Below are positions 1 to 64,000 of a stretch of 64,000 bases of DNA, piece after piece; position 1 is the first letter of the stretch; every line of letters begins with the position of its first letter. The position numbers were made by a program, and so were the translations under genes. This DNA comes from Prolixibacter denitrificans (GTDB taxonomy: Bacteria > Bacteroidota > Bacteroidia > Bacteroidales > Prolixibacteraceae). Below the pieces are notes generated by a model. It saw only the letters and a program-made list of their open reading frames with translations. It was not told where the DNA came from and ran no database searches. Location of the stretch: contig NZ_PYGC01000014.1 in assembly GCF_003014495.1 (NCBI RefSeq), forward strand, positions 1 to 64,000, read 5' to 3'.

Positions 1-383
1 ACAAATACAATCATAAACGGCCGCATCGTAGTGTGGACATGATGTTCCCCACTGATGCACATAAGCAAACCGGAACATTAAAGAAACACTGGAAAAAGCG
101 TTCCTATCCGTTGAAGCGTGAATCAGGTGATACATAAAAACCTGTCAGGCCAACCCGGGTTAAGAGAAAAACCGGGATGAAGGAACAGGATTAACACGGA
201 GAATTTTCGGGTATTTCAGGTTTTAGAAACAATCTCAAGTCTGTTTTAGGTTTTGCTATTAAAAGCGACGGGCCAGGCAGGAATATAAAAAGAAGTATAT
301 TTGGAATCCAGTTGTTACGAAATAACAAACAACCGGACTCACCAATTAAGTATAAATCTGTCAAGCTATTTTAGGGGAGGTCA
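1..383 (+). mobile_element. Right end of an IS3-family insertion sequence (truncated by window edge)
   Basis: The stretch contains the last 44 codons of an IS3-type transposase (3-137) followed by about 220 bp of noncoding DNA. A plausible terminal inverted repeat lies at 359-383, starting TGTCAAGC and ending GGAGGTCA. It has the TG...CA ends typical of IS3 elements. The left end is outside the window, so the inverted repeat partner and target duplication cannot be checked, and the exact right boundary is inferred. Confidence 0.5.
3..137 (+). CDS. IS3-family transposase (OrfB, integrase core), C-terminal fragment
   Basis: Only the last 44 residues are inside the window; the reading frame is open to position 3 and stops with TAA at 135-137. 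The fragment contains YNHKRPHRSVDMMFPTDAH, the well known C-terminal signature of the rve integrase core of IS3-type transposases, just after the last acidic residue of the DDE active site. The usual Pro after MM is replaced by Phe, a small deviation. The product would catalyse cut/copy transposition of the element. Whether the gene is intact upstream cannot be seen. Confidence 0.85.
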   Translation, partial: KYNHKRPHRSVDMMFPTDAHKQTGTLKKHWKKRSYPLKRESGDT

Positions 384-401
384 GGCTTAATTTCGTCCGG
401 T

Positions 402-569
402 CAGTTGCTACGCGTGCGGCATGCGTTGCTACACGTGCGGTGTGAGCTGCTACAGGTCGGTCGTGCGTTGCTTCAGGTGCGTAACGGGTTGCTACGGGTC
501 CGTTATGCATTTCTTCGTGTCAGGTGTGCGTTGCTACGCGAGGGTTACGCATTGCTACGGTTGTGTTAA
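402..569. repeat. Degenerate 21-bp tandem repeat, 8 units
   Basis: Eight consecutive units of exactly 21 bp begin at 402, 423, 444, 465, 486, 507, 528 and 549. The core is GCGTTGCTACxxGTGCGGT, with strongest conservation of TTGCTAC. There are no indels between units. The array starts about 20 bp after the IS end. Because 21 is divisible by three it reads open on the plus strand (421-699) as a seven-residue Cys/Tyr-rich repeat (RCYTCGV-like), but I see no ribosome binding site or family, so I treat it as noncoding repeat DNA. Confidence 0.8.
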
Positions 570-935
570 CGGAGAAGTGAACCGGAAAACAAACCAAACG
601 CCGGGCTTGAAGAAAACGGCTCGCTCCATGGAGATGCAAAGCATTGCGTTTCTACCGTGTACCATTCGTAAAACGAGAGCGACCTATGCGCGTACGTAGA
701 GACGTAGCATGCGAGAGCGCTCCTGAAGGCTTCGGAAGTTGTCCCGACCACTTACCCGGTTGCGCCAAGAACATGTGATTGTGGAATAATTTTTTTGTTA
801 ACTTGGGTGGGACTTAAGAATCAACAGAATGAAGACAGAAACCAATCACCCAATGTTAGAAGCACACAGCGTATCTCAATATTGGAATCTAAAAACAATG
901 CACAACTAGTTAGCAGTAATATTAAAGAAGGAAAT
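570..935. other. Gene-free stretch with two palindromic repeat remnants
   Basis: No gene is supported here. Positions 631-652 form an imperfect hairpin (GATGCAA-AGCA-TTGCGT core). Positions 696-712 carry GTAGAGACGTAGCATGC, half of a palindromic element. Both resemble short dispersed palindromes (GTAGAGACG... type) that are common in intergenic DNA of Bacteroidota; that resemblance is from memory and not from a search. An in-frame extension of the next gene runs back to 795, but its composition and the better start at 936 argue it is not translated. Confidence 0.5.
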
Positions 936-2162
936 ATGACCAGTATTTTTATTGATACGTTTACCTACAGATGGAAAGATAATGGTGATTCCTATTATTT
1001 TGGACGAACAGCAAATAACGATATCCCTCAATTTGGGCATAATGAAAAATTATATTTCCTAAATGAATTTATTACTTCCTTACTAATTCATGACAAAATA
1101 TTAATAAAACTAGATTCCATAGAAGAACTTGAACTGTTAATTGGTATCGAAAACGTTTTGAAATTATTCACTGACGATGCCCTCCAAATAATTGACGATG
1201 GAGGGACCTTGGTTGGTTTTCTTGTTAATAGAAAAGGCAATAACATGCTAATGAATTTTAGCAATTGCTCCGGCTTACAAATTGAGGCAATCGAACAAAG
1301 ACTTGACAAAAAGTACAAGGGCAAGATCCTTCATCGAAAATTGCAACCTCTACTTTTAAATGTTGAAAAAAAGAAGATAGACATAGATGGAGCTTGGACC
1401 GGCTCTTTAATAGAAGAAGAACTATATTATGATCTAAACAATAAGAATCTGACAAAGCTATTATCCTTGAGAGCAGAGGATATAGTAAACATTCCAGACA
1501 GTGATATTTTATCTTTCATGAGGTTATGTTATTTAAACAAAAGCCTTATTTATCAACATGATGTCAATGCAGATTTTCTATTAACAGAGGGATTTACATC
1601 AAAATTATTGGCCAATAAACTTTCTCCGATATTCGAAAAAAATACAGAGCCAGACAAACTATTTAATAAAATTATCTCGGATAAAGGAATACCTGACCTT
1701 GCAAGCCTAATACTAGATGAAGTAATTAAGTTCGAACATATCATAGAACTTCGAAATAGTATAGATGGAAAAAAATTTAGGAATTGGTTCAGGGAAAAAG
1801 GTTGGAATAAAGCATTAATTTATGAGGAATTAATGAAATTTAATCCAACTATCGCTTCAAAATCGTGGGTTCGCATTCTAAGGTGGATTTATCCCAATTT
1901 CATTGGACTTGCTACAAGTGGAATCGCAGGCGTTGGGGCAGCGGCATTTGATTCATTAATCGTTGAAAAATTGTTAAAAGGTTGGCATCCAAACTTCTTT
2001 CTTGATGACAAACTGAAAGAACACATAAATTCAGAAATTAATATCCATACAAAAAATATGGAGGAAAGTCGAATAAAAAAGAGACTGGGGCGTAAAGTTG
2101 GAAGAAATGAAATGTGTCCATGCGAGAGTGGAAAGAAATTTAAACATTGTTGTGGAAAATAA
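936..2162 (+). CDS. SEC-C metal-binding motif protein, otherwise unknown (408 aa)
   Basis: The C-terminus carries a SEC-C zinc motif: GRNEMCPCESGKKFKHCCGK, with the CPC...CC cysteines that bind zinc in SecA and many unrelated proteins. The first 350 residues match nothing I recognise; a hydrophobic Gly/Ala-rich segment (about residues 325-345) could be membrane-associated. The frame is open from 795, but I chose ATG 936 because AAAGAAGGAAAT precedes it directly. It is the first of three AT-rich, closely spaced genes (next start 29 bp downstream), set apart in base composition from the GC-richer genes after 3431 and adjacent to an IS end, which suggests horizontal acquisition. SEC-C proteins occur in many accessory and defence-like loci, but no specific function can be assigned. 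Confidence 0.75.
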   Translation: MTSIFIDTFTYRWKDNGDSYYFGRTANNDIPQFGHNEKLYFLNEFITSLLIHDKILIKLDSIEELELLIGIENVLKLFTDDALQIIDDGGTLVGFLVNRKGNNMLMNFSNCSGLQIEAIEQRLDKKYKGKILHRKLQPLLLNVEKKKIDIDGAWTGSLIEEELYYDLNNKNLTKLLSLRAEDIVNIPDSDILSFMRLCYLNKSLIYQHDVNADFLLTEGFTSKLLANKLSPIFEKNTEPDKLFNKIISDKGIPDLASLILDEVIKFEHIIELRNSIDGKKFRNWFREKGWNKALIYEELMKFNPTIASKSWVRILRWIYPNFIGLATSGIAGVGAAAFDSLIVEKLLKGWHPNFFLDDKLKEHINSEINIHTKNMEESRIKKRLGRKVGRNEMCPCESGKKFKHCCGK

Positions 2163-2191
2163 GTTGATATTAATCACAAGCACTTCATCAT

Positions 2192-2677
2192 ATGAAACAT
2201 GAAATCACAGATTACATAAATTTAAACAATAGGCTTAAAGAATTAAATATTGACAAGTCAATTTCTCTTTCAATATTACCTGAAAATATTATCAGCGCTA
2301 ATTCTGAAGATGATTTCGTTTTTACGGATACTGCATTAGAAATTAAAAAATATTTAAACCATCACGATATTGAAATAGAATTGCTCAAATCTACTGACTT
2401 AAAGCTAAAGCAACGTAGAGCAATTGATTTTTTTGCTCCAATTGTATTTATCGGATATTCAATATTGACTGAAAATTATCCTATAGTTAAGACAGTTATC
2501 GACTTATTATCAAAGCAAATATCAGATTATTACAAAGGAACATTCGGTAAAAAAAATGTCAAAATAGAGATAGTAGTAGAAACAACACCCAAATCAGAAT
2601 ATAAATCCATTAACTATGAAGGCGATATTGAGGGATTAAAAACCATTCCTGAAATAATTAAAAGTCTCAAAAAATGA
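2192..2677 (+). CDS. Unknown protein (161 aa), second gene of AT-rich cassette
   Basis: I do not recognise a family. The product is soluble, Lys/Ile/Glu-rich, with no signal peptide and one hydrophobic patch (FFAPIVFIGYSIL, about residues 84-96) that is too short for a confident membrane span. The C-terminal third looks beta-rich with alternating hydrophobics (VKIEIVVETT). Its stop codon overlaps the next start in an ATGA at 2674-2677, so the two are probably translationally coupled. Such coupling and shared AT-rich composition argue that the three genes 936-3348 act together. Confidence 0.75.
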   Translation: MKHEITDYINLNNRLKELNIDKSISLSILPENIISANSEDDFVFTDTALEIKKYLNHHDIEIELLKSTDLKLKQRRAIDFFAPIVFIGYSILTENYPIVKTVIDLLSKQISDYYKGTFGKKNVKIEIVVETTPKSEYKSINYEGDIEGLKTIPEIIKSLKK

Positions 2678-3348
2678 AAAATCCCTATCCTGAGTTAAAT
2701 GCTTTTTTCGAAAACTATAATGCCATAATTAATATAGCTCAATCTAAAGCAATATTCGTTCGTGCGATAGAAATACAAAAAGAACAAATTGAGATATTAG
2801 AGTCATTACTTAAAAAAATTACCGAAGAAAAACATACCGCTCAAAAAGAAGGAAATAATGAAAAATCGAATTTACTTCTATGTATTGGACTTAGCGTCGG
2901 GGCAGTAATCAATGAATTAACGTTAATAACAAAACTAAAAGAAGATAAGCCAGATGAAGCTTGGGATGCATTAATTATTGCACAAAATTCAATCTCTTCT
3001 GCCATTCGAAATCACCCGTTCAACGGCGATTATTTGGAAAAATATGCATATAAACTTTACTCTTACGAAAAATTACTTTTCCCCGAGATGTACTTCGCAA
3101 GCAGAGGTTGTACTGTTTCAAAATCTAAATGCTCAATTTGTGGAGAAAAGCTTGAGCATTGTGAGCACATGAAAGGATATGCTTATATGGGAGAATTATG
3201 TTATGAGATTATAGAAGAATTCGAATCTTTAGACGAAGTTTCTTTGGTTAAAAATCCGGCTGATAAAAGGTGTAGAATAATAGGTTTTCCTGAAGATGGA
3301 AAAACCTATGATATATTTACACACCGAGAAATTAAAGAGAAGAAATAA
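2674..3348 (+). CDS. Unknown Cys/His-rich protein (224 aa), third gene of AT-rich cassette
   Basis: No known family is recognised. The N-terminal half is helical with coiled-coil character (about residues 25-65, EIQKEQIEILESLLKKITEE). The C-terminal half contains a compact putative metal site, CSICGEKLEHCEHMKGYAYMGELC without the full string being contiguous to any known zinc finger: residues C-x2-C-x6-C-x2-H...C, at about positions 156-180. It starts inside the stop codon of the preceding gene (ATGA). There is no signal peptide, so it is presumably cytoplasmic. Confidence 0.75.
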   Translation: MKNPYPELNAFFENYNAIINIAQSKAIFVRAIEIQKEQIEILESLLKKITEEKHTAQKEGNNEKSNLLLCIGLSVGAVINELTLITKLKEDKPDEAWDALIIAQNSISSAIRNHPFNGDYLEKYAYKLYSYEKLLFPEMYFASRGCTVSKSKCSICGEKLEHCEHMKGYAYMGELCYEIIEEFESLDEVSLVKNPADKRCRIIGFPEDGKTYDIFTHREIKEKK

Positions 3349-3430
3349 AAACACTATCGATAAAAAAATGTGAGGTGTAATCGAGTCACAATAGGTATCG
3401 GAATCAATTTAACAACTGAACCTTAAACCC

Positions 3431-4237
3431 ATGAAAAACTTCGAAGGAAAAACAGCATTGATAACGGGTGGCGCTTCCGGTATCGGGAAACTGATGGCGG
3501 GCATCCTGTTGGTGCAAAAAGCCCGGGTCATTATCTGGGATCTCAATCAGGAAGGAATTGATGAAACCATTGGGGAGTTGTCTGCCCGCGGTTCCATTAC
3601 CGGCTACCGGGTGGATGTGGCCAACGTGGAGCAGGTAAAAGAGACCGCTCAAAAAGTAAAGCAGGAACACGGCGTGGTGGATGTGCTCATCAACAATGCC
3701 GGTATTGTGGTCGGGAAATATTTTCATGAACACACCACCAACGACATCCTGAAAACCATGGAGGTCAACACTCATGCGCCGATGCTGGTTACCCGGGAAT
3801 TCCTGGGGGATATGATGAAGCAAAACTCGGGGCACATCTGCAACATTGCCTCATCGGCCGGGATTGTTTCCAATCCCAAGATGGCCGTGTACGCCGCCAG
3901 CAAATGGGCCGTTACCGGCTGGTCGGACAGCCTGCGACTGGAAATGAAACAGCTTAAAAAGAATGTCGGCGTGACCACCATTATGCCCTACTACATCAAC
4001 ACCGGCATGTTCGACGGAGTGCAATCGCGCATCCCGATTCTGAAGCCCGAACCAACGGCCCACCGGATTATCAAAGCCATGAGAAAAGGGAAGAAGATGG
4101 TTACCTTCCCGCGGTACATTTACCCGCTCACCCGCATCAGTCAGGGGCTGTTTTCGACCAACGGTTTTGACTGGCTGGCCAGCAATGTATTTGGAATTTA
4201 TACAACCATGGAACATTTTAAGGGACGCAAATCATAA
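3431..4237 (+). CDS. SDR-family NAD(P)-dependent oxidoreductase (268 aa)
   Basis: A classical short-chain dehydrogenase. The nucleotide-binding TGGASGIGK motif is at residues 11-19, NNAG near residue 89, the catalytic Ser in the IASSAG strand, and YAASK (catalytic Tyr and Lys) near residue 155. The length of 268 aa fits the classical type. The C-terminal part has positively charged and hydrophobic stretches like the retinol/fatty alcohol dehydrogenase branch (SDR16C-like). The aldehyde dehydrogenase starts 18 bp downstream on the same strand, so a plausible role (inference) is oxidation of a lipophilic alcohol to an aldehyde that the neighbour converts to an acid. Substrate unknown. Confidence 0.9.
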   Translation: MKNFEGKTALITGGASGIGKLMAGILLVQKARVIIWDLNQEGIDETIGELSARGSITGYRVDVANVEQVKETAQKVKQEHGVVDVLINNAGIVVGKYFHEHTTNDILKTMEVNTHAPMLVTREFLGDMMKQNSGHICNIASSAGIVSNPKMAVYAASKWAVTGWSDSLRLEMKQLKKNVGVTTIMPYYINTGMFDGVQSRIPILKPEPTAHRIIKAMRKGKKMVTFPRYIYPLTRISQGLFSTNGFDWLASNVFGIYTTMEHFKGRKS

Positions 4238-4255
4238 CGTTTGGAACACACCACG

Positions 4256-5635
4256 ATGAACGAAACAGCTGAACAGATCATTGTTGAGAAACTGGAGAGC
4301 CAGCGGGCTTATTTCTCCACCCATCAAACCCGGGATATCCGTTTCCGGTTAAAGCAGTTGCGCAAGCTCAGGAAAGCCATCGGCCAATACCGGGAGAAAA
4401 TAGAGAATGCACTGTGGGACGATTTGCACAAGTCGCCCGAGGAAGCCTTTCTGACCGAAATCAGCATTGTGACCGGCGAAATCGACAACCACATCAGGCA
4501 CCTGAAGAAATGGGCCAAACCAAAACATGTTTCCACGCCCATTCAGCTATTACCGTCGTCGAGTAAAATCATTTACGAGCCGCTGGGAGTCGCCTTAATC
4601 GTGGCCCCGTGGAATTACCCGTTCCAGTTGTTGATCAATTCGCTGGTGGGCGCCATTTCAGCCGGCTGCTGCAGCATCTTGAAGCCTTCACCCGATGCGC
4701 CAACCATTGCCCGGGTCATGGAAGAGATGATTCACGAACACTTTGCCCCGGAATATGTGAGTGTTGTTCAGGGAGGAAGAGAAACCAACACCCGCCTGTT
4801 TGCCCAGCGTTTCGACATCATCTTTTTCACCGGCAGTCCGAAAGTCGGGAAAGTAGTGATGGAAGCAGCGGCCAAACATTTGACACCGGTGGTGCTGGAA
4901 CTGGGTGGCAAAAGTCCCTGCATCGTCGATGCAGATGCCAACCTCGATATCGCTGCCAAACGTATCGCCTGGGGGAAATTGATCAACGCCGGGCAAACCT
5001 GTATCGCTCCGGATTACCTGCTGGCCCACCAATCGGTGAAAGACCAGCTGCTGGATAAAATCGCTGAAAACATCCGGTCGATGTACGGCCCCGACATCCA
5101 ACAAAGCCGGTTCTATCCCCGCATCGTCAGTGAACGGGCCATGGAACGACTGACCGGATTGTTAAACCAGGGAACCATCCATTCCGGCGGCGAAGTGGAT
5201 GCCAGCGAAAAGTACATCGCTCCCACCATCATCGACAATGTGTCACCTGATTTCATGGTCATGCAGGATGAAATCTTCGGCCCCATCCTTCCGGTGATGA
5301 CCTTCGAACACATCGACGAAGCCATTGGATACGTGAACAAAAACGAAAAGCCCCTCGCCTTCTACTATTTCGGCAAGAATAAACAGGCAAAAGAAGTCTT
5401 AGCCAAAACTACTTCCGGCGGAGGCTGCATCAACGACACCCTACTGCACATTGCCAATCATCATATGCCCTTTGGCGGCGTTGGCAACAGCGGTACCGGC
5501 AACTACCACGGCCGGGAGAGCTTTCTGGCGTTCAGCAACCAGCGCTCCATCGTCACCTCGCCTACGTGGATTGACTTGCCCTTCAAATACGTGCCGTTCA
5601 AATACTTTTGGGTGTTGAAGAGGATATTGAAGTGA
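4256..5635 (+). CDS. Aldehyde dehydrogenase family protein, class 3-like (459 aa)
   Basis: Oxidises an aldehyde to the acid with NAD(P)+. Visible motifs: WNYPFQL near the start of the Rossmann fold, FFTGSPKVGK, the VLELGGKSP segment carrying the catalytic base Glu, GQTCIAPDY with the nucleophilic Cys, and the C-terminal PFGGVGNSGTGNYHG signature. The short N-terminus and hydrophobic C-terminus (FKYVPFKYFWVLKRILK) are characteristic of class 3 / fatty aldehyde dehydrogenases, which can be membrane-bound. I chose ATG 4256; an in-frame TTG at 4241 would add five residues. The gene follows the SDR gene closely and probably forms a two-gene operon with it. Confidence 0.92.
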   Translation: MNETAEQIIVEKLESQRAYFSTHQTRDIRFRLKQLRKLRKAIGQYREKIENALWDDLHKSPEEAFLTEISIVTGEIDNHIRHLKKWAKPKHVSTPIQLLPSSSKIIYEPLGVALIVAPWNYPFQLLINSLVGAISAGCCSILKPSPDAPTIARVMEEMIHEHFAPEYVSVVQGGRETNTRLFAQRFDIIFFTGSPKVGKVVMEAAAKHLTPVVLELGGKSPCIVDADANLDIAAKRIAWGKLINAGQTCIAPDYLLAHQSVKDQLLDKIAENIRSMYGPDIQQSRFYPRIVSERAMERLTGLLNQGTIHSGGEVDASEKYIAPTIIDNVSPDFMVMQDEIFGPILPVMTFEHIDEAIGYVNKNEKPLAFYYFGKNKQAKEVLAKTTSGGGCINDTLLHIANHHMPFGGVGNSGTGNYHGRESFLAFSNQRSIVTSPTWIDLPFKYVPFKYFWVLKRILK

Positions 5636-5748
5636 AGCCAGATTACGGCCGCTGACGCGACGGGAAAGACCATTCAGCAGATAGTCGTAAATTTGCTTCG
5701 TGCAACATTCATCAACGCTTAGCAGCTAACACAGCATCCGAATGAAAA

Positions 5749-6330
5749 ATGAGAGAATTCAAACGCTTCATAGAAAAATACACGACCGTACCTGACAATG
5801 AATGGAACGTAATAAGTCAGGCTTTTACCCAACGAGAATTTTCCAAGAACGAAATCATTCTACAGGAGGGTGAAGTTTGCAAGCACTTCTATTTTCTGGA
5901 AAGCGGATTGCTGCGTTACTTCTACAATCACGATGGCAAAGAAGTCGTCAAAACATTTACCTTCCCGCCCTATTGTTTTACCTCCGAAGCCAGTTTTATC
6001 AACCGGCGCCCTTCACTCGAAAACATCCAGGCATTGGACGATTCAACGGCATGGCAAACCAACTACGAACAATACAGAAAGCTGGAAAAACTGTCGGCGT
6101 GGAAGAAATTCACCAATGGCCTTCTGAACGAATTTGACCTATTCTCGAAACTGATGATCATTCACCTAAAAAGTCAAACGCCCGAACAACGGTATTCCTG
6201 GTTGACGCAGAATTATCCGCCATCACTGCTTCAGAAAATTCCACAAAAGGATATGGCTTCGTTTCTGGGAGTCGCTCCGCAGTCCTTTTGCCGCATCAAA
6301 AATAAGTTGCACCAAAAAGCCAAAAGTTAA
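5749..6330 (+). CDS. Crp/Fnr-family transcriptional regulator (193 aa)
   Basis: The N-terminal half is a cyclic-nucleotide-binding-type beta roll (about residues 20-115, including EIILQEGEVCKHFYFLESGLLRYF). The C-terminal HTH follows at about 155-190 (IPQKDMASFLGVAPQSFCRIKNKL). The cAMP-contacting Arg/Glu phosphate-cassette residues are not obvious, as in many Bacteroidota members, so the ligand is unknown and it may bind none. It lies between the SDR/ALDH pair and the acyltransferase-like gene, all on the plus strand, and could regulate either; that is inference. Confidence 0.9.
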   Translation: MREFKRFIEKYTTVPDNEWNVISQAFTQREFSKNEIILQEGEVCKHFYFLESGLLRYFYNHDGKEVVKTFTFPPYCFTSEASFINRRPSLENIQALDDSTAWQTNYEQYRKLEKLSAWKKFTNGLLNEFDLFSKLMIIHLKSQTPEQRYSWLTQNYPPSLLQKIPQKDMASFLGVAPQSFCRIKNKLHQKAKS

Positions 6331-6392
6331 CTTAAGTGAAGAGAGGTATGAATTAAAACCTGAAAATTTGCCTTTATATAAAACGGATAGAA

Positions 6393-7703
6393 ATGGCAGG
6401 TTTTAAGACAATCCATGTGCCCATGTGGGACCAGATGCAGGTATTTTGCAAACATATTGCCGATCATCAAATACGATTGGTTCTGCATTTTAATGGAACG
6501 CTCGATGAGAAAACGCTAAGGAAAGCTGTACAAGTCACTGCCGAAAACAACCCGATTGTTTTTTCTCATTACGTCGAAGGTAAGAAAGCTGTGCTCTGGC
6601 AATTTTCCGAAATGAATGTCGATGAAATATATTCTTTCCAGGAATGCAGCGAGCCTGAGCAATTGTTGCAAGAAATTATTTTAAAGCCCATCCACACATT
6701 TGCCGGTCCTCAGCTGGCTCTATCGTTAATACGAGCAGAAACCGATATTCTCATACTCAACTGCAATCATGCCATTTCGGATGCAGCCGGGGTAAAGGAT
6801 TTCATGTACCAGTTAGCTGAAAATTACAGCCGCCTATCGCGAAACGAACCCGTTGAGCAGTCAGCCTACACTCCAGCTCGTAGTTTAAAAACCCTGTCGA
6901 AGAAATTAGGGGTGAAAGAAAAGCTCTCCGTCCTGAAAGTGATGCTATCCGGCAAAAAAGATGCTCCAACCTTCCGGCGAACAATGGAATTAGATAAGCT
7001 GCAAAACCCTGGATTTACCACCTACACCATCGAACCATCTGAATTTAAGAAGTTTTGGGAGTTTGGTCAGCAACATTCAGCGACGGTGAACGACCTTCTT
7101 TTGACGGTGTACTATTACACGTTGAAAAAGATGCTACCGAATACCAACAAGACCAATCGAATCACCTATTCATCTGATTTAAGACGGTACCTGGATAAAG
7201 CAGATTATGATGTGTTATCGAATTTTTCGGCCATTCACAACATCGATGTCGATAACTCGATAAACGACTTTGCCGGTTTACTGAAAGAAATATCGACCAC
7301 CACCAGGAACCGGAAACAGATGAAATACAGTCTGGCCGATTTTCCTGCGATGGCTGCCCTGTTTAAAACGATTCCCTATTCAAAGCTCAAAGGCATATTT
7401 CACAAAGAATTTGACAAGATAAAAGAAGGTAAATCGGATTCGTCTCCAAGTTTAAGCAATACGGGAATCATCGAAGAAACCAACGTAGCTTTTGATAGGC
7501 TCACTCCCACCCAGGCATACATGTTGGGAGGCATCAATCATCCGGGATTGTTGCAACTGGCAGCGTCGACTTACGGACATCACCTGACACTATCCATCGG
7601 TTCGTATTTCAGCGGAAAGAATGAGGTCTTTATTGCTGACTTCATGGAAGAACTCAAAACGACGCTTCGGCAGGAAGTGTTGCAGAGTCAGGGAATTAAA
7701 TAA
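6393..7703 (+). CDS. Condensation-domain-like acyltransferase (436 aa)
   Basis: The protein resembles the CoA-dependent acyltransferase superfamily that includes NRPS condensation domains, PapA-type and wax ester synthases. A degenerate HHxxxDG motif is seen as CNHAISDAAG with H126 and D130: the second (catalytic) His and the Asp are kept, the first His is Asn and the Gly is Ala. The length of 436 aa fits a stand-alone single-domain enzyme. No carrier protein or NRPS is nearby. A likely role is esterification or acyl transfer to an alcohol or amine, but the substrate cannot be told. A strong terminator follows immediately. Confidence 0.75.
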   Translation: MAGFKTIHVPMWDQMQVFCKHIADHQIRLVLHFNGTLDEKTLRKAVQVTAENNPIVFSHYVEGKKAVLWQFSEMNVDEIYSFQECSEPEQLLQEIILKPIHTFAGPQLALSLIRAETDILILNCNHAISDAAGVKDFMYQLAENYSRLSRNEPVEQSAYTPARSLKTLSKKLGVKEKLSVLKVMLSGKKDAPTFRRTMELDKLQNPGFTTYTIEPSEFKKFWEFGQQHSATVNDLLLTVYYYTLKKMLPNTNKTNRITYSSDLRRYLDKADYDVLSNFSAIHNIDVDNSINDFAGLLKEISTTTRNRKQMKYSLADFPAMAALFKTIPYSKLKGIFHKEFDKIKEGKSDSSPSLSNTGIIEETNVAFDRLTPTQAYMLGGINHPGLLQLAASTYGHHLTLSIGSYFSGKNEVFIADFMEELKTTLRQEVLQSQGIK

Positions 7704-7747
7704 AAAAAGCACCAAAGAGGCTCTATTAAAACCCTTTTGGTGCTTTT
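7704..7747. terminator. Bidirectional rho-independent terminator
   Basis: A perfect inverted repeat AAAAGCACCAAA (7705-7716) and TTTTGGTGCTTTT (7735-7747) encloses an 18-nt loop, with A-tract on one side and T-tract on the other. It sits between the convergent acyltransferase-like gene (plus) and antiporter gene (minus) and can end transcription from both. Confidence 0.85.
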
Positions 7748-7767
7748 CCCGTGACTAAGAATGCACG

Positions 7768-9039
7768 TTATTTTTTAGGCGTCAGCAATTTCTTCGAAAG
7801 TGGTTTTACCCAGAGTGTTTCGAGTAATACGGAAATCAATACGGTCATAATCGTGGCCGAGAGAATAATCTCACCCCAATAAATCAGGGTTTGGTCATGA
7901 CTCATAAATCCGATATTGAGAGGAATAGCCGCCAAAGCTGCCGGAACCACTCCTCTTGGCCCTTCCAGTGAAATAAACAAGTATTCTTTCCAGTTCCATT
8001 TTTTCAACGGCACGATGGCTAACGCAGCAATGGGACGGGCAATAAAAACAACCCCTAAAGCAATGATAGCACCTTTTAACAAGGTTTCGTTGAGAACAGA
8101 AATATTAACAGTGGCACCGAACAAAATAAAGATGAACACACTGGCCAAATCAGAGATGATTTCGTTAAAGTGCATCTCCTCATCAACGAATTTATTGAAC
8201 CCTTCGTGTTCGTTCCATTTCTTAAACAGGATGGCGTGGTTTCCGAAGACAATCCCGATGATGGTCGCCACCAGGTATCCCGATGACTGAGCAGCTTCAC
8301 CGACCAGGAAACCTCCGAATGCGATGGAAATACCAAAAATCTGAGGAAACAGTCCCGGTTTCAGCCAACGGATGGTCCAGTAACCGAGCACTCCCATTCC
8401 CAGTCCCAGCGCCAGGGATGAAACAATCACATAGAGGAAGTAAATCACTCCGGCCGGATAAATGGAGGTGTACTGTGCGATATTTTCGATGAGATGCGCC
8501 TGGTCGGCATGCGGAGCCACCATGGCAATGGCCAGGGTACTCAACACAATCGCCAGCGGATCGTTGAAAATGGATTCGGTGACAATCACGGTTTTGATGT
8601 TCTCATCCACCTTGTTCTGCTTGAACAGGGGAATCAACGTAGCCGGGTCGGTGGCCGCCACAACGGTTCCGAAAAGCATTCCGGCTCCAAAAGGAAGGTT
8701 GAACAGATAAGAGAACAAGAAGCCACTGACGGCGGCTGTTAGAATCATCCCGACGGTAGCCATTATCCCGATGGTTGCAATGTGCTTTTTAATCATGGAC
8801 CACTTCAGGTTGTGTCCCTCTGTATATAAGATGAGGACCAATCCCAGCACACGGGCATAATTAAAAATAGTGTGTCCCTGGTCATTCGGAATCAATCCAA
8901 AAACAGGTCCAAATAAGAAGCCCAGAACAATCAGTATCGGAATAGAGGAAATATGCACTTTTTCACTCAGCAAAAACGCAAAAAATCCGAGCGTCATGAC
9001 GGAGATAATGGTTAAGTCAATAAGATCTGTATGCGACAT
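7768..9039 (-). CDS. Cation:proton antiporter, CPA1/NhaP type (423 aa)
   Basis: An inner-membrane Na+(K+)/H+ exchanger with about 12 hydrophobic segments. Signature elements: ATDPATLIPL and the FNDPLAIVLS helix with the ND pair, corresponding to the ion-binding Asp region of NhaP, and GPRGVVPAALAA near the C-terminal core. The length fits a transporter without a large regulatory tail. It probably contributes to pH and sodium homeostasis, suitable for a marine or brackish organism. Single gene, convergent with the acyltransferase-like gene. Confidence 0.9.
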   Translation of the reverse strand: MSHTDLIDLTIISVMTLGFFAFLLSEKVHISSIPILIVLGFLFGPVFGLIPNDQGHTIFNYARVLGLVLILYTEGHNLKWSMIKKHIATIGIMATVGMILTAAVSGFLFSYLFNLPFGAGMLFGTVVAATDPATLIPLFKQNKVDENIKTVIVTESIFNDPLAIVLSTLAIAMVAPHADQAHLIENIAQYTSIYPAGVIYFLYVIVSSLALGLGMGVLGYWTIRWLKPGLFPQIFGISIAFGGFLVGEAAQSSGYLVATIIGIVFGNHAILFKKWNEHEGFNKFVDEEMHFNEIISDLASVFIFILFGATVNISVLNETLLKGAIIALGVVFIARPIAALAIVPLKKWNWKEYLFISLEGPRGVVPAALAAIPLNIGFMSHDQTLIYWGEIILSATIMTVLISVLLETLWVKPLSKKLLTPKK

Positions 9040-9328
9040 TTTATGGTTCTTTAATCTGGTTATATTACAATTATAGAATCATCCGATTCCGGTATCCACT
9101 ATAACAATTGTCAACTCAAAAAATCAGGGTACAAATATAAAAAAGCTCGTAGATTGTTTCTAAATAAGATGCCGATTTTAAGCAAAAATGTTTTTAAGCA
9201 CAGCACATACTCCCCAACCTACAGGTTTGTTAACCGAAATACATTAAATTTTAGGTTTCTGAATTGAATAGCGAACCTTACTCTAAACAAAAAAAAGTGT
9301 TTCCCTAAAAAAATGGTTCCCAATATTA

Positions 9329-11290
9329 TCAGGCAAGCGGCAGCGTAAACCAGAACTCGGAGCCCTTGCCTTCTGCACTGTTCACATGAATCTCGCCGCC
9401 GTGCATTTCCACGAACTCTTTGCACAGGAACAGTCCCAGGCCGGTTCCTTTTTCGTTACCAGTACCAGGAAGGCTATCGATGGTCCGGCTTTTGAAGAGC
9501 TCGGCCATTCGTTCCGGAGAAATGCCAACGCCGTTGTCTTTCACCGAAACTTTCACCTGCTTCTCCTTCATTTCGATTGACAGATCGATGGTTCCGTTGG
9601 GGTTGGTAAACTTCAATGCATTGTTCAGCAAATTAACCAGCACGATCTGGAGCAGATTCTTATCGGCATTCACCATCACCTCTGCACCGGCGTTAACGCG
9701 GAATTGAATCTCTTTCATCCGGGCCTGGTTATCGAACATCGATTTCACATCGGTCAGCAATCCGCTCAAATCGAACTCTTCCTTGTACAATCGAATGGTA
9801 TGTTGCTGTGAGCGGGCCCAGGTCAGCAAATTGGAGATGAAACGATAGGTCTCTTCCGAGGTTTGCTGAATCAAACGGCCGTTACTTTTGGCCCCAGCCA
9901 TATCACCTTCGTCCAGATCCTCCATCAACAGCTCGCTCGTTCCCAACAGCGCATTGAACGAACTGACCAGATCATGCGAAACAATGGAGAGGATTTTATC
10001 TTTCGATTGGTTCGACTGCAACAGCTCGGCGCTTAACCGGGAGACGGTCCGGTGCCGCAGAACGAGAACAAGCGAAAGTACCAACAGCAATACGATGATT
10101 ATTATGGCATAAATCTGGTCCTTCTGTTTTGCCTTTAAGTCCTGATGAACACGATTTAACTGCTCTGTCATCTGAAACCGGTCCTTAATTTCGGACAAGG
10201 TTTGATACTGCAAAGCCGAAAACAACGAATCGTACGTGGCAACATAGTTCTGATAGTTCCCCGATGACTTACGAAACTCTTTTAACTGATGATAGAATTC
10301 GCCCTTGGCTCTGTATACCTTCAGAATATTCGGGGTAAGTTTCGATTTCCGCGCGTTGACCAGGGCCTCATCCAGGATTTGTTCCCCTTCTTTCTCTTTT
10401 CCTGTATTCGCCAACACCTTCGCCATTCCCAATTGGCTATCAATCTCACCCGTTGGATTTTTCCTTTCCCGGCATAACTTCAATGCCCCCTTAAAATAAA
10501 CATAGGCCGAATCGTACTGAGCTTTGCGCAGAAAAACATCGCCCATTCCCTGCATGGAATAAGCCATGTAGTTCTTGTTCTTAATTTGCTCGTGCTTTTC
10601 CAGCGACCGGCGGAAATAATACATGGCCGAATCGGTCTGCCCTTTCAGCAACAATGTCCGCGCAATTTCCAGGTTGGCTGAAGCAATCCCGGTGGAATCG
10701 TTAAAGGTTTGGCGAAGGGCAATTGCCTTCCGGAAGTAATCGAGCGCCGTATTGTATTTCTCGTTAATACGGCTCAACTCCCCCATGTTGATGTAACTGT
10801 ACGCAATACCGGGTGCATTATGCAAACGCTCGAATATGGCCATCGATTTTTTAGCATACTCGAACGCCAGCGGAATATTCCCAATCTTGTAGAAAGCGTC
10901 CCCCAGGTTATTGTACACATAAGCAATTTCCACCGAATCCTTTACCTGCAAACTAAGAGGCAATCCCAGGTCGTAATACGATATCCCTTTCTGAATCTCG
11001 TACTTGTAATGCTGATACAGGACACCGACGTAATTGTAGAGCGTGGCCAACTCTTTATCGTAGCCTTCCGCTTTGGCAATCTTTATCGCTTTCAGTCCAT
11101 ACTGAATAGCCTCATCAGTGTTCTTTTCCCGGTTTTTCCAACACCATGCCGAAAGCATTTTCACCTGCTCCAGCTTGGGCAGCGAATCAAGTTTTTTCAA
11201 TTCACCGGACGAGATGGTTTGCCCGTAAAGTTGCGAACTGAATGCAAATGCCAGAATGTATATAGTGAAATACAACAGTTTCCTGTTCAT
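9329..11290 (-). CDS. TPR-containing sensor histidine kinase (653 aa)
   Basis: Signal peptide MNRKLLYFTIYILAFAFSS... ending near YGQ, then a periplasmic tetratricopeptide array (about residues 60-370, repeats such as AYVYNNLGDAFYKIGNIPLAFEYAKK). A coiled coil and one transmembrane helix (IYAIIIIVLLLVLSLVLVL) follow. Next come the HisKA dimerisation domain with the phospho-acceptor His in SIVSHDLVSSFNALLG and a HATPase_c domain (NLLNNALKFT N-box, DNGVGI G1, GTGLGL G2). I chose ATG 11290 because it gives the signal peptide; the frame is open to 11374. No response regulator lies next to it, so it is an orphan kinase whose partner is unknown. Confidence 0.92.
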   Translation of the reverse strand: MNRKLLYFTIYILAFAFSSQLYGQTISSGELKKLDSLPKLEQVKMLSAWCWKNREKNTDEAIQYGLKAIKIAKAEGYDKELATLYNYVGVLYQHYKYEIQKGISYYDLGLPLSLQVKDSVEIAYVYNNLGDAFYKIGNIPLAFEYAKKSMAIFERLHNAPGIAYSYINMGELSRINEKYNTALDYFRKAIALRQTFNDSTGIASANLEIARTLLLKGQTDSAMYYFRRSLEKHEQIKNKNYMAYSMQGMGDVFLRKAQYDSAYVYFKGALKLCRERKNPTGEIDSQLGMAKVLANTGKEKEGEQILDEALVNARKSKLTPNILKVYRAKGEFYHQLKEFRKSSGNYQNYVATYDSLFSALQYQTLSEIKDRFQMTEQLNRVHQDLKAKQKDQIYAIIIIVLLLVLSLVLVLRHRTVSRLSAELLQSNQSKDKILSIVSHDLVSSFNALLGTSELLMEDLDEGDMAGAKSNGRLIQQTSEETYRFISNLLTWARSQQHTIRLYKEEFDLSGLLTDVKSMFDNQARMKEIQFRVNAGAEVMVNADKNLLQIVLVNLLNNALKFTNPNGTIDLSIEMKEKQVKVSVKDNGVGISPERMAELFKSRTIDSLPGTGNEKGTGLGLFLCKEFVEMHGGEIHVNSAEGKGSEFWFTLPLA

Positions 11291-11463
11291 ACGATGCTCA
11301 AAATTTGCGCTAAAGTTAAAAATTAAACGTGTTGAATTAAACGGTTTTCCCTGTCCAATATTGCAGTGCAGCAATCTTTACACAGGAAATTTGTATACCA
11401 AGAGATTATTTAAAAAGAGGAATTATCCTGACGAAGCAGAAATAATCCCTCTCAATCAATAAA

Positions 11464-12237
11464 TTAAAGCTTTCTTCCGATATAGAAAACGTAACCGTAA
11501 TAATCCTTGTATTTGTGGTACAGCTGAACCTCATGCCGTTGGTTGGCAATGAACTCTTCTGCCGCTTTATTTCCGGCGTTTTTCTTCAGAAAAGCTTCAT
11601 GTGCTGCCTCCTGCGGCGAGTAAAAATCTTCGGTCCAACAGCTTTCCGGAAGGATGAAGGTTGCTACCGGAACGTACCCGGCTTGTTGCATTTGGGCTAC
11701 CTTGCGGGGAATTGTGTCAATCTCCGGGTAAGCATCCTGCCAAAATTCATCAATCTCAGCCGGACGTTCGTCGGTAAACCACGAGGCTTCGGAAACGGCA
11801 AGATAGCCACCTCGTTTCAGAAACTGCCGCCATTCGTTCAGTCCACGCTCAAAGCCTATGTTGTAGATCGCGCCTTCCGACCAAATCAGGTCCAGTTCTT
11901 CTTCCTGATAAGGAAGATCATCCATGGAACCAACGATGCCTTTTACCCGATTTTGTAAATTCAGCTTACGTGCATTAGCATTGAATAGGTCTACAAATTT
12001 GGTAAACAAATCGACACCGGTAATTTGTCCAGGAGCGTGCTGTGCCAACACCATCGTTTGGCCGCCTGTTCCACAACCAAGGTCCACAATGCGGGACTTG
12101 TCCGTCAGATTGTCGACAAAGCTCAATGCCTTCATTGTTATTTCCGGACTGCCGGGGCCTTGTCTCTCAACGGTGGCAAAATATTCGCAGATTAAGTTTA
12201 CATCGAATTCGTGAATGGATTTATTTTCGTTACTCAT
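11464..12237 (-). CDS. Class I SAM-dependent methyltransferase (257 aa)
   Basis: Motif I is [10 protein letters not shown] (about residues 55-64), followed by an acidic end of strand 2 (ITGVDLF) and motif post-[15 protein letters not shown]. This is a typical Rossmann-fold methyltransferase of the UbiE/Methyltransf_11 type. The C-terminal region is variable and gives no clue to the substrate. It is transcribed alone, in the same direction as the histidine kinase gene downstream (90 bp after its stop to the frame limit of that gene). Confidence 0.88.
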
Positions 12238-12579
12238 GATGTTTAAATTTAAGATACCTGAAACCTCCGCACAATGGCACAGTGCTCATCCGCAGGGCAT
12301 CAGAAAATGATTTATTATACAGACATGAAAATAACTCCGGCAGGAATGTGCCTGAGTTGCTTAAGGGATAACCCCGGCAGAACGCCTAAGGTTATTTACT
12401 TCACCAAATCCAAATTCAATTTAAACATCCAATGATTTTAGACGGGGTAAAGGTAAGGATTTTTCAGCTACTGATTATCAATAAAATGTAATTTATCCCC
12501 TCTTTTTTTTCAGAAAAATGTAACGATTCGCCAATTGTAAGTCTAATCAAACAGAAACCGTGATTTAAAAAGTAAACTG
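12238..12579. other. Intergenic region, no gene seen
   Basis: This 342-bp stretch separates the divergent methyltransferase and a small membrane protein. The only structure noticed is an inverted repeat ATAACC (12368-12373) / GGTTAT (12390-12395) with a GC-rich interior. No open frame with a recognisable product or convincing start is present. Confidence 0.5.
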
Positions 12580-12786
12580 ATGAAAAAAACGATACGCTTC
12601 CTTCTCTTCCTGACTTTTGGTGTTGGCAACCTGCTCCTGATTTTTAGCCGAATATTCAGCGACCATCTGAATGATTTTCTGTTGGGATTTCTGGAAGGAA
12701 TTTCCGTTGTGCTCATTATCAATGGAACAATATACCTGACCCGTTGTGCCATTAAGCGGGAACATCCGTTGAAGACCAACAAATAA
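12580..12786 (+). CDS. Small two-helix membrane protein (68 aa)
   Basis: MKKTIRFLLFLTFGVGNLLLIFSR forms one hydrophobic segment and a second (about residues 35-55, FLEGISVVLIINGTIYLTR) follows, ending in a basic tail. That is a plausible two-pass inner-membrane peptide, with Lys-rich N-terminus and no known family. The overlapping minus-strand frames have no such pattern. Convergent with the DUF819 gene (18-bp gap). Function unknown; moderate confidence that it is real. Confidence 0.6.
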   Translation: MKKTIRFLLFLTFGVGNLLLIFSRIFSDHLNDFLLGFLEGISVVLIINGTIYLTRCAIKREHPLKTNK

Positions 12787-12804
12787 GGTAAACTGAAAAA
12801 TAGC

Positions 12805-13959
12805 TTACCAGTTCTTTAGCAGCTCAGCAATCACAAAGCCGAGGTAGTTGCCAATGGCGTAGCCGATAATACCAACGGTCAGGCCGGGAACTACAATGCG
12901 GCGGTTATGAAGCGCTCCGGCGACGACCGGCACAAAGGGCGGACTGCAAATCAATGCCGTGCTGGTAATGATAACCGTATCGGTGTCAATTTTGAAAATG
13001 CGCGACAGGATGACCTGCAACACAAGCGAACCGAAAATTACCATCGAGACGTAATAGAAAAGGGTTGGCGCGCCGTTAATCAGGTCCGGAATATTTACCA
13101 TGGAAGCCACCACCACGCTAAACACCAGCACCAGGTACATGCCCAGCTCAAACGATTTCTCGATGCGGTTAAACGCCGGCACAAACGAAGCAGCCAGTCC
13201 CAACGTCGTAATCAGCAACATCACCACCGGTACCTGGTAGCTCTCAGGAAACAGGAAAGACGCACCTCCTGCTACCGCGAAAATAGCAACAGCCAACGCA
13301 AATGCCTTCAGCAACGGAATGTACTTATCACGCTTCAGCATGCCCCAATACGGATCGCTTCCATCCATTTCGGTAAAATCATCCGCCTGATGCGTTACTT
13401 TCGGGGTAACCGGCAACACCCAGTTGAAAACCCGCTGCCCAACCGAAATCAGGAAAAAGAAATAGGCTCCCGAAATAATTAAGTCGCTGGTGTGCGTGAT
13501 AAGATAATGCGTATCGTCTACTCCCAACATAAACTTCAGGGAAGCGAGGTTCGGCGTGCCCCCGGTATAAACGCCAATCAACATGCCGGCAATCTTCCAC
13601 AAATCGTCCTCTTGTCCCCGTAACGTCAGGTAACCTATGACCACAACCACCGTCACGCTGAAAATACCGATTATCATCGCAATCATGGTACGCCGGGCCA
13701 AATGCATTGCATCGCGCAGATTAGAGGAGAAAAGCATCAGCGGAATGGCCAGCGGAATAACGATAGCTGTGATGGTATCCTGAATCGCATGGCTTCCTTC
13801 AGGCAAAATCGGCAGGTTACCCAGCAACAGTCCGACGAGGTAAGCCACGACCACCGCACCAAGCTTATTGACAAACTTGTATCGATGATTCAGGTGCAGA
13901 ACCAGCAACGGAGAAAATAAATAAAAGATAACCAACAGAATTTGTTTCAGGAGCAACAT
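12805..13959 (-). CDS. DUF819 (YjcL-like) family membrane protein (384 aa)
   Basis: A polytopic inner-membrane protein with about 10-11 hydrophobic segments and the family hallmark VYTGGTPNLASL. DUF819 proteins are proposed transporters of unknown substrate. I chose ATG 13959 (MLLLKQILLVIFYLFSP), where family members typically begin with the first membrane helix; the open frame extends to 14013. The charged loop with HQADDFTEMDGSD (about residue 200) is cytosolic or periplasmic and family-typical in position. Single gene. Confidence 0.88.
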   Translation of the reverse strand: MLLLKQILLVIFYLFSPLLVLHLNHRYKFVNKLGAVVVAYLVGLLLGNLPILPEGSHAIQDTITAIVIPLAIPLMLFSSNLRDAMHLARRTMIAMIIGIFSVTVVVVIGYLTLRGQEDDLWKIAGMLIGVYTGGTPNLASLKFMLGVDDTHYLITHTSDLIISGAYFFFLISVGQRVFNWVLPVTPKVTHQADDFTEMDGSDPYWGMLKRDKYIPLLKAFALAVAIFAVAGGASFLFPESYQVPVVMLLITTLGLAASFVPAFNRIEKSFELGMYLVLVFSVVVASMVNIPDLINGAPTLFYYVSMVIFGSLVLQVILSRIFKIDTDTVIITSTALICSPPFVPVVAGALHNRRIVVPGLTVGIIGYAIGNYLGFVIAELLKNW

Positions 13960-14143
13960 AAGCTTAAGTTTATGTACAGCAAAGTGGCCGTAAAAATAGG
14001 ATAATATCCGCACTTCGCCTATTTCAATAAGTCATCGGGGAGTTGGCAATGAACCTCCGGAGACGTTCCCTGTTAATGGGAAGCACCAAAAATATTTTCC
14101 GTTATCGAATTCTTTATCACAAAAAGTTAACGTTCAAACCATC

Positions 14144-14788
14144 ATGAGAACAGCAGTTATTGCCGGAGCATCCGGCCTGGTAGGTAAAGAACTTGTTTAT
14201 TATCTTTCCGGTTCGCCGGAATATAGCCGCATCCATTTATTGGTTCGTCGCCAAATGGAAAATCCGGGCGATAAAATCATCGAACACCTGATTGATTTTG
14301 ACCAGCTGGTGGATTTTTCGCTGGAAGAGCGCATCGACGACGTGTATTGTGCATTGGGCACGACCATGAAAAAAGCCGGCAGCAAAGACGCTTTTCGGAG
14401 AGTGGACCTCGAATACGTCGTCACGCTGGCCAAACGCGCCAAAGAACTGGGTGCCCATCGCTTCCTGGTCGTCAGTTCGATGGGAGCCGACCCAAAATCG
14501 ATGTTTTTCTACAACCGCATTAAAGGAAAAATGGAGAAGGCCATCCGGAAAGTCGGAATGGAAACCACGATTATCGTGCGTCCTTCGCTTTTGTTGGGCG
14601 ACCGTAAGGAGAAACGATTTAGCGAAGAGTTCAGTGCCGTGTTGATGAAAATTCTTCGCCCTCTTATTCCTAAGAAGTACCGTGCCGTATCGGCCGGAAA
14701 AGTAGCCGGAAGCATGTATCACATGGCGCTAACTGCCAGTCCGGGATTGCACATTCTGGAATCGAACGAAATTCAGGATATGGAATAA
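14144..14788 (+). CDS. NAD(P)H-binding oxidoreductase, atypical SDR (HTATIP2-like, 214 aa)
   Basis: The N-terminus has a GASGLVGKE dinucleotide-binding loop in a beta-alpha-beta fold, followed by VYCALGTT and VSSMGAD strands typical of the atypical SDR group with NAD(P)H-binding domain (YbjT/HTATIP2-like). The classical YxxxK is present as YNRIKGKME. At 214 aa it matches the family. Substrate unknown; may act as a redox sensor or reductase. It is convergent with the trkH gene. Confidence 0.85.
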   Translation: MRTAVIAGASGLVGKELVYYLSGSPEYSRIHLLVRRQMENPGDKIIEHLIDFDQLVDFSLEERIDDVYCALGTTMKKAGSKDAFRRVDLEYVVTLAKRAKELGAHRFLVVSSMGADPKSMFFYNRIKGKMEKAIRKVGMETTIIVRPSLLLGDRKEKRFSEEFSAVLMKILRPLIPKKYRAVSAGKVAGSMYHMALTASPGLHILESNEIQDME

Positions 14789-14815
14789 GTTTCCAACGAA
14801 AAGAATCAGAAAGAA

Positions 14816-16270
14816 TCAGGTTTTATAGAAAGACGGTGTGAAGATGGCCAGTACCGAAAGAATCTCCAGACGGCCCAGTATCATATTAAACGAAAGGTAG
14901 TATTTCCCAAAATCGGTTATTCCGGAAAAGTTGTTGGCGGGTCCTACCTTGCCCAATCCCGGACCAATTCCGCCAAGCGTAGTAATCACACTGCTGAATG
15001 CCGATTTATAATCGAGGCCGGTGCTCATCATGATGATAGAACCAACCAGGAAGGTCAGTAAATAAATAAAAGCGAAGGAATAGATACTCAGGATCACCCG
15101 CTCGCTGACCACCTGTTTATTGTACCGAACCTGAACGACGGAGTGTCGGCTGATCATTTTATGAAAGATACGTCGCGCATTCTTAAACATGATCAAATGA
15201 CGTGCGACCTTAATTCCTCCACCGGTCGACCCCACGCTGGCCCCGATAAACATGATAAAGAAGATCACCAGAATGGCCATGGGCGGCCACTGACTGTAAT
15301 CAGCCGACGAAAATCCGGTTGCTGTAATGATGGAAACCACCTGGAAGAGCGATTGGCGGAAAGCTTCCTCCAGATCGCCATGATAAAAATGGCGAACCTC
15401 GTTGGCCAGAAAGAGAGAAACCAGGATGAGAATTCCCCAGTACAAGCGGAACTCTTCGTTTTTAAACACGGCTTTCCACTTTTTATGAAAGAAGAAATAG
15501 TGCAGTGAGAAATTCATTCCCGAAAGGGCCATAAAAACAATCAGCACATACTGAATGTACGGCGAAAACTGCATGGCACTGGTGTTCTTTGTAGAAAAAC
15601 CACCCGTGGCTACCGTTGCAAACGAATGGCACACCGAATCGAACCAATCCATGCCACCGGCCATTAGTAAAATGGTTTCGGCCACCGTCAGCACGAGGTA
15701 GATGAACCACAAACGTTTGGCTACATCGATGAAGCGCGGTTTGATTTTGTCAACTCCGAAGAAGGAACCTTCGGCTATCATCAAATGCTGTCCTCCCACC
15801 CTGAAATACGGCATGATAGCAATTACCAGCACGATAATTCCCATACCACCAATCCAGTGCGTTTCCGCACGCCAGAACAGAATGCCTTTCGACAATCCTT
15901 CAATGTCAACCAGAATGGAGGAACCAGTCGTGGTAAATCCTGAAACCGTTTCGAAAAATGCATCAACAAAGCGAGGAATCGACTGACTCAGCAGGTAAGG
16001 CAATGTTCCAAACAATGAAATGAAAATCCAAACCAGTACCACCACCAGAAAGCTGTCACGTAAGCCAGGCTCTTTCACCAGGTTACGATAGGTCGACAGC
16101 ACCATCGTACCGCCTACTGCCAGCGTAATCACAAATGACCAGGCAATAGCATACACATCGGTACCTCCATACAAAAGCGAGATGGGAATATCGACAAGCA
16201 TGAACATGCTTTCAAAAATCAAAGCAATGCCCAGTGTATTGGTTACCAGTTTAAAGTTTATATCCTTCAT
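14816..16270 (-). CDS. TrkH-family potassium uptake protein (484 aa)
   Basis: The membrane subunit of a Trk/Ktr K+ uptake system. Four degenerate pore loops are visible: SGFTTTGSSI, FATVATGGFSTK, IITATGFSSADY and the last near TTLGGIGPGLGKVGPANNFS, each with the selectivity-filter glycine. About ten to twelve helices are predicted. The TrkA/KtrA regulatory subunit is not in the neighbourhood, so it must be encoded elsewhere if needed. Single-gene unit. Confidence 0.92.
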   Translation of the reverse strand: MKDINFKLVTNTLGIALIFESMFMLVDIPISLLYGGTDVYAIAWSFVITLAVGGTMVLSTYRNLVKEPGLRDSFLVVVLVWIFISLFGTLPYLLSQSIPRFVDAFFETVSGFTTTGSSILVDIEGLSKGILFWRAETHWIGGMGIIVLVIAIMPYFRVGGQHLMIAEGSFFGVDKIKPRFIDVAKRLWFIYLVLTVAETILLMAGGMDWFDSVCHSFATVATGGFSTKNTSAMQFSPYIQYVLIVFMALSGMNFSLHYFFFHKKWKAVFKNEEFRLYWGILILVSLFLANEVRHFYHGDLEEAFRQSLFQVVSIITATGFSSADYSQWPPMAILVIFFIMFIGASVGSTGGGIKVARHLIMFKNARRIFHKMISRHSVVQVRYNKQVVSERVILSIYSFAFIYLLTFLVGSIIMMSTGLDYKSAFSSVITTLGGIGPGLGKVGPANNFSGITDFGKYYLSFNMILGRLEILSVLAIFTPSFYKT

Positions 16271-16359
16271 TCAAATGTTTGAGATGAGTTGCCTGCACCC
16301 TTAAATCAGCTTACTTCGATTAAAACAAAATTGATTAGAAAAAGCTTAATATTCTTGTT

Positions 16360-16695
16360 TTAACAAGCAGGAGGCGATGAATCGGATAAATGCAAAGGGA
16401 TATGATGATCTTTCAGGGCGTGAGAAGAGGCGAAACAAAATGCGCTATCGGACGCCAACCTTCGCTCTGCCCCGACGGGAAGTGCAAAAGTAAGGGCCTG
16501 CTGCTCCACTTCCGGAGTCACTTCAGTTGGATTGTCTGCGGTATCACCCAACAGCGCCCAAACCATAGCAGATTTCGCTGGCTCTTTGTTTCCGTCATAT
16601 TGTTCGGAAAATTGAACATATATTTTGCCTGTCACCTGCAAAACACAGATAAACATGACGAAAACAATACTATGTCGAATGAGCCTGCTTTTCAT
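16360..16695 (-). CDS. Small exported or membrane-anchored hypothetical protein (111 aa)
   Basis: The chosen start MKSRLIRHSIVFVMFICVLQVTG gives a basic N-terminus followed by a hydrophobic core that looks like a signal peptide or anchor. The remainder is polar with several Cys, and has no recognised domain. The frame is open further upstream to 16740. A plus-strand frame overlaps almost all of it (16390-16752) but lacks such an organised N-terminus. Located upstream of trkH on the same strand with about 90 bp between. Moderate confidence. Confidence 0.5.
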   Translation of the reverse strand: MKSRLIRHSIVFVMFICVLQVTGKIYVQFSEQYDGNKEPAKSAMVWALLGDTADNPTEVTPEVEQQALTFALPVGAERRLASDSAFCFASSHALKDHHIPLHLSDSSPPAC

Positions 16696-16999
16696 TTTAA
16701 CGGCGCAAAAATAGAATATTTCCTTCCTATTCAAAGCCATCCATCTGCCTAATTTAACACTTAAATGGGTAAGATAAGATTAATTAAACATTGATTTAAG
16801 ATTCAACTTCGTCAAGACAATGAGCATAATGTTCGTTGCCTCCGAAAGAAACAACGAAGATATCCGCTCAATTTGTTCCCCGCATCAATAATTGGTAACT
16901 TCAAGGTTTATGTGAAACATGGATAAATGGAAAGAGCATGCTGTTCCATTTACTGTTTTGTATCGACCATCTGATAATGAACGAATTTAACTTCCACAT

Positions 17000-17806
17000 A
17001 TGACAACAGAAACGGGTGAATCATTTGCCCTTTTGACCGGTGCCAGTCAAGGACTGGGGAAACACATGGCTTTAGAGCTGGCCAAAAGACAATTCAATAC
17101 CATTCTGGTAGCATTACCCAACGAAGATATCCAAAGCATTGCCAAACAGTGCAGAGCTCTTGGGGTGAAGGCTTATTACTATGAAACAGACCTGACGAAG
17201 AAGGAAAATCTTTTAGCGCTCACCCACTGGCTTAATGAAAATTTCAACATCAGTATTCTCATCAACAATGCGGGTTTGGGTGGAACAGAAAGTTTCCATG
17301 AAACCAACGTTGATTATGTCGATCGCATCATTCAGTTAAACATCCGGGCTACCGCGATGATCACCCACCAGTTGTTGCCCAACATGATGCAGCAAAAGCA
17401 AGCCTACATCCTCAACGTTTCCAGTATGGCTTCATTCTGTCCGATGGCCTACAAGGCAGTTTATTCAGCATCCAAACGCTTCATTCAACACTTTTCCCGC
17501 AGTTTGCACCAGGAACTAAAACACAGTCATGTATTTGTCAGCGTGGTGCATCCCGGCCCCATGAAAACCAACAACGACGTCACGCAACGTATCAAACGAC
17601 AAGGAATACTGGGGAAAATCGGACTGCTTTCGCCGGAAGAAGTAGCCCGGAGGAGTATTCACCAGCTGTTGAAAAAGAAATCGTTTATTCTGTTGGGCTG
17701 GAGCAATCGTCTGAGCTGGCTTTTCATGCGCTTTGTCCCCACGTGGATCAAGTTTCCCATGCTGAACCGGGCTTTCCGGCGCGAATCGAAATTTCAAATT
17801 GAATAA
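17000..17806 (+). CDS. SDR-family oxidoreductase (268 aa)
   Basis: Classical short-chain dehydrogenase: LLTGASQGLGKH (residues 11-22) for cofactor binding, LINNAGLGG, the catalytic Ser in LNVSSMASF, and YSASKRF with Tyr and Lys. The C-terminal region is rich in aromatic and basic residues (WSNRLSWLFMRFVPTWIKF), suggesting membrane association. The downstream epimerase starts 8 bp after its stop, so both probably belong to one transcript. Substrate unknown; similar proteins are annotated as acyl-CoA or ketoacyl reductases. Confidence 0.9.
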   Translation: MTTETGESFALLTGASQGLGKHMALELAKRQFNTILVALPNEDIQSIAKQCRALGVKAYYYETDLTKKENLLALTHWLNENFNISILINNAGLGGTESFHETNVDYVDRIIQLNIRATAMITHQLLPNMMQQKQAYILNVSSMASFCPMAYKAVYSASKRFIQHFSRSLHQELKHSHVFVSVVHPGPMKTNNDVTQRIKRQGILGKIGLLSPEEVARRSIHQLLKKKSFILLGWSNRLSWLFMRFVPTWIKFPMLNRAFRRESKFQIE

Positions 17807-17814
17807 GAAAATGT

Positions 17815-18795
17815 ATGCCAACCATATTAGTCACCGGTGCCAATGGTCTGTTGGCCACCCACATTATCATCGAATTACTTGAGAACGGGTATCACGTAAA
17901 AGGCTTGTTGCGTGACCGCCGAAAGTTTCAATACCCCGCACACCCGAATCTCGAGCTCATCGAGAACGATATCACCGACTTCTCTTCCGTAAAAAATGCT
18001 TTAGCAGGATGCGAGTCTGTCATTCATGTGGCAGCACTAACGGCTCAAAACTTCCTCCGTTATGATGCCTATGAAAAAGTGAATGTTCAGGCTTCCGAAG
18101 AGCTCGTCAAGCTGGCAATCGATGCCAAAATCAAACGGTTCGTTTACGTCAGTTCAGCCAATGCATTTGGCTACGGAAGTAAGGAAAATCCCGGGAACGA
18201 AACGACTCCAATGAAAGCCCCATTTACTTCCTCTTTCTATGCCCGAAGTAAACAGCAAGCACAAATGCGGGTTTTGGCCTACCGGGAACAAATGGAAGTC
18301 GTGGTCGTCAACCCTACATTTATGCTAGGCGCTTACGACGGAAAACCCAGCTCCGGACAAATTATTTTTATGGGCTACAACAAACCGGTCATTTTCTATC
18401 CGCCAGGAGGAAAGAACTTTGTACATGTAGCCGACGTGGCCAAAGGAACGGTGCTGGCCCTGGAAAATGGAATCGCAGGCGAAGCTTACCTCATGGCCAA
18501 TGAAAACCTCTCCTATCGGGAATTCTTTCGTCAACTGGCAGAAGTCACCGGGCGCAACCCCTTGCTGATACCGATTCCCAAATTTATCTTAATCGCAGCT
18601 GGATATATGGGCGATCTGCTTCGTTTTGTCAACTACCCGGTTAGTTTTTCGTCCGTCAATATGCGGAGTCTTTGCGTTCACAACTACTACAGCAATGAAA
18701 AAGCGAGCAAACAACTAGGCATGACCTTTCGTCCGGTTAAGCAGGCAATTGAAGAAGCGGTCCAATGGTTCCGGAGTAAGGACATGCTCAGTTAA
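17815..18795 (+). CDS. NAD-dependent epimerase/dehydratase family protein (326 aa)
   Basis: An extended SDR. The TGANGLLATH nucleotide-binding motif is at residues 7-16, VIHVAALT follows strand 4, the catalytic Ser/Tyr/Lys triad appears in VYVSSANAFG and FYARSKQQ, and the NPTFMLG segment corresponds to the NPxxxxG region of dihydroflavonol-reductase-like members. The C-terminal third holds the substrate domain. It is 8 bp downstream of an SDR gene and ends 5 bp from the convergent peptidase gene. Reaction unknown; a reductase of hydroxy/keto compounds is as likely as a sugar epimerase. Confidence 0.88.
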   Translation: MPTILVTGANGLLATHIIIELLENGYHVKGLLRDRRKFQYPAHPNLELIENDITDFSSVKNALAGCESVIHVAALTAQNFLRYDAYEKVNVQASEELVKLAIDAKIKRFVYVSSANAFGYGSKENPGNETTPMKAPFTSSFYARSKQQAQMRVLAYREQMEVVVVNPTFMLGAYDGKPSSGQIIFMGYNKPVIFYPPGGKNFVHVADVAKGTVLALENGIAGEAYLMANENLSYREFFRQLAEVTGRNPLLIPIPKFILIAAGYMGDLLRFVNYPVSFSSVNMRSLCVHNYYSNEKASKQLGMTFRPVKQAIEEAVQWFRSKDMLS

Positions 18796-18800
18796 TCCTT

Positions 18801-19718
18801 TCAAATCCCAAACTGCCCCGTTTCCACCCAGGCCATGTTCAGTAACGACCAGAAATCGGTGGCCAGTTTATTCGTCACATAATCATAGGGCATCCAGCCG
18901 TAGCCTTGCTCACCCCAGGTTGCTCCCCACGAGTTCCGGATGAGTAGCGCACCCGTCGTCGTTTTATTGCACTTCGTATTCTTCAGCATCTTCGTATCGT
19001 CGTAACCCACCGCTACAATGGCATGTCCCCATTCTGCCTGTTCTCCCGGACACGGATACGGAATTCCGCCAACGACATCACACGAATCAAACGAGGCAAA
19101 TCCCCAGAAGCCAAACATCGAAGGGATTCCCGCCGCCAGGTATTTCTTCACGCCAAGCAAGACATCATCCCCCGGAACATTGGCCCCCTGCGGATCGTGG
19201 CAGAAATATTTCATCGCTTTGTAATCATCGGCAATGGCGTACACAAAACTACCCGGCTCTTTGTCGAACTCCGGTTTAGCATCCGTGTAAGGCCAGAATT
19301 TCTCGTCCGGGACACCGCAAAGAACCAGTGCCCCCATTGTGCTTCGCAACCAGGCTCCGGTATCGCCCGTAACTTGCATCAGGTTTCGCGTGGTTTTATA
19401 AATAAACAGGCGCGATGCATCGATATATTTGTTGTTCGCTTTTTTCTCAAAATATTCAATAATTCCGGCTGCCGCATGCGCCGTACAGGCACCCAGATTT
19501 TTCTGGTTTTCTACCGGAGAGCACCATTCCCGCAGGTCCATTTTAGCCGGAAGCGCTTTCAACTCTTTTCCTTTCGGCAGTTTCAGCTTTTTAGCTATCG
19601 TGGCAATTTCCGGTTTCTTTTCGGTATAGTCCCGCAGATCGGGCAATGGCGGCAGCCATCCGGTCCCAACCAACTGATTGCATTCAATTAACTTCACTTG
19701 TTTATAGGTTGCATACAT
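18801..19718 (-). CDS. C1 (papain-like) family cysteine peptidase (305 aa)
   Basis: The catalytic triad is visible: C78 in NLGACTAHAAA with the oxyanion Gln in ENQ just upstream, H232 in WGHAIVAVGYDD and N262 in IRNSWGATWGEQGYG. The length of 305 aa leaves a short N-terminal region (about 60 residues) that could act as a propeptide. No signal peptide is seen, so it is either cytoplasmic or exported by another path. Several extra Cys (GALVLC, YFCHD, SFDSCD, YPCPG) may form disulfides if exported. Convergent with the epimerase gene. Confidence 0.9.
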   Translation of the reverse strand: MYATYKQVKLIECNQLVGTGWLPPLPDLRDYTEKKPEIATIAKKLKLPKGKELKALPAKMDLREWCSPVENQKNLGACTAHAAAGIIEYFEKKANNKYIDASRLFIYKTTRNLMQVTGDTGAWLRSTMGALVLCGVPDEKFWPYTDAKPEFDKEPGSFVYAIADDYKAMKYFCHDPQGANVPGDDVLLGVKKYLAAGIPSMFGFWGFASFDSCDVVGGIPYPCPGEQAEWGHAIVAVGYDDTKMLKNTKCNKTTTGALLIRNSWGATWGEQGYGWMPYDYVTNKLATDFWSLLNMAWVETGQFGI

Positions 19719-19933
19719 TTTTCCTTCCTCCTCTTATCTGGTTAAAAATAGGGTGGATATAAACAGCCTGAAAAAACTCAGGCAGTCCTCTGGTAAAAGG
19801 TTGAGAGAATGTAAAAGAATGTGGGATGAACAGTAAATATACAATTTATCGTACCCGATACCAATAAGATACAAAGCAAACGATCGATATTCACTTATCC
19901 TTTATACTTTTATTCCAGACAAAAAGTTAACAG

Positions 19934-20440
19934 ATGCTTCGATTTAAAACGGCCCGATTAAACATTCGCAATGTGGAAGAAAGTGACTTCGACGCCCTTC
20001 TTCGTATCTACAACCGAAAGAAAAACATGCAGTATGTTTCCGATGGAAACTATCGCTGGGCAAAAAAAGAACTTGTCGCAAAATACCGGAAATTCAACCA
20101 GCACATAAAAGATGGTTACGGGATATTCGCGGTAGAATTGAAAGATACCAACCAAATCATTGGTGAAGCTGGCCTTTTCAATTCCTTCGACGATTTATCG
20201 GTGCTGGAGCTCGGTTACATCATCGACTCCGCTTTTTGGCAACAAGGTTACGGGACGGAGATTTGTCAGGCCTTAATCGATTATGCTTTCAGTACCCTAA
20301 AAACAGAACAACTCATCGCCCGGATGTATGCAGCGAATCACGCTTCGGTTCTCGTTTCCGAGAAATGTGGAATGAAGAGGGTTAAAAACGGATTTGCTTC
20401 GGATGGACAGGAGTTTCTTGAGTACGCTATCAAGTGTTAG
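19934..20440 (+). CDS. GNAT-family N-acetyltransferase (168 aa)
   Basis: An acetyl-CoA-dependent acetyltransferase of the RimJ/RimL-like type: N-terminal TARLNIRNVEESDFDALLRIY, the central strand LELGYIIDSAFWQQGYGTEI containing the pyrophosphate-binding Q-x-x-G-x-G/A loop, and the C-terminal NHASVLVSEKCGMKR motif. The length is typical. Substrate (ribosomal protein N-terminus, amino acid or antibiotic) cannot be inferred. Convergent with the HxlR regulator gene, 13 bp apart. Confidence 0.9.
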   Translation: MLRFKTARLNIRNVEESDFDALLRIYNRKKNMQYVSDGNYRWAKKELVAKYRKFNQHIKDGYGIFAVELKDTNQIIGEAGLFNSFDDLSVLELGYIIDSAFWQQGYGTEICQALIDYAFSTLKTEQLIARMYAANHASVLVSEKCGMKRVKNGFASDGQEFLEYAIKC

Positions 20441-20453
20441 TTCAGTTTGAAAC

Positions 20454-20837
20454 TCATTTCCCGCCAGTAATTTCACTCATCACATCCTGGCGGTGTTCCA
20501 GTCCCCACTCTACCATCACGTCCAGCACATTTTTAAAGCGGCGGCCTGAATCAGTCAATTCATATTCCACCGTTACCGGGATCGTGTTGTGGACTGTGCG
20601 TTTCACGATGCTGTTCATCTCCAGATCCTTTAACTCTTTCGAAAGCATGCGAGGCGTTATTTTCGCGATATCACGCTCCAACTCTTTGAATCGTTTTTTT
20701 CCATAAAGCAATGAGCCAATAATCGGCAGTTTCCATTTGCCACTGATGACGTTCATCGTGTCATTCACCGCCATCACGTAGTTACTGGAACACATCTTCA
20801 CTTCGGCCAGTACCGTTGCATCACATGCCATAACCAT
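20454..20837 (-). CDS. HxlR-family transcriptional regulator (127 aa)
   Basis: Winged-helix regulator with the family hallmark MNVISGKWKLPIIGSLLYGKKRFKEL and the recognition segment ITPRMLSKELKDLE. A Cys at position 16 lies just before the core, where redox-sensing HxlR proteins (HypR/YodB type) have their reactive Cys, and another is at position 5. It is divergent from a nitroreductase gene, the classic arrangement for quinone/disulfide-stress control. Two identical palindromes in the intergenic region are its likely operators. Start could also be the Met at residue 3. Confidence 0.92.
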   Translation of the reverse strand: MVMACDATVLAEVKMCSSNYVMAVNDTMNVISGKWKLPIIGSLLYGKKRFKELERDIAKITPRMLSKELKDLEMNSIVKRTVHNTIPVTVEYELTDSGRRFKNVLDVMVEWGLEHRQDVMSEITGGK

Positions 20838-20852
20838 TGAATTTATTGATAC

Positions 20853-20884
20853 TATACTTCGGTATACCAGTATACTTTAGTATA
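20853..20884. promoter_or_regulatory. Twin operator, probable HxlR binding sites
   Basis: Two copies of TATAC-N4-GTATA lie at 20853-20866 and 20871-20884, 18 bp apart from start to start. They sit between the divergent HxlR and nitroreductase genes, and the right copy ends 30 bp before the predicted -7 box of the nitroreductase promoter. Spacing of near two helical turns fits two dimers bound on the same DNA face. Assignment to the HxlR protein is by position and symmetry. Confidence 0.8.
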
Positions 20885-20913
20885 GTAGTTACTTTTCAAT
20901 AGCAAACATAGTG

Positions 20914-20921
20914 TATTTTTG
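20914..20921 (+). promoter_or_regulatory. Bacteroidota -7 box TATTTTTG upstream of nitroreductase
   Basis: The octamer matches the TAnnTTTG consensus of the Bacteroidota primary sigma factor. A T-rich stretch at 20893-20896 is at an acceptable distance for the -33 element. The start codon is 34 bp downstream and the twin operator is just upstream. Confidence 0.6.
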
Positions 20922-20954
20922 CCATTGTTTTTAATTGGTCTAAAAAAAATTACC

Positions 20955-21587
20955 ATGAATTTAAATGATAACCTGAAATGGCGTTATGCCACCAAGAAAA
21001 TGAATGGCAAAGCCGTTCCTGAAGAAAAACTACAATATATCCTGGAAGCCGCCCAGTTGGCGCCGTCTTCCTCAGGGCTGCAACCCTACTCGGTTTTGGT
21101 GATTAGCAATAAAGAACTGAAAGAGAAGATGAAACCGATTGCCTGGGACCAAAGTCAACTCACCGATGCATCACATGTTTTGGTTTTTGCCGCATGGGAA
21201 AATTATACCGAAGAGAAAATCAAAGAGGTATTCAGCCGTACGATTAAAGAACGTGGTTTGCCCGAAACAGCGATGGATGCCTACCGGGAAAGACTGTGGG
21301 GCATGTACTCACAAATGCCGGAAGAGTGGCACTTCCACCACGCTGCCAAGCAGGCATATATCGCCTTTGGATTGGCCATTGCTGCTGCCGCTGAACAAAA
21401 AGTAGATGCCACCCCGATGGAAGGTTTCGACGCTGCTGCCATGGATGAGTTGCTCAACCTGAAGGAAAAAGGATTGCGCAGTGTAACAATTCTGCCGCTG
21501 GGCTACCGCGACGAAAACAACGACTGGCTGGTGAATATGAAAAAGGTACGTACGCCAAAAGACAAGTTTTTCATTGAGCTGAACTAA
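20955..21587 (+). CDS. Nitroreductase-family NAD(P)H-dependent oxidoreductase (210 aa)
   Basis: An FMN enzyme of the NfsB/FRP type that reduces nitroaromatics or quinones with NAD(P)H. Motifs: N-terminal LKWRYATKKMNGK, the FMN-phosphate region AAQLAPSSSGLQPY, and the C-terminal TILPLGYRDENND with the GYR residues that contact FMN. I start at ATG 20955, since the upstream in-frame sequence contains the predicted promoter. Divergent HxlR regulator and twin operators indicate stress-inducible expression. A rho-independent terminator follows at 21649. Confidence 0.92.
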   Translation: MNLNDNLKWRYATKKMNGKAVPEEKLQYILEAAQLAPSSSGLQPYSVLVISNKELKEKMKPIAWDQSQLTDASHVLVFAAWENYTEEKIKEVFSRTIKERGLPETAMDAYRERLWGMYSQMPEEWHFHHAAKQAYIAFGLAIAAAAEQKVDATPMEGFDAAAMDELLNLKEKGLRSVTILPLGYRDENNDWLVNMKKVRTPKDKFFIELN

Positions 21588-21648
21588 ACAGATTATCTCG
21601 CAACATAAAATCAACCGCACAGGTTAATACTTGGCGATTATTCATGCT

Positions 21649-21684
21649 ACGGATGGAAGGCTACTGCTTTTCATCCGTTTTTTT
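21649..21684 (+). terminator. Rho-independent terminator after nitroreductase
   Basis: ACGGATG (21649-21655) pairs with CATCCGT (21672-21678), with additional AAG/CTT pairing inside, followed by a run of seven T. It lies about 60 bp after the nitroreductase stop and before the S41 peptidase start. Confidence 0.8.
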
Positions 21685-21780
21685 GTTTTTCAAAACAGAC
21701 CAAAGAACCTCAACAAAAGACACAAATTCATTAAATTAGAGTTACATCAAACCAAACGATTAACGAAATACCGGAAAGCC

Positions 21781-23433
21781 ATGAAAAACATCCTGCTGCT
21801 TTCAACCCTTTTCTTCCTCCTCGCCCCCGCCTACGGACAAGTACTGGTAACCTTCCGAATCGATATTGAGGATCTGATAGCTGCCGGTTTACTTTCTCCG
21901 GCTGACAGTAACAAGGTATTCGTCAGAGGTTCATTTAACAACTGGAGAGGAACAGCACATGAGTTAAAAAGGTTACCAGAACAGCGCATTTATCAGGGTA
22001 CTTTTGATCTGAACAAGGAAGCAGGAGACACCATTTCCTACAAATTTGTGATTGAGAAAAAGCAAGGCCATTTCTTCTGGGAACGAAACCCGGATCCAAC
22101 TAATCCCGGAAATGGAAACAGGCAGTTCACTCTTGAAAAAGAAAAAATGGTACTTCCGATAGCCCATTTTCGTTACGATGAATATTTCATCTATCCGGTC
22201 GTCTTCAGCAAGCAGAAGTTGCAGGAAGACTTCCGGCAATTCCGCCAAATACTTGAGACTACCCACCCGGCACTGTATGACTATACAACCAAAGAAGTAC
22301 TTGATTCACTCTTTGACCTAAGCTACTCCCGGATTGATACAGCACTTGACTTCCGGACATTCCTGATGTTGATGACCGAAGTAATTTCGCAGGTGGGCTG
22401 TGGTCATTCCAGTCTTTGGATTCCAAACGCCTACTGGAATGTGGCGCCCGAAAGATTGTTTCCTCTGAAGTTGCAAGCAGCGGAAGGGAAAACCTACGTA
22501 ACCGGCAGCTACGATAACAAAGAAGAAATTCCGATCGGCAGCGAACTACTCATTATCAACCAAATGCCAATATCTGCTCTTATCAACCAGTTGGCTGCTC
22601 TCACTTCAGCCGATGGTTTCAACCACTCATACCGGCTCACCAAAGCCACCCAGAATTTCGCCATTAAATATGCCCATGCCTATGGCTTTCAGGATACTTT
22701 TCAGATAGAATATTTAGTTCCGGGAAAGCGACAAAAGCAAGTGGCGTTCCTTCAGCCAGTTTCCAAAGAGGCCGTTGATAAAAGCAAAACGAAACATACG
22801 GAACTATCATTTAAAGAAATCGAAGGAACCAACGCGGGCGTTTTAACCATCAATACTTTTGGCTATTACAGCCGGGTAGGTATGTTCCGGAGTTTCGTTG
22901 ATAGTGTTTTTCAGGTAATCGAGAAAAATGCAATCGGGAACCTGATACTTGACCTACGGGGAAACGGCGGCGGCGATCCCTTTTGTTCCTCGTACCTCTG
23001 GGCTTATCTGGAACCTGAGCCAGTACCTTATTTCGAGGACCACTACGGTAAATATGATACGCTGGCGAATCCAGTCCCTCAACCAGCCTTTCCCTATCAA
23101 GGCAAGTTATTTACCCTTATCGACGGAAACGGCTTTTCCACCACAGGCCATTTTTGCGGACTACTGAAATATCATCAGGTGGGCAAGTTTATCGGTACCG
23201 AGATAGGGGCCACTTACACCTGTACCGGCAATGCGACTTACCCTCCATTGAAGCATACCCGGATCATGGTCGGGACGGCGCGTGTGAGACGATATACCGC
23301 CGCGGTTAAAAATATGGACCCGAAGCGGGGAATTATCCCTGATTATCCTGTAGAATTAACTCAGCAGGACATTATCGACGGGCGGGATGCCGTATTGGAA
23401 TATGCGCTTAAATTAGCCGGAGCTACCGACTAA
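21781..23433 (+). CDS. S41-family peptidase with N-terminal starch-binding-like beta domain (550 aa)
   Basis: Signal peptide MKNILLLSTLFFLLAPAYGQ at the chosen start; the open frame extends to 21631 but overlaps the terminator. Residues about 22-110 look like a CBM20/CBM48-type beta sandwich (VFVRGSFNNWRG... TISYKFVI). The C-terminal part is an S41 (tail-specific protease/TSP-like) domain: NLILDLRGNGGGDP and the serine segment GNGFSTTGHFCGLL. Exported serine peptidase or peptidase-like binding protein; a PDZ is not obvious. The fusion with a carbohydrate-binding-type domain is uncommon and hints at action on glycosylated or polymer-bound substrates (inference). Confidence 0.85.
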   Translation: MKNILLLSTLFFLLAPAYGQVLVTFRIDIEDLIAAGLLSPADSNKVFVRGSFNNWRGTAHELKRLPEQRIYQGTFDLNKEAGDTISYKFVIEKKQGHFFWERNPDPTNPGNGNRQFTLEKEKMVLPIAHFRYDEYFIYPVVFSKQKLQEDFRQFRQILETTHPALYDYTTKEVLDSLFDLSYSRIDTALDFRTFLMLMTEVISQVGCGHSSLWIPNAYWNVAPERLFPLKLQAAEGKTYVTGSYDNKEEIPIGSELLIINQMPISALINQLAALTSADGFNHSYRLTKATQNFAIKYAHAYGFQDTFQIEYLVPGKRQKQVAFLQPVSKEAVDKSKTKHTELSFKEIEGTNAGVLTINTFGYYSRVGMFRSFVDSVFQVIEKNAIGNLILDLRGNGGGDPFCSSYLWAYLEPEPVPYFEDHYGKYDTLANPVPQPAFPYQGKLFTLIDGNGFSTTGHFCGLLKYHQVGKFIGTEIGATYTCTGNATYPPLKHTRIMVGTARVRRYTAAVKNMDPKRGIIPDYPVELTQQDIIDGRDAVLEYALKLAGATD

Positions 23434-23464
23434 ACATCGTTGACCGAAAATCAAAAACCACCGA

Positions 23465-23499
23465 TTTCTGGCGAAAATGGCCAGAAAGCTCTACCTTTG
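23465..23499 (+). promoter_or_regulatory. Promoter with operator-like inverted repeat upstream of methyltransferase
   Basis: A perfect inverted repeat TTTCTGGC (23465-23472) / GCCAGAAA (23480-23487) overlaps the expected -33 position of a consensus -7 box TACCTTTG (23492-23499). Transcription from here would give a leader of about 185 nt before the start at 23688. A repressor or activator dimer site is likely; the binding protein is unknown. Confidence 0.55.
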
Positions 23500-23687
23500 T
23501 AACGCTTTGAAAACAAAATAACGATATCACCCAACTCCCTTCCGGGAAAACAAAGAAGAGCCAGGTAACAGCGTTTAAGTTGCTATCTTCATCTTACATG
23601 CTCTTCTGACTCCATCATTTTACAATTTATGATTCAGGTTGTGTGTGGCTATTCGCACATAAACCATCACACATTAAATAAAAAGTT

Positions 23688-24530
23688 ATGACAATCACAG
23701 ATATACTGGCGAAAGCTCAGATGCCATCGTTATATGAGAAAGGTTCCGCCGTGATGTGGACGGATCCGTACATTTCAAAGCAAGTGTTACAAATTCACCT
23801 CAACGAGGAAATTGACCTGGGAAGCCGAAAAAAGTCGACAATTCTGCAAACTGTTGACTGGATGCTCAAACAATCCGAAAAGAAGTCACTGAACATCCTG
23901 GATTTGGGATGTGGTCCCGGCTTGTATGCAGAGCAATTGGCCAACAAAGGCCACAAGGTCACCGGTGTTGACTTTTCGGAGAATTCCATAGCGTATGCCC
24001 GCGAAGAAGCACATCGCAAACAGCTCAACATTACCTACCTGCAGGCTGATTATACAGCGCTGGAACTGGAGGCCAACCAATTTGATTTAGTCATCCTGAT
24101 TTACACCGACTTTGGCGTGTTGTTGCCGGATGACCGGGAAAAACTCCTCAACCTGGTTCATCGGGTGTTGAAGCCCGATGGCAAATTCATCTTCGACGTA
24201 CTCAACGACAACGAACCGGAAAAGAAGCCCACACCCAAAACGTGGGATGCATCTGCCGGAGGCTTCTGGAAACCGGAGCCCTACCTGGTACTTTCGGAAT
24301 CGTTTCTTTATCCGGAAGAAAAGGTCATTCTATACCAACACATCGTCGTCGACGAGCAGGATAAAAGCGATGTTTACCGTTTCTGGACACATCTGTTCTC
24401 GCATAGTGATTTGAGCGGAATGCTGAGCAAACATGGCTTTCAATCCATCAGCTTTCACGAAAACGTGCTGCCCGGAAACGATCCCTGGAGCGGTGAAAAC
24501 GTTACCTTTTGTCAGGCCATCAAGGTATGA
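23688..24530 (+). CDS. Class I SAM-dependent methyltransferase (280 aa)
   Basis: Motif I LDLGCGPGLYAEQLA (about residues 71-85), then VTGVDFSENSIAYA with the ribose-binding Asp, and FDLVILIYTDFGVL as motif post-I. A C-terminal beta-rich half (residues 170-280) is typical for Methyltransf_25-type proteins acting on small molecules. The gene has its own consensus promoter and a strong terminator. Substrate not predictable. Confidence 0.88.
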   Translation: MTITDILAKAQMPSLYEKGSAVMWTDPYISKQVLQIHLNEEIDLGSRKKSTILQTVDWMLKQSEKKSLNILDLGCGPGLYAEQLANKGHKVTGVDFSENSIAYAREEAHRKQLNITYLQADYTALELEANQFDLVILIYTDFGVLLPDDREKLLNLVHRVLKPDGKFIFDVLNDNEPEKKPTPKTWDASAGGFWKPEPYLVLSESFLYPEEKVILYQHIVVDEQDKSDVYRFWTHLFSHSDLSGMLSKHGFQSISFHENVLPGNDPWSGENVTFCQAIKV

Positions 24531-24558
24531 GCAAAAGAATACATTTCATTCTAAGAAC

Positions 24559-24586
24559 GAAGGCAGCCTGATTGGGCTGCCTTTCT
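24559..24586 (+). terminator. Rho-independent terminator after methyltransferase
   Basis: AGGCAGCC (24561-24568) pairs with GGCTGCCT (24575-24582) followed by T-rich sequence. It separates the methyltransferase from the convergent ppc gene and may work on both strands. Confidence 0.8.
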
Positions 24587-24618
24587 ATTTCTTGAATACG
24601 TTACTATTTCCGGAGTCA

Positions 24619-27396
24619 TCATCCCGTTGTTCCCAACGCATTGGCGATGGCGTTCACACATTGCAGGAGCGCAAACAGGTACTGATCTTCATCCGGAAGG
24701 TTGTCCTTTTTGGCAGTCCGCCATTTACTGAGCAGCTCAATCTGGGCATCGTGGAGATGCGCCAATGCTTCCGCGCGAAGCATGGTGGAATAATAGTGAT
24801 TCTTCCGACGTTCATGAATAGGAATTTTCAACAGATCAGAAAGCATATTTTGGGTCAACTCGAACTCGGCTACCATTTTAGCCATCATCCGTTCCCGAAC
24901 ATCGACATCCTCTACCAGGGCAGCATATTTTGCCATGATGCGCTCATCGGTAGACGCCAGACTCGAGTCGAGGTTGGTCATTACATACCGTACGAACGGA
25001 TCGTATTTTACTAATTGACAAAGTTTCGCATACTCTTCCTTGTCATTGGTCTGCATCTCTTTCAGCGTAGAGCCCACACCATACCAGCTGGTAATGTTGA
25101 ACCGCGACTGCGCCCAGCTGAATACCCACGGGATGGCCCGCAAATCTTCGATGGAACGCTTACCCGTACGACGGGCCGGTCGCGAGCCAATCTTACTCGA
25201 TTCAATCACATCGATGGGGGTCGCCTGCGAAAAGAATTGGATGAAATCGGGATCCGAAATCAACTCATGGTAATAATACTGTCCGCGCTCTCCCAACTTG
25301 CGGAACAAACCGGCCACATCTCCATTCCCGGAAGGAAGAAACTTGTGCAACGCTGTCTGTGCCGTGACACTCGCCAGCATCAATTCTAGGTTGTAAGCCG
25401 CGTTGACCAGGTTGGCATATTTCCGCTCGATGGTTTCGCCCTGTTCGGTTACCCGGAATTGTCCGTTAATGGAACCGTACGGAAGCGTTTTGATGAACCA
25501 GTGCAGCGGTCCCGAGCCACGACTAATACTTCCTCCTTTACCGTGGAAAAACCGAACGACAACCCCGTGCTTCTTTCCTACTTCGGTGAGGTGGCGCTGA
25601 GCTTCGTTCAAAAACCACGAGCTCGCCAAAATACCACCGTCCTTGTTACTATCGCTGTACCCGACCATCACATCCTGATAGAGGGCATTGGCTTTGGTAC
25701 GTTCGCGCTGCAATTCCAGACTGTTCTTCACCACTGGATGGCTCAGATAGTCATCCAGAATCTGTGGGCTCGCCTTCAGGTCACCGATGGTTTCGAAAAG
25801 CGGTACCACCGGCAGCTTGGCTGCCAACGCATTGTTGTATTCAATCGTGAGTCCTGCCTCGCGCATGAAGAGATAAACCGTGAGCAAATCTTCGGCGTTT
25901 CGGGTCATACTGATGATGAGCTTACCAATGGAGCGTGAACTATAACGACTAATGTGATTCTTCACGACCTGTAGCGTCTCGACAACATTGCGGGCTTCGT
26001 TGCCGGTTCCTGAATGTTCCAGCAAGAAAGGCCGGTTCATCTTCAATTCGGCATCCAAAAACTGACGCTTGTCTTTTTGTTCAGCAAGTGAATCAGCTCC
26101 GGCGTCCACCCCCAGAGACGCAGCAACTAACTGCTCCAGGGCTTTCTCGTGAAACTGACTATTCTGACGAATATCGAGCTGCGCCAGGTGAAAACCGAAT
26201 ACATTGAGCAGTCGCTTGCAGCGTCCCACATCGACATGTGCAATTTCGGGAATACCAAAACTTTCCAGTTCCTGTGAGAGAATATCTAAATCCGCTACCA
26301 GTTGTTCGGAGGAGCGATACCGGTTTTCAGCATCTTCCAGTGCCATGTTATATTCCTGCGTCACATCAATGGGCAACTTGTGCAGCAACAACATGACGTA
26401 GGCTTTGAATATCTCGTTCTGGTTTTCTTTCAGGACTTCGTCTCCCGAAGTTCCCAACTCTGAAACCAATTGTCCCAATCTTGAAGCAAAATCCTCTCCT
26501 GCCCCGTGCAAACTGATGTAAATACTCAGTTTCTGCGCCAGCGTTAGCAATTCTTTCTTGACAATCACAAAAGCGTGAATGCGCAGTTTATTCAACGTCA
26601 TGCGGGTGATTTTGGGTGTTACCAGTGGATGGCCGTCGCGATCACCACCGACCCAGTTTCCGAATGACAATCCCGGGAACAAATCAGTATCATTCAGCTT
26701 AGCTACATCAAATCCAGATTCTCGCCAGGCCTGCCGCAACCGCTTGTCGAGGAAGACCACCACATCGGGGAAGACGTTAGTGAAGTAGTGCAGAATATTA
26801 TCGAGCTCCGATTCCAACCGGGGCTTTTCGATGTAAATCTCGTCGATGTTCCACAACCGGTGCAGGATTTGCTTGATCTCGTCACGGATATCTTCCCGCT
26901 CGATATGCGTGTACATCTTGTTTTCACGACGAACCAACAACAGGTACAAACGGCGGTATTCCTGCAACACGACGGTTCGTTTTGCCTCGGTAGGATGTGC
27001 TGTTAATACAGGCTCGACCAGCACATTGGGCAATACTTCCAGAATTTGGTCTTCCGTGACTCCTTTTTCCTTCAGCAATTTAAAATTCGCTGACCATAAT
27101 CCGTTCACCGAACTCATATCCCGATCTTCCCTGGCTCGTCGGCTTTGCACAGCTCCATTCACTTCCACCAGATTGACCAGCTGAAAGCTCATCGAAAGCA
27201 TGTGAATGTAATCGTTACTCAGAAGTACTTCTTCGGGAGGTTGTTCATCGGAACTAATCCAGGGAATATAAGGAACAATGGCCTGCTTATCGCTCTCTTC
27301 AAGCACTTCGCGAAAGCAAGTCAACAAAAAATCCAGATCTTCATACGGCCTTCCCAGCGCGTTCCTCACTTCGGTGAATACAGTTTTCATAGTCAT
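24619..27396 (-). CDS. ppc: Phosphoenolpyruvate carboxylase (925 aa)
   Basis: Catalyses PEP + bicarbonate to oxaloacetate + phosphate, replenishing the TCA cycle. Diagnostic motifs: VLTAHPTEAKR with catalytic H134, GYSDSNKDGG, FHGKGGSISRGSGP with the second catalytic His, and GSRPARR...PWVFSWAQSR. The second His motif is unusual: the common form is FHGRGGSIGRGGAP, here with Lys for the first Arg and Ser in place of two glycines, while the second Arg is kept. The C-terminal Gly is conserved although the usual QNTG is ALGTTG. Full length. Start may also be the Met at residue 3. Single gene with long upstream region. Confidence 0.95.
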   Translation of the reverse strand: MTMKTVFTEVRNALGRPYEDLDFLLTCFREVLEESDKQAIVPYIPWISSDEQPPEEVLLSNDYIHMLSMSFQLVNLVEVNGAVQSRRAREDRDMSSVNGLWSANFKLLKEKGVTEDQILEVLPNVLVEPVLTAHPTEAKRTVVLQEYRRLYLLLVRRENKMYTHIEREDIRDEIKQILHRLWNIDEIYIEKPRLESELDNILHYFTNVFPDVVVFLDKRLRQAWRESGFDVAKLNDTDLFPGLSFGNWVGGDRDGHPLVTPKITRMTLNKLRIHAFVIVKKELLTLAQKLSIYISLHGAGEDFASRLGQLVSELGTSGDEVLKENQNEIFKAYVMLLLHKLPIDVTQEYNMALEDAENRYRSSEQLVADLDILSQELESFGIPEIAHVDVGRCKRLLNVFGFHLAQLDIRQNSQFHEKALEQLVAASLGVDAGADSLAEQKDKRQFLDAELKMNRPFLLEHSGTGNEARNVVETLQVVKNHISRYSSRSIGKLIISMTRNAEDLLTVYLFMREAGLTIEYNNALAAKLPVVPLFETIGDLKASPQILDDYLSHPVVKNSLELQRERTKANALYQDVMVGYSDSNKDGGILASSWFLNEAQRHLTEVGKKHGVVVRFFHGKGGSISRGSGPLHWFIKTLPYGSINGQFRVTEQGETIERKYANLVNAAYNLELMLASVTAQTALHKFLPSGNGDVAGLFRKLGERGQYYYHELISDPDFIQFFSQATPIDVIESSKIGSRPARRTGKRSIEDLRAIPWVFSWAQSRFNITSWYGVGSTLKEMQTNDKEEYAKLCQLVKYDPFVRYVMTNLDSSLASTDERIMAKYAALVEDVDVRERMMAKMVAEFELTQNMLSDLLKIPIHERRKNHYYSTMLRAEALAHLHDAQIELLSKWRTAKKDNLPDEDQYLFALLQCVNAIANALGTTG

Positions 27397-27667
27397 CGCA
27401 ATTTTCTAAGGAACTAAACATCTGAAATTATGAACAGTTCAAAATGATTTGAAATTGGATATTTGAACAGACGCCCCCGCGTTGGCGAATTTCTGTAAGC
27501 CATTGCGTTTTATCACTTTTCCAGTGACTAAAAATAGCTACCGAAACAGTGGGTTCTGACTGAGAAACGAGGTTTGATTTTCAACAAAACATATAATTGG
27601 GTACTTTTGACATTCGGGCCACCGTTTTTACTGTCAGTCATCGTTGAAGAAGAGTAATTAATTTTGA

Positions 27668-28543
27668 ATGGAAAATCGATTTTACCATTGGATCACCGGA
27701 AGATTTCCGCAGAACTACCTCATTAAATATCCGTTCAGAGGGGCCGTCATCGTTACTCTTTTTTCGTTTCTGTTTACCATGTTGTATGACCCGCTTAATT
27801 TCCATGGCAACCAGATTTTTTCCTATCCTCAACTGATGGGACTATATTGTTTTGTAGCGGGTATTACCGTTTATCTGTTAACTTATTTCCTGAAATTAGT
27901 TCCCTATTTTCACTCAGAGGAAGAGTGGACACTTGTAAAAGAAATCCTGTCTATATTGATTATTCTTTTCGGAATCGGGTTAGGAATCTATTTCAGTGCT
28001 TCTCTTATCGACCCACAAACTCCCCAATGGACATTTCATAATTTCATTGGGTCCCAGACAAATGCGTATTTAATCGGAAGCCTTCCCTTCCTGTTTTCAT
28101 TGATTATCAATATCTCTCAGAAAGTTCATCATCGCAGTACTGAAAGCACATACTCTACAGAAATAGAAGCGAACCCAGTTGATATTGCTGAAGAGATGAT
28201 CCAAATCAAATCGAAACTGAAAAAGGAAACGTTAGAATTTTATCCAAGCCAATTTCTTTACGCCGAATCCGACGGTAACTATGTGATGTTTTACCTGAAT
28301 GAAGAGAGTGAAATCAGTAAGAAAATCATTCGCAACTCCATCAGGCAGGTGGAACAGCAACTCACCGGTCAGCCTCATTTTTTCCGAACACACCGCTCTT
28401 TCATCGTCAACCTGGAAAAAATTACCGGGAAGAATGGAAACACTTCAGGCTACCATCTAAACCTGGAAGGTCTTTCTACCGAGATACCGGTTTCGCGACA
28501 AAATGTGGCCAAATTCGATGAACTTTTTCCGCTCAAAGCCTAA
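27668..28543 (+). CDS. Membrane-bound LytTR-type transcriptional regulator (291 aa)
   Basis: Four hydrophobic helices in residues 20-160 are followed by a LytTR DNA-binding domain (about 190-290): FLYAESDGNYVMFYL, IRNSIRQVEQQL and FFRTHRSFIVNLEKI are typical. There is no receiver domain, so signal input is through the membrane part. The next gene (28686) encodes an outer-membrane receptor on the same strand and may be a target. A -7-like box TACTTTTG lies at 27602-27609, about 60 bp before the start. Confidence 0.88.
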   Translation: MENRFYHWITGRFPQNYLIKYPFRGAVIVTLFSFLFTMLYDPLNFHGNQIFSYPQLMGLYCFVAGITVYLLTYFLKLVPYFHSEEEWTLVKEILSILIILFGIGLGIYFSASLIDPQTPQWTFHNFIGSQTNAYLIGSLPFLFSLIINISQKVHHRSTESTYSTEIEANPVDIAEEMIQIKSKLKKETLEFYPSQFLYAESDGNYVMFYLNEESEISKKIIRNSIRQVEQQLTGQPHFFRTHRSFIVNLEKITGKNGNTSGYHLNLEGLSTEIPVSRQNVAKFDELFPLKA

Positions 28544-28685
28544 ATCCAGCTTTACCACTGGTCACAGATTTTTGTTTTTCGTCACACAAACCAGCTGATT
28601 TTACAGGTATCTCAGACCACTTATCACAAATTCTTGCTGTATACCCCAAGTTCTTGGAAGGAGAAAACGAGTTTCCTCAATTTGC

Positions 28686-31091
28686 ATGAAAGACTTCACG
28701 CAAAACTTAAAATTTCAGGGAACAATGACACGTTTTTTCAATGCAGCAAGCATCTCAAAAATCCTTTTATTAGCAATTGTCGGGTTGATGAGCGTTCAAA
28801 ACCTTTTCGCACATTCCATCACCGGTCAGGTGAAAGATGGTAAAAGCGAGCAATCCATACCTTACGCCACCATTTCGCTTTACAACGCGAACGATTCTTT
28901 ATTAATAACCGGAACAGTCAGTGGAACCGACGGACATTTTGCTATCACGAAAGTAGCCTCGGGTGAATATGATCTTCGCGTCAGCTTTATGGGGTACCAA
29001 ACCGTAACCCGTAAGATTGATCTAACCAGTCAGGAAAATTATCACACCGGTACCATTCTATTGCAGGCAGCATCGGTCAAATTAGGAGAAGCAGTGGCCA
29101 TCGGCGAACGCATCAAAGCCAAAGCTGAACCGGACAAAACAACGTATTTCATCAATCAGAAAATAAAAGATGCATCGAATACCGGTCTCGATGTATTGAA
29201 GTACGTTCCCGGTGTCCAACTCGATTTCAGTCAACATCTCTCTCTCGAAGGAAATCAAAACATCCTGTTGCTGGTAGACGGGAAAGAACGAGACACCGGT
29301 TTCATCCGGCAACTCGACGCCAGTCAGATCGACAAGGTGGAAGTGAATACCATGCCGGGTTCGAAGTATGATGCAAGTGTTTCGGGTGTCATCAATATCA
29401 TTCTGAAACACAAAAGAACCGGTGTCAACGGTTACGTGCATGCCGAAATTCCGACTTCCCCGAATGTTGTCTACATTTTTCCGGGATACGGACTCAATTA
29501 CGGTGGAAAAAAGTTCAGCCTGCAAACGTCTTACAGCGGACAGGTCAGTAATTTCCCCATCGTTAATAACAGCTATCGTGAAATTAGTAAGCCGCAGCAA
29601 ACAACTACCATTACTTCACAGCAGGACCTAATGCAGAACAACTGGTCGCACCGGTTTAATTTCGGCATTGACTATTTCCTGAACAAACAGAACCAGTTCA
29701 ACCTGTACACGTTTTACAATCCGTATTCCAGCGAACATAACGGAACCGTGACGTTGCAATCGAAGGTCAATCAGGCGCAACAGAAATACTGGCACGCGAA
29801 GAAAACTGATAATGACCGAAACCACAAGTTCTTTAGTTCGCTTTACTACAAACATCTGTTCAGTCACCCCGGCCAGGAGCTGACCCTGGACGCCAGCTAC
29901 TATTATCTCACCGCTCACAATGCCACTACATACGCTTATGATTCTTCATCCGAAGGTGGGGCCAGGGAACAAACCAATATCGTCAGGCCCCGACAGCACT
30001 CGACCAGCATTAAAGTCGACTTCAGCTCCCCTCTTGCAGACCATCTCAAACTGCAGTCCGGAGTAAAAGGCATATTAAAATCAATGGCAGATCGGCAATC
30101 CGAATCTTTCCGCTACCGCGAAAATATTCTGGCAGGTTACGGTTCACTCTCCTATGCCAAAGACTATGTCCAGATCAATGCCGGACTGCGCGTGGAGCAA
30201 TCGACCAACGATTTCTCGGGTCATTTTACGCATCATAGCTGGTCGTGGCTCCCATCAGCTTCGTTGAACTACAAACTCACGAAAACAAAGAGCCTAAAAC
30301 TCTCTTATCGTCGTTCCATCTATCGTCCTAACATCTATCAGCTGAACCCGTACGTATCGCAGAATGACCCGTTCAGTCTACAAAGCGGAAATCCTGCGTT
30401 GAAACCACAATTCAATCAGGACCTGTTTCTCGATTACTCGATGAGGCTTGGCAACAATTTCCTCTCCACCCGGCTCTTTTATAGTCATTATACCAATGCC
30501 ATCAACCGGTTGACCCTGGTGAATGATTCGAACCTGTTTCAAACCAACATCTACAATGCAGGTGAAATCAAGCAACTGGGTGTACAACTAAGCGGAGCGT
30601 TGAAGTTGGGTAAAATACTCGCATTCAATCCTTACATCAAAGTATTCCGATACCACACCAGCCCCAATGCAATTGCCCGTCAATATCAAATTGCAGAGAA
30701 AAAGAAAATCACCTACCAAATGGGGTTATCCGCCATTGCGTCTTTCAACCACAACTGGACAGCCACTTTCCGGATGCAATATTATCATCCGCAAACTGAC
30801 GTACAGAATATATATTTGAGCGACGCCCTTTACTTCGTTTCAGTGGAGAAGTCCATCAAAAAGAAACTAAAGCTGGGCATTATAAGCGGATTACCGTTCA
30901 AACACTCTTTCGAATATGACGGAGAAAAAACATACGGTGCAAATTTCTACCGACGTTCAGAAGGAAACATTATTCTGCCCAAAATTCCCGTTTGGTTTTC
31001 TATCCGCTATCAGTTTAGTTCCGGGAAAAAAGTCCACACCATTCAGCGGGAAACAGAAAAACTCGATCGGACTCCGAAAAAAGGATTCTAA
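28686..31091 (+). CDS. TonB-dependent-receptor-like outer membrane beta-barrel protein (801 aa)
   Basis: After a signal sequence (LLLAIVGLMSVQNLFA) comes a carboxypeptidase-regulatory-like domain (SITGQVKDGKSEQSIPYATISLYN..., about residues 42-125), a plug-like domain (LDVLKYVPGVQL...ILLLVDGKE, about 150-240) and a beta barrel of the OMP_b-brl_3 type to the C-terminus. At 801 aa it matches the outer membrane beta-barrel family rather than SusC, and no SusD gene is adjacent. An alternative start is Met14 (28725). It lies between a LytTR regulator and a secreted mannosidase, suggesting, but not proving, a role in glycan or peptide uptake. Confidence 0.9.
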   Translation: MKDFTQNLKFQGTMTRFFNAASISKILLLAIVGLMSVQNLFAHSITGQVKDGKSEQSIPYATISLYNANDSLLITGTVSGTDGHFAITKVASGEYDLRVSFMGYQTVTRKIDLTSQENYHTGTILLQAASVKLGEAVAIGERIKAKAEPDKTTYFINQKIKDASNTGLDVLKYVPGVQLDFSQHLSLEGNQNILLLVDGKERDTGFIRQLDASQIDKVEVNTMPGSKYDASVSGVINIILKHKRTGVNGYVHAEIPTSPNVVYIFPGYGLNYGGKKFSLQTSYSGQVSNFPIVNNSYREISKPQQTTTITSQQDLMQNNWSHRFNFGIDYFLNKQNQFNLYTFYNPYSSEHNGTVTLQSKVNQAQQKYWHAKKTDNDRNHKFFSSLYYKHLFSHPGQELTLDASYYYLTAHNATTYAYDSSSEGGAREQTNIVRPRQHSTSIKVDFSSPLADHLKLQSGVKGILKSMADRQSESFRYRENILAGYGSLSYAKDYVQINAGLRVEQSTNDFSGHFTHHSWSWLPSASLNYKLTKTKSLKLSYRRSIYRPNIYQLNPYVSQNDPFSLQSGNPALKPQFNQDLFLDYSMRLGNNFLSTRLFYSHYTNAINRLTLVNDSNLFQTNIYNAGEIKQLGVQLSGALKLGKILAFNPYIKVFRYHTSPNAIARQYQIAEKKKITYQMGLSAIASFNHNWTATFRMQYYHPQTDVQNIYLSDALYFVSVEKSIKKKLKLGIISGLPFKHSFEYDGEKTYGANFYRRSEGNIILPKIPVWFSIRYQFSSGKKVHTIQRETEKLDRTPKKGF

Positions 31092-31295
31092 CCAAATGGA
31101 GCGTCAAGAATTGAAAATTCATCCGGGAGGCAACCAATATCAGAAGCAGATAACTCAGCCTTCCGGATCACTCTCCCATAAACAATCTTTTCATTCCATT
31201 CGTTACCTTTACGCCAATCCAAACCAAAACCTGTCAAGCTTAAATCCATGTTTTACAAAAACTAATAAACACCATAAACAAGAAAGCCACAGGTA

Positions 31296-33560
31296 ATGAA
31301 AAAAATCTTGCTTCTCCCGATGCTGATTGCAGGCATCGTACTGACCTTAAAAGGACAGCCACCAACTGAACAACTTACGTCATTTGTCGATCCGTTTATT
31401 GGAACGGAAGGTGCGGGTGATGTATTCCCGGGCGCTTCGCTGCCGTTCGGAATGGTCAAGCTGGGCCCCGATTGCAGCGACAAAAGTTCCAATTCCGGTT
31501 ATGTTCCCGGAGGCGTGATCCATGGTTTCAGCCATGTTCACGTAAGTGGAACCGGCGGAGGTCCGAAATACGGAAACATTCTGGTAATGCCGTTCACCGG
31601 ACCTTTTCAACCAGGGGAAATTCAATCACAACCATCCAATGAACAGGCCAGTCCGGGTTATTTTGCCGTTGATCTGACTAATTATGACATCAAAGCCGAG
31701 ATGACCGTCAGCAGGCGCGTCGGTTTTCACCGGTACACATTCGGTAATACGAACGAACGTGGCATTCTCGTCGATGCCGGCAGCATGCTGGGGGAACACC
31801 ATTGTTGTGGTGAAGCCCAACAGCTTATTGGCTCAGAAATCAAAGTCGTTTCCGATACGCTGATTCAGGGGTACACCCGCGTGAGAGGCGGATGGAACAA
31901 AGGCGGCGAATACACCGTTTTCTTCTCTGCCGTTTTCGATACGCCGGCCAAATCATTCGGAACATGGAAAGGAGATACCGACTCTCCAGAAAAAGCATCA
32001 GAATACGATAGCGGAGAAAAAACAGGTGCCTGGTTCTTTTTTGGGAATGGAAGTAAAAAAGCCATACAGGTAAAAGTAGGCATCTCTTTCATCAGTTGCG
32101 GAAAAGCACTGGCCAATCTGCGACAGGAAGTCCCGGGATGGGATTTTGACAAAGTACATCAGGATGCTGTTCAAACCTGGAATAAGGTTTTGAATACAAT
32201 TCATGTGGAAGGCGCTTCGGATGATATGAAAAAAGTTTTCTACACTGCAATGTACCACGCGATGCTGATGCCGGTTGACCGGACCGGAGAGAATCCGAAA
32301 TGGCACTCCGATGAACCGTATTACGACGACTTCTACGCCATCTGGGATACCTTCAGAGCAACGAATCCCTTGCTGACACTCATTCAGCCCAACCGGGAGA
32401 GAGATATCGTTCGCTCACTGATCGACATTTACCGTTACGAAGGCTACATGCCCGATTCCCGAAGCGGTAACCAAACCGGACGTACCCAGGGCGGCAGCAA
32501 CTGCGATATGGTCGTTGCCGACGCGTTCCTGAAAGGTCTGAAAGGCATTGATTATCAAACCGGATACGAAGCGATGATAGAAGATGCGGAAATTCCACCG
32601 GGTGGCAACCAGCAAACCGATGGTCGCGGTGGCATTAACGAATACATCAAGTTGGGGTATGTACCCGCCGAATACGAACCGAAAGGGAAATCTCCCACAC
32701 TGCATACGCCCAAGCTCTATGACCGAGCCGGAACGCGAACAGTTGAATACTCAGCCAACGATTGGGCCATTGCTCAGGTGGCAAAAGGACTAGGCAAAAA
32801 AGCCGACTATGAGAAATACCGGAAACGGGCATCCAACTGGCCCAATTTATGGCGACGACAGGTAAACGATAGCGGCGTAAGCGGCTTCATTTGGCCCAAG
32901 CGCAGAGACGGTTCGTGGGTCGAGGATTTCTCTACAACAAAGGCCGGCAGCTGGGGCAACTTCTTCTATGAAGCCGATGCATGGGAATATTCTTTTTATG
33001 TCCCGCAAGACGCACAGGCACTGATTGACAGTTGCGGTGGCGCGGAAACGTTCGTCAAAAGGCTGGATACTTTCTTTACCGGCCCAAACTACCGGGTCGA
33101 CAACGAGCCCAGTTTCTTTACACCTTGTCTGTACACCTATGCCGGCTATCAATACAAAAGCAGCGACCGCATTCGCGAGATCATTCAGAAGCATTATACA
33201 TCGGCTCGCGACGGGATTCCCGGCAACGACGATTCCGGCTCTATGTCAGCCTGGTTAGTGTTCAATACCGTTGGTTTTTACCCCAATGCTGGTCAGGATG
33301 TCTATCTCATCACAGCCCCTCATTTTCATCGCGCTGTACTTGATTTAGGCGATGGCAAACAACTGGAAGTCATTGCGTCCAATCTTTCTGAGAAGAACCG
33401 ATATATCCAATCGGCTACGCTGAACGGCAAGCCTTTAAACAGGGCCTGGTTCCGCCACAGCGAAATTGCCGACGGAGGAAAACTTCGGTTTGTTATGGGG
33501 CCCAAACCATCCGATTTCGGGAAAGAGAACCTACCTCCTTCTCTGTCTGATATGGAATAA
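31296..33560 (+). CDS. GH92-family glycoside hydrolase, probable exo-alpha-mannosidase (754 aa)
   Basis: Signal peptide MKKILLLPMLIAGIVLTLKGQ, then an N-terminal beta-sandwich (FVDPFIGTEGAGDVFPGASLPFGMV...) and a C-terminal alpha/alpha barrel. Catalytic-region motifs are present: VDNEPSFFTPCLYTYAG with the acid Glu at 604, and GNDDSGSMSAWLVFNTVGFYP with the base Asp pair at 645-646. GH92 enzymes are Ca2+-dependent inverting mannosidases acting on N-glycans and yeast mannan. The family motif is usually NEPCHQIPYLYNYAG; the missing His suggests a linkage preference other than alpha-1,2 (inference). A strong terminator follows. Confidence 0.93.
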   Translation: MKKILLLPMLIAGIVLTLKGQPPTEQLTSFVDPFIGTEGAGDVFPGASLPFGMVKLGPDCSDKSSNSGYVPGGVIHGFSHVHVSGTGGGPKYGNILVMPFTGPFQPGEIQSQPSNEQASPGYFAVDLTNYDIKAEMTVSRRVGFHRYTFGNTNERGILVDAGSMLGEHHCCGEAQQLIGSEIKVVSDTLIQGYTRVRGGWNKGGEYTVFFSAVFDTPAKSFGTWKGDTDSPEKASEYDSGEKTGAWFFFGNGSKKAIQVKVGISFISCGKALANLRQEVPGWDFDKVHQDAVQTWNKVLNTIHVEGASDDMKKVFYTAMYHAMLMPVDRTGENPKWHSDEPYYDDFYAIWDTFRATNPLLTLIQPNRERDIVRSLIDIYRYEGYMPDSRSGNQTGRTQGGSNCDMVVADAFLKGLKGIDYQTGYEAMIEDAEIPPGGNQQTDGRGGINEYIKLGYVPAEYEPKGKSPTLHTPKLYDRAGTRTVEYSANDWAIAQVAKGLGKKADYEKYRKRASNWPNLWRRQVNDSGVSGFIWPKRRDGSWVEDFSTTKAGSWGNFFYEADAWEYSFYVPQDAQALIDSCGGAETFVKRLDTFFTGPNYRVDNEPSFFTPCLYTYAGYQYKSSDRIREIIQKHYTSARDGIPGNDDSGSMSAWLVFNTVGFYPNAGQDVYLITAPHFHRAVLDLGDGKQLEVIASNLSEKNRYIQSATLNGKPLNRAWFRHSEIADGGKLRFVMGPKPSDFGKENLPPSLSDME

Positions 33561-33567
33561 AAAACAG

Positions 33568-33612
33568 AACATCAGATGGTCACCTCATTGATACGGGACC
33601 ATCTGATGTTTC
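33568..33612. terminator. Rho-independent terminator after GH92 gene
   Basis: A 13-bp perfect stem, ACATCAGATGGTC (33569-33581) with GACCATCTGATGT (33597-33609), flanked by A-rich and T-rich ends. Confidence 0.9.
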
Positions 33613-33708
33613 TCCACCTTTCCCAATATTACAGCTAGTTACGTTGGTCTTTTCTGCTATCTTTAAAATCATTATTTAACCCAATTGCGATTTTAATCTC
33701 AGCAAACC

Positions 33709-34413
33709 ATGAAACCGATTCGCATTCACTACTTGCAACATGTTCCGTTCGAAGACCTTGGTTGCATCGAACAATGGATAACCCAAAACCACCATCCATC
33801 AACTGTCACCCGCTTCTTCGAGAACGATGAGCTTCCCTCTCTTTCCGATTTCGATATGCTGATTGTCATGGGTGGCCCGATGGGAATTTACGACGATAAG
33901 GAATATCCATGGTTAACTGAAGAAAGACAGTTCATCCGAAAGGCCATCGATGCGAATAAAACAGTTCTGGGCATTTGTCTGGGTTCTCAGCTCATTGCGC
34001 ATGCTATGGGTGCTAAAGTCTATCCAAACCGGGAAAAAGAAATTGGTTGGTTCGATATCTCTTTGACCGAACAAGGCCACCAATCCAGGTTACTGGAAGG
34101 TTTCGATGAAACATTTCCCGTTTTTCACTGGCACGGCGATACCTTCGAACTGCCTGCCGGTGCCCATCACCTTTTTCAATCGGAAGGCTGCGTGAACCAA
34201 GCTTTCATTCGTGACCATGTGCTGGCACTTCAGTTTCACTTTGAAGTTACTCCGGAAAGCCTAAACGAAATGGTAAAACACGGAAAAGAAGAATTGACTG
34301 ACGGAAAGTATATCCAAAGTGCAGAAGAAATTCTGGCTCACCAACAGCTCATTCCTCAGAATAATGATTTGATGTTTACCATTCTCGACAGATTGGTCTC
34401 CAATGTTTTTTAG
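33709..34413 (+). CDS. Type 1 glutamine amidotransferase (GMP-synthase-like, 234 aa)
   Basis: Class I glutamine amidotransferase fold with the nucleophile Cys in GICLGSQLIAHAMGA (about residue 95) and the His/Glu pair in FHFEVTPES near the C-terminus. GGPMGIYDDKEYPW upstream is typical of the stand-alone GuaA-like group. It would hydrolyse glutamine or a gamma-glutamyl compound; no synthetase partner is adjacent. Own transcription unit after the GH92 terminator. Confidence 0.88.
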   Translation: MKPIRIHYLQHVPFEDLGCIEQWITQNHHPSTVTRFFENDELPSLSDFDMLIVMGGPMGIYDDKEYPWLTEERQFIRKAIDANKTVLGICLGSQLIAHAMGAKVYPNREKEIGWFDISLTEQGHQSRLLEGFDETFPVFHWHGDTFELPAGAHHLFQSEGCVNQAFIRDHVLALQFHFEVTPESLNEMVKHGKEELTDGKYIQSAEEILAHQQLIPQNNDLMFTILDRLVSNVF

Positions 34414-34603
34414 TTGTACCTGTCAGGCTCAATTTATATTATAAAACAGGTGATTACATCACACAACAAACAAAAAATAAATTACTTTAGACACAACTAA
34501 ACCAGACAACTATTATTAGTTAAAAATTTGATCCAGTTGCTTTTTACCCTATAAAATAACAACTAACAACCAGTTAATTACCTTATCTAAACCTTTTATA
34601 AAT

Positions 34604-35797
34604 ATGAAAAAGATATTTATCCTCAGTCTTTTTGTATTTGGATTGACAATGACTCGGGGAATGGCCCAAAGTGATTTCCGCAGTGGCTACATTATCAATC
34701 AACAAAACGATACTGTTTGGGGAAAAGTTGACTACCGACAGGATAGCAAGCGATATCAGCAATGCCGTTTTAAAAAAGAAGACCAAATAGCAGAGTACTC
34801 ACCACAACAAATTAAAGGATACGGCTTTTCAAATGACGAAGCATACTCCTCCGTTGTAATCGACAGCTCATTTGTGGAGATCTTAGTTGAAGGAAAATTA
34901 AGTCTCTACCGACAGGGACCAAAATTCTATGTTCAGAAAAAAGGCGAAAAGCTACAAGTACTCGAACGTAAGGTTGAAACAATAATAAAGGATAACAAAA
35001 CGTACCAAAGAGAATCTGATGCCTGGAAGGGGATTATGATCTATCTGACATCGGATTGTTTGAAAAATGCCACGAACTTACTGACCAACATGCATGTCAC
35101 CGAACGTGACTTAACGCAACTGGTTGTCAAGTATAATAAATGCCAGGGAACTAACCTCACCGTTTACAAAGAGGACAAACCGTGGACAAAACTCGTTATC
35201 GGTGCCGCGGTTGGAGCAACTTACACCACCCTTAAAACCACGTATCATATGGATATGTATTCCTATATGAAAGATAGGTACACGTCCATTGATCCAACGG
35301 TGGGCGTCGTATTGGATTTTTCATCGCCACGGATAATGGAAAAGCTATCGCTGCAACCGGAAGTATATTTCACCAAATCCAGTTATACCGGTTTTGTGGT
35401 TTTAAACACCGTAGCTTCTACTGACTATCATAACACCCAAATCGATCTGACCACTATCTCCATCCCTATCTCACTAAAGTATTCACTTCCCAAAAGGGAA
35501 TATTCCGGATATATTCAGGGTGGCTTCAATTTCGACTATCACATCAAAGCAGCAACCAACCTGCGCACTGAAAAAGCTTGGCTATATGATACTGTAACCA
35601 CGACTGAGAGCAAAGCATTCGATGTCAACAAGAAGCAAGGTGGTTTTTGGGGTGGTATCGGATTCCTGAAAGCTTTTAGCCATTTCGATGGCAGTATAAA
35701 TGTCCGGTATTTCCATATGCTGAAACTAAGCCAGACAGCTGGCATTGATATGAACAGCGACAAAATAACCTTCACCGTAATTATTTATTCGAAATGA
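34604..35797 (+). CDS. Outer membrane beta-barrel protein, PorT-like (397 aa)
   Basis: Signal peptide MKKIFILSLFVFGLTMTRGMAQ. Residues 25-170 form a soluble beta-rich region starting RSGYIINQQNDTVWGKVDYR, a motif common in Bacteroidota surface proteins. Residues 195-397 look like an eight-stranded barrel with alternating hydrophobics. The following lipoprotein gene overlaps its stop codon by ATGA, indicating a coupled pair at the cell surface. Function unknown. Confidence 0.8.
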   Translation: MKKIFILSLFVFGLTMTRGMAQSDFRSGYIINQQNDTVWGKVDYRQDSKRYQQCRFKKEDQIAEYSPQQIKGYGFSNDEAYSSVVIDSSFVEILVEGKLSLYRQGPKFYVQKKGEKLQVLERKVETIIKDNKTYQRESDAWKGIMIYLTSDCLKNATNLLTNMHVTERDLTQLVVKYNKCQGTNLTVYKEDKPWTKLVIGAAVGATYTTLKTTYHMDMYSYMKDRYTSIDPTVGVVLDFSSPRIMEKLSLQPEVYFTKSSYTGFVVLNTVASTDYHNTQIDLTTISIPISLKYSLPKREYSGYIQGGFNFDYHIKAATNLRTEKAWLYDTVTTTESKAFDVNKKQGGFWGGIGFLKAFSHFDGSINVRYFHMLKLSQTAGIDMNSDKITFTVIIYSK

Positions 35798-37869
35798 AAC
35801 AACTTGTGAAAAACCTGTGGCTGGCACTTATCCTTCTTCAGTTGGCCAGCTGCGAAAAAGATAATTCAGGTTCTCAACCGTTTCCGGAGGTCAATACATT
35901 AGACATTACCAATGTTTCCTCCGAAGGCGCCACTTTCAATGCAGAAATCAAAATGCGGGGACAATCTCCCATCGAACGATACGGTTTCGTCTGGTCGGCT
36001 ATAGAACATTTGGACACAACCATCATGGACAAAGTCATTTTATCGGACAACATCGAATCCGGAAAATTTTCGGCAACCATATCATCGACGCTGAAAGAAG
36101 GAGAAACCTATGCAGTTTATGCGTTTGCCAAAACCGGAGAATATGCAGTTTTTGGAAAGTCTATTCAATTCAAAAGTCTGGGAAGTAAAGGCCCGGTAGT
36201 AACTTCCTTTTCACCGGAAACCGGTAGTTGGGGAGATACGATTACCATTAGAGGTAAAAACTTCAGCTATGTGGGCTACGAAAATACAGTAAAGCTTGGA
36301 ACAATACAGGCACTCGTAACTTCAGCCAGCGATACATTGCTTACCATTCGGGTACCGGAAAAACTGATTGAAGACAAAGTCAACCTGAGTGTTTCCATAT
36401 TCGGAAATACTTCAATAGCGCCTAATATGTTCAACTATCTCGTTCCGGAAATCACGAAGATTGAACCACTCAACGGCAGTTTTGGAGATACCATTACCAT
36501 CAGCGGAAACAATTTCACCAACGACATCCGCTACAACAAAGTATTCTTTGGAAACGTTTCCGCTATCATCACTTCGTTTAGTAACAAAGAAATCAAAGTG
36601 ATCGTTCCTGGCGCATTAAACCAAACGCTTTCTTCCATTAAACTGGAATCGACAGGCCACCAGCTGGTTTATGGTACGCAGTTCCGTTTGGATGCACCGG
36701 TTGTTGAAAGTTACAATCCTGCTTCCGCCACCAAACCTAACCAGGAGATTACCATAACAGGTAAAAATTTCAATCCGGTAACGCAATACAATACGGTTTT
36801 CATCGACGGCTATCAAGCCAATATAACAGATGCAACGGATACGACGCTGAAAGTCATTCTTCCTGACGAGGTTATTCCTTTTTACCAGATTTCGCGCTTT
36901 GCCAATTTGTCGGTATCGTTGTCGATAGCCGACCAAACCATCATGGCCACGGATAGTCTGCCTCTTTTTTGGCACAGTACCTGGACGCGAAAGAAGGACT
37001 TTCCCGGAGCAGGGAGATATAAAGGAATTGCATTTACCAGCAATGGGAAAGGCTATTATGGTACCGGCATTTCCAATGTCTTAAACGACTACACTTATTA
37101 TAGTGACTTTTGGGAATACGACCCAACGACCGATTCATGGGCACGGAAAACAGATGTCCCGGGAAATCCGAGGGCTGGAGCCGTTTCCTTTATCATCAAT
37201 AATCAAGGATATGTAGGAACCGGTTCCGATCATATGTACTCTTCGAGTCAAAATGAAGATACAAATCATTTCAAAGATTTCTACCGGTACGATGCCACGA
37301 CTGACAGCTGGACTCGCATCGCTGATTTTGCCGGAATAGGACGTCATTCAGCTGCCGCCTTTTCGTACAATGACATGGGATATGTAGGAACGGGCTATTG
37401 GGGAAATGACAAACCCGATGGTGCATGGCAGGTAGCAGATGATATGTGGCGCTATGACCCGGTCAATAACAACTGGACCGAAATTGGAAAATTTCCCCGA
37501 GCTACCAACTCAGCAATAGGAATAAATGACGGGAATTCCGGTTACATATATGACACCGATAGCCTGTTTGTATACACAGAATCGGAGTGGGGCAAGTTAA
37601 ATGCTCCGGTCCTGCAAAGCTGGGACAATATTGGATTCTCACTCAACGGAAATCTCTATTTTGGAATGGGATCTACTAATTCTGCATTGATATGGGAGTA
37701 CAACCCCATTAGTGGAACCGCAACCAAACGTCCTATTGATCCGGAAGATGGCCGCCTTAGTGCCTCCGTTTTTGTTATCGATGGAAAGGCATACATCGTT
37801 GGAGGAACCAATGGAAGTCAGACAAAGAACGACGTTTGGGAATTCGATCCCACTCTACCCGCTGAATAA
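35794..37869 (+). CDS. IPT/TIG and Kelch repeat surface lipoprotein (691 aa)
   Basis: A lipoprotein signal ends LASC, so the Cys at residue 21 is probably lipidated. Residues 130-390 hold three IPT/TIG domains, each opening with GSWGDTITIRGKNF-like sequences (the others read GSFGDTITISGNNF and TKPNQEITITGKNF). Residues 395-690 contain Kelch repeats of the form FWEYDPTTDSWARKTDVPG ... GYVGTG, likely folding as a propeller. Such proteins bind glycans or other proteins outside the cell. It overlaps the preceding barrel gene by four bases, so the two are probably made together as an outer-membrane complex. Confidence 0.9.
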   Translation: MKQLVKNLWLALILLQLASCEKDNSGSQPFPEVNTLDITNVSSEGATFNAEIKMRGQSPIERYGFVWSAIEHLDTTIMDKVILSDNIESGKFSATISSTLKEGETYAVYAFAKTGEYAVFGKSIQFKSLGSKGPVVTSFSPETGSWGDTITIRGKNFSYVGYENTVKLGTIQALVTSASDTLLTIRVPEKLIEDKVNLSVSIFGNTSIAPNMFNYLVPEITKIEPLNGSFGDTITISGNNFTNDIRYNKVFFGNVSAIITSFSNKEIKVIVPGALNQTLSSIKLESTGHQLVYGTQFRLDAPVVESYNPASATKPNQEITITGKNFNPVTQYNTVFIDGYQANITDATDTTLKVILPDEVIPFYQISRFANLSVSLSIADQTIMATDSLPLFWHSTWTRKKDFPGAGRYKGIAFTSNGKGYYGTGISNVLNDYTYYSDFWEYDPTTDSWARKTDVPGNPRAGAVSFIINNQGYVGTGSDHMYSSSQNEDTNHFKDFYRYDATTDSWTRIADFAGIGRHSAAAFSYNDMGYVGTGYWGNDKPDGAWQVADDMWRYDPVNNNWTEIGKFPRATNSAIGINDGNSGYIYDTDSLFVYTESEWGKLNAPVLQSWDNIGFSLNGNLYFGMGSTNSALIWEYNPISGTATKRPIDPEDGRLSASVFVIDGKAYIVGGTNGSQTKNDVWEFDPTLPAE

Positions 37870-37891
37870 CAACTAACTTCTTTCCACTTGA

Positions 37892-37930
37892 AAACAAGGT
37901 TTCGAATCAGGTTCGAAACCTTGTTTTTTT
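37892..37930 (+). terminator. Rho-independent terminator after Kelch lipoprotein gene
   Basis: AACAAGGTTTCGAA pairs with TTCGAAACCTTGTT around a short TCAGG loop, followed by a run of T to 37930. Confidence 0.9.
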
Positions 37931-38031
37931 ATTTTCATCGCATTTCAAACGTCATTCCCGCAAGGATTACCACACAGACTATCTTGCTTCTTTTTTTGAA
38001 TAAAATTAATAATCAATTTAATTTTATTTAC

Positions 38032-38059
38032 TTTACAATTAATTTTTTACATACATTTG
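38032..38059 (+). promoter_or_regulatory. Promoter of the DUF2089/Yip1 operon
   Basis: A consensus-matching -7 box TACATTTG lies at 38052-38059, 19 bp before the start codon at 38079, with TTTA at 38032-38035 as a weak -33 element in very AT-rich DNA. Confidence 0.5.
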
Positions 38060-38078
38060 TTGAAATACTTTATTACAA

Positions 38079-38363
38079 ATGGAGAAAAAGCTACCCATCG
38101 TTTGTCCGAGCTGTGAATCGGAGTTAAAGGTGAACAGCATGCACTGCGAATCCTGTTCGACCACCATCAGCGGGATGTTTGAACTCCCCCTGTTGCTGAA
38201 ACTAAGCCGAAAAGAACAGGATTTTATTCTCGACTTTGTGAAAGCCAGCGGAAGTCTGAAAATCATGGCGGGAAAATTGGGTCTGAGTTACCCCACGGTC
38301 CGCAATATGCTGGATGACCTGATTGGTAAGATTGAGAAACTTCAAAACACGCCACAATTATGA
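38079..38363 (+). CDS. DUF2089 family protein (94 aa)
   Basis: The N-terminus has two CxxC pairs (CPSCESELKVNSMHCESC, residues 9-26) forming a zinc ribbon. A helix-turn-helix-like segment follows (LKIMAGKLGLSYPTVRNMLDDLIGKI), as in the DUF2089 family, which is thought to be regulatory. It overlaps the next gene by four bases (ATGA, 38360-38363). In many genomes such a small regulator is coupled to a membrane protein; here that partner is a Yip1-like protein. Confidence 0.9.
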   Translation: MEKKLPIVCPSCESELKVNSMHCESCSTTISGMFELPLLLKLSRKEQDFILDFVKASGSLKIMAGKLGLSYPTVRNMLDDLIGKIEKLQNTPQL

Positions 38364-38959
38364 ACAAATTCTTCAATCCATTCCGATACATCGCCGGTGG
38401 CAAGTCGTTACTGGCAGGATTGCTTATTCTCTTTCTAACAGCTGTTACCGGTTACTTTAGCCATACTCATTTCCCGGATCTTATTTCCATTAAACTCTCC
38501 CCTGCATTTCCCCTTTGGTATTTCGTTGTGCAGGTTTTCACCAACTGGCTGGTCATTTCGATTGTGTTGTATGGGCTGGCGCTTATTTTCTCATCGAGCT
38601 CAGTGCGGATAATTGATATCTTCGGAACCCAGGCTTTGGCACGCTTTCCATACTTTCTTGCTGCTGTTACCGGCTTTTTTAGTGCCATGAGCAAATTTGG
38701 CCGCTACATCTTATACACCCGGTTTCACCAGGGAGAGCCCGTAGATTTAACTTCCACCGATGTCATTTTGGTTGTATTCCTAATGATGCTATCTCTTTTT
38801 CTTTCCATTTGGACAATTATCCTTATGTACAACGCATTCCGGATTTCCGCGAATGTAAAAGGAGGAAAAGCCGTCGCGCTTTTTATTACTGCTTTCATCA
38901 TTTCAATGGTAGCAACCTTATTTCTTTCGAGATACTATCTCAGCCTGGTCGCCGGATAA
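38360..38959 (+). CDS. Yip1-family-like membrane protein (199 aa)
   Basis: Five hydrophobic helices, with NPFRYIAGGKSLLAGLLILFL at the N-terminus and VRIIDIFGTQALARFPYFLAA in the middle, typical of bacterial Yip1-domain proteins. Inner-membrane location; function unknown. Translationally coupled to the DUF2089 gene upstream, and 40 bp before the DUF5808 gene, so the three probably form an operon. Confidence 0.78.
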   Translation: MNKFFNPFRYIAGGKSLLAGLLILFLTAVTGYFSHTHFPDLISIKLSPAFPLWYFVVQVFTNWLVISIVLYGLALIFSSSSVRIIDIFGTQALARFPYFLAAVTGFFSAMSKFGRYILYTRFHQGEPVDLTSTDVILVVFLMMLSLFLSIWTIILMYNAFRISANVKGGKAVALFITAFIISMVATLFLSRYYLSLVAG

Positions 38960-38999
38960 AACAATATGCAAACCGATAGCCCTTAAAACATACATTATC

Positions 39000-39218
39000 A
39001 TGAAAAAGAAAAAACGAGAAGACGAATACCTCAATACGATGAGCAAAGACCCGAACAACTGGAAAGGTCCCTTCTATGTCAATCGAAAAGACCCGCGACT
39101 TGTTGTTCCCAAGTATAATCCCCAACGAGGATACACATTCAATTTTGCCAGTCCCTACGCCTATATTGTCATTATCGCCGTCATCCTGATTATGGTGGCA
39201 GCAAGCTATCTAAAATAG
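39000..39218 (+). CDS. DUF5808 domain small membrane protein (72 aa)
   Basis: SKDPNNWKGPFYVNRKDPRL followed by VPKYNPQRGYTFNFASPYA is the DUF5808 signature. One C-terminal transmembrane helix (YIVIIAVILIMVAASYL) anchors it. The strongly basic N-terminus (MKKKKREDEY) stays in the cytoplasm. It ends 9 bp before the hydrolase pseudogene. Function unknown. Confidence 0.85.
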   Translation: MKKKKREDEYLNTMSKDPNNWKGPFYVNRKDPRLVVPKYNPQRGYTFNFASPYAYIVIIAVILIMVAASYLK

Positions 39219-39227
39219 TTAAACACC

Positions 39228-40180
39228 ATGAAAACACTATTACTTCTGGTTATTCTAACCTTAACATATACTGGTTCTTTTGCACAAAGCACAGCTAATG
39301 CCTCCGAATCGGAAATGATATTAAAAACATCTACCGGGAATATTGTCGGAACACTGACCGTACCCCAACAGGAGAAACCGATGCCGATCGTTATCATCAT
39401 TCCGGGCTCCGGACCTACCGATCGGAACGGCAACTCTCCCATTGGCCTTCATACGGATGTATACAAAATGTTGGCCGAAGGACTGGCACAAAATAAGATT
39501 GCTTCGCTGCGTTACGACAAACGGGGAATTGGCGAAAGCAAAGCTGCCATGCCCAACGAAAGCGATATCCGCTTTGACACCTACGTGCAGGATGTCGTCG
39601 ACTGGATAGCGGAGCTGAAATCCGACAAACGGTTCTCAAAGATTTATTTGCTGGGGCACAGCGAAGGTTCGTTGATTGGCATGTTGGCTGCCGAAAAAAA
39701 CAAGGTCGCCGGATACATCTCCATTTCGGGACCTGGCCGCCCAATGGACGAAATTCTGCGCGAACAACTGTCCAATAAACTGCCGCCACAGTTGCTCAGT
39801 GAATCGGATAATATCCTTGACAGCCTGAAGGTCGGTAAGACTGTTGGTAAGTTTCGCATACCCTGTATTCCCTTTTTCGCCCCTCAGTTCAGCCATACAT
39901 GATTTCCCACATGAAATACAATCCGGCTAAAGAAATTGCGAAACTGAAAATTCCGGTGCTGATTATCCAGGGAACCACCGACCTGCAGGTTCAGGTGAGC
40001 GATGCCAGGATATTAAAAGCCGCCAAACCGGATGCCCAACTTGATATCATCGACAACATGAACCATGTGCTGAAGGAATCGGACAACGACCAGCAACACA
40101 ATCTGGCTACTTACCGGAGTCCGGATTTCCCGCTGAAGGCTGGTTTGATGAACGACCTGATGCAGTTCATTAAGCACTGA
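39228..40180 (+). pseudogene. Alpha/beta hydrolase, disrupted by a single-base frameshift
   Basis: Two frames together encode one exported serine hydrolase of about 317 aa. The first (39228-39902) has a signal peptide, the oxyanion GSGPTDRNG segment and nucleophile motif GHSEGS. The second carries VSHTLYSLFRPSVQPY, then KIPVLIIQGTTDLQV with the acid Asp and the catalytic His in DNMNHVLKE. The switch falls between GTTGGTAA (39843-39850) and GTTTCG (39851): adding one base restores VG-K-VSHT. No canonical slippery heptamer is seen. Either a recent inactivating deletion or a sequencing error; if translated as is, the first product lacks the catalytic Asp and His. Confidence 0.85.
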
Positions 40181-40301
40181 CGAGTATAAAGTTTGTTTTT
40201 CCGGCTTTCCGAATTCATTGCTTCTTCGCGTGCAATTTCGCCCGAAGCATTGTAACTTAACTGTTTGGTTTCATTACCCAGAAAATTAAAAACCAACAGT
40301 C

Positions 40302-41603
40302 ATGGCCGGTGTTCGTAAAAGCAATCATTTCGTCAACCTGAATCTGAATGTTCGGGGATTAAATCAATCTGCCACCCTGCTCATCAACGAGCGCAGCAAC
40401 GAACTCATCAAACAGGGCTCCACCGTATACAAACTGGGACTAGGCCAATCGCCCTTCCCGGTTCCTGAAAGAGTTCAGGAAGCCTTGCGGCGGAATGCAC
40501 ATCAAAAGGATTACCTGCCCGTAAGAGGCCTGATGAAACTGCGGGAAGCCGTTGCAGAATTCAATTTCAAACACCAGGGCATCCAATGTTCGCCGGAAGA
40601 TATCATCGTTGGGCCGGGCTCGAAAGAGTTGATTTTCATCCTGCAATTAGTTTACTACGGCGAACTAATTATCCCAACTCCCAGCTGGGTTTCCTATTCG
40701 CCGCAAGCGCGAATCGTCGGACGCCATGTGAGCTGGGTTCCTACCTCCGAAGTGAACGACTGGCGTCTAAGTCCGGAAAAGCTCGACCTGATTTGCCGGA
40801 ACGATCCCGACCGTCCGCGCGTCGTTATCCTGAATTATCCGTCCAATCCGACCGGTTCGACCTATCCGGTTACACGTTTAAAGAAACTTGCCGAAGTAGC
40901 CCGAAAATACAATATCATCCTTGTATCGGACGAAATTTACGGCTTGCTCGATCACTCCGGCAAGCATGTTTCCATTGCCCAGTTCTATCCGGAAGGAACC
41001 ATTGTCAGCAGCGGGCTGAGTAAATGGGCCGGAGCCGGCGGGTGGCGCCTGGGAACTTTTACCTTTCCCGAGAACCTCCGATGGTTGCAGGATGCCATGG
41101 CTATTGTCGCCAGCGAAACATTCACGTCCACCAGTGCCCCCATTCAATACGCCGCGATTACCGCTTTCCAGGACCACCCGGAAATTGATGAATACCTCCA
41201 TCACTCGCGACGGATTCTGAAAACCCTAGGCAATTACATGGCCGACCGGCTCAAAGCCAAACACATTACCATGCCTTCACCGAAAGGAGCTTTCTACCTG
41301 TTTCCTAACTTTAATTACTACCGTGAAAAACTGTCGGCGAAAGGAATTCTCACCTCGTTCGAATTATGTGAAGCCCTGTTGCAGGAAACCGGCATCGCTA
41401 TCCTGCCGGGAATCGATTTCGGGCGACAAACCGAGGAACTCACTTGTCGGATGGCTTATGTCGACTTCGACGGTGAGCTGGTGCTCAACAAAGCGATGAT
41501 TGAATACCACGATAAAGAGCTGGATGAAGCTTTTCTCCGTGCCTATTGCAGCAAGATGATGAAAGCGGTTGACCTGTTGGAAAATTGGCTGGACAGGCTT
41601 TAG
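40302..41603 (+). CDS. PLP-dependent aminotransferase, class I/II (433 aa)
   Basis: Fold type I aminotransferase. GLGQSPFPVP near residue 46 and the KDYLPVRGLMKLREAVAEF region lead to NYPSNPTGSTYP (cofactor/substrate Asn) and SDEIYGLL (Asp pairing with the pyridine N). The Schiff-base Lys is in SGLSKWAGAGGWRLG. The last 40 residues extend beyond the usual end. Members of this branch act on aspartate, aromatic or branched-chain amino acids; substrate unclear. Single gene. Confidence 0.92.
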   Translation: MAGVRKSNHFVNLNLNVRGLNQSATLLINERSNELIKQGSTVYKLGLGQSPFPVPERVQEALRRNAHQKDYLPVRGLMKLREAVAEFNFKHQGIQCSPEDIIVGPGSKELIFILQLVYYGELIIPTPSWVSYSPQARIVGRHVSWVPTSEVNDWRLSPEKLDLICRNDPDRPRVVILNYPSNPTGSTYPVTRLKKLAEVARKYNIILVSDEIYGLLDHSGKHVSIAQFYPEGTIVSSGLSKWAGAGGWRLGTFTFPENLRWLQDAMAIVASETFTSTSAPIQYAAITAFQDHPEIDEYLHHSRRILKTLGNYMADRLKAKHITMPSPKGAFYLFPNFNYYREKLSAKGILTSFELCEALLQETGIAILPGIDFGRQTEELTCRMAYVDFDGELVLNKAMIEYHDKELDEAFLRAYCSKMMKAVDLLENWLDRL

Positions 41604-41605
41604 AG

Positions 41606-41661
41606 GTTTCTGTTGTCATTATTGTTTCTGTTGTTTCTATCGTTATAAATGTTTCTGTTGT
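41606..41661. repeat. Short interspersed direct repeat, three copies of GTTTCTGTTGT
   Basis: Identical 11-mers at 41606-41616, 41624-41634 and 41651-41661, directly after the aminotransferase stop, with a related GTTTCTGTTCTGTTG near 41747. Low-complexity intergenic DNA, no coding signal. Confidence 0.6.
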
Positions 41662-41810
41662 TAAAGAGTTAGAGGTACAAGCCGTTCTCTAAGGTTCTGC
41701 CTAATTGTATTCTTCATTACTCATTTTTCATTGTTAATTGTTGAAGTGTTTCTGTTCTGTTGGATAATTCGTAAATTCAACATAAACTTGATTTCACCTA
41801 ACGGAAAACC

Positions 41811-42494
41811 ATGGAACTATCGATTGCTGAAAAATTTCTGCTCATCGCACATCATCCCCGGAAGGCGCGCTTCCTTACTTCGGAACCGCAGCTAAACTTT
41901 GGACTGGTTGGTACTTTCCTGTTGGAAATGTCAATAAACAATCAACTTCACATAGAGAATAACCGGGTGTTTCCGGATAAATCGGTTGTGCCGGAAAATC
42001 CCACGAGCCGCGAAATTTACTACCTCGTTAAAGGCTCCGGGAAAAACCGGACCATCAGGTTGTGGCTTAGAAAACTTTCGCGAAAAGCGAACCGGTATCG
42101 GTGGGAAGTTCTGGAAAATCTGAAAGAAAAACGACTGATGCGCATTGAACGCCGGAAATTCCTGGGGATTATTCCTTACCGGAAAAGTTACGTGACCGAT
42201 AGCCGTACCCGCGACCAACTGCTCAAAGAACTCAAAAAACAAATTCTCTCCCGGCACCGTGACACGGCTACCAGCAACGAGGATATGGCGGTGCTTGGCC
42301 TCATCGAAGCGTGCAAACTACACCGCACCCTGACAACGGACCGCACTGAACTGAAAAAGCTCCGAAAAGCATTAAAAGAACTAATCAAAGAGAGTCCAAT
42401 TGCCGGCACGGTCCAGCAAACCATCCGGCAAGTGCAGGCAGCTGTTATCGGGGCGATAGTCGCGTCGCCTGCCGCGGCCGGAGGCAGTTCGTAG
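41811..42494 (+). CDS. GPP34 (Golgi phosphoprotein 3-like) family protein (227 aa)
   Basis: ELSIAEKFLLIAHHPRKARFL at the N-terminus, FGLVGTFLLEMSINNQLHIENNRV, and the C-terminal segment EDMAVLGLIEACKLHRTL match the GPP34 fold. In eukaryotes GOLPH3 binds PI4P and glycosyltransferases; bacterial homologues are of unknown role and occur widely in Actinobacteria and Bacteroidota. The C-terminus ends in an Ala-rich stretch. The protein is basic, which fits membrane lipid binding (inference). Single gene. Confidence 0.85.
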   Translation: MELSIAEKFLLIAHHPRKARFLTSEPQLNFGLVGTFLLEMSINNQLHIENNRVFPDKSVVPENPTSREIYYLVKGSGKNRTIRLWLRKLSRKANRYRWEVLENLKEKRLMRIERRKFLGIIPYRKSYVTDSRTRDQLLKELKKQILSRHRDTATSNEDMAVLGLIEACKLHRTLTTDRTELKKLRKALKELIKESPIAGTVQQTIRQVQAAVIGAIVASPAAAGGSS

Positions 42495-42572
42495 TAAACA
42501 GTAAATAGCGCTGAAAACACTCCGACCGGCTGATACAGGATTTGTCGGAGGAATAGGCAGCACTTTTCATCT

Positions 42573-43121
42573 CTAGTTAGCGCGGCCTTTTTTCAGCTTA
42601 ATCATTACCGCCTGGTTATAATCACCGGACGTATATTTCCTGATGCTATTTTTATCGGTTATTACACTTATTGATTCAATGCTGTTTTTATCAATCTTCT
42701 TCAAATTGTCCAGTGTCATTTGCAGCCCATCGACAAGGTACAATACCTTACCCTTCGGTTGTGGCTGAATTGCTTTCTGCTGAAGATATGCCTGGTGTTT
42801 CTTAGTCAATATGGTAACAACGCCATTCTTGCCCTTCTCTCCGTAGATATTTATAGCCTTTTCACTATTCTTGGGCAGAAAATCAATTTGCGCAATGTCG
42901 GTACTGCTTAACGGAAGTGGATAGGCCTTTAAGCTTTCCGGGCTTATCACTGAATCATCTACCATAAGCAATGGCTTGTCCGTAATCTTCCCTTCTTTCT
43001 TCAATTCGTTGATACGATTCACCAGGTATTTATTGTTTTTGTTGTTATCGGTGAGCAAATAACGATTAGAAGTGCACCCGGCCATCATCGCCACGATCAA
43101 AATCAATAGTATTTTCTTCAT
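42573..43121 (-). CDS. Lipoprotein with two TonB-plug-like motifs (182 aa)
   Basis: Lipoprotein signal MKKILLILIVAMMAGC. The mature part contains two similar modules: PLLMVDDSVISPESLKAYPL ... INIYGEKGKNGVVTILTKK and VLYLVDGLQMTLDNLKKIDK ... SVITDKNSIRKY. Both follow the pattern 'xxLVDG...L..I....I..I.V...' of the TonB-dependent receptor plug domain, and the first contains its YGxxGxNGVVxI signature. No barrel is attached. This isolated, duplicated plug-like lipoprotein could interact with receptors or mimic them (inference). Confidence 0.75.
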   Translation of the reverse strand: MKKILLILIVAMMAGCTSNRYLLTDNNKNNKYLVNRINELKKEGKITDKPLLMVDDSVISPESLKAYPLPLSSTDIAQIDFLPKNSEKAINIYGEKGKNGVVTILTKKHQAYLQQKAIQPQPKGKVLYLVDGLQMTLDNLKKIDKNSIESISVITDKNSIRKYTSGDYNQAVMIKLKKGRAN

Positions 43122-43333
43122 AGCATTTATGTGTTTTATGTGTCTTGTTAGTCGTCGATAGTGTTTGTCAAGCTGTCAAATTCTATTAGAGACATATAAA
43201 CTTAATCATTTTCAGATAAAAGCTACCATCATCTAACGAAAGTCTGAATGGCGACTATTGATGACCTGCCATCCGGCAACATGCATTTGACCATTGGTTT
43301 TTATTACCTTTAACGTAACCAAACTCAACTACC

Positions 43334-43807
43334 ATGAATAAACTAGCTGTCATTTTTATCGCGGCCTTTTTCTGCGTCAGCCTTCAAACCAAAGGCCAAC
43401 CTTTATCACCGGACCTGATTACCTCCATCGAAAATGAAATCGATGCAACTTTTCAGAAGATGGTTGCTTTGGCAGAAAAACTTGACTATGATGCGTTGAA
43501 CCAGGGAGTGGATGATTACCACAAAGCAGGTTTCCTGGTAAACGGAAATTACTATGCCGATTATGCTACCCTGATTTCAGCGGTGAAGGCAGGTGCACAA
43601 AGTGTCAGCAAACAAAAACTGGTGCTGAAGGATAAGAAGATAACCGTGCTTAACGAGCAAGTGGCGCTGCTAACTGCTTCCGGAACCTCGCAGGTTAACC
43701 TGTACGATGGCCGCGAATTCACGGGAGACTTCTATTGGTCGTTTGTGTATGAAAAAATAAACGGTGAATGGAAAGTCATCCAATCGCATCAATCGCGCGG
43801 AAGGTAA
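43334..43807 (+). CDS. Exported NTF2-like (DUF4440/SnoaL-type) protein (157 aa)
   Basis: Signal peptide MNKLAVIFIAAFFCVSLQTKG. The rest has a cone-shaped alpha+beta NTF2-like pattern: an N-terminal helix pair (EIDATFQKMVALAEKLDYDAL), GNYYADYATLISAVKAG, and C-terminal strands ending WSFVYEKINGEWKVIQSHQSR, typical for DUF4440. Periplasmic; ligand unknown. Confidence 0.82.
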   Translation: MNKLAVIFIAAFFCVSLQTKGQPLSPDLITSIENEIDATFQKMVALAEKLDYDALNQGVDDYHKAGFLVNGNYYADYATLISAVKAGAQSVSKQKLVLKDKKITVLNEQVALLTASGTSQVNLYDGREFTGDFYWSFVYEKINGEWKVIQSHQSRGR

Positions 43808-43931
43808 AACAGCACCCAAAGGTTGAGTAACCTATATGTTCCCGCCAAAGTATGCTCCCAAACACAAATTTCTCTGCAACCAATTAAGTATCTTAGTCAT
43901 CTGACCACTATATAACCTATCCGAAAGAACC

Positions 43932-44441
43932 ATGAAACCAACACTTGCAAAAACAAGCCTTTTGCTGCTTCTGATAAGCATCATAACCTTCGGATGTGAA
44001 AAAAGCAGTAATAACGGAAATGAAAAAAGCGACACTGGATATTCCGGGCCCGTAACCGGGTACATCGTCGGGTCATTTATTTGTGACGAAAAAGATGGTG
44101 AAACAGGAAAGGTAATAGGTAAGCAAACCGACAGAGCTTATTGCATTTTGCTTGAGAACAGCGAAAATGCCAATTCTGAATGGCCAATGGATTTTTACAC
44201 CTTCGATTTACCCGACAACCTATATGCTATCCCCGACGAACTTCTTTCCCCGGGCTATGAGGGGAGCAACTGCGGCCCGCACTTTTTCCCAGATAGTTTA
44301 AGATATTCCTATAAAATCAACTTCAAATTCCAAAAGAACGATTCGGTTCATTTTGTTTGCGGTCCTTGTACGGCTATGGAGCTAAGTTTTCCATGGGATG
44401 ATTTTGACCAGATATTGGTGAGGGATGTAAGCAAGGAATAA
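43932..44441 (+). CDS. Hypothetical lipoprotein (169 aa)
   Basis: Lipoprotein signal with the lipobox ending FGC at residue 22, then a polar linker (EKSSNNGNEKSD). The body has no recognised domain; conserved-looking Cys in CGPHFF and VCGPCTAMEL could form a disulfide. Followed 19 bp later by another lipoprotein gene, so the two are probably cotranscribed. Confidence 0.75.
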   Translation: MKPTLAKTSLLLLLISIITFGCEKSSNNGNEKSDTGYSGPVTGYIVGSFICDEKDGETGKVIGKQTDRAYCILLENSENANSEWPMDFYTFDLPDNLYAIPDELLSPGYEGSNCGPHFFPDSLRYSYKINFKFQKNDSVHFVCGPCTAMELSFPWDDFDQILVRDVSKE

Positions 44442-44460
44442 ACGTTTAAAATCCAGTAAA

Positions 44461-45060
44461 ATGAAAACAACCATTTTGAAAATTAGTCTCATCCTAGCGC
44501 TACTCACAACCATTGGAACCGGATGCGAAAAGAATACCGCTAATCTGTGGGAAATTTCTCCAGAAAATAGTGTTGCCGTAATTCAGCAAGAAGTGAACGG
44601 CATTGTGTTTAAATTTTGTCTTCTGAACGAAAACGGAGCACCTGCCACCATCTTTAACGAGGGAGAAAACTTCTCTTTCTTTTTTTCGGTGACGAATAAT
44701 AGCCATAACGACTTATATTTTGATCCGGACTTTGCCTATTATGCCGATAATAGTTTTTGTAAGGTTTATACATCCAATGATGAAGACTTAGGTAAGCCTT
44801 TTAAGGTGTTAACCGTACTTACGATTGGAACTGCCGCCTATCCTTTCCCTACCGGTGAATCCAGGGTTTTTCAGCAATCATGGGTCGATGACCGGGATTC
44901 TGTCTGGTCCTGGGAAAAAGCAACCTATGAAAGTACCCACCAACCCTATCTCGAAAAAGGCAATTACTACACAGCATTTAAGTACCGTTTTCGATTTGAG
45001 GGTAAGCATTCCATCCAAACAGATACATTGAGCTTTAGAATCAACTTCAGAATTCAGTAA
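44461..45060 (+). CDS. Hypothetical lipoprotein with immunoglobulin-like beta domain (199 aa)
   Basis: Lipoprotein signal ending GTGC (residue 22). The mature part looks like one beta sandwich: EGENFSFFFSVTNNSHNDLYF ... YYTAFKYRFRFEGKHSIQTDTLSFRINFRI, a layout like BsuPI-type or other Ig-like domains, though I am not certain of the family. Second gene of a lipoprotein pair and the last gene before a palindrome-rich gap. Confidence 0.72.
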   Translation: MKTTILKISLILALLTTIGTGCEKNTANLWEISPENSVAVIQQEVNGIVFKFCLLNENGAPATIFNEGENFSFFFSVTNNSHNDLYFDPDFAYYADNSFCKVYTSNDEDLGKPFKVLTVLTIGTAAYPFPTGESRVFQQSWVDDRDSVWSWEKATYESTHQPYLEKGNYYTAFKYRFRFEGKHSIQTDTLSFRINFRIQ

Positions 45061-45097
45061 CACGAAAACTATTTTCCTTAAAATCACCCTCAGTATG

Positions 45098-45374
45098 CTG
45101 ACAGGTCTGTCGACGCTGTCAGGTTATCGAAATACAGGCTGAAAGCCTGACATTCCAAAACTTGGGGCAACGCCCCAAGAACCAGTGTCATAATCGCATC
45201 ACCAGCCTGTAGGGCTGGCACACTTCATGACTGAAATCCAATGAGAAAAAATGATAGTTGAAGCCCTTCAGGCTTCGTTCTTGTTTCATGGGAACCACTT
45301 ACCCGGGGCGTTGCCCCAGGCTCTGGAATCGCTGCAGTCGAATACCACTGTCGGGGTTTTCCAACCACCGACAG
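45098..45374. repeat. Cluster of seven short GC-rich palindromes
   Basis: In the gene-free gap 45061-45463 seven hairpins follow each other. They are CTGACAG...CTGTCAG (45098-45122), CAGGCT...AGCCTG (45135-45149), CTTGGGGC...GCCCCAAG (45161-45179), CCAGCC-N5-GGCTGG (45202-45218), GAAGCC-N5-GGCTTC (45260-45276), GGGGC-GTT-GCCCC (45305-45317) and CTGTCGG...CCGACAG (45348-45374). It lies between convergent genes and looks like a REP-type intergenic mosaic; no long open frame with a plausible product. Confidence 0.75.
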
Positions 45375-45463
45375 GGTCGAAAAAAACCTGCCAGGTACGT
45401 CTATACCCAACAGGTTCGCCTGCGGCCCATTTTCCAAATTCCCAATTGGATTGCCTTATTTGT

Positions 45464-46210
45464 TTATTCCGTTTCGGTTGCTTCTTCCGGAGCCTCCTCT
45501 TCCTGGCTCTTACGGCCGTTCAGGGCGGCATAGGTTTTCCGGAGCTCGTCCATTTGTCCAAACAAGGTCGTCAGCACATCCGTGGGGGCAAAGTTCACCG
45601 CCTGCTCAATGGCCGTACAAAACTGCTCGTAGCTTTTAGCCGCCGTCGTTTTCAAACTGGTAGCCGACGGCCCGTTCTGAGCCTCATCGCTGTTGCGGGT
45701 CTTATACAGGGTATCGAATTCCGTATTCGCCGTTTCCAGTCCGGTGAGCATATCGGCTATCCCAATGGTAGCCGCATCGGCTTTGAGGGCCTCGTTGGCA
45801 TTGTATTTCCCCAGCATTTCGGCAAACACGCCCGTTTCGGTATTCATGGCCTTTTTATCCACGTCCCAGTAAGGCTCAAAAAAGCCCTTCAGGTTTCGAG
45901 CCGCCGTCTTCTTCGCTTCGTCGCGCCCCTTGATGTTGGTCGTGATGTTGCGTTTGATTTCGGCAAACCGGTCATCCCGGTCCTGATCGAGGTCGACCAG
46001 CTGTTGGGTTAGCATGTTTTTAGCCGGTTTGTTCATTTGCACGCCCATCGCCTCGTTATCGTTTATCAACTGCGTGAGCGTAGCTGCCGGAATGGCGCCG
46101 ATACTTTCTTTTACCGGGTTCGCGTACTCGATGGTCGATTTGTTGAGTGAAAACAGGTCGTTAATTTTCAAACGGGCAACATACAATGTTGAAAACAGTT
46201 TTTCATCCAT
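45464..46210 (-). CDS. DUF6261 family protein (248 aa)
   Basis: A soluble, mostly helical protein with no signal peptide or membrane segment: about residues 1-110 and 120-225 look like two helical bundles, and the tail is acidic (EEEAPEEATETE). I recognise it as DUF6261, a Bacteroidota-restricted family without known function. Its start (ATG 46210-46208) lies 4 nt after the stop of a 28-codon ORF that ends a chain of overlapping mini-ORFs, so its translation may be coupled to that chain. The GC-rich, even codon use is like the core genes and unlike the AT-rich genes just beyond the array. Confidence 0.85.
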   Translation of the reverse strand: MDEKLFSTLYVARLKINDLFSLNKSTIEYANPVKESIGAIPAATLTQLINDNEAMGVQMNKPAKNMLTQQLVDLDQDRDDRFAEIKRNITTNIKGRDEAKKTAARNLKGFFEPYWDVDKKAMNTETGVFAEMLGKYNANEALKADAATIGIADMLTGLETANTEFDTLYKTRNSDEAQNGPSATSLKTTAAKSYEQFCTAIEQAVNFAPTDVLTTLFGQMDELRKTYAALNGRKSQEEEAPEEATETE

Positions 46211-46214
46211 AATT

Positions 46215-46301
46215 TTATTGTTTTAGAAAGGTGATAAAGTTTGTTTGGTCTTCATTTCTTCCTGTTGAAATTTTCAGGAGGTCCGCGCGTCGCCATTTCA
46301 T
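46215..46301 (-). CDS. Terminal 28-aa mini-ORF of the array, directly before DUF6261
   Basis: It starts MKWRRADLLKISTG like the other array peptides, but the unit's ATGA stop/start has been changed, so the frame reads on (RNEDQTNFITFLKQ) to a TAA at 46217-46215, 4 nt before the DUF6261 start. It overlaps the preceding mini-ORF by ATGA (46298-46301). Within it an alternative ATG at 46254 opens a 10-codon frame (MKTKQTLSPF). Translation is inferred from the frame layout only. Confidence 0.45.
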   Translation of the reverse strand: MKWRRADLLKISTGRNEDQTNFITFLKQ

Positions 46302-46342
46302 GCTGTTGAAATTTTCAATGGGCTCATTCCTCGCCGATTCAT
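46298..46342 (-). CDS. Array mini-ORF (14 aa, MNRRGMSPLKISTA)
   Basis: Fourteen codons plus TGA. The start overlaps the stop of the upstream mini-ORF (ATGA at 46339-46342) and its own stop overlaps the next start (46298-46301). It shares the LKISTA end with its neighbours and differs in the middle residues. Expression unproven. Confidence 0.4.
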   Translation of the reverse strand: MNRRGMSPLKISTA

Positions 46343-46383
46343 GTCGTTGAATTTTTCAACAGCTCCATTCCTCGCGATTTCAT
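46339..46383 (-). CDS. Array mini-ORF (14 aa, MKSRGMELLKNSTT)
   Basis: Same design as its neighbours: ATGAAA start, variable middle, LKNSTT end (two changes from the consensus LKISTA), TGA stop overlapping the next ATG. Start overlaps the previous stop at 46380-46383. Expression unproven. Confidence 0.4.
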   Translation of the reverse strand: MKSRGMELLKNSTT

Positions 46384-46424
46384 GCCGTTGAAATTTTCAA
46401 TAAGCTCTCTCCTGACGATTTCAT
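46380..46424 (-). CDS. Array mini-ORF (14 aa, MKSSGESLLKISTA)
   Basis: Fourteen codons plus TGA with ATGA overlaps on both sides (46421-46424 and 46380-46383). Variable residues SSGESL, constant LKISTA. Expression unproven. Confidence 0.4.
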   Translation of the reverse strand: MKSSGESLLKISTA

Positions 46425-46465
46425 GCCGTTGAAATTTTCAACGGGTCCATTTCGCGCCATTTCAT
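46421..46465 (-). CDS. First complete array mini-ORF (14 aa, MKWREMDPLKISTA)
   Basis: The first unit that follows the consensus exactly; its TGA overlaps the next ATG at 46421-46424. Upstream lies an eroded unit whose frame 46479-46523 is also 14 codons (MKSNIRFRIEKRGC) but ends 13 nt before this start. Expression unproven. Confidence 0.4.
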   Translation of the reverse strand: MKWREMDPLKISTA

Positions 46466-46715
46466 GCCGTTGAAATTTTCAACAGCCCCTTTTTTCGATG
46501 CGGAAGCGGATATTTGATTTCATGCGGTCGCCGTGAAACCACAGTGTAGCCGGGCAAAGTGCCAGCATGCAGCTTATCCGTTCCGGGGCTTGCCGGTCAA
46601 TGAACGTAGTGACGGTTCGTCCATTCTGCACTTCATTCTCCACTAAATTCCTGCTGATTTTATCTGTCTGCTAAAAACCGTGTATTCAATATAAATTAGA
46701 AAATTAACCTATCCC

Positions 46716-46799
46716 AATTTTTTTGATGAATGTGCTAAATTTTTTGATGAACGTACGGATCTGGTATGTGAACGTACCGATCTGGTATGCGAACGGAAA
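46716..46799. repeat. Degenerate 21-bp tandem repeat, 4 units
   Basis: Units of exactly 21 bp start at 46716, 46737, 46758 and 46779; the first pair shares TTTTTTGATGAA, the second pair GATCTGGTATG. The same period as the array at 402-569 but a different sequence. Frames on both strands read through it with a seven-residue periodicity; neither gives a recognisable protein. Confidence 0.75.
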
Positions 46800-47049
46800 T
46801 TGGAGAACCTCATCTCCAGCTTTTTTGGAACACCCTAAAATCAGATTTCGAAAGAAATTAATTACATTGGAAACACTAAACGGACTGATAAATGAAAACA
46901 GCTTTAAATCCTTTAACTCAGATGGGCGATCATACCTTACATTACTCATTCTCTCCTTCAGCGATGGAGACAAACCTAGAGACAACATCAAAAGATTGGA
47001 ATACCCATACCTTAGCATGCATTATTTTCTGTTCTAAAAAAAGCCCCCA

Positions 47050-48039
47050 ATGGAAATAAAAGATTTAACTGGATTAAGCGAACCGCTAAAAAAACTGATA
47101 GAAGTTATTTCTCAAGGAGTAGGTGCATTAAGCAAACCTTATCTAATAAGAAAAACTGCTGATGCAAAAGCGTATGAAATCAAAGTAATTGCAGAATCTA
47201 TTAAAGCGAATCAAAAGAGCTTAAAACAAATCGATTATAATGAGGAAAAATTAAGCTTAGCTTCGATAGATGGAGAATCAATAAAAGCTGAATTGTCCTT
47301 GGAAGAAAGAACTAAAAATCGAACAGATTTTAAACAGCAAAAAAAGCAAAAAAATATTGAGGTTATTACGCAAAAAGCAGCAGAGCAGCTTGAATCTGAA
47401 AGCACTGTTTCAGAAGAACCCGTTGACGAAGATTGGACAACACGATTCTTTGATTATGCCGAAGACATATCAAATGAAGAAATGCAAGAAATATGGGCAC
47501 GAATACTTGCTGGCGAAATTAAACAACCAAGATCTTATTCACTTAGAACACTTGAATTAATTCGCAACCTATCTAAGGATGAAGCCAATACCTTTATGAA
47601 GGTCGCTAAATTTGCCATTAAATCTGGAGATTCACATTTCCTTTTTAAAGGAAAGGATGGAAAAATCTTAAATGAGGAATATAATATTAATTACGGCGAT
47701 ACTGCTTTACTGACAGAAATAGGATTAATTCAACCTGGAGCTTTTGTAAATTATCAAATACTCCAACAACCTCAAGATTCTCAAAGCGTATTTACTACTG
47801 ATAAAATTATTTTAATCGCAAAAATTAAAGCAAATACCCCAACGATAACAATGCCAGTTGATGTTTTTAGCAAGTCAGGCAATGAATTACTAAAACTTGT
47901 AAGCCCAAATCCTCCGTTTGATTATTTAAAAGCTATTGCAGATTCAATAAAAAGCGATAATGTAGAAGTCAAATATGCATATATTATGGCTTGGGAAGGG
48001 AACTCTATAAGACATACTCAGCCATTATTGGATTTTTAA
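47050..48039 (+). CDS. DUF2806 family protein (329 aa)
   Basis: The EDWTTRFFDYAEDISNEEMQ segment followed by EIWARILAGEIKQPRSYSL (about residues 134-170), with LELIRNLSKDEANTF, is characteristic of DUF2806 proteins. The N-terminal 100 residues are helical and Lys/Glu-rich (coiled coil likely), the C-terminus beta-rich. No signal peptide. AT-rich like the next gene and unlike the core genome; DUF2806 proteins are typically scattered in accessory regions. Function unknown. Confidence 0.82.
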   Translation: MEIKDLTGLSEPLKKLIEVISQGVGALSKPYLIRKTADAKAYEIKVIAESIKANQKSLKQIDYNEEKLSLASIDGESIKAELSLEERTKNRTDFKQQKKQKNIEVITQKAAEQLESESTVSEEPVDEDWTTRFFDYAEDISNEEMQEIWARILAGEIKQPRSYSLRTLELIRNLSKDEANTFMKVAKFAIKSGDSHFLFKGKDGKILNEEYNINYGDTALLTEIGLIQPGAFVNYQILQQPQDSQSVFTTDKIILIAKIKANTPTITMPVDVFSKSGNELLKLVSPNPPFDYLKAIADSIKSDNVEVKYAYIMAWEGNSIRHTQPLLDF

Positions 48040-48231
48040 TAAATGGTAGTAACTAATATTTATATGCACGGTGACATCAGGTATTAAATATAGAATAGAA
48101 GGGAGTATTGCGCCTAAATATCATCATAAATGGCAGAATATTACCATCTGCCATTCTCCATAATAATTTATCGTTGCTAAATTAAAATACAGCAAAAGAA
48201 CAGTCTTAACTAAAATGATTAAAAACCTCAA

Positions 48232-48747
48232 ATGGAAGACAATTTATCAAACTTAATGATTGGTATAATCGGCGGAGTTGTTTCATCTGCGATAATTTGG
48301 TTTTTTGTTTTAATCTACAACAAGATTATACAGCCAGCGATTAAGGAAATATTATACAAAGGAATTGATCTAGAAGGCGAATGGCATGACAATTTGTACA
48401 TAGAAAGATCTGCAAAGAAAGATGGTAAAACTGAATTAGAAAAAGTCAAAATAAAAGAACTAACAATCACAATAAAACAAAACGCTTATGAGATAAAAGG
48501 TGATTTAATAATTAAAAATATTATTCACCAGAATGAAATTTTCTCCTTTTACAAATATACAGGATTTATAAGGGACAACTATGTCGTTATAAATTATTTA
48601 CCAAAATCAAAAAAGCATTTAGGTCTTGGCTCGATTATCCTAGTTATAAAAAAGGGAGGAAAGTGCTTGAATGGAAATTTGGTAGGAACATCTTTGGACG
48701 AAATGAATCTAACGCAATATAGTGGATTACATCTTGAAAGAAAATAA
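48232..48747 (+). CDS. Membrane-anchored beta-barrel-like protein, possibly Cap15-like (171 aa)
   Basis: One N-terminal transmembrane helix (LMIGIIGGVVSSAIIWFFVLIY, residues 7-28) is followed by an all-beta domain. This begins GIDLEGEWHDN and continues with alternating strands (ELTITIKQNAYEIKGDLII, FSFYKYTGFIRDNYVVINY, GSIILVIKKGGKCLNGNLVG) to LHLERK. The layout resembles the TM-beta-barrel effector Cap15 of CBASS systems and related small membrane effectors. Cap15 usually has two helices, and no CD-NTase gene is present, so this is a structural analogy only. AT-rich accessory gene. Confidence 0.7.
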   Translation: MEDNLSNLMIGIIGGVVSSAIIWFFVLIYNKIIQPAIKEILYKGIDLEGEWHDNLYIERSAKKDGKTELEKVKIKELTITIKQNAYEIKGDLIIKNIIHQNEIFSFYKYTGFIRDNYVVINYLPKSKKHLGLGSIILVIKKGGKCLNGNLVGTSLDEMNLTQYSGLHLERK

Positions 48748-48888
48748 CTACCCCTCCAAGTTGTAATATGGATAGTGGTTATATCCACTCTTGGGCCTGG
48801 ATTTCATTATGACATTCCGCCCATAAACCTATACCAAACCGTTACCATATATTTAGAATATACTATTAAAATATAAAATGAATAAACC

Positions 48889-49107
48889 ATGACCGACCAA
48901 CAAATAAGCACAACCATTAAAATACTTTATGTTGCAGCATCAATCATCATTATCGGGGGAGCCATTCTTCGGATTCAACATTATCCGCATGGAATGTTGA
49001 TATCGCTCATCGGATTACTGCTTGGAACAATAACACAAATTTTTGACAGAAGCAGAGCAAAAAGAAGAACCAAAGAGCTGGAAGAACAACTCAAACAAAG
49101 AAAATGA
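48889..49107 (+). CDS. Small GldL-like two-helix membrane protein (72 aa)
   Basis: ILYVAASIIIIGGAILRIQHYPHG and MLISLIGLLLGTITQIF form a helical hairpin that resembles the N-terminal transmembrane pair of GldL, where a similar 'G-A-x-x-K/R-I-Q-H-x-P' sequence connects the helices. It lacks the GldL cytoplasmic domain and ends in a basic coiled coil (RSRAKRRTKELEEQLKQRK). Possibly derived from or interacting with gliding/T9SS motor components; function inferred only by similarity. Confidence 0.7.
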   Translation: MTDQQISTTIKILYVAASIIIIGGAILRIQHYPHGMLISLIGLLLGTITQIFDRSRAKRRTKELEEQLKQRK

Positions 49108-49196
49108 AAAACGTATGGTAGCGAATTGTCATATGGCAGGCGGAATTTTGCTGTAAAATTTGCACCAACCGTTGAACGCAATAAAGAATACTAATA

Positions 49197-49817
49197 ATGA
49201 GACATCTTACCATCTTAGTCCTTTTGTTGCTAATCGTCCAAAAAAGCTTTGCGAGCTATAATCGAACAACGTTGCCTGAACTGATTATTGACTCTGAATT
49301 GATATTGCAGGGAAAAATTATTCATCAGGATTCTACCACTTTCACGCTCTTAGTATCAGACCCAATAAAGGGAAACTATCAGAAAAAGAGCATCAGGATT
49401 CAGAAATTTGAGGATTGGGAATGTGCGAACCGGCTTTCAAAATACAAGGTAGGACAAGAAGAAATCGTATTTCTCAGATGGTATTCAGAAACGAAGAAGT
49501 GGTATATAAAGGGAGCTGGTGATGAAGGGGAATTATTCATTAAAAACGACTCGATTATATATCCGAGTGCTTGCTACGCCCCTGATAGCGGTTGCGTAGA
49601 AATTAATTACTTCGAGTATAAAACTCGCGGTCGAATTTATTCGTTGCAGAATTTCAAGAAGGCAATCAACTTCTATATCAATCAATTTCCACTACTGTTA
49701 AAAGGATTTAAAGCCAATTACTCTGACTCTATTCCCAACAGGCTACAAGACAACAAAGCATATACCCGGATAATTAAGGAGTCCCTTTTGGTGCTTATGC
49801 ACCATTCCTACAAATAA
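49197..49817 (+). CDS. Hypothetical exported protein, OB/NTR-like N-terminal domain (206 aa)
   Basis: Signal peptide MRHLTILVLLLLIVQKSFAS. Residues 30-100 (LILQGKIIHQDSTTFTLLV...KGNYQKKSIRIQKFEDWECANR...VGQEEIVFL) have the pattern of small OB-fold, netrin/TIMP-like domains that describe costs of 'coated' surfaces in other Bacteroidota, though I cannot name a family. Cys residues at about 74, 120 and 127 could form a disulfide. Exported; function unknown. Confidence 0.7.
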   Translation: MRHLTILVLLLLIVQKSFASYNRTTLPELIIDSELILQGKIIHQDSTTFTLLVSDPIKGNYQKKSIRIQKFEDWECANRLSKYKVGQEEIVFLRWYSETKKWYIKGAGDEGELFIKNDSIIYPSACYAPDSGCVEINYFEYKTRGRIYSLQNFKKAINFYINQFPLLLKGFKANYSDSIPNRLQDNKAYTRIIKESLLVLMHHSYK

Positions 49818-49899
49818 ATGACAAACGCCAATACTCAGCCGGGGTTTAAAAGCAACCACCCCTTTCCGGAACACATCTTGCGTATGACTAAACTAACGA

Positions 49900-50511
49900 A
49901 TGATGAAACGAACTCTAATCAAAGGCTTATTTATTTGCAGCATTCATTCTGCGAATGCGCAATTTGCCAATAACAATGCAATTTATTCGACAAGCGGTTT
50001 GAGTTTCGGAAATTACATGGGAGGCGATGTGAGTTTGAATTATGTGTATCGGGAAAAATATTCTTGCCGGGTTGGATACAGCGACTATTTGCGAAAACCC
50101 AAATCGCAACCGGCGGATTATTCATCGGGTTTGGCAAAAGCAATCATTTTCGGCCTGGAAAACCCTCACGATCAAATAGAAAATTACCAAATCGCTGTGG
50201 GTAGGATATGCAAACTAAATGAAACGGGTACGATACGAGCCAATTTATCTATCGGAGTTGGTTATACCATCATAAAAGAACCTGAAAATTGGCAAAAGGT
50301 AGAAGGAACATCTTTGGTGGCGGAGAATTATACCTGGGATTATCATCGGCAAAACACGGTAAGCCTAATCATCAATCCCCAAATAGAATTTCCATTCACC
50401 AACATTTATGGATTGACCATTTCACCCATGCTACAACTCAATAAAGACAGAACCTACGTTGGAATTGGCATTGGGCAAATGATTGGAATATTAAGAAAAC
50501 GAACAGAATAA
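49900..50511 (+). CDS. Putative outer membrane beta-barrel protein (203 aa)
   Basis: Signal peptide MMKRTLIKGLFICSIHSANAQ, then short amphipathic strands throughout (GLSFGNYMGGDVSLNYVYREKYSCRVGYSDYL, ANLSIGVGYTII, ISPMLQLNKDRTYVGIGIGQMIGI). This suggests a small barrel of eight strands. No family assigned. It lies in a run of exported orphan proteins between 42573 and 51082. Confidence 0.7.
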   Translation: MMKRTLIKGLFICSIHSANAQFANNNAIYSTSGLSFGNYMGGDVSLNYVYREKYSCRVGYSDYLRKPKSQPADYSSGLAKAIIFGLENPHDQIENYQIAVGRICKLNETGTIRANLSIGVGYTIIKEPENWQKVEGTSLVAENYTWDYHRQNTVSLIINPQIEFPFTNIYGLTISPMLQLNKDRTYVGIGIGQMIGILRKRTE

Positions 50512-50599
50512 GCGCTTAACACAATACCATTATATATTTCCTCTAGAAGCAACGCGAACATGCTGAAACACATCTAACGTACAACTAAACTAACGAGCT

Positions 50600-51082
50600 A
50601 TGAAAACACAAGTATTCTTCTTCCTGACGGTTTTGCTCGTTGGCATGATGAGTTGCCAGAAAGACGACAAGTCAGAAGCCAATGCCGGGATTCATTTTAC
50701 CAAGAATGAAAAGGTTTCGGATGTCATTGTAAGCTACGATGAAATTGTAGGCTACGATTCGACGCGGTACATTTTCCAGGTCACGCCAACGGCCTTTAAC
50801 CGGTTGAACAAGGAAATCTCTCCCAGCTATCCCGACCCGCATTTCGCGTTTGGTGTTGCTGTCGACCAACAACTCATTTACACCGCGAAATACGTTCCCG
50901 GTTATTATTCATCGAGTCAACACGACGTTGTCACCTTTCAGTTGGTGGCGCCGGATTTGATTTATCTCAGACTGGGATATCCCTCCTCTCCCGGGCTTTT
51001 TACCGGGGAAGATTTGCGGAATGATTCGGGATTGATAGACCGTTTAAAGAAAGACGATAAATTGATGGAAATTGGGAATTGA
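50600..51082 (+). CDS. Hypothetical lipoprotein (160 aa)
   Basis: Lipoprotein signal MKTQVFFFLTVLLVGMMSC. The mature part (VSDVIVSYDEIVGYDSTRYIFQVTPTAFNRL...) is a compact alpha/beta domain without recognised family. Its 3' end runs into a palindrome-rich gap that precedes the MFS gene. Confidence 0.72.
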   Translation: MKTQVFFFLTVLLVGMMSCQKDDKSEANAGIHFTKNEKVSDVIVSYDEIVGYDSTRYIFQVTPTAFNRLNKEISPSYPDPHFAFGVAVDQQLIYTAKYVPGYYSSSQHDVVTFQLVAPDLIYLRLGYPSSPGLFTGEDLRNDSGLIDRLKKDDKLMEIGN

Positions 51083-51124
51083 TGTGCGGTCCCTGCCGGA
51101 GTCTACCAGGGAATCTGAAGTCCT

Positions 51125-51249
51125 CCCCCTTTAATTCCCCCTCCAAAGGGGGACAGTTCGCCAACTTCCAACCGAATTTCACATTCCCAAATATATAACA
51201 TACGACCATTCGCGAGCTGTCCTCCTCTGGAGGAGGTGGCCGACAGGCC
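51125..51249. repeat. Cluster of palindromic repeats in a 391-bp gap
   Basis: Three inverted repeats in the gap 51083-51473: CCCCCTTT (51125-51132) with AAAGGGGG (51145-51152), CCTCCT (51221-51226) with AGGAGG (51231-51236), and GGCC-GACA-GGCC (51238-51249). Such purine/pyrimidine-rich hairpins of the CCTCC...GGAGG type recur in Bacteroidota intergenic DNA. The rest of the gap up to 51473 shows no gene. Confidence 0.65.
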
Positions 51250-51473
51250 GGAGGAGGATTAAGTCGAAAGGTTCCGGATTTCAGATTAGTCCGGGAAAAC
51301 AAACACCCCCGTCATTTGTTTGCATACAAAACTTCCACTCTTACCACCCTAAGAAACCGTTTATCAACTTTTATCGTAATCAAATCATCAGGCTCGTGGT
51401 CAGTCTGTTTTTACTTTTAATGAAAGTCCGTTGACTTTTGATTGTGAATAGTTCAATACATGAAGAATAGCAT

Positions 51474-52715
51474 ATGAGCCTGTTAAAAACCTTCAGGGTA
51501 GCCCAAACCCAACCGGTGCACCCCATCACTTTTATGTTCCTGTACATGCCATTTGGAATTTTCAATGGCTTCATCAGTGTGACCATGGGATTTCTGTTAA
51601 CTAAGGCTGGCGTTTCGTTGGCCGGTGTTGCCTCGATTGTTTCCCTCCCTTATTTGCCCAACATTCTCAAATTTCTGTGGGCTCCGCTGGTCGATACCAC
51701 TCTCACGGTGAAAACCTGGTACCGTATCGCGAACGTAGTGACCGTAATTGGTATTTTGGCAACGAGTATCACCCCGCATAATTCACACTTTCTGCCGTTG
51801 CTGATGGTCATCGTTTTTCTAACCGCCGTAGCCAATACCAATATTGCTATGACGACAGAGAGTTTAATTGCGCAGGAGGTGCCCGATGAACATAAAGGGC
51901 GCGCCGGAGGTTGGTTGCAAGCCGGAAACCTGGGCGGCTTCGGTGTCGGAGGCGGTGCCGGAATCTGGCTGGCGGAAAGAATGCCGGCTCACTGGATTTC
52001 GGGAGCCGTTATCGCGCTCGTCAGTCTGCTATGCGGGCTGGGGTTACTATTTCTGAAAGATCCAGCTCCGTTTCAACGGGAAGAAACGTATGTGAAGACG
52101 ATTGGAACACTTGGCAAAGAGATTTGGGTGCTGGTGAAGTCGAGGGGCGGGTTTTTAGCGCTAGTCCTCTGTTTCCTCCCCGTTGGTTCGGGTGCAGCTT
52201 CGAATTTATGGTCGTCAATTTCCAGTGATTGGCATGCCTCGCCGGATGCGGTAGCCCTCGCTGTAGGATTTGTAGGCGGTGTCGCTTCGGCCGTCGGTAG
52301 TTTGTTGGGCGGATGGATTTCCGATAAAATGGACCGGAAGAAAGCCTATATTTTATTCGGCTTGCTGGAAGGAGGCGCGGCACTCCTGATGGCGCTGAGT
52401 CCCCGCACACAACTGATGTTTATGATTTGGACGACCATCTATGGAATCACGGTAGGTTTAGCCTTTGCCGGATTCAGCGCGTTTGTTCTGGAAGCTATCG
52501 GAAAGGTCGGGGCAGCCACCAAGTACAACTTCTTTGCAGCTCTTTCGAACATTCCCATCTATTCGATGATATTTGTGGATGAATGGGCGCACAACAGATG
52601 GAGCTCAACCGGTATTTTGACGGCGGAAACCGTGATGCCGGTCTTGGGAGCCATCATATTCATATCGGTGTTATTTTTTGCCAGAATGAAGCCGGAAACC
52701 GTCAACAGAGATTGA
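51474..52715 (+). CDS. MFS transporter (413 aa)
   Basis: Twelve hydrophobic segments and the MFS loop motif between helices 2 and 3 and its repeat (GGWISDKMDRKKAYI, about residues 280-294). The N-terminal half (FISVTMGFLLTKAGVSLAGVASIVSL...PNILKFLWAPLVD) is like the AmpG/muropeptide and acetyl-CoA transporter branch. Substrate unknown. No partner gene; the DNA on both sides is palindrome-rich. Confidence 0.88.
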   Translation: MSLLKTFRVAQTQPVHPITFMFLYMPFGIFNGFISVTMGFLLTKAGVSLAGVASIVSLPYLPNILKFLWAPLVDTTLTVKTWYRIANVVTVIGILATSITPHNSHFLPLLMVIVFLTAVANTNIAMTTESLIAQEVPDEHKGRAGGWLQAGNLGGFGVGGGAGIWLAERMPAHWISGAVIALVSLLCGLGLLFLKDPAPFQREETYVKTIGTLGKEIWVLVKSRGGFLALVLCFLPVGSGAASNLWSSISSDWHASPDAVALAVGFVGGVASAVGSLLGGWISDKMDRKKAYILFGLLEGGAALLMALSPRTQLMFMIWTTIYGITVGLAFAGFSAFVLEAIGKVGAATKYNFFAALSNIPIYSMIFVDEWAHNRWSSTGILTAETVMPVLGAIIFISVLFFARMKPETVNRD

Positions 52716-52747
52716 ATGCGATTTATTCAACTCGCTTCGGGGTTGAT

Positions 52748-52994
52748 GCGTTAACGCGAATTCCCAATCCCCCAATTGGATTGGGGGTGATGAATATTTA
52801 TCCGGCGTTGCCGGAAATAAATAAGGAGACAGCATTAGGCTAAAGCCATGGGCAATTCAGGCAACTCTTTGCGTTCATCCCAGCGGGATGACATGTTGTT
52901 AGAAAACGAATCATCAATCGAACGTACGACCCCAGCCGGGGTCGAATGGATTTCCCGTCATCCTATTCTAACAATATATGACTCCTCCGGAGTC
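52748..52994. repeat. Cluster of six short palindromes between convergent genes
   Basis: In the 303-bp gap 52716-53018: GCGTTAACGC (52748-52757), CCCAATCC...GGATTGGG (52763-52785), TCCGGC-GTT-GCCGGA (52801-52815), ATCCC-AGC-GGGAT (52877-52889), CGACCCC-AGCC-GGGGTCG (52927-52944) and GACTCC-TCC-GGAGTC (52980-52994). The gap is between the convergent MFS and SulP genes; the hairpins could terminate transcription or be REP-type elements. Confidence 0.78.
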
Positions 52995-53018
52995 CGGCCA
53001 TTAAGTATGCAAAGGCAA

Positions 53019-54548
53019 TTACAGCTTATTCACCGCCACCTTGTAATGCGGATCTTCCAGCACGTTGACGTCGATAATCTGCTCAGCGTTTTTCAGCAGG
53101 ATTTTGCAATCGGGGCTCAGGTGTTTCAGGTGAATCTTCTTCCCTACTTTCAAGTAGCGTTCCGTCATCTTATTCAGCGCCTCAATAGCCGACATGTCGA
53201 CTACCCGGCTTTCAGCAAAATCGATAATCACCTCATCCGGGTCGTTCAATACATCAAACTTTTCGTTGAAAGCAGTGACTGAACCGAAGAACAGCGGGCC
53301 ATAAATCTCGTAATGCTTTACTCCGTTGTCATCGGTGTATTTCCGTGCCCGAATGCGTTTGGCATTGTCCCAGGCAAACACCAGTGCTGCAATGATGACA
53401 CCAATCAGAACCGCTACTGCCAGGTTATGGAAGACAACTGTCACCAACGTCACCATTACCATCACTAAGATATCCGATTTCGGCATCTTATTGAAGGTTT
53501 TCAAACTGGCCCACTCGAAGGTACCGATGGCGACCATGATCATCAATCCGGTAAGCGCTGCCATGGGTAGTTTTTCAATAATTCCGGCACCAAACATGAT
53601 AAACACCAGCAACATCACCGCAGCCACAATCCCCGACAAACGGGCGCGGGCTCCGGAGGAGATGTTAATCAGGCTCTGGCCAATCATGGCACATCCACCC
53701 ATACCGGAAAAGAGACCGGTCAGGAAATTGGCCGTTCCCTGCGCAACGGCTTCCTTGTTACCGGAACCACGCGTCTCGGTAATCTCGTCGATGATATTCA
53801 GCGTCAGCAAACTTTCAATTAAGCCTACACCAGCGACGATCGCCGCATAAGGGAAAATGATGGAAAGCGTTTCGAGCGTAAGCGGCACCTCCGGCAGATG
53901 AAACGGTGGAAATCCTCCCTGAATGGAAGCAATATCACCTACCGTCCGGGTATCAATCCCCAACGCCGTCACGATTCCAAAAATAACCAGGATAGCAGTC
54001 AACGGGGCCGGAATGGCTTTGGTGAGTTTGGGCAGTCCCCAAATCACCAGCATCGTAACGAAAACCAGTCCCAACATGGTATACAGCGGTGTTCCGGTGA
54101 GCCAGTGTCCGGCATTGTCTTTAAACTGGTGCAGCTGCGACATGAAGATGATGATCGCCAGCCCGTTGACGAAGCCGAAAATCACCGGGTGTGGAACGAG
54201 ACGCATCAGTTTTCCCAACTTCAACACACCGGCCAATATCTGTATAATCCCGGCCAGGATAACCGTTGCCAGTACGTACTCCGGTCCATGTGTTTTGGCC
54301 AGTGCCACAATCACCACAGCAACAGCTCCGGTGGCACCGGAAATCATCCCGGGCCGTCCTCCCAGAATCGACGTAACGATGCCCATAATAAACGCGGAAT
54401 AGAGCCCGGTCAGCGGCGACAGACCAGCAATAATGGCAAATGCAAGTGCTTCGGGAATCAAAGCCAGCGCCACCGTTAGTCCGGACAGGACTTCGTTTTT
54501 ATAATTTACTTTTTGCGTTAATCCAAACAGATTAAGATACTTCTCCAT
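53019..54548 (-). CDS. SulP-family inorganic anion transporter (509 aa)
   Basis: About 12-14 membrane helices with the SulP signature ALALIPEALAFAIIAGLSPLTGLYSAF at the N-terminus, followed by a C-terminal STAS domain (about residues 420-509; VIIDFAESRVVDMSAIEALNKM). Members carry sulfate, bicarbonate or dicarboxylates; residues do not settle which. With ppc elsewhere in the window a bicarbonate role is possible but speculative. Single gene. Confidence 0.93.
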   Translation of the reverse strand: MEKYLNLFGLTQKVNYKNEVLSGLTVALALIPEALAFAIIAGLSPLTGLYSAFIMGIVTSILGGRPGMISGATGAVAVVIVALAKTHGPEYVLATVILAGIIQILAGVLKLGKLMRLVPHPVIFGFVNGLAIIIFMSQLHQFKDNAGHWLTGTPLYTMLGLVFVTMLVIWGLPKLTKAIPAPLTAILVIFGIVTALGIDTRTVGDIASIQGGFPPFHLPEVPLTLETLSIIFPYAAIVAGVGLIESLLTLNIIDEITETRGSGNKEAVAQGTANFLTGLFSGMGGCAMIGQSLINISSGARARLSGIVAAVMLLVFIMFGAGIIEKLPMAALTGLMIMVAIGTFEWASLKTFNKMPKSDILVMVMVTLVTVVFHNLAVAVLIGVIIAALVFAWDNAKRIRARKYTDDNGVKHYEIYGPLFFGSVTAFNEKFDVLNDPDEVIIDFAESRVVDMSAIEALNKMTERYLKVGKKIHLKHLSPDCKILLKNAEQIIDVNVLEDPHYKVAVNKL

Positions 54549-54757
54549 GTCAAATTTTTAATCATACATTTCCTTGCCGGAGCCATTCAGCCCGGAGCCG
54601 ATTTCTACGTAAGTGCATGGATTTAATTCGTTAGATGGTGATCAGGTCAGGTTTCTTTCTTATTTAGAACGCGCAAAAATAAGAATATCCCACTCATTCG
54701 CAACAAGCGGGATATTATGTAACGGTAAAGGTTTCCTTCGCTTTTCGTTACCGGAAA

Positions 54758-54789
54758 CAAAAAAGCCGGCACTCAACGAGTTACCGGCT
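54758..54789 (-). terminator. Rho-independent terminator after lgt
   Basis: On the minus strand a stem AGCCGG...ACTC / GAGT...CCGGCT (54764-54789) is followed by a run of T (complement of the A-run ending 54763). It lies 7 bp after the lgt stop codon. Confidence 0.8.
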
Positions 54790-54796
54790 CCATATT

Positions 54797-55609
54797 TTAA
54801 TTTTCGTATATCTTCGGCGGTCGCTTTAGTGCGCGAACCACCAATATGATTCCTGCTAAGACAAACGGGATACTGAGCAGCTGTCCCATATTCAGCAACA
54901 TATGTGCTTCGAACGGCTCCTGATCCTGCTTAATGAATTCGATGAAGAAACGGGCGGTGAACACACAAATGAAGAATACGCCTAACAGAAAGCCGGGACG
55001 ATTCCGCTTATCATCCGTTTTAAAATACATTCGCCACAGCAAGATAAAAGTCCCGAGGTAACAGAGTGCTTCGTAAATCTGCGTCGGGTGTTTGGCAACG
55101 GTTTCGCCGTTCCGCTCAAAGATGAATCCCCAGGGCAATGAAGTCTGTACTCCGTAAATCTCTGAGTTCATCAGGTTACCGGTACGAATAAGTACTGCCA
55201 CCAGCGCTACCGGCACCACGAGGCGATCCAGCGTCCAAAGCATCGAGCGTTTGGTAACAAACCGTGAATACAGCCAGATGGCAATCAGGATACCGATGGC
55301 CCCGCCATGACTGGCCAGACCGCCGTGCCAAACCTTCAAAATTTCCCACGGGTGCTGTGAATAATAGTCCCATCCATAAAAGAAAACATGTCCTAAACGT
55401 GCGCCGACGACCGTGGCGATAATCACGTACATAAACAGACTGTCGAGCCACTTTTCGTTGGCATTTTCAAACTTGAACATCTTCTCCATGATGTAATATC
55501 CCAACAAAAACCCGGTAGCAAACAGAAGTCCGTACCAACGAACTGACAACGGGCCGAGATGGAAAATCTCCGGATTTACATTCCAATGGATGAACAGGAA
55601 CTCATTCAT
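54797..55609 (-). CDS. lgt: Prolipoprotein diacylglyceryl transferase (270 aa)
   Basis: Transfers diacylglycerol from phosphatidylglycerol to the lipobox Cys of prolipoproteins, the first step in lipoprotein maturation. Seven membrane helices; signatures are WHGGLASHGGAIG (essential His at about 95-101), the Lgt motif RTGNLMNSEIYG (R142, N145, E150) and RPGFLLG. Normal length. It serves the many lipoproteins seen in this window. Located downstream of secA (71-bp gap, same strand) with a terminator after it. Confidence 0.95.
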   Translation of the reverse strand: MNEFLFIHWNVNPEIFHLGPLSVRWYGLLFATGFLLGYYIMEKMFKFENANEKWLDSLFMYVIIATVVGARLGHVFFYGWDYYSQHPWEILKVWHGGLASHGGAIGILIAIWLYSRFVTKRSMLWTLDRLVVPVALVAVLIRTGNLMNSEIYGVQTSLPWGFIFERNGETVAKHPTQIYEALCYLGTFILLWRMYFKTDDKRNRPGFLLGVFFICVFTARFFIEFIKQDQEPFEAHMLLNMGQLLSIPFVLAGIILVVRALKRPPKIYEN

Positions 55610-55680
55610 AGTATGTGCACATTAAAAGTAAAAGCAGCAAGTTGCCCCTGCTGCCATATGAAGAACTAATTTATTTTCGT

Positions 55681-59007
<3,327 letters not shown>

Positions 59008-59144
59008 TATATCTTGTTCTGTTATTTTTTATGTTTACTTCTATCGCGAATCACTCACAAATTAAACTAAAAGTTGCAAGTATTGAAAACAATCCTTGCT
59101 TTTTTCAGCGAGTGAAATTCCCCAATTTTTTGCCATCACAGAAC

Positions 59145-59178
59145 AAAAAAAGGAGAATACCGCCAAGGGCACTCTCCT
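59145..59178 (-). terminator. Rho-independent terminator after ferritin gene
   Basis: Read on the minus strand: an 11-bp stem with two G-U pairs (AGGAGAGUGCC / GGUAUUCUCCU, 59151-59178) followed by a run of seven U. Located about 95 bp downstream of the ferritin stop. Confidence 0.8.
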
Positions 59179-59272
59179 CTTTACGAAATCAATATTTTCG
59201 GATGTAAAATCGCGATCGGATCAATTTCCCGCAAGATGGCAGATTTGCCTGACGGGAATTGTTTATCAAGAA

Positions 59273-59785
59273 CTATGCCCCGGCTGTCGGATCTGTAAAT
59301 GAACGGTTGCCCATTTCCCGATCCATCATCAGCAGGCCTTGTCCTTCGCCGTTGATCATCTTCAGATTATTCAAAATCTGATCAACTGTATTCTCCTCTT
59401 CAACCTGTTCGTCGAGGAACCATTGAAGAAAGCTTTTGGTAGCATGATCCGATTCAGCGATAGCTATATCCATCAGTTTATTAATGCGTTCCGTAACGCT
59501 TTGCTCGTGAGCCAGCGTCTTTTCATACACATCGATTACATTATCGAACTCAGCCGGAACTTCAGCAATCGGGTCCAGAATTACCCGTGCTCCCCGGTCG
59601 TTCACGTAATCGAAAAATTTCTGTGCGTGCGCCAACTCCTCCTTGTATTGAACCTTCATCCAATTGGCAAAACCTGACAAACCGACAGCTTCGAAATAAG
59701 CCGACATGGACAAATAGAGGTAAGCCGAATGAAATTCAGCGTTAATTTGCTCGTTGATTGCTTTATTAACTGCTTCTTTCAACAT
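59273..59785 (-). CDS. Non-heme ferritin (170 aa)
   Basis: A four-helix ferritin of the FtnA type. All ferroxidase residues are present at the same numbers as in E. coli FtnA: E17, E50, H53, E94, Q127, E130. Forms a 24-mer that oxidises and stores iron. The C-terminus (REMGNRSFTDPTAGA) is slightly longer than usual. Own transcription unit with terminator. Confidence 0.95.
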   Translation of the reverse strand: MLKEAVNKAINEQINAEFHSAYLYLSMSAYFEAVGLSGFANWMKVQYKEELAHAQKFFDYVNDRGARVILDPIAEVPAEFDNVIDVYEKTLAHEQSVTERINKLMDIAIAESDHATKSFLQWFLDEQVEEENTVDQILNNLKMINGEGQGLLMMDREMGNRSFTDPTAGA

Positions 59786-59869
59786 GATTAATTGATTTAA
59801 GGTTTATATATCCGAACCCAAATATACAAATAATCAGGCGGGCGCCCAGCCACGTTGGGAACGCATTTA

Positions 59870-61096
59870 TTAACTCATCCGCGCTTTCAGACCGTCTGCC
59901 AGCGTACTCAGGAACTGCTCTGTTGTCAGATAGTGTTCCGGTTTCAGGTCCTTGCCGTGAATAGCCAGTGCCAGGTCTTTTGTCATTTTGCCTGATTCAA
60001 CGGTATCAACGCAAACTTCTTCCAGCGTATGACTGAATTTGATCAACTCTTCGTTGTTGTCAAGGCGTCCGCGGAATGCCAGACCACGCGTCCATGCAAA
60101 GATGGAAGCAATCGGGTTGGTTGAAGTCGGGTTGCCTTTCTGGTGTTCACGATAGTGACGGGTAACCGTTCCGTGAGCAGCTTCTGCTTCCAGAATATCA
60201 CCCTCCGGAGTCATCAGCACGGAAGTCATCAGACCGAGTGAACCAAATCCCTGAGCAACGGTATCCGACTGTACGTCGCCATCGTAGTTTTTACATGCCC
60301 AGATGAAGTTACCGTTCCATTTCAATGCCGATGCCACCATGTCATCAATCAGACGGTGCTCGTAAGTGATGCCAGCTTCTTCGAATTGTTTCTGGTAATC
60401 TTTTTCATAAATATCCTGGAAGATATCTTTAAAGAAACCGTCATATTTCTTGAGGATGGTATTCTTGGTTGACAGGTAAAGTGGCCATTTTTTCTGCAGG
60501 GCCATTTTAAAACAGCTATGTGCAAATCCGCGAATCGATTCTTCGGTGTTGTACATCGACATTGCCACACCAGCTCCTTCGAAGTCATATACTTCGTGGG
60601 TTACGGGGTCAGAACCATCTTCCGGAGTGAACGTCATGGTCAGCTTACCAGGACGATCGACAACCATATCGGTTGCGCGATACTGGTCACCAAATGCGTG
60701 ACGTCCGATGACAATCGGGCCAGTCCACTGCGGAACCAGACGCGGTACATTCTTCACGAAAATGGGCTCGCGGAAAATCGTTCCTCCAATGATGTTACGG
60801 ATGGTACCATTCGGTGATTTGTACATCCGCTTAAGGCCAAACTCTTCCACCCGCTTTTCATCCGGGGTAATGGTTGCACACTTAATCCCTACTTTGTACT
60901 TCTTGATGGCGTTGGCTGCATCAACAGTCACCTGGTCGTTGGTAGCATCACGGTGCTCAATGCCCAGGTCAAAATACTTGATATCAAGGTTCAAATACGG
61001 CAGAATAAGCTGATCTTTAATCATCTGCCAGATAATCCTGGTCATTTCATCGCCGTCAAGTTCTACTACGGGATTGGAAACATTAATTTTGTCCAT
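59870..61096 (-). CDS. icd: NADP-dependent isocitrate dehydrogenase, eukaryotic-like type (408 aa)
   Basis: Oxidative decarboxylation of isocitrate to 2-oxoglutarate with NADP+. [16 protein letters not shown] at the N-terminus, [21 protein letters not shown] (substrate-binding Ser and Arg) and [16 protein letters not shown] place it in the dimeric subfamily shared with eukaryotic IDH1/IDH2. The Mg2+-binding Asp residues lie in [12 protein letters not shown] and YDGDVQSD. The length of 408 aa fits. Single gene. Confidence 0.95.
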
Positions 61097-61210
61097 GCCT
61101 GAATAATTTTTTAATAGAGTAAATTAGATGTTGTACTAAACAAGAATTGACTGGTTTAGTTTGAATTCATTAACATCTCAGGTTACGGTACATATAGTTT
61201 CAAGATTCTC

Positions 61211-61888
61211 TTAACTGTCAAAATCGAGCCCGAACATCTTCTTAAAAAGCGCCAGCGAAGGATTTTCATCCACCATGGCCTGCCATTTTTCCGAGTCGGA
61301 ATAAGGCTTACGCGGTAACGCATCATCACCTTCCGCAATCTGAAACTCCACTTCAATCCGTTCGTTCCGCAATGTTCTTCTCAGGAATCCCAATAATTTG
61401 GGTTTCACTTCCAAAACCAGCCTTTCGCGTTGTGTCTCGTTGTCGAGCATGTAATTCACCGTCCAGCCATCACCCAACGAGGGTTCGCGCGTCGATAACG
61501 CCGCATTCAACTGAGGTGCTTCCACCCGCACCACAAACTCTTTCCACACAGCAACCAACTGTTCTCCGGTAAACGGTTGTTCTTCCGGCTCAGCCGCCTG
61601 CGTTGCCTTCTGCGTCACCTCTTTTTTGTATTCACCGGACGAGATATTTCCTTTCAGTGCATTGGCAATCGAAGGTGTTGAAATGCTGTCCCTTCGTGCC
61701 ACTCTCCTTGTTTTTACCTTTCCGGGCGAAGTTACCGTCGGCGTATTAACCGGCTTGTTCACCTCGGTTGGTTGACTCCGAACTGCACTGCTTTGTGTTG
61801 CGGCACCCTGCGGTTTATTAGCTTTCGTTGCTGCCGGTGCCGAGAATATGGGCAAAAGTATAGTTGAAGCTACGCGTTCGTCAGCTCT
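61211..61888 (-). CDS. dnaX: DNA polymerase III tau-specific C-terminal region, reached by frameshift
   Basis: This frame encodes the 225-residue extension of DnaX that is read only if translation or transcription slips on the A10 tract at 61888-61897 (-1 shift or one extra A). It starts KKKRADERVASTILLPIFSAPAATK... right after the poly-Lys codons. It contains a proline/threonine-rich linker and a folded C-terminal domain (LVAVWKEFVVRVEAPQLNAAL..., LGFLRRTLRNERIEVEF) as in the tau C-terminus that contacts the alpha subunit and helicase. It has no convincing start of its own. If there is no slippage the gene is broken. Confidence 0.8.
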   Translation of the reverse strand, partial: RADERVASTILLPIFSAPAATKANKPQGAATQSSAVRSQPTEVNKPVNTPTVTSPGKVKTRRVARRDSISTPSIANALKGNISSGEYKKEVTQKATQAAEPEEQPFTGEQLVAVWKEFVVRVEAPQLNAALSTREPSLGDGWTVNYMLDNETQRERLVLEVKPKLLGFLRRTLRNERIEVEFQIAEGDDALPRKPYSDSEKWQAMVDENPSLALFKKMFGLDFDS

Positions 61889-61897
61889 TTTTTTTTT
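61868..61897 (-). promoter_or_regulatory. Candidate programmed slippage site of dnaX (A10 tract plus hairpin)
   Basis: On the coding strand TTA is followed by an unbroken run so that A10 occupies 61897-61888. One G later comes a hairpin at 61886-61868 (AGCT-g-ACG / CGT-AGCT, loop AACG). The 0-frame stop TAG (61872-61870) lies inside the hairpin. A run of ten A is long enough for transcriptional slippage as in Thermus dnaX, and A_AAA_AAA-type sites direct ribosomal frameshifting in E. coli dnaX. Confidence 0.65.
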
Positions 61898-62994
61898 AAT
61901 GCCTCTTCCAGCTGTGCAATACGAATAAGCGCAAGTTCCACCAGGAAGCGTTTGTTCGAGGAAGACTTGTATTGCATGTCACATTCGCTGGCCAGCCTCA
62001 AGCCTTCCACCAGAAATGGTAAATCACATGCTTTCGCCTGCTGGCTGTATTTCTCTTTGATATCGCCGCCTACTTCGAGCAGTTCCACCGTCACCTGATC
62101 CTTGCAAACCAGCAAATCGCGGAAATGCTGACACAATCCGGCTACAAAATGGTGTCCGTTAAATCCCTTGTCCAGAATTTCATTGAAAATCATTAGGACA
62201 CCTGACACATCTCCTTTCTGAAATCCGTCAATCAATCGGAAATAGTAGTCGTAATCCAACACATTCAGGTTGGCAATAGTATCCTGGTAAGTGATATTAC
62301 TTCCCGAAAAACTTACCACCTGGTCGAAGATGGAAAGAGCGTCACGCATCGCACCATCCGCTTTTTGAGCGATGATGTTCAATGCTTCCGGTTCAAAAGT
62401 GATTTGCTCTTTTTCGGCCACCGAAGCCAAATGCTTTTCGATATCGGTAATACCAATCCGGTTGAAATCAAAGATTTGACAACGCGAAAGAATGGTTGGC
62501 AGTATTTTATGTTTCTCGGTCGTGGCCAGCACGAAAATAGCGTGTGCCGGCGGTTCTTCCAGTGTTTTCAGGAAAGCGTTGAAGGCAGCCTGCGACAACA
62601 TGTGCACCTCATCGATAATGTACACACTGTATTTTCCAATCTGCGGGGGAATCCGAACCTGGTCAACCAAGGTACGGATATCGTCTACCGAGTTATTGGA
62701 AGCTGCATCCAGTTCGTGAATGTTGTAGGAGCGATTTTCATTGAATGCCATACATGATTCACAGGTATTGCATGGCTCTGTTTCAGCAGTAAGATTCTGG
62801 CAATTGATGGTTTTGGCAAAAATACGGGCCGAGGTCGTTTTCCCTACTCCACGGGGACCGCAAAACAGGTAGGCGTGCGCCAGATGACTGTTCCGGATCG
62901 CATTCTTAAGCGTGGCTGTAATAGAGGGTTGCCCAATTACTGAGCTGAACGTAAAAGGTCTGTATTTTCTTGCTGAAACAATATAATTCTCCAT
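61870..62994 (-). CDS. dnaX: DNA polymerase III subunit gamma (short DnaX form, 374 aa)
   Basis: The clamp-loader ATPase. Walker A GPRGVGKT at residues 46-53, four zinc Cys (C65, C75, C78, C81), DExx box IIDEVHMLS, sensor 1 region LATTEKHKILPTILSRC. Domain III follows and the 0-frame ends with ELTNA-stop soon after the poly-Lys stretch, as for the gamma product of E. coli. Start taken at ATG 62994 (MENYIVSARKYRP) preceded by GAGGAATTTTT; the frame is open to 63051. The tau form would be about 594 aa by a -1 shift at the A10 tract. Confidence 0.93.
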   Translation of the reverse strand: MENYIVSARKYRPFTFSSVIGQPSITATLKNAIRNSHLAHAYLFCGPRGVGKTTSARIFAKTINCQNLTAETEPCNTCESCMAFNENRSYNIHELDAASNNSVDDIRTLVDQVRIPPQIGKYSVYIIDEVHMLSQAAFNAFLKTLEEPPAHAIFVLATTEKHKILPTILSRCQIFDFNRIGITDIEKHLASVAEKEQITFEPEALNIIAQKADGAMRDALSIFDQVVSFSGSNITYQDTIANLNVLDYDYYFRLIDGFQKGDVSGVLMIFNEILDKGFNGHHFVAGLCQHFRDLLVCKDQVTVELLEVGGDIKEKYSQQAKACDLPFLVEGLRLASECDMQYKSSSNKRFLVELALIRIAQLEEALKKKELTNA

Positions 62995-63182
62995 AAAAAT
63001 TCCTCGGGTGCCAGATTTGAAATCCAAATATAGTATAAAATGGGAGACCATTTGTGTCCCGTTTTCGCATAAGTTATCAACGACTAAAACAAGCTTCTGG
63101 TTTACTGCCAGATGAAAATTACCGGAAGCAACTTTTTACCAGAGTTTATTGTTATTAAATCCGAAATAAAAACTGACAGGTT

Positions 63183-63728
63183 ATGAAAAAATTCTTTTTG
63201 CTCATCTCCATCCTGACAATGACACTCACTACGTTCGCGCAGGAAAAGACCATTTACGATTTCAAGGTAACAGATATTGATGGACACCCATTTGATATGG
63301 CGTCGCTGAAAGGTAAAAAAGTGCTGATTGTAAATACCGCTTCCAAATGCGGATTCACCCCTCAGTACAAACAACTTGAAGCCATTTATAAGAAATACGG
63401 ACCCGACAAGTTTGTCATCGTTGGCTTTCCGGCCAATAATTTCATGCACCAGGAACCAGGTACCAATGCCCAAATCAAGACGTTCTGTACCGAAAATTAT
63501 GATGTTACATTCCCGATGATGTCAAAAATTTCGGTGAAGGGTGATGACATGGCCCCACTCTACCAATGGCTCACGGAAAAATCAAAAAACGGAGTGATGG
63601 ATGCACCGATCAAATGGAACTTCCAGAAGTTCATGATTGATAAAACAGGCCATCTTGTTGGAGTCGCGTGGCCACAAGACAAGCCTGATTCGGAAAAGAT
63701 TATCAGCTGGATTGAAAGTAAAAACTAA
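63183..63728 (+). CDS. Glutathione peroxidase family protein, exported (181 aa)
   Basis: Signal peptide [20 protein letters not shown], then a thioredoxin-fold peroxidase: the peroxidatic Cys56 in [16 protein letters not shown], the Gln in [16 protein letters not shown] with the resolving-type Cys, and the Trp in [18 protein letters not shown]. Cys form, so probably thioredoxin-dependent. A periplasmic peroxide detoxifier. It runs tail to tail with the photolyase gene (4-bp overlap of ends, 63725-63728). Confidence 0.93.
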
Positions 63729-64000
63729 GCTTTCGCTTTTACCGCTTCGGCATAACGTGTAAGCGCCCGCTCGCGGGCTTCAGCATGGACGACAATGGGT
63801 TTCGGATAGGACATGGTTCCATATTCCGGGACCCATTTTACAATGTACTCACCTTTCGGATCGAACTTCTTTGCCTGCAACTCGGGATTAAACACACGGA
63901 AATAAGGTGCTGCATCATTTCCTGAACCGGCCGCCCACTGCCAGCCACCATTATTCGAAGCCAGATCATAATCCAGCAACTTACTGGCAAAAAAAGCTTC
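63725..64000 (-). CDS. Deoxyribodipyrimidine photolyase / cryptochrome, C-terminal fragment
   Basis: Only the last 91 codons are in the window; the frame continues beyond 64000. The sequence [20 protein letters not shown], then [22 protein letters not shown], is the FAD-binding C-terminal domain of class I photolyases, which repair UV-induced pyrimidine dimers with blue light. The tail ends [16 protein letters not shown]. Cofactor and substrate type (CPD or other) cannot be decided from this part. Confidence 0.92.

Follow-up and report, generated by a model that had tools for sequence, protein, structure and literature searches.

A family of DUF6261 genes of Bacteroidota tied to four-turn tandem arrays, with matching arrays elsewhere in the same genome

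Introduction

Iterons and other multi-operator arrays are helically phased protein sites that lie beside the gene of their likely binder and serve autoregulation. Iterons are the sites of Rep proteins and mostly repeat at about 20 bp. A second class of repeat, the REP/BIME elements, comprises palindromic extragenic repeats, in which the RAYT gene has its own type of repeat on its flanks and further copies are dispersed; RAYTs are transposases (PMC2817692, PMC3686654). The 464/PgRS elements of P. gingivalis are MITE-like with repetitive flanks and carry intergenic 41-nt tandem direct repeats at 10-20 loci per genome; by the same account BLAST matches to the repeats are confined to P. gingivalis, and no partner gene family has been reported (PMC4596501). 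LytTR promoters have 9-bp repeats separated by a 12-bp gap and placed about 8-10 bp upstream of the -35 element (PMC6193735).

The window analysed here, a 64,000-nucleotide stretch of Prolixibacter denitrificans (contig NZ_PYGC01000014.1, positions 1 to 64,000), holds a locus that shares something with each of these. Like iterons, DUF6261 arrays are repeated, helically phased putative sites beside the gene of a likely binder, but the system has no Rep domain and its arrays also occur in trans beside terminators. The palindromic extragenic repeats, a gene with repeats of its own kind beside it and the dispersed copies recall REP/RAYT, whereas DUF6261 has no transposase domain and its repeats form helix-phased head-to-tail arrays. 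The period, the intergenic position and the number of loci recall 464/PgRS, also from Bacteroidota, but the present arrays are tied to DUF6261 and have units that bear no relation from one locus to another. Likeness to LytTR sites is limited to the promoter region of some DUF6261 loci and does not extend to the 41-bp array. Our literature searches found no description of the DUF6261-array association, 41-nt repeats alone being known from P. gingivalis; the mention of DUF6261 that was found concerns streptococcal daptomycin resistance. We rate the association of gene, cis array and trans array as matching no described kind.

Results and discussion

The array in the window

The DUF6261 gene (45464..46210, minus strand; Pfam PF19775, E = 1.5e-25) encodes an all-helical protein of 248 aa with a pI of 4.8. 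Upstream of it, on the same strand, lies a period-41 tandem array (46253-46497) far beyond chance expectation, which TRF calls with period 41 and 5.7 copies at 46253-46485 and which ends 42 bp before the DUF6261 ATG. Each of its six units contains a dyad. From the gene-nearest unit outwards these are GTTGAAATTTTCAGG (46264..46278), GTTGAAATTTTCAAT (46305..46319), GTTGAATTTTTCAAC (46346..46360), a second GTTGAAATTTTCAAT (46387..46401), GTTGAAATTTTCAAC (46428..46442) and a second GTTGAAATTTTCAAC (46469..46483), all five steps being exactly 41 bp. A preliminary description of this DNA had spoken of six exact 41-bp tandem units; the number and the spacing stand, the sequence identity does not, as the units show about 75% matches to their consensus. 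A CRISPR-like array was considered and rejected, the whole units being diverged copies of one another rather than identical repeats with unrelated spacers. Copies of the array are kept at the orthologous loci of two congeneric species (L070 in G001, L083 in G002).

Short open reading frames within the array

Read on the minus strand, the array yields the mini-ORFs MKWREMDPLKISTA, MKSSGESLLKISTA, MKSRGMELLKNSTT, MNRRGMSPLKISTA and MKWRRADLLKISTGRNEDQTNFITFLKQ. All five internal junctions are ATGA overlaps and the last frame, MKWRRADLLKISTGRNEDQTNFITFLKQ, stops 4 nt before the DUF6261 ATG, just as the preliminary description had it. On this basis it proposed that 14-residue peptides are made through ATGA-coupled re-initiation, either as a peptide cassette or as a relay that sets DUF6261 translation. 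We now regard a translated chain as very improbable. The chain arises automatically, because with a 41-bp period any unit that holds ATGA gives an ATG followed, 42 nt (14 x 3) on and always in frame, by a TGA overlapping the next ATG. Among 56 related arrays, 12 have ATGA recurring at one register on the sense strand and 6 on the antisense strand, no commoner than the approximately 9.9 per strand predicted from base composition. The overlaps and open frames expected of a coupled re-initiation leader are not kept in the orthologues: the array is retained, and ATG junctions of the window are replaced by AAG/GTG in L070 (two of five lost) and by AGG/GTG/GTG in L083 (three of five). The last frame ends at -37 in both, as against -7 in the window, and its link to the DUF6261 ATG is gone. 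Unit lengths had been expected to stay at 41 plus or minus multiples of 3 with ATGA kept; related arrays have 42-bp or mixed 41/42-bp units, so that with the lost junctions the proposal falls on its own terms, and there are trans arrays with no gene following. The evidence favours what had been offered as its alternative, an array of palindromes in the DNA to which the frames are incidental.

Promoter and leader region

The region upstream of the array contains an inferred promoter-like sequence, TTGGGATAGGTTAATTTTCTAATTTATATTGA (46686..46717, minus strand), that is kept in the orthologues and common to DUF6261 paralogue loci. Canonical TAnnTTTG promoters were not found next to most DUF6261 starts. 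If the promoter assignment holds, the array would be transcribed as a leader. The stretch between the putative promoter and the array (46523..46685, minus strand) is non-coding and highly conserved in three species; substitutions in its small ORFs show, by eye, no codon bias.

Four LytTR-site-like 9-bp direct repeats in 21-bp steps, CACATTCAT, TACGTTCAT, TACGTTCAC and TCCGTTCGC, occupy 46726..46797 on the minus strand. The same order, four such repeats and then a promoter-like TTG...TATATTGA near -480 to -510, recurs in the window's subfamily and in several paralogues. The repeat length, the step and the distance of about 8 bp to the -35-like TTG resemble LytTR promoters (PMC6193735). A LytTR-type score of at least 17/18, against a 9-bp consensus, is reached in 8 of 38 loci and in 1.3% of shuffles. 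LytTR-site-like 21-bp repeats are also seen in G000 at C5:37721, C3:264813, C4:97855, C8:209496 and other places; together with those at several DUF6261 loci they could form a regulon.

Linkage to DUF6261 and the fixed period

Across Bacteroidota, 64 of 71 DUF6261 loci have an upstream tandem array. After removal of four duplicates, and with two period-46 arrays and one doubtful case not counted as arrays, the curated figure is about 57 of some 67 distinct loci. The expected linkage of array and gene is thus borne out, with the two co-oriented, but is not exclusive, as trans arrays without DUF6261 also exist. On rounded counts, 59/66 versus 5 in an estimated 1100 or so genes, an exact test puts p close to 1e-85. 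An unbiased census covering 1.2 Mb of G003 found eight 41/42-bp arrays, of which three go with the three DUF6261 genes in the surveyed DNA and the other five are orphans. The idea that only genomes with DUF6261 have 41-bp arrays had to be dropped: no DUF6261 is detectable in G013, and this genome has 41-bp arrays with TTTTTTAGTT...AACTAAAAAA dyads at about 1093633-1093832 and 1110309-1110555. A Fic-like gene has one of them immediately upstream, and others are near IS66-like and ImmA-like genes (names assigned by eye).

The period is locked. Among 322 unit spacings (four duplicated loci counted twice), 235 are 41 bp, 69 are 42 bp and 12 are 40 or 43 bp; hence 304 of the 322 equal four helical turns, the whole-turn spacing expected of a phased operator- or iteron-like array. 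The sequence of the units is free. Between paralogues the units are unrelated, the mean similarity of 0.38 for protein pairs below 35% identity being the null level. L086 and L063/L075 encode proteins that are 90-91% identical and have unrelated arrays (0.34-0.39).

The DUF6261 protein

The window's genome has seven DUF6261 genes and its congeners 9-14; elsewhere the family is sporadic (present in 11 of 41 relatives and in 6 of 297 genomes from the whole phylum). The proteins are acidic, with a pI mostly of 4.6-5.7. An AlphaFold2 model of the window protein has nine helices (pLDDT 87, pTM 0.53) and shows no clear DNA-binding motif, nor is a DNA-binding domain recognisable. DUF6261 is the sole consistent Pfam match; NCBIfam and PHROG give no credible match, the fold search gives none at E <= 0.001, and the PDB profile search returns weak helical hits (E = 0.017). 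A RAYT transposase was rejected, no such domain being detected by Pfam, NCBIfam, PHROG or the PDB fold search.

In the paralogues L063, L064, L071, L086 and L091 the C-terminal two thirds are nearly identical and the first ~55 residues differ more, a pattern that suggests gene conversion. Comparison of near-identical proteins with different arrays revealed no consistent positions that would set array specificity.

Matching arrays in trans

BLAST of the cis arrays against whole genomes identifies orphan arrays with a matching unit, typically 72-91% identical. Nearly all of 32 profiled trans loci match a DUF6261-linked unit at 0.53-0.82, above the permuted null (99th percentile 0.45, maximum 0.47), and mostly one from their own genome. 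Of the five orphans in the G003 census, four correspond to a cis type of G003 and one, at 0.47, to none. With these trans arrays that match cis units, the system has dispersed palindromic copies of the repeats beside the gene, as REP/RAYT does.

Three syntenic places have trans units that vary from species to species, each agreeing with the cis array of its own species. An array lies beside lpd in all four species, of the L063/L075 type in G000 and G001, the L086 type in G002 and the L091 type in G003, in each case the type that the species has in cis at its own DUF6261 gene of the same subfamily. A C1-peptidase gene flanks it on the opposite side in G000, G001 and G003; only the lpd side is common to G002. 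The second place (G000, G002, G003) likewise switches unit type with the species' cis type. Between phoH and mtaB, the array is of the window's TTGAAAATTTCAA type in G000-G002 and of the TCTGCCGTTCGCAGA type in G003, which is that of the G003 DUF6261 of the window's subfamily. The G003 unit here scores 0.557 to the L069/L092 type against at most 0.42 (the score is from the L069 profile; the L092 profile, of the same type with a 40-bp consensus, gave none). The G003 unit beside lpd is a hybrid, with an older half, CTCAGTTTCGG, and a new half resembling L091. G001 departs from this pattern: the unit of some of its trans arrays agrees with the cis type of G002 and not with its own.

Orientation is also constrained. 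Every orientable trans array between co-directional genes is antisense to them (17/17, at roughly nine independent positions). Of the other arrays, nine have convergent neighbours, six are ambiguous and none has divergent neighbours. For cis cassettes, the gene upstream lies on the other strand in 34 of 38 cases and the gene downstream in 23 of 35. Many trans arrays start just past a terminator-like palindrome of the neighbouring gene.

Within-genome matching with divergence between species is classic concerted evolution, and could reflect a minisatellite or mobile cassette of the 464/PgRS or REP kind that sits beside terminators, is homogenised in each genome by copying and has no dedicated reader. 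The terminator-adjoining sites, the single orientation, the 41-nt tandem repeats in P. gingivalis MITEs (PMC4596501) and the decoupling of array type from protein divergence all fit. However, trans and cis copies do not share flanks beyond the array units and dispersed terminator palindromes, so conversion would lack homologous anchors; some trans units are hybrids with one half following the new cis sequence, the dyads covary (see below), most DUF6261 genes retain an array, and unrelated units have the same period. We consider such a cassette unlikely.

A dispersed palindrome, AAGGATGTCATC...GATGACATCCTT, occurs in the 3' flanks of arrays (L243, L248, L249, L255) and also downstream of the DUF6261 genes in L062, L074, L091, L092 and L094. 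It is probably a terminator or REP-like element.

Dyads as DNA or RNA signals

The best inverted repeat of each array was found with Watson-Crick scoring only. Compared with column-permuted units, the dyads are enriched, with a mean z of 2.5 and with z over 1.5 in 59% of arrays; in about 40% of arrays no dyad stands clearly above the permuted null. Watson-Crick-covarying pairs, that is, those with more than one type across units, number 33, as against 17.6 +/- 2.9 in 300 shuffles (maximum 26). Arms are more conserved than the sequence outside them (0.95 versus 0.76) in 23 of 24 selected arrays, a comparison that is partly circular since the stems were chosen for pairing.

RNA hairpins, whichever strand encodes them, would be expected to prefer either G.U or A.C over the other. 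Both are depleted to the same degree (G.U 67 observed and 79 shuffled; A.C 97 and 112), and differences between cis and trans units show no bias to the G.U type (79, with 89 of the A.C type). Thus the tolerance of G.U over A.C expected of an RNA hairpin array is absent although covariation is present, and because the two are equally depleted the dyads look like DNA sites; this argues for a signal at the DNA level.

These figures bear on a reading in which the arrays act as RNA, the DUF6261 leader forming a row of hairpins or pairing with antisense units in the 3' regions of other transcripts. The promoter-like sequence upstream of the array is consistent with it, as are the joint change of cis and trans units and the invariable antisense orientation to co-directional neighbours, by which read-through RNA from the trans arrays would be complementary to the cis leader. 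The missing G.U preference, both inside dyads and between cis and trans units, speaks against it, and a period locked to 41-42 bp has no obvious RNA rationale. We judge an RNA element to be quite unlikely.

A proposed array-reading system

Our preferred reading, held with moderate confidence, is that the dyads are protein-binding sites set in helical phase and that DUF6261, or else a partner, reads such arrays both in cis and in trans. Dyad sites every 41-42 bp are four turns of B-DNA apart, and all would therefore face the same side of the helix. A DUF6261 locus would comprise an upstream promoter (LytTR-like in some loci), a leader, the array and the gene, with arrays of the same unit elsewhere in the genome adjoining terminators and antisense to neighbouring genes. 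Sequence comparison establishes the array and its link to DUF6261, the fixed period, the dyads, the agreement of cis with trans units and their common change between species, and the antisense position; that a protein binds, which protein it may be and that binding has a regulatory effect we infer. A dimeric, cooperatively binding protein would read the dyads in both settings; the resulting nucleoprotein filament would control DUF6261 transcription in cis, and in trans might block or insulate transcription or organise the chromosome. The mini-ORFs would be by-products of the period. DUF6261 itself is the natural candidate for the reader and a partner the alternative. Its candidacy is a guess from linkage, since the protein is acidic, all-helical and without significant fold relatives, and the unrelated arrays of L086 and L063/L075, in which array type does not track protein divergence, argue against it. 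Further points against the model are the G001 trans arrays that carry another species' cis type, the period-41 arrays beside a Fic gene in G013 and the share of arrays that lack a clear dyad.

More tentatively, and rather doubtfully, DUF6261 may found a family of array-bound proteins in which each paralogue, with its partners, recognises a private array sequence, giving each genome several parallel and rapidly re-specified systems. If so, the array sequence could drift freely while the four-turn spacing and the cis-trans match are kept.

The observations point to an uncharacterised gene-and-array system, in which a family of unknown function is almost always tied to tandem arrays of free sequence and fixed helical period, and matching arrays elsewhere change in step between species. 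They offer a direct handle on the function of DUF6261 and on how bacterial tandem arrays keep or change their sequence, and bear on how general a design four-turn phasing may be in Bacteroidota, where the 41-nt repeats of P. gingivalis had previously been noticed without explanation.

Arrays of a 21-bp period

Degenerate arrays with a 21-bp period, equal to two helical turns, were also observed, mostly intergenic and with unrelated sequences. The 3' end of a minus-strand gene (L126:7696-8337) for an apparently helical protein of 213 aa, with no Pfam match, adjoins a 21-bp array. One such array lies in the window (404-568) and more are found in G003 (852056-852244, 1305180-1305368, 2386482-2386683 and 2627402-2627620); they may be a sister design to the arrays of 41 bp.
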